DNA from: Candidatus Pygmaiobacter gallistercoris | GTDB taxonomy: Bacteria > Bacillota > Clostridia > Oscillospirales > Ruminococcaceae | Reading direction: 5' to 3' | DNA: 9,950 nt | Assembly: GCA_019113125.1 (NCBI GenBank) | Contig: DXIA01000184.1 | Coordinates: forward strand, 1-9,950 | Shown here: piece by piece, positions 1 to 9,950 of the stretch | Layout of the letters: every line of letters begins with the position of its first letter | Numbering within the stretch: the stretch's first letter is position 1 | The notes under the pieces: model-generated | The model's database searches: none | The model's input: the letters and a program-made list of their open reading frames with translations, nothing else | What the model was told of the DNA's origin: nothing | Made by a program: the position numbers and the translations under genes

Positions 1-1
1 G

Positions 2-94
2 CATGCATATGGTTTTAACGTTAAAACTATGACGGAAAGTTCGTGTGTCGCTGAGTTGATGAAGCTATATCAATCCATGACATCAGGAAAGTAA
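2..94 (+). CDS. C-terminal end of an unidentified protein (5' partial)
   Basis: Reading frame 2 is open from the left edge for 30 codons and stops at TAA 92-94, four bases before a strong intrinsic terminator, which is where the end of a gene would be expected. The visible tail reads HAYGFNVKTM at its start and ends in a helix-like stretch containing AELMKLYQSM. The amphipathic ending with LY is reminiscent of the C-terminal helix of GT4-type glycosyltransferases, but this is too little sequence to identify a family. GC content here is about 40%, much lower than in the genes from 524 onward, so the gene may have a different origin. A 30-codon open frame could also arise by chance; the adjacent terminator is the main support. 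Confidence 0.45.
   Translation, partial: HAYGFNVKTMTESSCVAELMKLYQSMTSGK
12..27. repeat. Perfect 16-bp palindrome with central CG
   Basis: GTTTTAACGTTAAAAC is a perfect palindrome. AT-rich palindromes with a central CG are the usual form of LacI-family operators. However, this one lies inside the probable 3' end of the left-edge gene and no convincing promoter is visible next to it, so it may be coincidental. Confidence 0.3.
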
Positions 95-97
95 AAT

Positions 98-134
98 AAA
101 CGGCAGATGTTTTGTTACATCTGCCGTTTTATTT
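98..134 (+). terminator. Intrinsic terminator after the left-edge gene
   Basis: Perfect 10-bp stem CGGCAGATGT (101-110) / ACATCTGCCG (117-126) with a 6-base loop TTTGTT. It is extended by A:T pairs (AAA before, TTT after) and followed by TTTTATTT at 127-134. The A-rich left flank becomes a T-run on the other strand, so it could also act on leftward transcripts. The stem arm CGGCAGAT recurs in the terminator at 2989-3021. Confidence 0.85.
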
Positions 135-197
135 ACTACCTTTCCCGCCTACTTCGACACGATTTCAAGTTCATCATATGAACAATTTCTAAAAACA

Positions 198-232
198 GTA
201 AAATGGTGTAATTCATTTTACCAAGTTACACC
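198..232. repeat. Two overlapping, mutually exclusive inverted repeats
   Basis: First repeat: GTAAAATG (198-205) pairs with CATTTTAC (214-221). Second repeat: GGTGTAA (205-211) pairs with TTACACC (226-232). The second left arm lies in the loop of the first, so a transcript could form only one at a time, which is the geometry of an attenuator or a pseudoknot. A run of six or seven T follows at about 244-249. No gene is placed to be controlled by it, so function is unknown. Confidence 0.4.
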
Positions 233-478
233 CTTGTTTAAACTTTTTTATGCGGCGCTGGTAATATTTTTCATCTTCCGGCCGCAGCGTCGGCCCACCG
301 CAGGAAATCGCAGATCTCGGAGATCGCCCCTCTGATGCACAGCTCATTGAGTAGCTCATATCGGCACCGGAATAGAGGTGGCGGTGGTCGGCCGCCTCTG
401 GACGGCGAAGAGGCTACTCAACGCCTGCACCCCCGCACCGCGGCCGCCGACCGAATTCTCGGCATCCCAACCGATTTC
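213..478 (-). pseudogene. Possible decayed gene in three frames
   Basis: The minus strand from the terminator of the MATE gene leftward carries three successive open segments with GC-rich third positions that look protein-like. Segment 478-356 begins EIGWDAENSV and contains ALSSLFAVQ. Segment about 370-271 contains YELLNELCIRGAISEICDFL. Segment about 285-213 contains EDEKYYQRRIKKFKQG and stops at TGA. Joining them needs two single frameshifts. No start codon with a ribosome binding site is present at the upstream end, which abuts the terminator at 486-520, so this would be a 3' remnant. The family is not recognised. In GC-rich DNA spurious coding-like frames are common, so the call is tentative. 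A 48-codon ORF from ATG 359 to TGA 213 also exists but has no good ribosome binding site. Confidence 0.22.
347..421. repeat. Long-spaced inverted repeat with inner hairpin
   Basis: TTGAGTAGC (347-355) is the reverse complement of GCTACTCAA (413-421). Between them AGAGG (374-378) pairs with CCTCT (395-399), helped by CGG/CCG, giving a GC-rich inner hairpin. The ends do not match the integron attC consensus and no tRNA fold was found. Confidence 0.35.
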
Positions 479-485
479 CTATCAT

Positions 486-520
486 AAAAAAGAACCGGGG
501 AATCTCCCCGGTTCTTTTTT
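486..520 (-). terminator. Bidirectional terminator behind the MATE gene
   Basis: Stem AAAAAAGAACCGGGGA (486-501) / TCCCCGGTTCTTTTTT (505-520) around a three-base loop ATC. It starts three bases after the MATE stop codon on the minus strand, and the A-run at 486-491 is the T-run of that transcript. T7 on the plus strand also makes it a usable rightward terminator. Confidence 0.92.
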
Positions 521-523
521 TGT

Positions 524-1879
524 TTAGACTAACCGCTTTGTCTTCCAGCGGCCGCTGAGATACCGTCCGAGAAAGAGGATCACCCGGACGATCCAGTCGA
601 CATACATCGCGTACCAGACCCCGTTGATCCCCATCCCGAACCGCTGGGCCAGCAGGTAGGACAGGCCGATCCGGAAGGCCCACATCGAGATCATCGAGGC
701 GGCCATCGTGAACTTCACATCGCCGGCGGCCCGCAGGATGTTCGGGAAGGTGAAACTCATCACCCAGATCAGCGCGCCCAGCAGGTAGTAGGTGTACATG
801 ATCTCCTTGGTGAGGGCCGCGGTCTCGGCCGAGAGGGAGAAGGGCAGGATCACCACCGGCAGCGCGACGGCGAACAGCAGGCAGAGGGTCGCCTTGCAGA
901 GGAAGGCGAGGAAGGTGAGTTTCTTGCCGTACCTGACCGCCTGGTCGTAGTCCTTCGCGCCGACGCACTGGCCGATGACGGTGGTCATCGACAGGCCGAT
1001 CGCCTGGGCCGGGATCTGGGGCAGGGTGCACAGGGTGTTGCAGACCGCGTTCGCCGCGATGGCGACGGTGCCGAAGGTGGCGACCAGGCTCTGGACCAGG
1101 ATCTTGCCGATCTGGAACATCCCGTTCTCGAGGCCGTTGGGCACCCCGATGCCGAGGATCCGGCGGATCATCCGCCCCTCCGGCCGGAAGGCGCGCCAGC
1201 CGGTCAGGGTGATCTGGAGAATCGGGTTGCGCAGCAGCCAGAGCAGCATCGCGGCGCCGACGATCCGGGAGATCAGGGTCGGGATCGCCGCCCCGACGAC
1301 CCCCCAGCCGAGGCCGAAGATGCAGATCGCGTTGCCGACGATGTTGACCGCGTTGGCGATCAGCGAGGCCTTGAGCGAGACCTTGCTGTTGCCCATCGAG
1401 CGGAAGATCGCCGCCCCGGCGTTGTAGACCGCGATAAACGGGTAGGAGAGGGCGGTGATCAGAAAGTAGTTCTCGGCATCGGTCATGACCACCGGGTCGA
1501 CCGCGCCGAAGAGCCAGCGCAGCACCGGGCCGCGGGCGACGGCGCAGAGCACCCCGAGCCCCCCGCCGAGCACCGCGACGATGAAGACCAGCTGCTTTGC
1601 GGCCCGGTTGGCCCGGGTCTCGTCCCTCGTGCCGAGGTACTGGCTGACCACGATCGCGCCGCCGGCGGCGAGGGCCGAGAAGACGTTGATCATCAGCACG
1701 TTGAGGGAGTCGACCAGCGAGACCGCCGAGACGGCGCTCTCCCCGGCGTTTGCCACCATGACGGTGTCCATCATGCCGGTGAGCACCAGCAGAAACTGCT
1801 CGCCCACCAGCGGCCAGATCAGCCGCCGCAGCGCGGCGTTCGAGAACATCGGTTTTTCGATTGTCTGGGTCTGTTCCAC
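524..1879 (-). CDS. MATE family multidrug/metabolite efflux transporter
   Basis: A 451-residue polytopic membrane protein, the usual length for the multidrug and toxic compound extrusion family, which exports cationic drugs or metabolites by Na+ or H+ antiport. It is built from two MatE repeats of six helices each. The first covers about residues 15-215, with GMMDTVMVANAG at 35-46 and NAGAAIFRSMGNSK at 153-166. The second starts near 240 with GVPNGLENGMFQIGK (245-259). The start is GTG at 1879-1877, preceded by GAGGAG eight bases upstream; an ATG in between is out of frame, and an internal in-frame ATG at codon 11 lacks this ribosome binding site. It is a single-gene unit with its own promoter (1918-1946) and terminator (486-520), divergent from the dehydrogenase gene. 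The substrate cannot be told from sequence, and no adjacent regulator gene is seen. Confidence 0.93.
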   Translation of the reverse strand: MEQTQTIEKPMFSNAALRRLIWPLVGEQFLLVLTGMMDTVMVANAGESAVSAVSLVDSLNVLMINVFSALAAGGAIVVSQYLGTRDETRANRAAKQLVFIVAVLGGGLGVLCAVARGPVLRWLFGAVDPVVMTDAENYFLITALSYPFIAVYNAGAAIFRSMGNSKVSLKASLIANAVNIVGNAICIFGLGWGVVGAAIPTLISRIVGAAMLLWLLRNPILQITLTGWRAFRPEGRMIRRILGIGVPNGLENGMFQIGKILVQSLVATFGTVAIAANAVCNTLCTLPQIPAQAIGLSMTTVIGQCVGAKDYDQAVRYGKKLTFLAFLCKATLCLLFAVALPVVILPFSLSAETAALTKEIMYTYYLLGALIWVMSFTFPNILRAAGDVKFTMAASMISMWAFRIGLSYLLAQRFGMGINGVWYAMYVDWIVRVILFLGRYLSGRWKTKRLV

Positions 1880-1917
1880 CCGCCCATCTCCTCTTTTACA
1901 AAAATTTTACCTCCAAA

Positions 1918-1946
1918 ATTCTATTCCCTTCCCCCGCCCTTGTCAA
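1918..1946 (-). promoter_or_regulatory. Sigma-A promoter of the MATE gene
   Basis: On the minus strand TTGACA (1946-1941), a 17-base spacer and TAGAAT (1923-1918) form a near-consensus promoter. It is about 40 bases upstream of the GTG start, leaving a short leader with GAGGAG. Its -35 box overlaps that of the oppositely directed promoter at 1940-1967. Confidence 0.8.
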
Positions 1947-1967
1947 CACCCGCAGGGCTGGTATAAT
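1940..1967 (+). promoter_or_regulatory. Sigma-A promoter of the dehydrogenase gene
   Basis: TTGTCA (1940-1945), a 16-base spacer and TATAAT (1962-1967), with the extended -10 element TGG directly before the hexamer. The -35 box shares bases 1941-1945 with the -35 box of the divergent MATE promoter. Confidence 0.8.
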
Positions 1968-2016
1968 AAAGGGAGAAAAACCCTGCGCGCAGCGCTCAGG
2001 AAAGGAAGTTTTGAAG

Positions 2017-2970
2017 ATGAAGATTGTTCTGCTGGAATCCCTCGCGGTCAGCGATCAGCGGGTGGCCGCCCTCGCCGCGCCGCTGATCGCCGCCGGTCAC
2101 AGCTTTACCGCCTATGCGGACGGCGCGACCGACGAGGCGGTGCTCATCGAGCGGGCGAAGGACGCCGACATCCTGATGGTCGCGAGCAGCCCGCTGCCCG
2201 CCGCGGTGGTCGCCGCCTGTGACCACCTCAAGCTGATCTCGGTCGCCTTCACCGGGGTGGACCACCTGCCGATGGCCCTCTGTCGGGAGCGGGGGATCCT
2301 GGTCTCGAACTGCGCCGGCTACTCGAACGAGAGCGTCGCCGAGCTGGTCTTCGGGATGGTCTTCTCGCTGCTGCGCCGGATCCCGGCCTGCGACAAGGCG
2401 GCCCGCGCGGGCGGCACCAAGGCGGGGCTGGTCGGCTTTGAGCTCGCCGGCAAGACCTTCGGCATCGTCGGCACCGGCGCGATCGGGCTGCGGGTGGCCG
2501 CCCTCGCCAAGGCGTTCGGCTGCAAGCTGGTCGGCTACAGCCGCTCTGAGCGCCCCGAGGCAAAGGCGCTCGGCCTCACCTATCTGCCGCTCGACGAGCT
2601 GATGGCCACCGCCGATGTGGTCAGCCTCCACGTCCCGGCGACCGACGCGACCCGCGGGCTGATCGGCAAAGCGCAGATCGCGAAGATGAAACGGGACGCG
2701 CTGCTGATCAACACCGCCCGCGGCCCGGTGCTGGACAGCGCCGCCCTCGCCGCCGCCCTCAACGAGGGGCGGATCGCCGGCGCCGGCATCGACGTCTTCG
2801 AGACCGAGCCCCCGATCCCGTCGGACCACCCGCTGCTCTGCGCGCCGAACACCATCCTGACCCCCCATGTCGCGTTTGCGACCGCCCAGAGCATGGAGGT
2901 GCGGGCCGGCATGGTCTTTGAGAATGTCAGCTGCTACCTCGAGGGCAAGCCCCGCAACCTGATGGGCTGA
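2017..2970 (+). CDS. D-2-hydroxyacid dehydrogenase family oxidoreductase (NAD(P)-dependent)
   Basis: A 317-residue cytoplasmic enzyme, full length for the D-isomer specific 2-hydroxyacid dehydrogenases, which interconvert 2-keto acids and D-2-hydroxy acids. The split substrate domain (about 1-100 and 285-317) flanks a Rossmann domain with GTGAIG at residues 152-157. The catalytic trio of the family is present: Arg235 in NTARGPVLD, Glu264 in DVFETEPP, and His284 in LTPHVAF. The ATG at 2017 is chosen because GGAAAGGAAG sits about eight bases upstream; longer versions of the frame reach back across the promoter at 1940-1967 and cannot be right. A TTG two codons earlier is a weaker alternative. 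It is monocistronic, with its own promoter and a terminator at 2989-3021. Exact substrate (phosphoglycerate, hydroxypyruvate/glyoxylate, lactate or another keto acid) is not resolvable; the lack of a C-terminal ACT domain argues against a long-form SerA. Confidence 0.92.
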   Translation: MKIVLLESLAVSDQRVAALAAPLIAAGHSFTAYADGATDEAVLIERAKDADILMVASSPLPAAVVAACDHLKLISVAFTGVDHLPMALCRERGILVSNCAGYSNESVAELVFGMVFSLLRRIPACDKAARAGGTKAGLVGFELAGKTFGIVGTGAIGLRVAALAKAFGCKLVGYSRSERPEAKALGLTYLPLDELMATADVVSLHVPATDATRGLIGKAQIAKMKRDALLINTARGPVLDSAALAAALNEGRIAGAGIDVFETEPPIPSDHPLLCAPNTILTPHVAFATAQSMEVRAGMVFENVSCYLEGKPRNLMG

Positions 2971-2988
2971 AATTTCTCCCAAAACAAC

Positions 2989-3021
2989 AACGGCAGATCC
3001 CGCGGGATCTGCCGTTTTTTT
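2989..3021 (+). terminator. Terminator of the dehydrogenase gene
   Basis: Stem CGGCAGATCC (2991-3000) / GGATCTGCCG (3005-3014), joined by CGCG and flanked by AA/TT, is followed by seven T (3015-3021). It lies between convergent genes. On the minus strand the following tract is TTGTTGTTTT, so it may serve the methyltransferase transcript less efficiently. Confidence 0.92.
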
Positions 3022-3026
3022 ATCTG

Positions 3027-4262
3027 TCACACCACCTGGAACAGGAAGAACTTGAGGTAGTTGGTCTCCTCGACCCCCCAGAGGATCGGGTGGTCGGGGG
3101 CCTGCTGACGGGCCTCGATCTGCCGCAGCTGGACCCCGGCGTCCCGCGCCGCGGCGTGCAGCATCCTGATAAACAGCGGCTCGCTGGCGAAGTGGCTGCA
3201 GCTGCAGCTGGCGAGATACCCGCCCCGGGGCAGCAGTTTCATCGCCCGGTAGTTGATCTCCTTGTACCCCCGCATCGCGTGCTCCACCGTCCGCCGGCTC
3301 TTGGTGAAGGCGGGCGGGTCGAGGATGATGAAGTCGTAGGGATTGCCCCCCTCTGCGGCGAGGCGGGGCAGCAGGTCGAAGACGTCGGCGGCGAGAAAGT
3401 CCATCTTCCCCTCAAGGCCGTTGCGGACCGCGTTCTCCCGGGCGAGGGCGATCGCGCTCTCGCTGACGTCGACCGCTGTCACCTGCGCTGCGCCCCCCGC
3501 CGCGGCGTTGAGGGCGAAGGAGCCGGTGTGGGTGAAACAGTCGAGCACCCGCCGCCCCTTCGCGAGGGCGGCCACCGCCCGGCGGTTGTACTTCTGGTCG
3601 AGGAAGAACCCGGTCTTCTGGCCGTTCTCAAAGTCGACGCGGTACCGGATGCCGTTCTCCGAGATCTCGGTGGTGGTCTCCTGCGGGACCGCCTCCCCCG
3701 GCAGCGGGAAGAACCCCTTGCCCTCGGCAAGCCCCTCCTTCTCCCGCAGCGCGACGTCGTTGCGCTCATAGATCCCCGCGACCTGCCGTCCGTCCGTCCG
3801 CAAAATCTCGGCCAACAGCGGGAAAATCAGCCCCTTGCGCCGCTCGATCCCGACCGAGAGGGTCTGGGTGACAAGGTAGGGCCCGAACCGGTCGACGGTC
3901 AGCCCGGGCAGAAAATCCGCCTCCCCGAAGACGATGCGGCAGCAGTCGAGCTCGTCGGGGGCGAGCACCTGCTTGCGGTAGTCCCAGGCCCACTGCAGCC
4001 GGCGGCGCCAGAACCCCTCGTCGAACCGGTCGTTCGCGTTGCGGGAGAGCAGCCGCACCCGGATCTTGCTCTGCTCGCTCAGCATCCCGGTGCCGAGGTA
4101 CCGCCCCTTCTCGCTGACGAGGTCGACCAGCGCGCCGTTCTCCGGCGCGGGGGTGGGGGCGAGACGGATCTCGTCGGCGTAGACCCAGGGGTGCCCGCCC
4201 TCGAGGGCGGCCTGGGCCTTCCGGCTGACGATGTAGGCGGGGTAGGGGCGCTGCTGTTTCAC
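3027..4262 (-). CDS. RlmI-like 23S rRNA (cytosine-C5) methyltransferase
   Basis: A 411-residue class I SAM-dependent methyltransferase of the RlmI type, which in Escherichia coli makes m5C1962 in 23S rRNA. Numbering from the GTG start, an N-terminal PUA RNA-binding domain spans about 5-80 (SRKAQAALEGGHPWVYADEI). It is followed by the central beta domain with the family signature GQKTGFFLDQ (about 214-223). The Rossmann methyltransferase has SAM motif I VLDCFTHTGSF (239-249), the acidic loop AVDVSESA, motif IV DPPAFTKS (325-332) and the cysteine-bearing SCSCSHF (362-368). GTG at 4262 is preferred because AAGGAGGA lies about six bases upstream. The upstream in-frame ATG at 4292 is part of the TATAAT box of the gene's own promoter, so it would not be in the mRNA. 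The gene is divergent from the CYTH operon. Target specificity within RlmI-like proteins is inferred. Confidence 0.9.
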   Translation of the reverse strand: MKQQRPYPAYIVSRKAQAALEGGHPWVYADEIRLAPTPAPENGALVDLVSEKGRYLGTGMLSEQSKIRVRLLSRNANDRFDEGFWRRRLQWAWDYRKQVLAPDELDCCRIVFGEADFLPGLTVDRFGPYLVTQTLSVGIERRKGLIFPLLAEILRTDGRQVAGIYERNDVALREKEGLAEGKGFFPLPGEAVPQETTTEISENGIRYRVDFENGQKTGFFLDQKYNRRAVAALAKGRRVLDCFTHTGSFALNAAAGGAAQVTAVDVSESAIALARENAVRNGLEGKMDFLAADVFDLLPRLAAEGGNPYDFIILDPPAFTKSRRTVEHAMRGYKEINYRAMKLLPRGGYLASCSCSHFASEPLFIRMLHAAARDAGVQLRQIEARQQAPDHPILWGVEETNYLKFFLFQVV

Positions 4263-4290
4263 TCTGATTCCTCCTTCTCTGTGTCCTCCC

Positions 4291-4320
4291 ATTATACCCC
4301 GGGCCGGGGGCGGCGGTCAA
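4291..4320 (-). promoter_or_regulatory. Promoter of the rRNA methyltransferase gene
   Basis: On the minus strand TTGACC (4320-4315), an 18-base GC-rich spacer, and a consensus TATAAT (4296-4291). The last two bases of the -10 box form the misleading ATG at 4292-4290; the true GTG start is about 30 bases downstream behind AAGGAGGA. Confidence 0.82.
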
Positions 4321-4327
4321 ACGGTTG

Positions 4328-4356
4328 TTTCCTTCTCCCCGGCAGTTTGGTATAAT
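4328..4356 (+). promoter_or_regulatory. Promoter of the CYTH / MFS-GH2 / permease operon
   Basis: Consensus TATAAT at 4351-4356 is preceded by TGG, an extended -10 element. The -35 region is weak: TTTCCT at 4328-4333 gives a 17-base spacer, and TTGTTT at 4325-4330 a 20-base spacer. The ribosome binding site GGAGGTGA follows at about 4372 before the ATG at 4386. No operator-like palindrome was recognised between promoter and start. Confidence 0.72.
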
Positions 4357-4385
4357 GGGGACAATAAAATCGGAGGTGACAGCGG

Positions 4386-4865
4386 ATGGAGATCGAGCGC
4401 AAATGGGCGATTGAGGGCTTTCCCGCGGGACTGCCCCAGATCGACGCGGCCCGGATGGAGCAGCGGTATCTGACCACCCGGCCGGTGGTGCGGATCCGGC
4501 GGGAGGAGCGGGGGGAGAAGGTCTCCCGGATCCTCTGCATCAAGGGGCCGGGCAACCTCGCGCGGGAGGAGATCGAGCTTTCGATCCCCGAGGAGACCTA
4601 TGACCGGATCGCGGCGCTGATCGGCCACCCGCCGATCGTCAAGGCGTACCGCGCCTACCGGCTGCCGGGGGGCGAAACGCTGGAGGTCAGCCGGGTGTCG
4701 GGGGCGACCGACGCCCCCTTCTACTACGCCGAGGTCGAGTTTGCCACCCTCGCGGCGGCAAAGGCATTCGTCCCGCCCGCCTTTCTCGGCGAGGAGCTGA
4801 CCGACCGGCCGGGCAGCTCGATGGGGGCGCTCTGGGAGAGCCGGTACGGAAGGGGGACGCTGTGA
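4386..4865 (+). CDS. CYTH domain protein (triphosphate tunnel metalloenzyme)
   Basis: A 159-residue protein covering one complete CYTH domain. The diagnostic ExExK signature is at the extreme N-terminus (Glu2, Glu4, Lys6 in MEIERKW). The beta-barrel shows further charged strands expected to line the tunnel: VRIRRE, LCIKGPGNLAREEIEL, YRLPGGETLEV and YYAEVEF. Members bind triphosphate with metal ions; bacterial stand-alone CYTH proteins are mostly inorganic triphosphatases or thiamine triphosphatases, with class IV adenylate cyclase a rarer activity. Hydrolysis of inorganic or organic triphosphate in the cytoplasm is therefore the likely role. Start ATG has GGAGGTGA about six bases upstream. 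It is the first gene of the operon, and its TGA stop shares one base with the ATG of the next gene, implying translational coupling, though no functional link to glycoside use is evident. Confidence 0.9.
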   Translation: MEIERKWAIEGFPAGLPQIDAARMEQRYLTTRPVVRIRREERGEKVSRILCIKGPGNLAREEIELSIPEETYDRIAALIGHPPIVKAYRAYRLPGGETLEVSRVSGATDAPFYYAEVEFATLAAAKAFVPPAFLGEELTDRPGSSMGALWESRYGRGTL

Positions 4866-7800
4866 TGGAGCAGAAGAAGACCGTTTCCCGCCTCGGGGGC
4901 CGCCGCTGGGCGGCGCTGCTCGCGCTGGGGCTGGTCGGCCAGCTCGCCTGGACGATCGAGAACATGTACCTAAACCTCTTTGTCTACAACACCATCCTCG
5001 CCGACGCCGGGGTGATCGCCGACATGGTGGCGGCGAGCGCGGTGACCGCCACCCTCACCACCCTGCTGATGGGGGCGCTGTCGGATCGCCTGGGCCGCCG
5101 GCGGGGATTCATCGCGGGGGGGTATCTGGTCTGGGGGCTCTCGGTGATGCTGTTCGGGCTGCTGAGCGTCGCCAACATCTCCCGGCTCTTCCCCGCCGCC
5201 GACGCGGCGCTGCTGACCGCCCGGCTGGTCATCGCGGCCGACTGCCTGATGACCTTCTTCGGCTCGACGGCGAACGACGCCGCCTTCAACGCCTGGGTCA
5301 CCGACGTGACCGACCCGGACAACCGCGGCCGGGTGGAGTCGGTCCTCTCGGTGCTCCCCCTCGCCGCGATGCTGATCCTCTTCGGCGGGTTTGACGCGAT
5401 GACCGCCGCCGGCCGCTGGCAGGAGTTCTTCTTCCTCTTCGGCGCCCTCGTCACCGGCTGCGGGCTGCTCGCCCTCTTTCTGGTGCGGGACAGCGCCGAG
5501 CTGCGGCCGGTGCGCCGGGGGATCGCCGAGGGGCTGCTCTACGGCTTTCGCCCCGCCGCGGTCGCCGCAAACCCGAAACTCTACCTGACCTACCTCGCCC
5601 TCGCGCTGTTCGGGGCGTCGACCCAGGTCTTCATGCCCTACCTCATCATCTATCTGCAGCGGTACCTCGGGCTTGCAAACTACGCGCTGGTGCTCGGGGT
5701 GGTGCTGCTCGGGGCGGGGGCGGTCAGCGTCGGCTGCGGCCGGCTGATCGACCGGTTTGGCAAGCTGCGGTTCGTGCTGCCGGCGGCGGCGCTCGAGATT
5801 GTCGGCCTCATCGCGATGGTCTTCGCCCGCGCCCCGCTGCCGGTGATCGGGGCGGGTTTGCTCCTGCTGTCCGGCAACATGCTGGTCACCTCCGCCCTCA
5901 ACGGGCTCGCGCGGGACTACACCCCGGCGGGCAAGGCGGGGCATTTTCAGGGGGTGCGGATGATCTTCGCGGTGCTGCTGCCGATGGTCACCGGCCCCTA
6001 CCTCGGGGCGGCGGTGATCCAGAATTCCGGCTCGATCTACACCGAGCTCGGGGTGACCAAGCAGGTGCCCACCCCGATGATCTTCCTCGCGAGTGCCCTC
6101 GTCCTCGCCCTTGTCGCGCTGCCCGCCCTCGCCCTCGGCCGGTCGGTGCGGCGGGACGCGCCGCTTGAATCCCTCCTCACCCCCTACGGCGAGCAGCTCG
6201 ACCCCGACGCGCCGCTGCCCGAGTACCCCCGCCCCCAGTTCGCCCGGGCGGCGGAGAGCTGGCGGAATCTCAACGGCCGGTGGGACTACGCGATCCGGCC
6301 CGCCGGCGCCGCGATGGGGGAGCCGGACGGCCAGATCGTCGTCCCCTTCTCCCCCGAGAGCCTGCTCTCCGGGGTCGGCCGGCAGCTGCAGCCGGGCGAG
6401 ACCCTCTGGTACCGGCGGCGGTTCGCGGTCACCGGGCTGCCGGGCAGCGGGCGGCTGCTGCTCCACTTCGGGGCGGTCGACCAGCGCTGCAGGGTCTTTG
6501 TCAATGACCAGCCGGCCGGCGACCACGCCGACGGCTACCTGCCCTTCACCCTCGAGATCACCCACCTGGTGCGGGAGGGGGAGAACACCCTCACCCTCGC
6601 GGTGGAGGACGACAGCGACAAGGGGATCTGGGCCTACGGCAAGCAGAAACTGCGCCGGGGCGGCATCTGGTACACCGCCCAGAGCGGCATCTGGCAGACC
6701 GTCTGGCTCGAGCGGGTGCCCCAGAACTACCTCGAGACGGTCCGGGTCACCCCCGACGCCGCAGAGGGGGCGGTGACCTTCGCGCCGGTCTTTGGGCCGG
6801 GCAGCGCCGCCGGTCCGGTCGAGATCACCCTCCTCGCGGACGGGCGGCCGGTCGCGGCCGGCACCGCGCAGCCGGACGCCCCGCTGCGGCTCACCCTCGA
6901 CAGCCCCCACCTCTGGAGCCCCGAGGACCCCTTCCTCTACCGGTTTGTCGCCCGGATGGGGGAGGACCTCGCCGAGGGGTACTTCGGGCTGCGGGATATC
7001 GGAATCGGCCGGGATGAAACGGGCACCCCCCGGCTGCTGCTCAACGGCAAGCCCTATTTCCAGGCAGGGCTGCTCGACCAGGGCTACTGGTCGGACGGGC
7101 TCTACACCGCCCCGTCGGACCAGGCGATGATCGACGACATCACCGCCGCGAAGGAGATGGGGTTCAACCTGCTGCGCAAGCACATCAAGATCGAGCCCGC
7201 CCGCTGGTACTACCACTGCGACCGGCTCGGGATGCTGGTCTGGCAGGACATGGTCAGCGGCGGCGGGCCCTACCGGCCGATGGTGATCCAGGTGCTGCCC
7301 TTCCTCGGTTTCAAGCTGCGGGACCGCCACTACCGCCGGTTTGGCCGGGGGGACCCCGCGAGCCGGGCCGAGGCGGTCCGCACCCGGGACCTCACCGTCG
7401 AGGCGCTCTATAACTTCCCCAGCATTGTGGTCTGGGTGCCCTTCAACGAGGGCTGGGGCCAGTTTGACGCGGCCGAGGCGGCGCGGGCGCTGCACCGGCT
7501 CGACCCCAGCCGGGTCGTCGACCACGCCAGCGGCTGGCACGACCAGGGGGGCGACGACCTCGCGAGCCTGCACATCTACTTTCGGCGGCTCGCCGCGCGG
7601 CCGGATCCCGCCGGGCGGCCGGTGGTGCTCTCGGAGTTCGGCGGCTACAGCTGCGCGCTGCCGGGCCACACCGCCTCACAGCGGCAGTTCGGCTACCGGC
7701 GGTACGGCACCACCGATGAGCTGATGGCCGGCTATACCGACCTGATCGAGCGGGAGCTGCTGCCGCTGCGGGGGATCCTCTCGGCGAGCGTCTACACCCA

Positions 7801-7939
7801 GCTGACCGACGTCGAGGAGGAGGTCAACGGCCTGTTGACCTATGACCGGCGCTGCCGCAAGTTCGACGCGGCCGAGCTGCGCGCGATCAACGAGCGGCTG
7901 CGGCGGGAGCCCGCGGAAGGGGGGGACACCCCGGTTTGA
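4865..7939 (+). CDS. MFS transporter fused to glycoside hydrolase family 2 enzyme
   Basis: A 1024-residue fusion. Residues about 12-424 form 12 hydrophobic helices of a major facilitator transporter, with the loop 2-3 signature GALSDRLGRRR (70-80) and its pseudo-repeat GRLIDRFGK in the second half. After helix 12 a linker of about 12 residues leads to LTPYGEQLDPDAPLPEYPRPQ (from about 438), the usual N-terminus of GH2 enzymes. The sugar-binding beta-sandwich is about 438-615, the Ig-like domain about 620-720 and the TIM barrel about 725-1010. Acid/base Glu862 lies in FNEGWG and nucleophile Glu924 in SEFGG. Both halves are near normal stand-alone length. With 12 helices and no signal peptide the hydrolase should face the cytoplasm, so an imported glycoside could be cleaved at the transporter exit. 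The glucuronidase NxK signature appears absent. No in-frame ATG occurs between codons 405 and 484. A GTG one codon earlier is an alternative start; AGGGGG lies eight bases before the ATG. Confidence 0.92.
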   Translation: MEQKKTVSRLGGRRWAALLALGLVGQLAWTIENMYLNLFVYNTILADAGVIADMVAASAVTATLTTLLMGALSDRLGRRRGFIAGGYLVWGLSVMLFGLLSVANISRLFPAADAALLTARLVIAADCLMTFFGSTANDAAFNAWVTDVTDPDNRGRVESVLSVLPLAAMLILFGGFDAMTAAGRWQEFFFLFGALVTGCGLLALFLVRDSAELRPVRRGIAEGLLYGFRPAAVAANPKLYLTYLALALFGASTQVFMPYLIIYLQRYLGLANYALVLGVVLLGAGAVSVGCGRLIDRFGKLRFVLPAAALEIVGLIAMVFARAPLPVIGAGLLLLSGNMLVTSALNGLARDYTPAGKAGHFQGVRMIFAVLLPMVTGPYLGAAVIQNSGSIYTELGVTKQVPTPMIFLASALVLALVALPALALGRSVRRDAPLESLLTPYGEQLDPDAPLPEYPRPQFARAAESWRNLNGRWDYAIRPAGAAMGEPDGQIVVPFSPESLLSGVGRQLQPGETLWYRRRFAVTGLPGSGRLLLHFGAVDQRCRVFVNDQPAGDHADGYLPFTLEITHLVREGENTLTLAVEDDSDKGIWAYGKQKLRRGGIWYTAQSGIWQTVWLERVPQNYLETVRVTPDAAEGAVTFAPVFGPGSAAGPVEITLLADGRPVAAGTAQPDAPLRLTLDSPHLWSPEDPFLYRFVARMGEDLAEGYFGLRDIGIGRDETGTPRLLLNGKPYFQAGLLDQGYWSDGLYTAPSDQAMIDDITAAKEMGFNLLRKHIKIEPARWYYHCDRLGMLVWQDMVSGGGPYRPMVIQVLPFLGFKLRDRHYRRFGRGDPASRAEAVRTRDLTVEALYNFPSIVVWVPFNEGWGQFDAAEAARALHRLDPSRVVDHASGWHDQGGDDLASLHIYFRRLAARPDPAGRPVVLSEFGGYSCALPGHTASQRQFGYRRYGTTDELMAGYTDLIERELLPLRGILSASVYTQLTDVEEEVNGLLTYDRRCRKFDAAELRAINERLRREPAEGGDTPV

Positions 7940-8802
7940 AACAAAACTATCTGCGGGTGGTGACCGCGACGCTGCTTTTTGGCAGCATCGGGCTGTTCGT
8001 CCGGGCGATCCCGCTGCCGAGCGCCGTCATCGCGTTTGCCCGGGCGGTGATCGGCGCGGCGGTGCTGCTCGCCGCCGCCTTTCTCACCGGGCAGCCGCCC
8101 CGGCTCGCCGCGATCCGCCGCCAGCTGCTCCCCCTCGCCCTCTCGGGGGCGTTCATCGGGATCAACTGGATCCTGCTCTTCGAGGCCTACCGGTACACCA
8201 CCGTCAGCATCGCGACCATCGCCTACTACACCTCGCCGGTGCTGGTGGTGCTCGCCGCACCGCTGGTGCTGCGCGAGTCCTTCTCGGCCGCAAAGCTCGT
8301 CGGGGTGCTCGCCGCGGCGGCCGGCACCCTGCTGCTGACCGGCACCGGCGGGGCGGCGGGGCCCGACCCGGTGCGGGGGGTGCTGCTCGGGCTCGGCGCG
8401 GCGGTCTTCTACGCGGCGGTGATCCTGACCAACAAGTTCATCTCTGGGCTCTCGGGGCTCGAGCGGACCGGCACCCAGCTGGCCTTCGCGGCGATCACCC
8501 TCGCCCCCTACCTGCTCGTCACCCGGCCCGCCCCGACCGGCCGGATGACCGCCGCCGCCCTCCTCTGCCTCGCCGTCGTCGGGCTGATCCACACCGGCTT
8601 TGCCTATCTGCTCTACTTCTCGGCGATGGCAGAGCTGCCCGGCCAGACCATCGCGCTGCTGGGGTATCTCGACCCGCTCAGCGCGCTGCTCTTCTCGGCG
8701 CTGCTGCTCCGCGAGCGGCTCGCCCCGCTCCAGCTCGCCGGGGCGGCGCTGGTCCTCGCCGGGGCCCTCTTCGGGGAGCTGTGGCAGCGAAAAAGGCGAT
8801 AA
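7936..8802 (+). CDS. EamA/DMT superfamily permease
   Basis: A 288-residue membrane protein with ten predicted helices arranged as two EamA repeats (about 5-137 and 148-284), the standard form of the drug/metabolite transporter superfamily. Typical features are the first helix ATLLFGSIGLFVRAIP, the Glu/aromatic motif NWILLFEAYRYTTVSIATIAYYTSPV, and its second-half counterpart GFAYLLYFSAMAELPGQTIA, ending in a basic cytoplasmic tail. Such proteins export or import amino acids, nucleosides or other small metabolites; the substrate is not predictable. The start is TTG at 7936, overlapping the previous stop as TTGA (four bases), with GGAAGGGGGG about ten bases upstream. No earlier or later start preserves helix 1 as well. 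It is the last gene of the operon, possibly exporting a product or by-product of glycoside breakdown, which is inference only. Its TAA stop merges into the terminator. Confidence 0.9.
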   Translation: MKQNYLRVVTATLLFGSIGLFVRAIPLPSAVIAFARAVIGAAVLLAAAFLTGQPPRLAAIRRQLLPLALSGAFIGINWILLFEAYRYTTVSIATIAYYTSPVLVVLAAPLVLRESFSAAKLVGVLAAAAGTLLLTGTGGAAGPDPVRGVLLGLGAAVFYAAVILTNKFISGLSGLERTGTQLAFAAITLAPYLLVTRPAPTGRMTAAALLCLAVVGLIHTGFAYLLYFSAMAELPGQTIALLGYLDPLSALLFSALLLRERLAPLQLAGAALVLAGALFGELWQRKRR

Positions 8803-8832
8803 AAAAAGAACCCCCGCAGGGGTTCTTTTTTT
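8801..8832 (+). terminator. Shared bidirectional terminator between convergent genes
   Basis: AAAAAAAGAACCCC (8801-8814), loop CGCA, GGGGTTCTTTTTTT (8819-8832). It begins inside the stop codon of the permease and ends six bases before the stop of the reductase on the other strand. T7 on both strands lets it end transcription from both sides. Confidence 0.93.
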
Positions 8833-8838
8833 GCTCTT

Positions 8839-9950
8839 TTACTCAAACAGCGCGGCGGCCTTGGCCATCCGGTCGGCGACCTTCACCCCGAACGGGCAGC
8901 GGCCCTCGCAGCTGTGGCAGCTGATGCAGGCCGAGGCCGGGGTCGCGAGCGCCCCGTAGTGGGCCCGGACGGTGGCGGGGGGCTCGTCGTGGAGCACCGC
9001 GAGGTCGTAGAGCTTGTTCACCATCGCGATGTCGATCTTCACCGGACAGGGGGCGCAGTGGCCGCAGTAGGTGCACTGGCCGGCGGTGTAGGCGTGGCTC
9101 GGCGCCGCGGCGAGGGTGCTGGCGTAGTCCTTCTCCTCCTCGGTCGCGGTCTCGTAGGCGACGGCGGCGGCGACCTGGTCGGGGGTCTCCATCCCGGCCA
9201 GCACACTCGCGACCGCCGGGCGGGTCAGCGCGTAGTGGAGGCACTGCACCGGGGTCAGCGCCACCCCGAACGGGGAGGCCGCGGGGTCGAACAGCCGCCC
9301 GCCGGCATACCCCTTCATGACGGTGATCCCGACCCCCTTCGCCGCGCAGCTCGCGTAGAGCGCCTCCCGCTCGGGGGCGATCCGGTGCAGCCCGGCGGTG
9401 TAGCTGCCGGGGTCGAAGTACCGGTTGAGGTCCTCGCTCGCCGGCAGCAGGTCAAAGGCGGGGTTGATGCTGAAGAGCAGCATCTCGATCGCGCCGCTCT
9501 CGGCGGCGGCCTTCGCGACGAGGGGGTTGTGGCTGCTCATCCCGATGTGCCGGATCCGCCCCTCCTCCTTGAGCTTGCGGACGAAGGCGTGGAACGGCCC
9601 GTTCAGGATCCGGTCGAGCTCGGCGGCGCTGTCGACAAAGTGGATCATCCCGAGGTCGAGGTAGTCGGTGCCGAGCCGGGCCATCAGGTCCTCAAACGCC
9701 GGCACGACCTTGTCCATCTCCCGGGTGCGGACATACTGGCCGTTCTGCCAGGTCGAGCCGATGTGGCCCTGGATGATCCAGCGGTCCCGCTGGCCGGCGA
9801 TCGCGGCGCCGAGATTCGAGCGGACCTTCGGCTCGGCCATCCAGCAGTCAAAGAGGTTGATCCCCGCCGCGGCGCAGGCGTCCACGACCGCCTTCACCTC
9901 TTCGGGGGTCCTGCGCTCGAGCCACTCGGCTCCAAGCCCGATCTCGCTGA
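8839..9950 (-). CDS. Aldo/keto reductase with C-terminal 2x[4Fe-4S] domain (5' partial)
   Basis: The minus-strand frame is open to the right edge: upstream of a GTG at 9897 it continues as SEIGLGAEWLERRTPEE, matching the normal beginning of aldo/keto reductases. The start therefore lies beyond the window and only about 15-20 residues are missing. The (beta/alpha)8 barrel is followed by a ferredoxin-like tail with CTYCGHCAPCP (around 9075-9043) and CISCHSCEGRCP (around 8928-8895), two four-cysteine sets for [4Fe-4S] clusters. This architecture is common in anaerobes. Of the canonical tetrad, the Asp (FDCW, codon near 9849) and the His (MIHFVD) are present. The Tyr position is Glu in DCWMAEP, and the strand that normally ends in the catalytic Lys reads WIIQGHIGS. 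It may thus not be a classical NADPH carbonyl reductase. It converges on the permease gene and shares its terminator. Confidence 0.9.
   Translation of the reverse strand, partial: SEIGLGAEWLERRTPEEVKAVVDACAAAGINLFDCWMAEPKVRSNLGAAIAGQRDRWIIQGHIGSTWQNGQYVRTREMDKVVPAFEDLMARLGTDYLDLGMIHFVDSAAELDRILNGPFHAFVRKLKEEGRIRHIGMSSHNPLVAKAAAESGAIEMLLFSINPAFDLLPASEDLNRYFDPGSYTAGLHRIAPEREALYASCAAKGVGITVMKGYAGGRLFDPAASPFGVALTPVQCLHYALTRPAVASVLAGMETPDQVAAAVAYETATEEEKDYASTLAAAPSHAYTAGQCTYCGHCAPCPVKIDIAMVNKLYDLAVLHDEPPATVRAHYGALATPASACISCHSCEGRCPFGVKVADRMAKAAALFE

Follow-up and report, generated by a model that had tools for sequence, protein, structure and literature searches.

Coupling of a transporter to an enzyme is usually argued from gene neighbourhood. 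In the gusB/uidA, lac and mel systems the permease and glycosidase genes adjoin and uptake is followed by cleavage in the cytosol, but permease and glycosidase are separate proteins with pyranoside substrates, unlike the MFS-GH2 fusion considered here. For the window, i.e. the complete stretch of 9,950 nucleotides from Candidatus Pygmaiobacter gallistercoris (contig DXIA01000184.1), an earlier sequence-only reading had proposed that a complete MFS permease and a complete GH2 hydrolase are encoded in one uninterrupted frame. The locus therefore raises the question whether this single chain is a real protein, and what the joining of both parts would bring about.

Reading frame, domains and junction

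The single frame was confirmed. It runs on the forward strand, as do all parts of the gene given in the following, from an ATG at 4865 to a stop ending at 7939 (4865..7939; 1024 amino acids plus stop; alternative start GTG at 4862), and a Shine-Dalgarno-like stretch, ggaaggggg, can be read off the sequence ahead of it (4848..4856). The MFS transporter part comprises residues 1-430 (4865..6154), as delimited by Pfam, an AlphaFold2 model, fold comparison and a charge count. Residues 22-369 matched MFS_1 with 108.7 bits compared to a cut-off of 33.4. The model (mean pLDDT 88.4, pTM 0.72) showed 12 membrane-type helices between residues 12 and 430 followed by a GH2 fold, and it superposed on MFS structures at residues ~8-433 and on 7SF2 at 433-1017. 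Prediction, profile match and fold match hence agree with the 12-helix MFS part described before. The GH2 hydrolase part, residues 434-1017 (6164..7915), was delimited by Pfam and fold comparison (PMC12243196) and comprises Glyco_hydro_2_N (42 bits, cut-off 28), Glyco_hydro_2 (28.3 bits, cut-off 23) and Glyco_hydro_2_C (28.9 bits, cut-off 21). These three domains, together with the invariance of E862 and E924 across 106 aligned fused proteins, bear out the proposal of a complete GH2 enzyme with both catalytic glutamates. E862 (codon 7448..7450, in NEGWGQ) is the predicted acid/base and is aligned with E464 of ORF1110, an enzyme described below, while E924 (codon 7634..7636, in SEFGG) is the predicted nucleophile, in line with the usual assignment in GH2.

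Since TM12 ends near residue 430 and the part matching solved GH2 structures starts at 433-435, the linker is shorter than the approximately 12 residues assumed before, and model and fold comparison point to a direct junction at residues 431-433 (6155..6163). Between the last residue matched by the MFS profile and the EYPRP motif, 24-30 residues were counted in each of the 18 fused loci, which belong to several clades; this is about the length of the MFS tail plus the GH2 N-terminus of split pairs. An in-frame ATG, GTG or TTG within the 36 codons ahead of EYPRP was present in 14 of these 18 loci, and a Shine-Dalgarno-like stretch accompanied just one such start (L091). The window contains one in-frame GTG, 25 codons ahead of EYPRP, without a Shine-Dalgarno-like stretch, and the same-genus relative L083 has no ATG, GTG or TTG in these 36 codons. 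A separate soluble GH2 polypeptide from an internal codon, named in the sequence-only reading as an observation that would speak against the fusion, therefore receives little support from this survey, and an internal start was rejected as a general feature of fused loci.

A search of a protein collection with the junction (residues 340-560), a check of the kind suggested before, gave 2711 matches among 7993 candidates scored. Among the 120 matches listed (window included), 114 are 1007-1036 amino acids long and 119 contain both MFS_1 and GH2 domains, i.e. the same fusion, although such a search favours fused proteins because these cover both sides of the junction. A comparison of the window's fusion protein with the L083 protein showed no indel from residues 7 to 678 and a dN/dS of 0.196 for the MFS part, 0.194 for the GH2 part and 0.55 for a 27-codon linker, so that purifying selection acts on both halves. 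In view of this comparison, the missed stop or frameshift near 6120-6200 that had been considered a possible objection is very unlikely, and a sequencing error as the origin of the fusion was rejected on the basis of it together with at least 113 other full-length relatives. In its own genome the gene occurs once and without an internal stop, the other match being a weak GH2 with 30% identity. An in-frame TGA noted in the relative G004 was simply the terminal stop of that gene. Altogether, the fusion is a genuine protein, made as one chain and conserved in evolution.

The gene upstream of the fusion (4386-4865) has a stop that shares one base with the fusion ATG. Its start, MEIERKW, seems to resemble that of CYTH proteins, and no Pfam or NCBIfam family was found for it at 0.001. 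Downstream, the TTG start of an EamA-family transporter gene (7936-8802) overlaps the fusion stop by four bases, so that the three genes may be translationally coupled. In two loci of the same genus (L083:4112-4621 and L084:2673-3176) a small gene, whose product seems to resemble flavodoxin-like proteins, directly follows the fused gene, and in L083 an EamA-like gene comes after it. The 30 neighbour proteins scanned (17 loci, of 107 picked) belong mostly to housekeeping or unnamed families, include one LacI-type regulator and gave no lead on the substrate. Since no further glycosidase or sugar-catabolic family was found among these 30, the MFS-GH2 unit looks self-contained.

Fused and split forms among relatives

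Within the window's genus, the fused gene was found in three of seven genomes, in one of them cut by contig ends, and the remaining four contain solely more distant GH2 genes. Among 197 genomes of the family, 31 showed a match at 1e-80; five of these span both halves in one frame with no stop, four have two adjoining matches, and one (G049) has both halves with a stop at the junction. The order (345 genomes) gave 74 matching genomes at 1e-90, comprising 10 that span both halves in frame (one cut by a contig end), 10 adjoining pairs and one with an intervening stop (G331). For the phylum (398 genomes, partly overlapping with the draw for the order), two genomes matched at the stricter limit of 1e-100, and both halves were spanned in the window's genome only; the counts are to be read with these differing match limits.

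A profile search of 146 loci resulted in 144 GH2 rows, of which 18 are fused, 30 have an MFS gene of the same family directly upstream, 84 are alone and 12 lie near an edge. Here, alone means that no MFS of the same family, the only kind sought, occurs within the stretch fetched, which for many loci has a flank of only 1.5 kb. A further fused but cut-off gene (L141) lies below the profile score limit and outside the 18. Since relatives show both fused and adjoining genes, the objection that they might always carry two separate genes does not hold. The 84 rows without a same-family MFS in the stretch fetched indicate that the GH2 enzyme is independent of such a partner. Furthermore, five adjoining pairs (L058, L095, L071, L078, L093) have this kind of GH2 behind MFS genes that lie on long branches far from the main family, so the enzyme works with other partners, and it looks as if it had swapped partner several times. 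A Christensenella record (L008:6013-9563) contains two overlapping tandem GH2 genes of this kind, with no MFS of this family in the stretch examined.

In 23 of the 30 adjoining pairs a GH2 start candidate precedes the MFS stop, and 13 of these share xTGA. Adjoining pairs also occur in records of Actinomycetota and Chloroflexota; the fused loci with an assigned taxon (L003, L004, L005) are all Bacillota.

On the trees the fused rows do not group together, and one common clade, as a single origin would give, was rejected by the AU test for both MFS (p-AU 3.1e-59) and GH2 (p-AU 1.9e-49). Seven state changes, five of them forced by starred branches, were counted on the concatenated tree of 50 rows, which omits eight of the 58 rows (five with distant MFS, three partial). 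The 58-row MFS tree gave five changes of the fused state, all five forced, and the 58-row GH2 tree seven, of which merely three are forced. For the 155-row GH2 FastTree eight changes (seven forced) were determined, and six for another 155-row FastTree, built from fused and adjoining rows, with the five rows with distant MFS omitted. The distances of MFS and GH2 correlate with r 0.90 over 53 pairs and 0.60 over all 58. Altogether, the fused form occurs repeatedly, and elsewhere MFS and GH2 are co-inherited as separate neighbours. The interleaving of fused and split forms on the trees means that fusion, or fission, has recurred, as the counts of state changes do not separate the two. We lean towards repeated fusion, since one small change joins overlapping genes, whereas fission needs a new start too; originally, the two genes were probably separate, overlapping and coupled in their translation. 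This evolutionary pattern, which was not part of the sequence-only reading, is the strongest new point of the analysis.

When all full-length proteins listed were included, the fused rows fell into clades of 92, 11, 10, 6, 5, 3, 2, 1 and 1, and the window sits in the clade of 6. A comparison of the fused clades A and B gave a p of 0.013, which is weaker than its face value because these clades were picked after the trees had been seen. In two split pairs, L121 and L093, the GH2 lies in the frame of the MFS with merely a stop between them, and L121 groups with the fused L126 on the trees. Such in-frame split junctions may be recent state changes or sequence errors.

The enzyme and transporter halves

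The solved relatives nearest to the GH2 half are 7SF2, followed by 9J6M/9J6N (GH2_18) and 7XYR (GH2_19), and 9J6M/9J6N and 7XYR rank well above every other solved GH2 chain. 9J6M/9J6N represent a Streptomyces beta-D-galactofuranosidase that belongs to GH2 group III, the group of the furanosidases (PMC12243196). Judged by sequence and model, the GH2 half is closest to these group III furanosidases among characterised enzymes, a placement by nearest relation to solved chains. Its NCBIfam scores were far below the cut-offs, with 76.5 bits compared to 544 for the beta-glucuronidase model PRK10150 and, for the beta-galactosidases, 70 compared to 999 for Bga2A and 60.9 compared to 1221 for PRK09525, and an identity as beta-glucuronidase or beta-galactosidase was rejected. 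The likeness to gusB and uidA drawn before consequently does not extend to the enzyme, which lies far under the beta-glucuronidase cut-off and has a galactofuranosidase as its nearest characterised relative.

This relative, ORF1110 of Streptomyces sp. JHA19 (9J6M, 9J6N; GH2_18), is a galactofuranose-specific beta-D-galactofuranosidase according to the accessible part of PMC4560423. In the portions of the literature available on it, a signal peptide and an AbfB domain are reported and no transporter, whereas a cytosolic location bound to the membrane is predicted for the window's enzyme. From what is accessible of PMC11084152, replacement of E464 in ORF1110 lowered the catalytic efficiency 56- to 3000-fold, the determinants of furanoside specificity are stated not to be known, and E573 is named as nucleophile from a distant alignment. 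Counted from E464 as anchor (9J6N), the ORF1110 glutamate of GEFGG that is aligned with E924 falls near 531. Enzymes of GH2 group III have a threonine in place of the tryptophan of the -1 subsite (PMC12243196). A candidate for this threonine in the fusion is T978, which is invariant in alignment A1 and lies opposite a threonine of ORF1110. Altogether, we infer that the substrate is a furanoside, i.e. a galactofuranose- or arabinofuranose-containing compound. Against this counts that 7SF2, the nearest solved structure and a stand-alone GH2 chain from Bacteroides cellulosilyticus, was deposited as a beta-galactosidase.

In the transporter half, E32 in TM1 and D126 and D138 in TM4 were identical in every ungapped row of 59. 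These invariant acidic residues within the membrane would fit ion-coupled transport, and the transporter would be an importer, probably an ion-coupled one. Averaged over 106 rows, the predicted inner loops contain 22.3 K+R compared to 6.4 for the outer loops, and by this computed positive-inside count both termini are predicted to be cytosolic, in line with the cytoplasmic C-terminus expected before. With the C-terminus inside, the hydrolase would be placed at the importer's exit. By sequence, no match of the MFS half to solved structures was found; by fold, the closest solved chains include drug exporters, NorA among them, and lysolipid transporters.

Proposed uptake and cleavage by a single chain

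Since the same join is found in several separate lineages, the protein likely imports a sugar compound and would cut it on arrival. More specifically, we consider it fairly probable that the fused protein imports a furanoside, whose cleavage would take place on the cytosolic side of the membrane. The MFS part would take up the galactofuranose- or arabinofuranose-containing compound, probably coupled to an ion, and the GH2 part would cleave it at the cytosolic exit. According to the model, the short and rigid link would hold the enzyme against the membrane, and the fusion could pass what has been imported directly on to the hydrolase. That uptake and cleavage are coupled, as suggested in the sequence-only reading, is plausible. 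A stricter version, in which the MFS exit faces the GH2 active site, the furanoside is handed over unmixed with the cytosol, and selection built the fusion several times from overlapping pairs, is doubtful and unlikely in this full form.

The fused state could also have arisen without any special mechanism, if overlapping, co-translated genes were easily joined by an indel or the loss of a stop and the product was kept as harmless or because it equalises amounts, with both domains working independently. We regard this as rather unlikely, but it has to be taken seriously. Most split pairs overlap (23 of 30 adjoining pairs), the linker has the total length that simple end-to-end joining gives, split and fused forms are mixed on the trees, and the linker is less constrained than both halves. 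However, the fused clades are large and stable, up to the clade with 92 rows, and the linker length stays within 24-30 residues across all 18 fused loci. An exporter or glycolipid flippase, in which the GH2 acts on a glycoside in the cytosol or inner leaflet and the MFS moves the product or lipid, would be in accordance with MFS_1 being the general profile of the major facilitator superfamily, with the folds of NorA and the lysolipid transporters, and with the flippase-enzyme case of LplT-Aas as far as its source (PMC11416262) is accessible. Nevertheless, fold rank among MFS chains tells little on function, and 18 of the 120 fused proteins listed also matched MFS_2, to which sugar symporters like MelB belong, which makes this explanation improbable. 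An artefact joining two genes, or a GH2 made separately from the in-frame GTG of the window, is hardly credible, given at least 113 other full-length clusters listed, the indel-free comparison with L083 under purifying selection, the missing Shine-Dalgarno-like stretch at this GTG and the lack of such a start in L083.

LplT-Aas is the nearest precedent. According to the accessible part of PMC11416262, this MFS flippase and its acyltransferase are encoded by adjacent operon genes in many bacteria and by one ORF in some; E. coli LplT and Aas form a complex for which a substrate tunnel is proposed, and the fused forms are called uncharacterised. Like the MFS-GH2 protein, the pair combines an MFS-type transporter with an enzyme on the cytosolic side, and the two adjoin or are fused depending on the genome. 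It differs in that it moves and acylates lysophospholipids, so that it is biosynthetic and no glycosidase. In the searchable literature on transporter-enzyme and transporter-glycosidase fusions and on galactofuranosidases, which mostly excludes subscription papers, no description of an MFS-GH2 fusion was found. In a survey of gene clusters that contain GHs (PMC10272396), transporters are dealt with as genes adjoining the GH genes, and the accessible part of this survey contains neither "fusion" nor "fused". In the literature searched on galactofuranosidases, no description was found of how galactofuranose or arabinofuranose compounds are taken up.

Since the same pair exists both as overlapping genes and as one chain, the value of joining is directly measurable by splitting or joining the two parts. 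If import and cleavage of a furanoside by the fused protein are true, a GH2 group III furanosidase would be placed inside the cell; in GH2_18, the subfamily of ORF1110, about 80% of the members have secretion signals (PMC12243196). In addition, it would show a way by which compounds with galactofuranose or arabinofuranose enter the cell.
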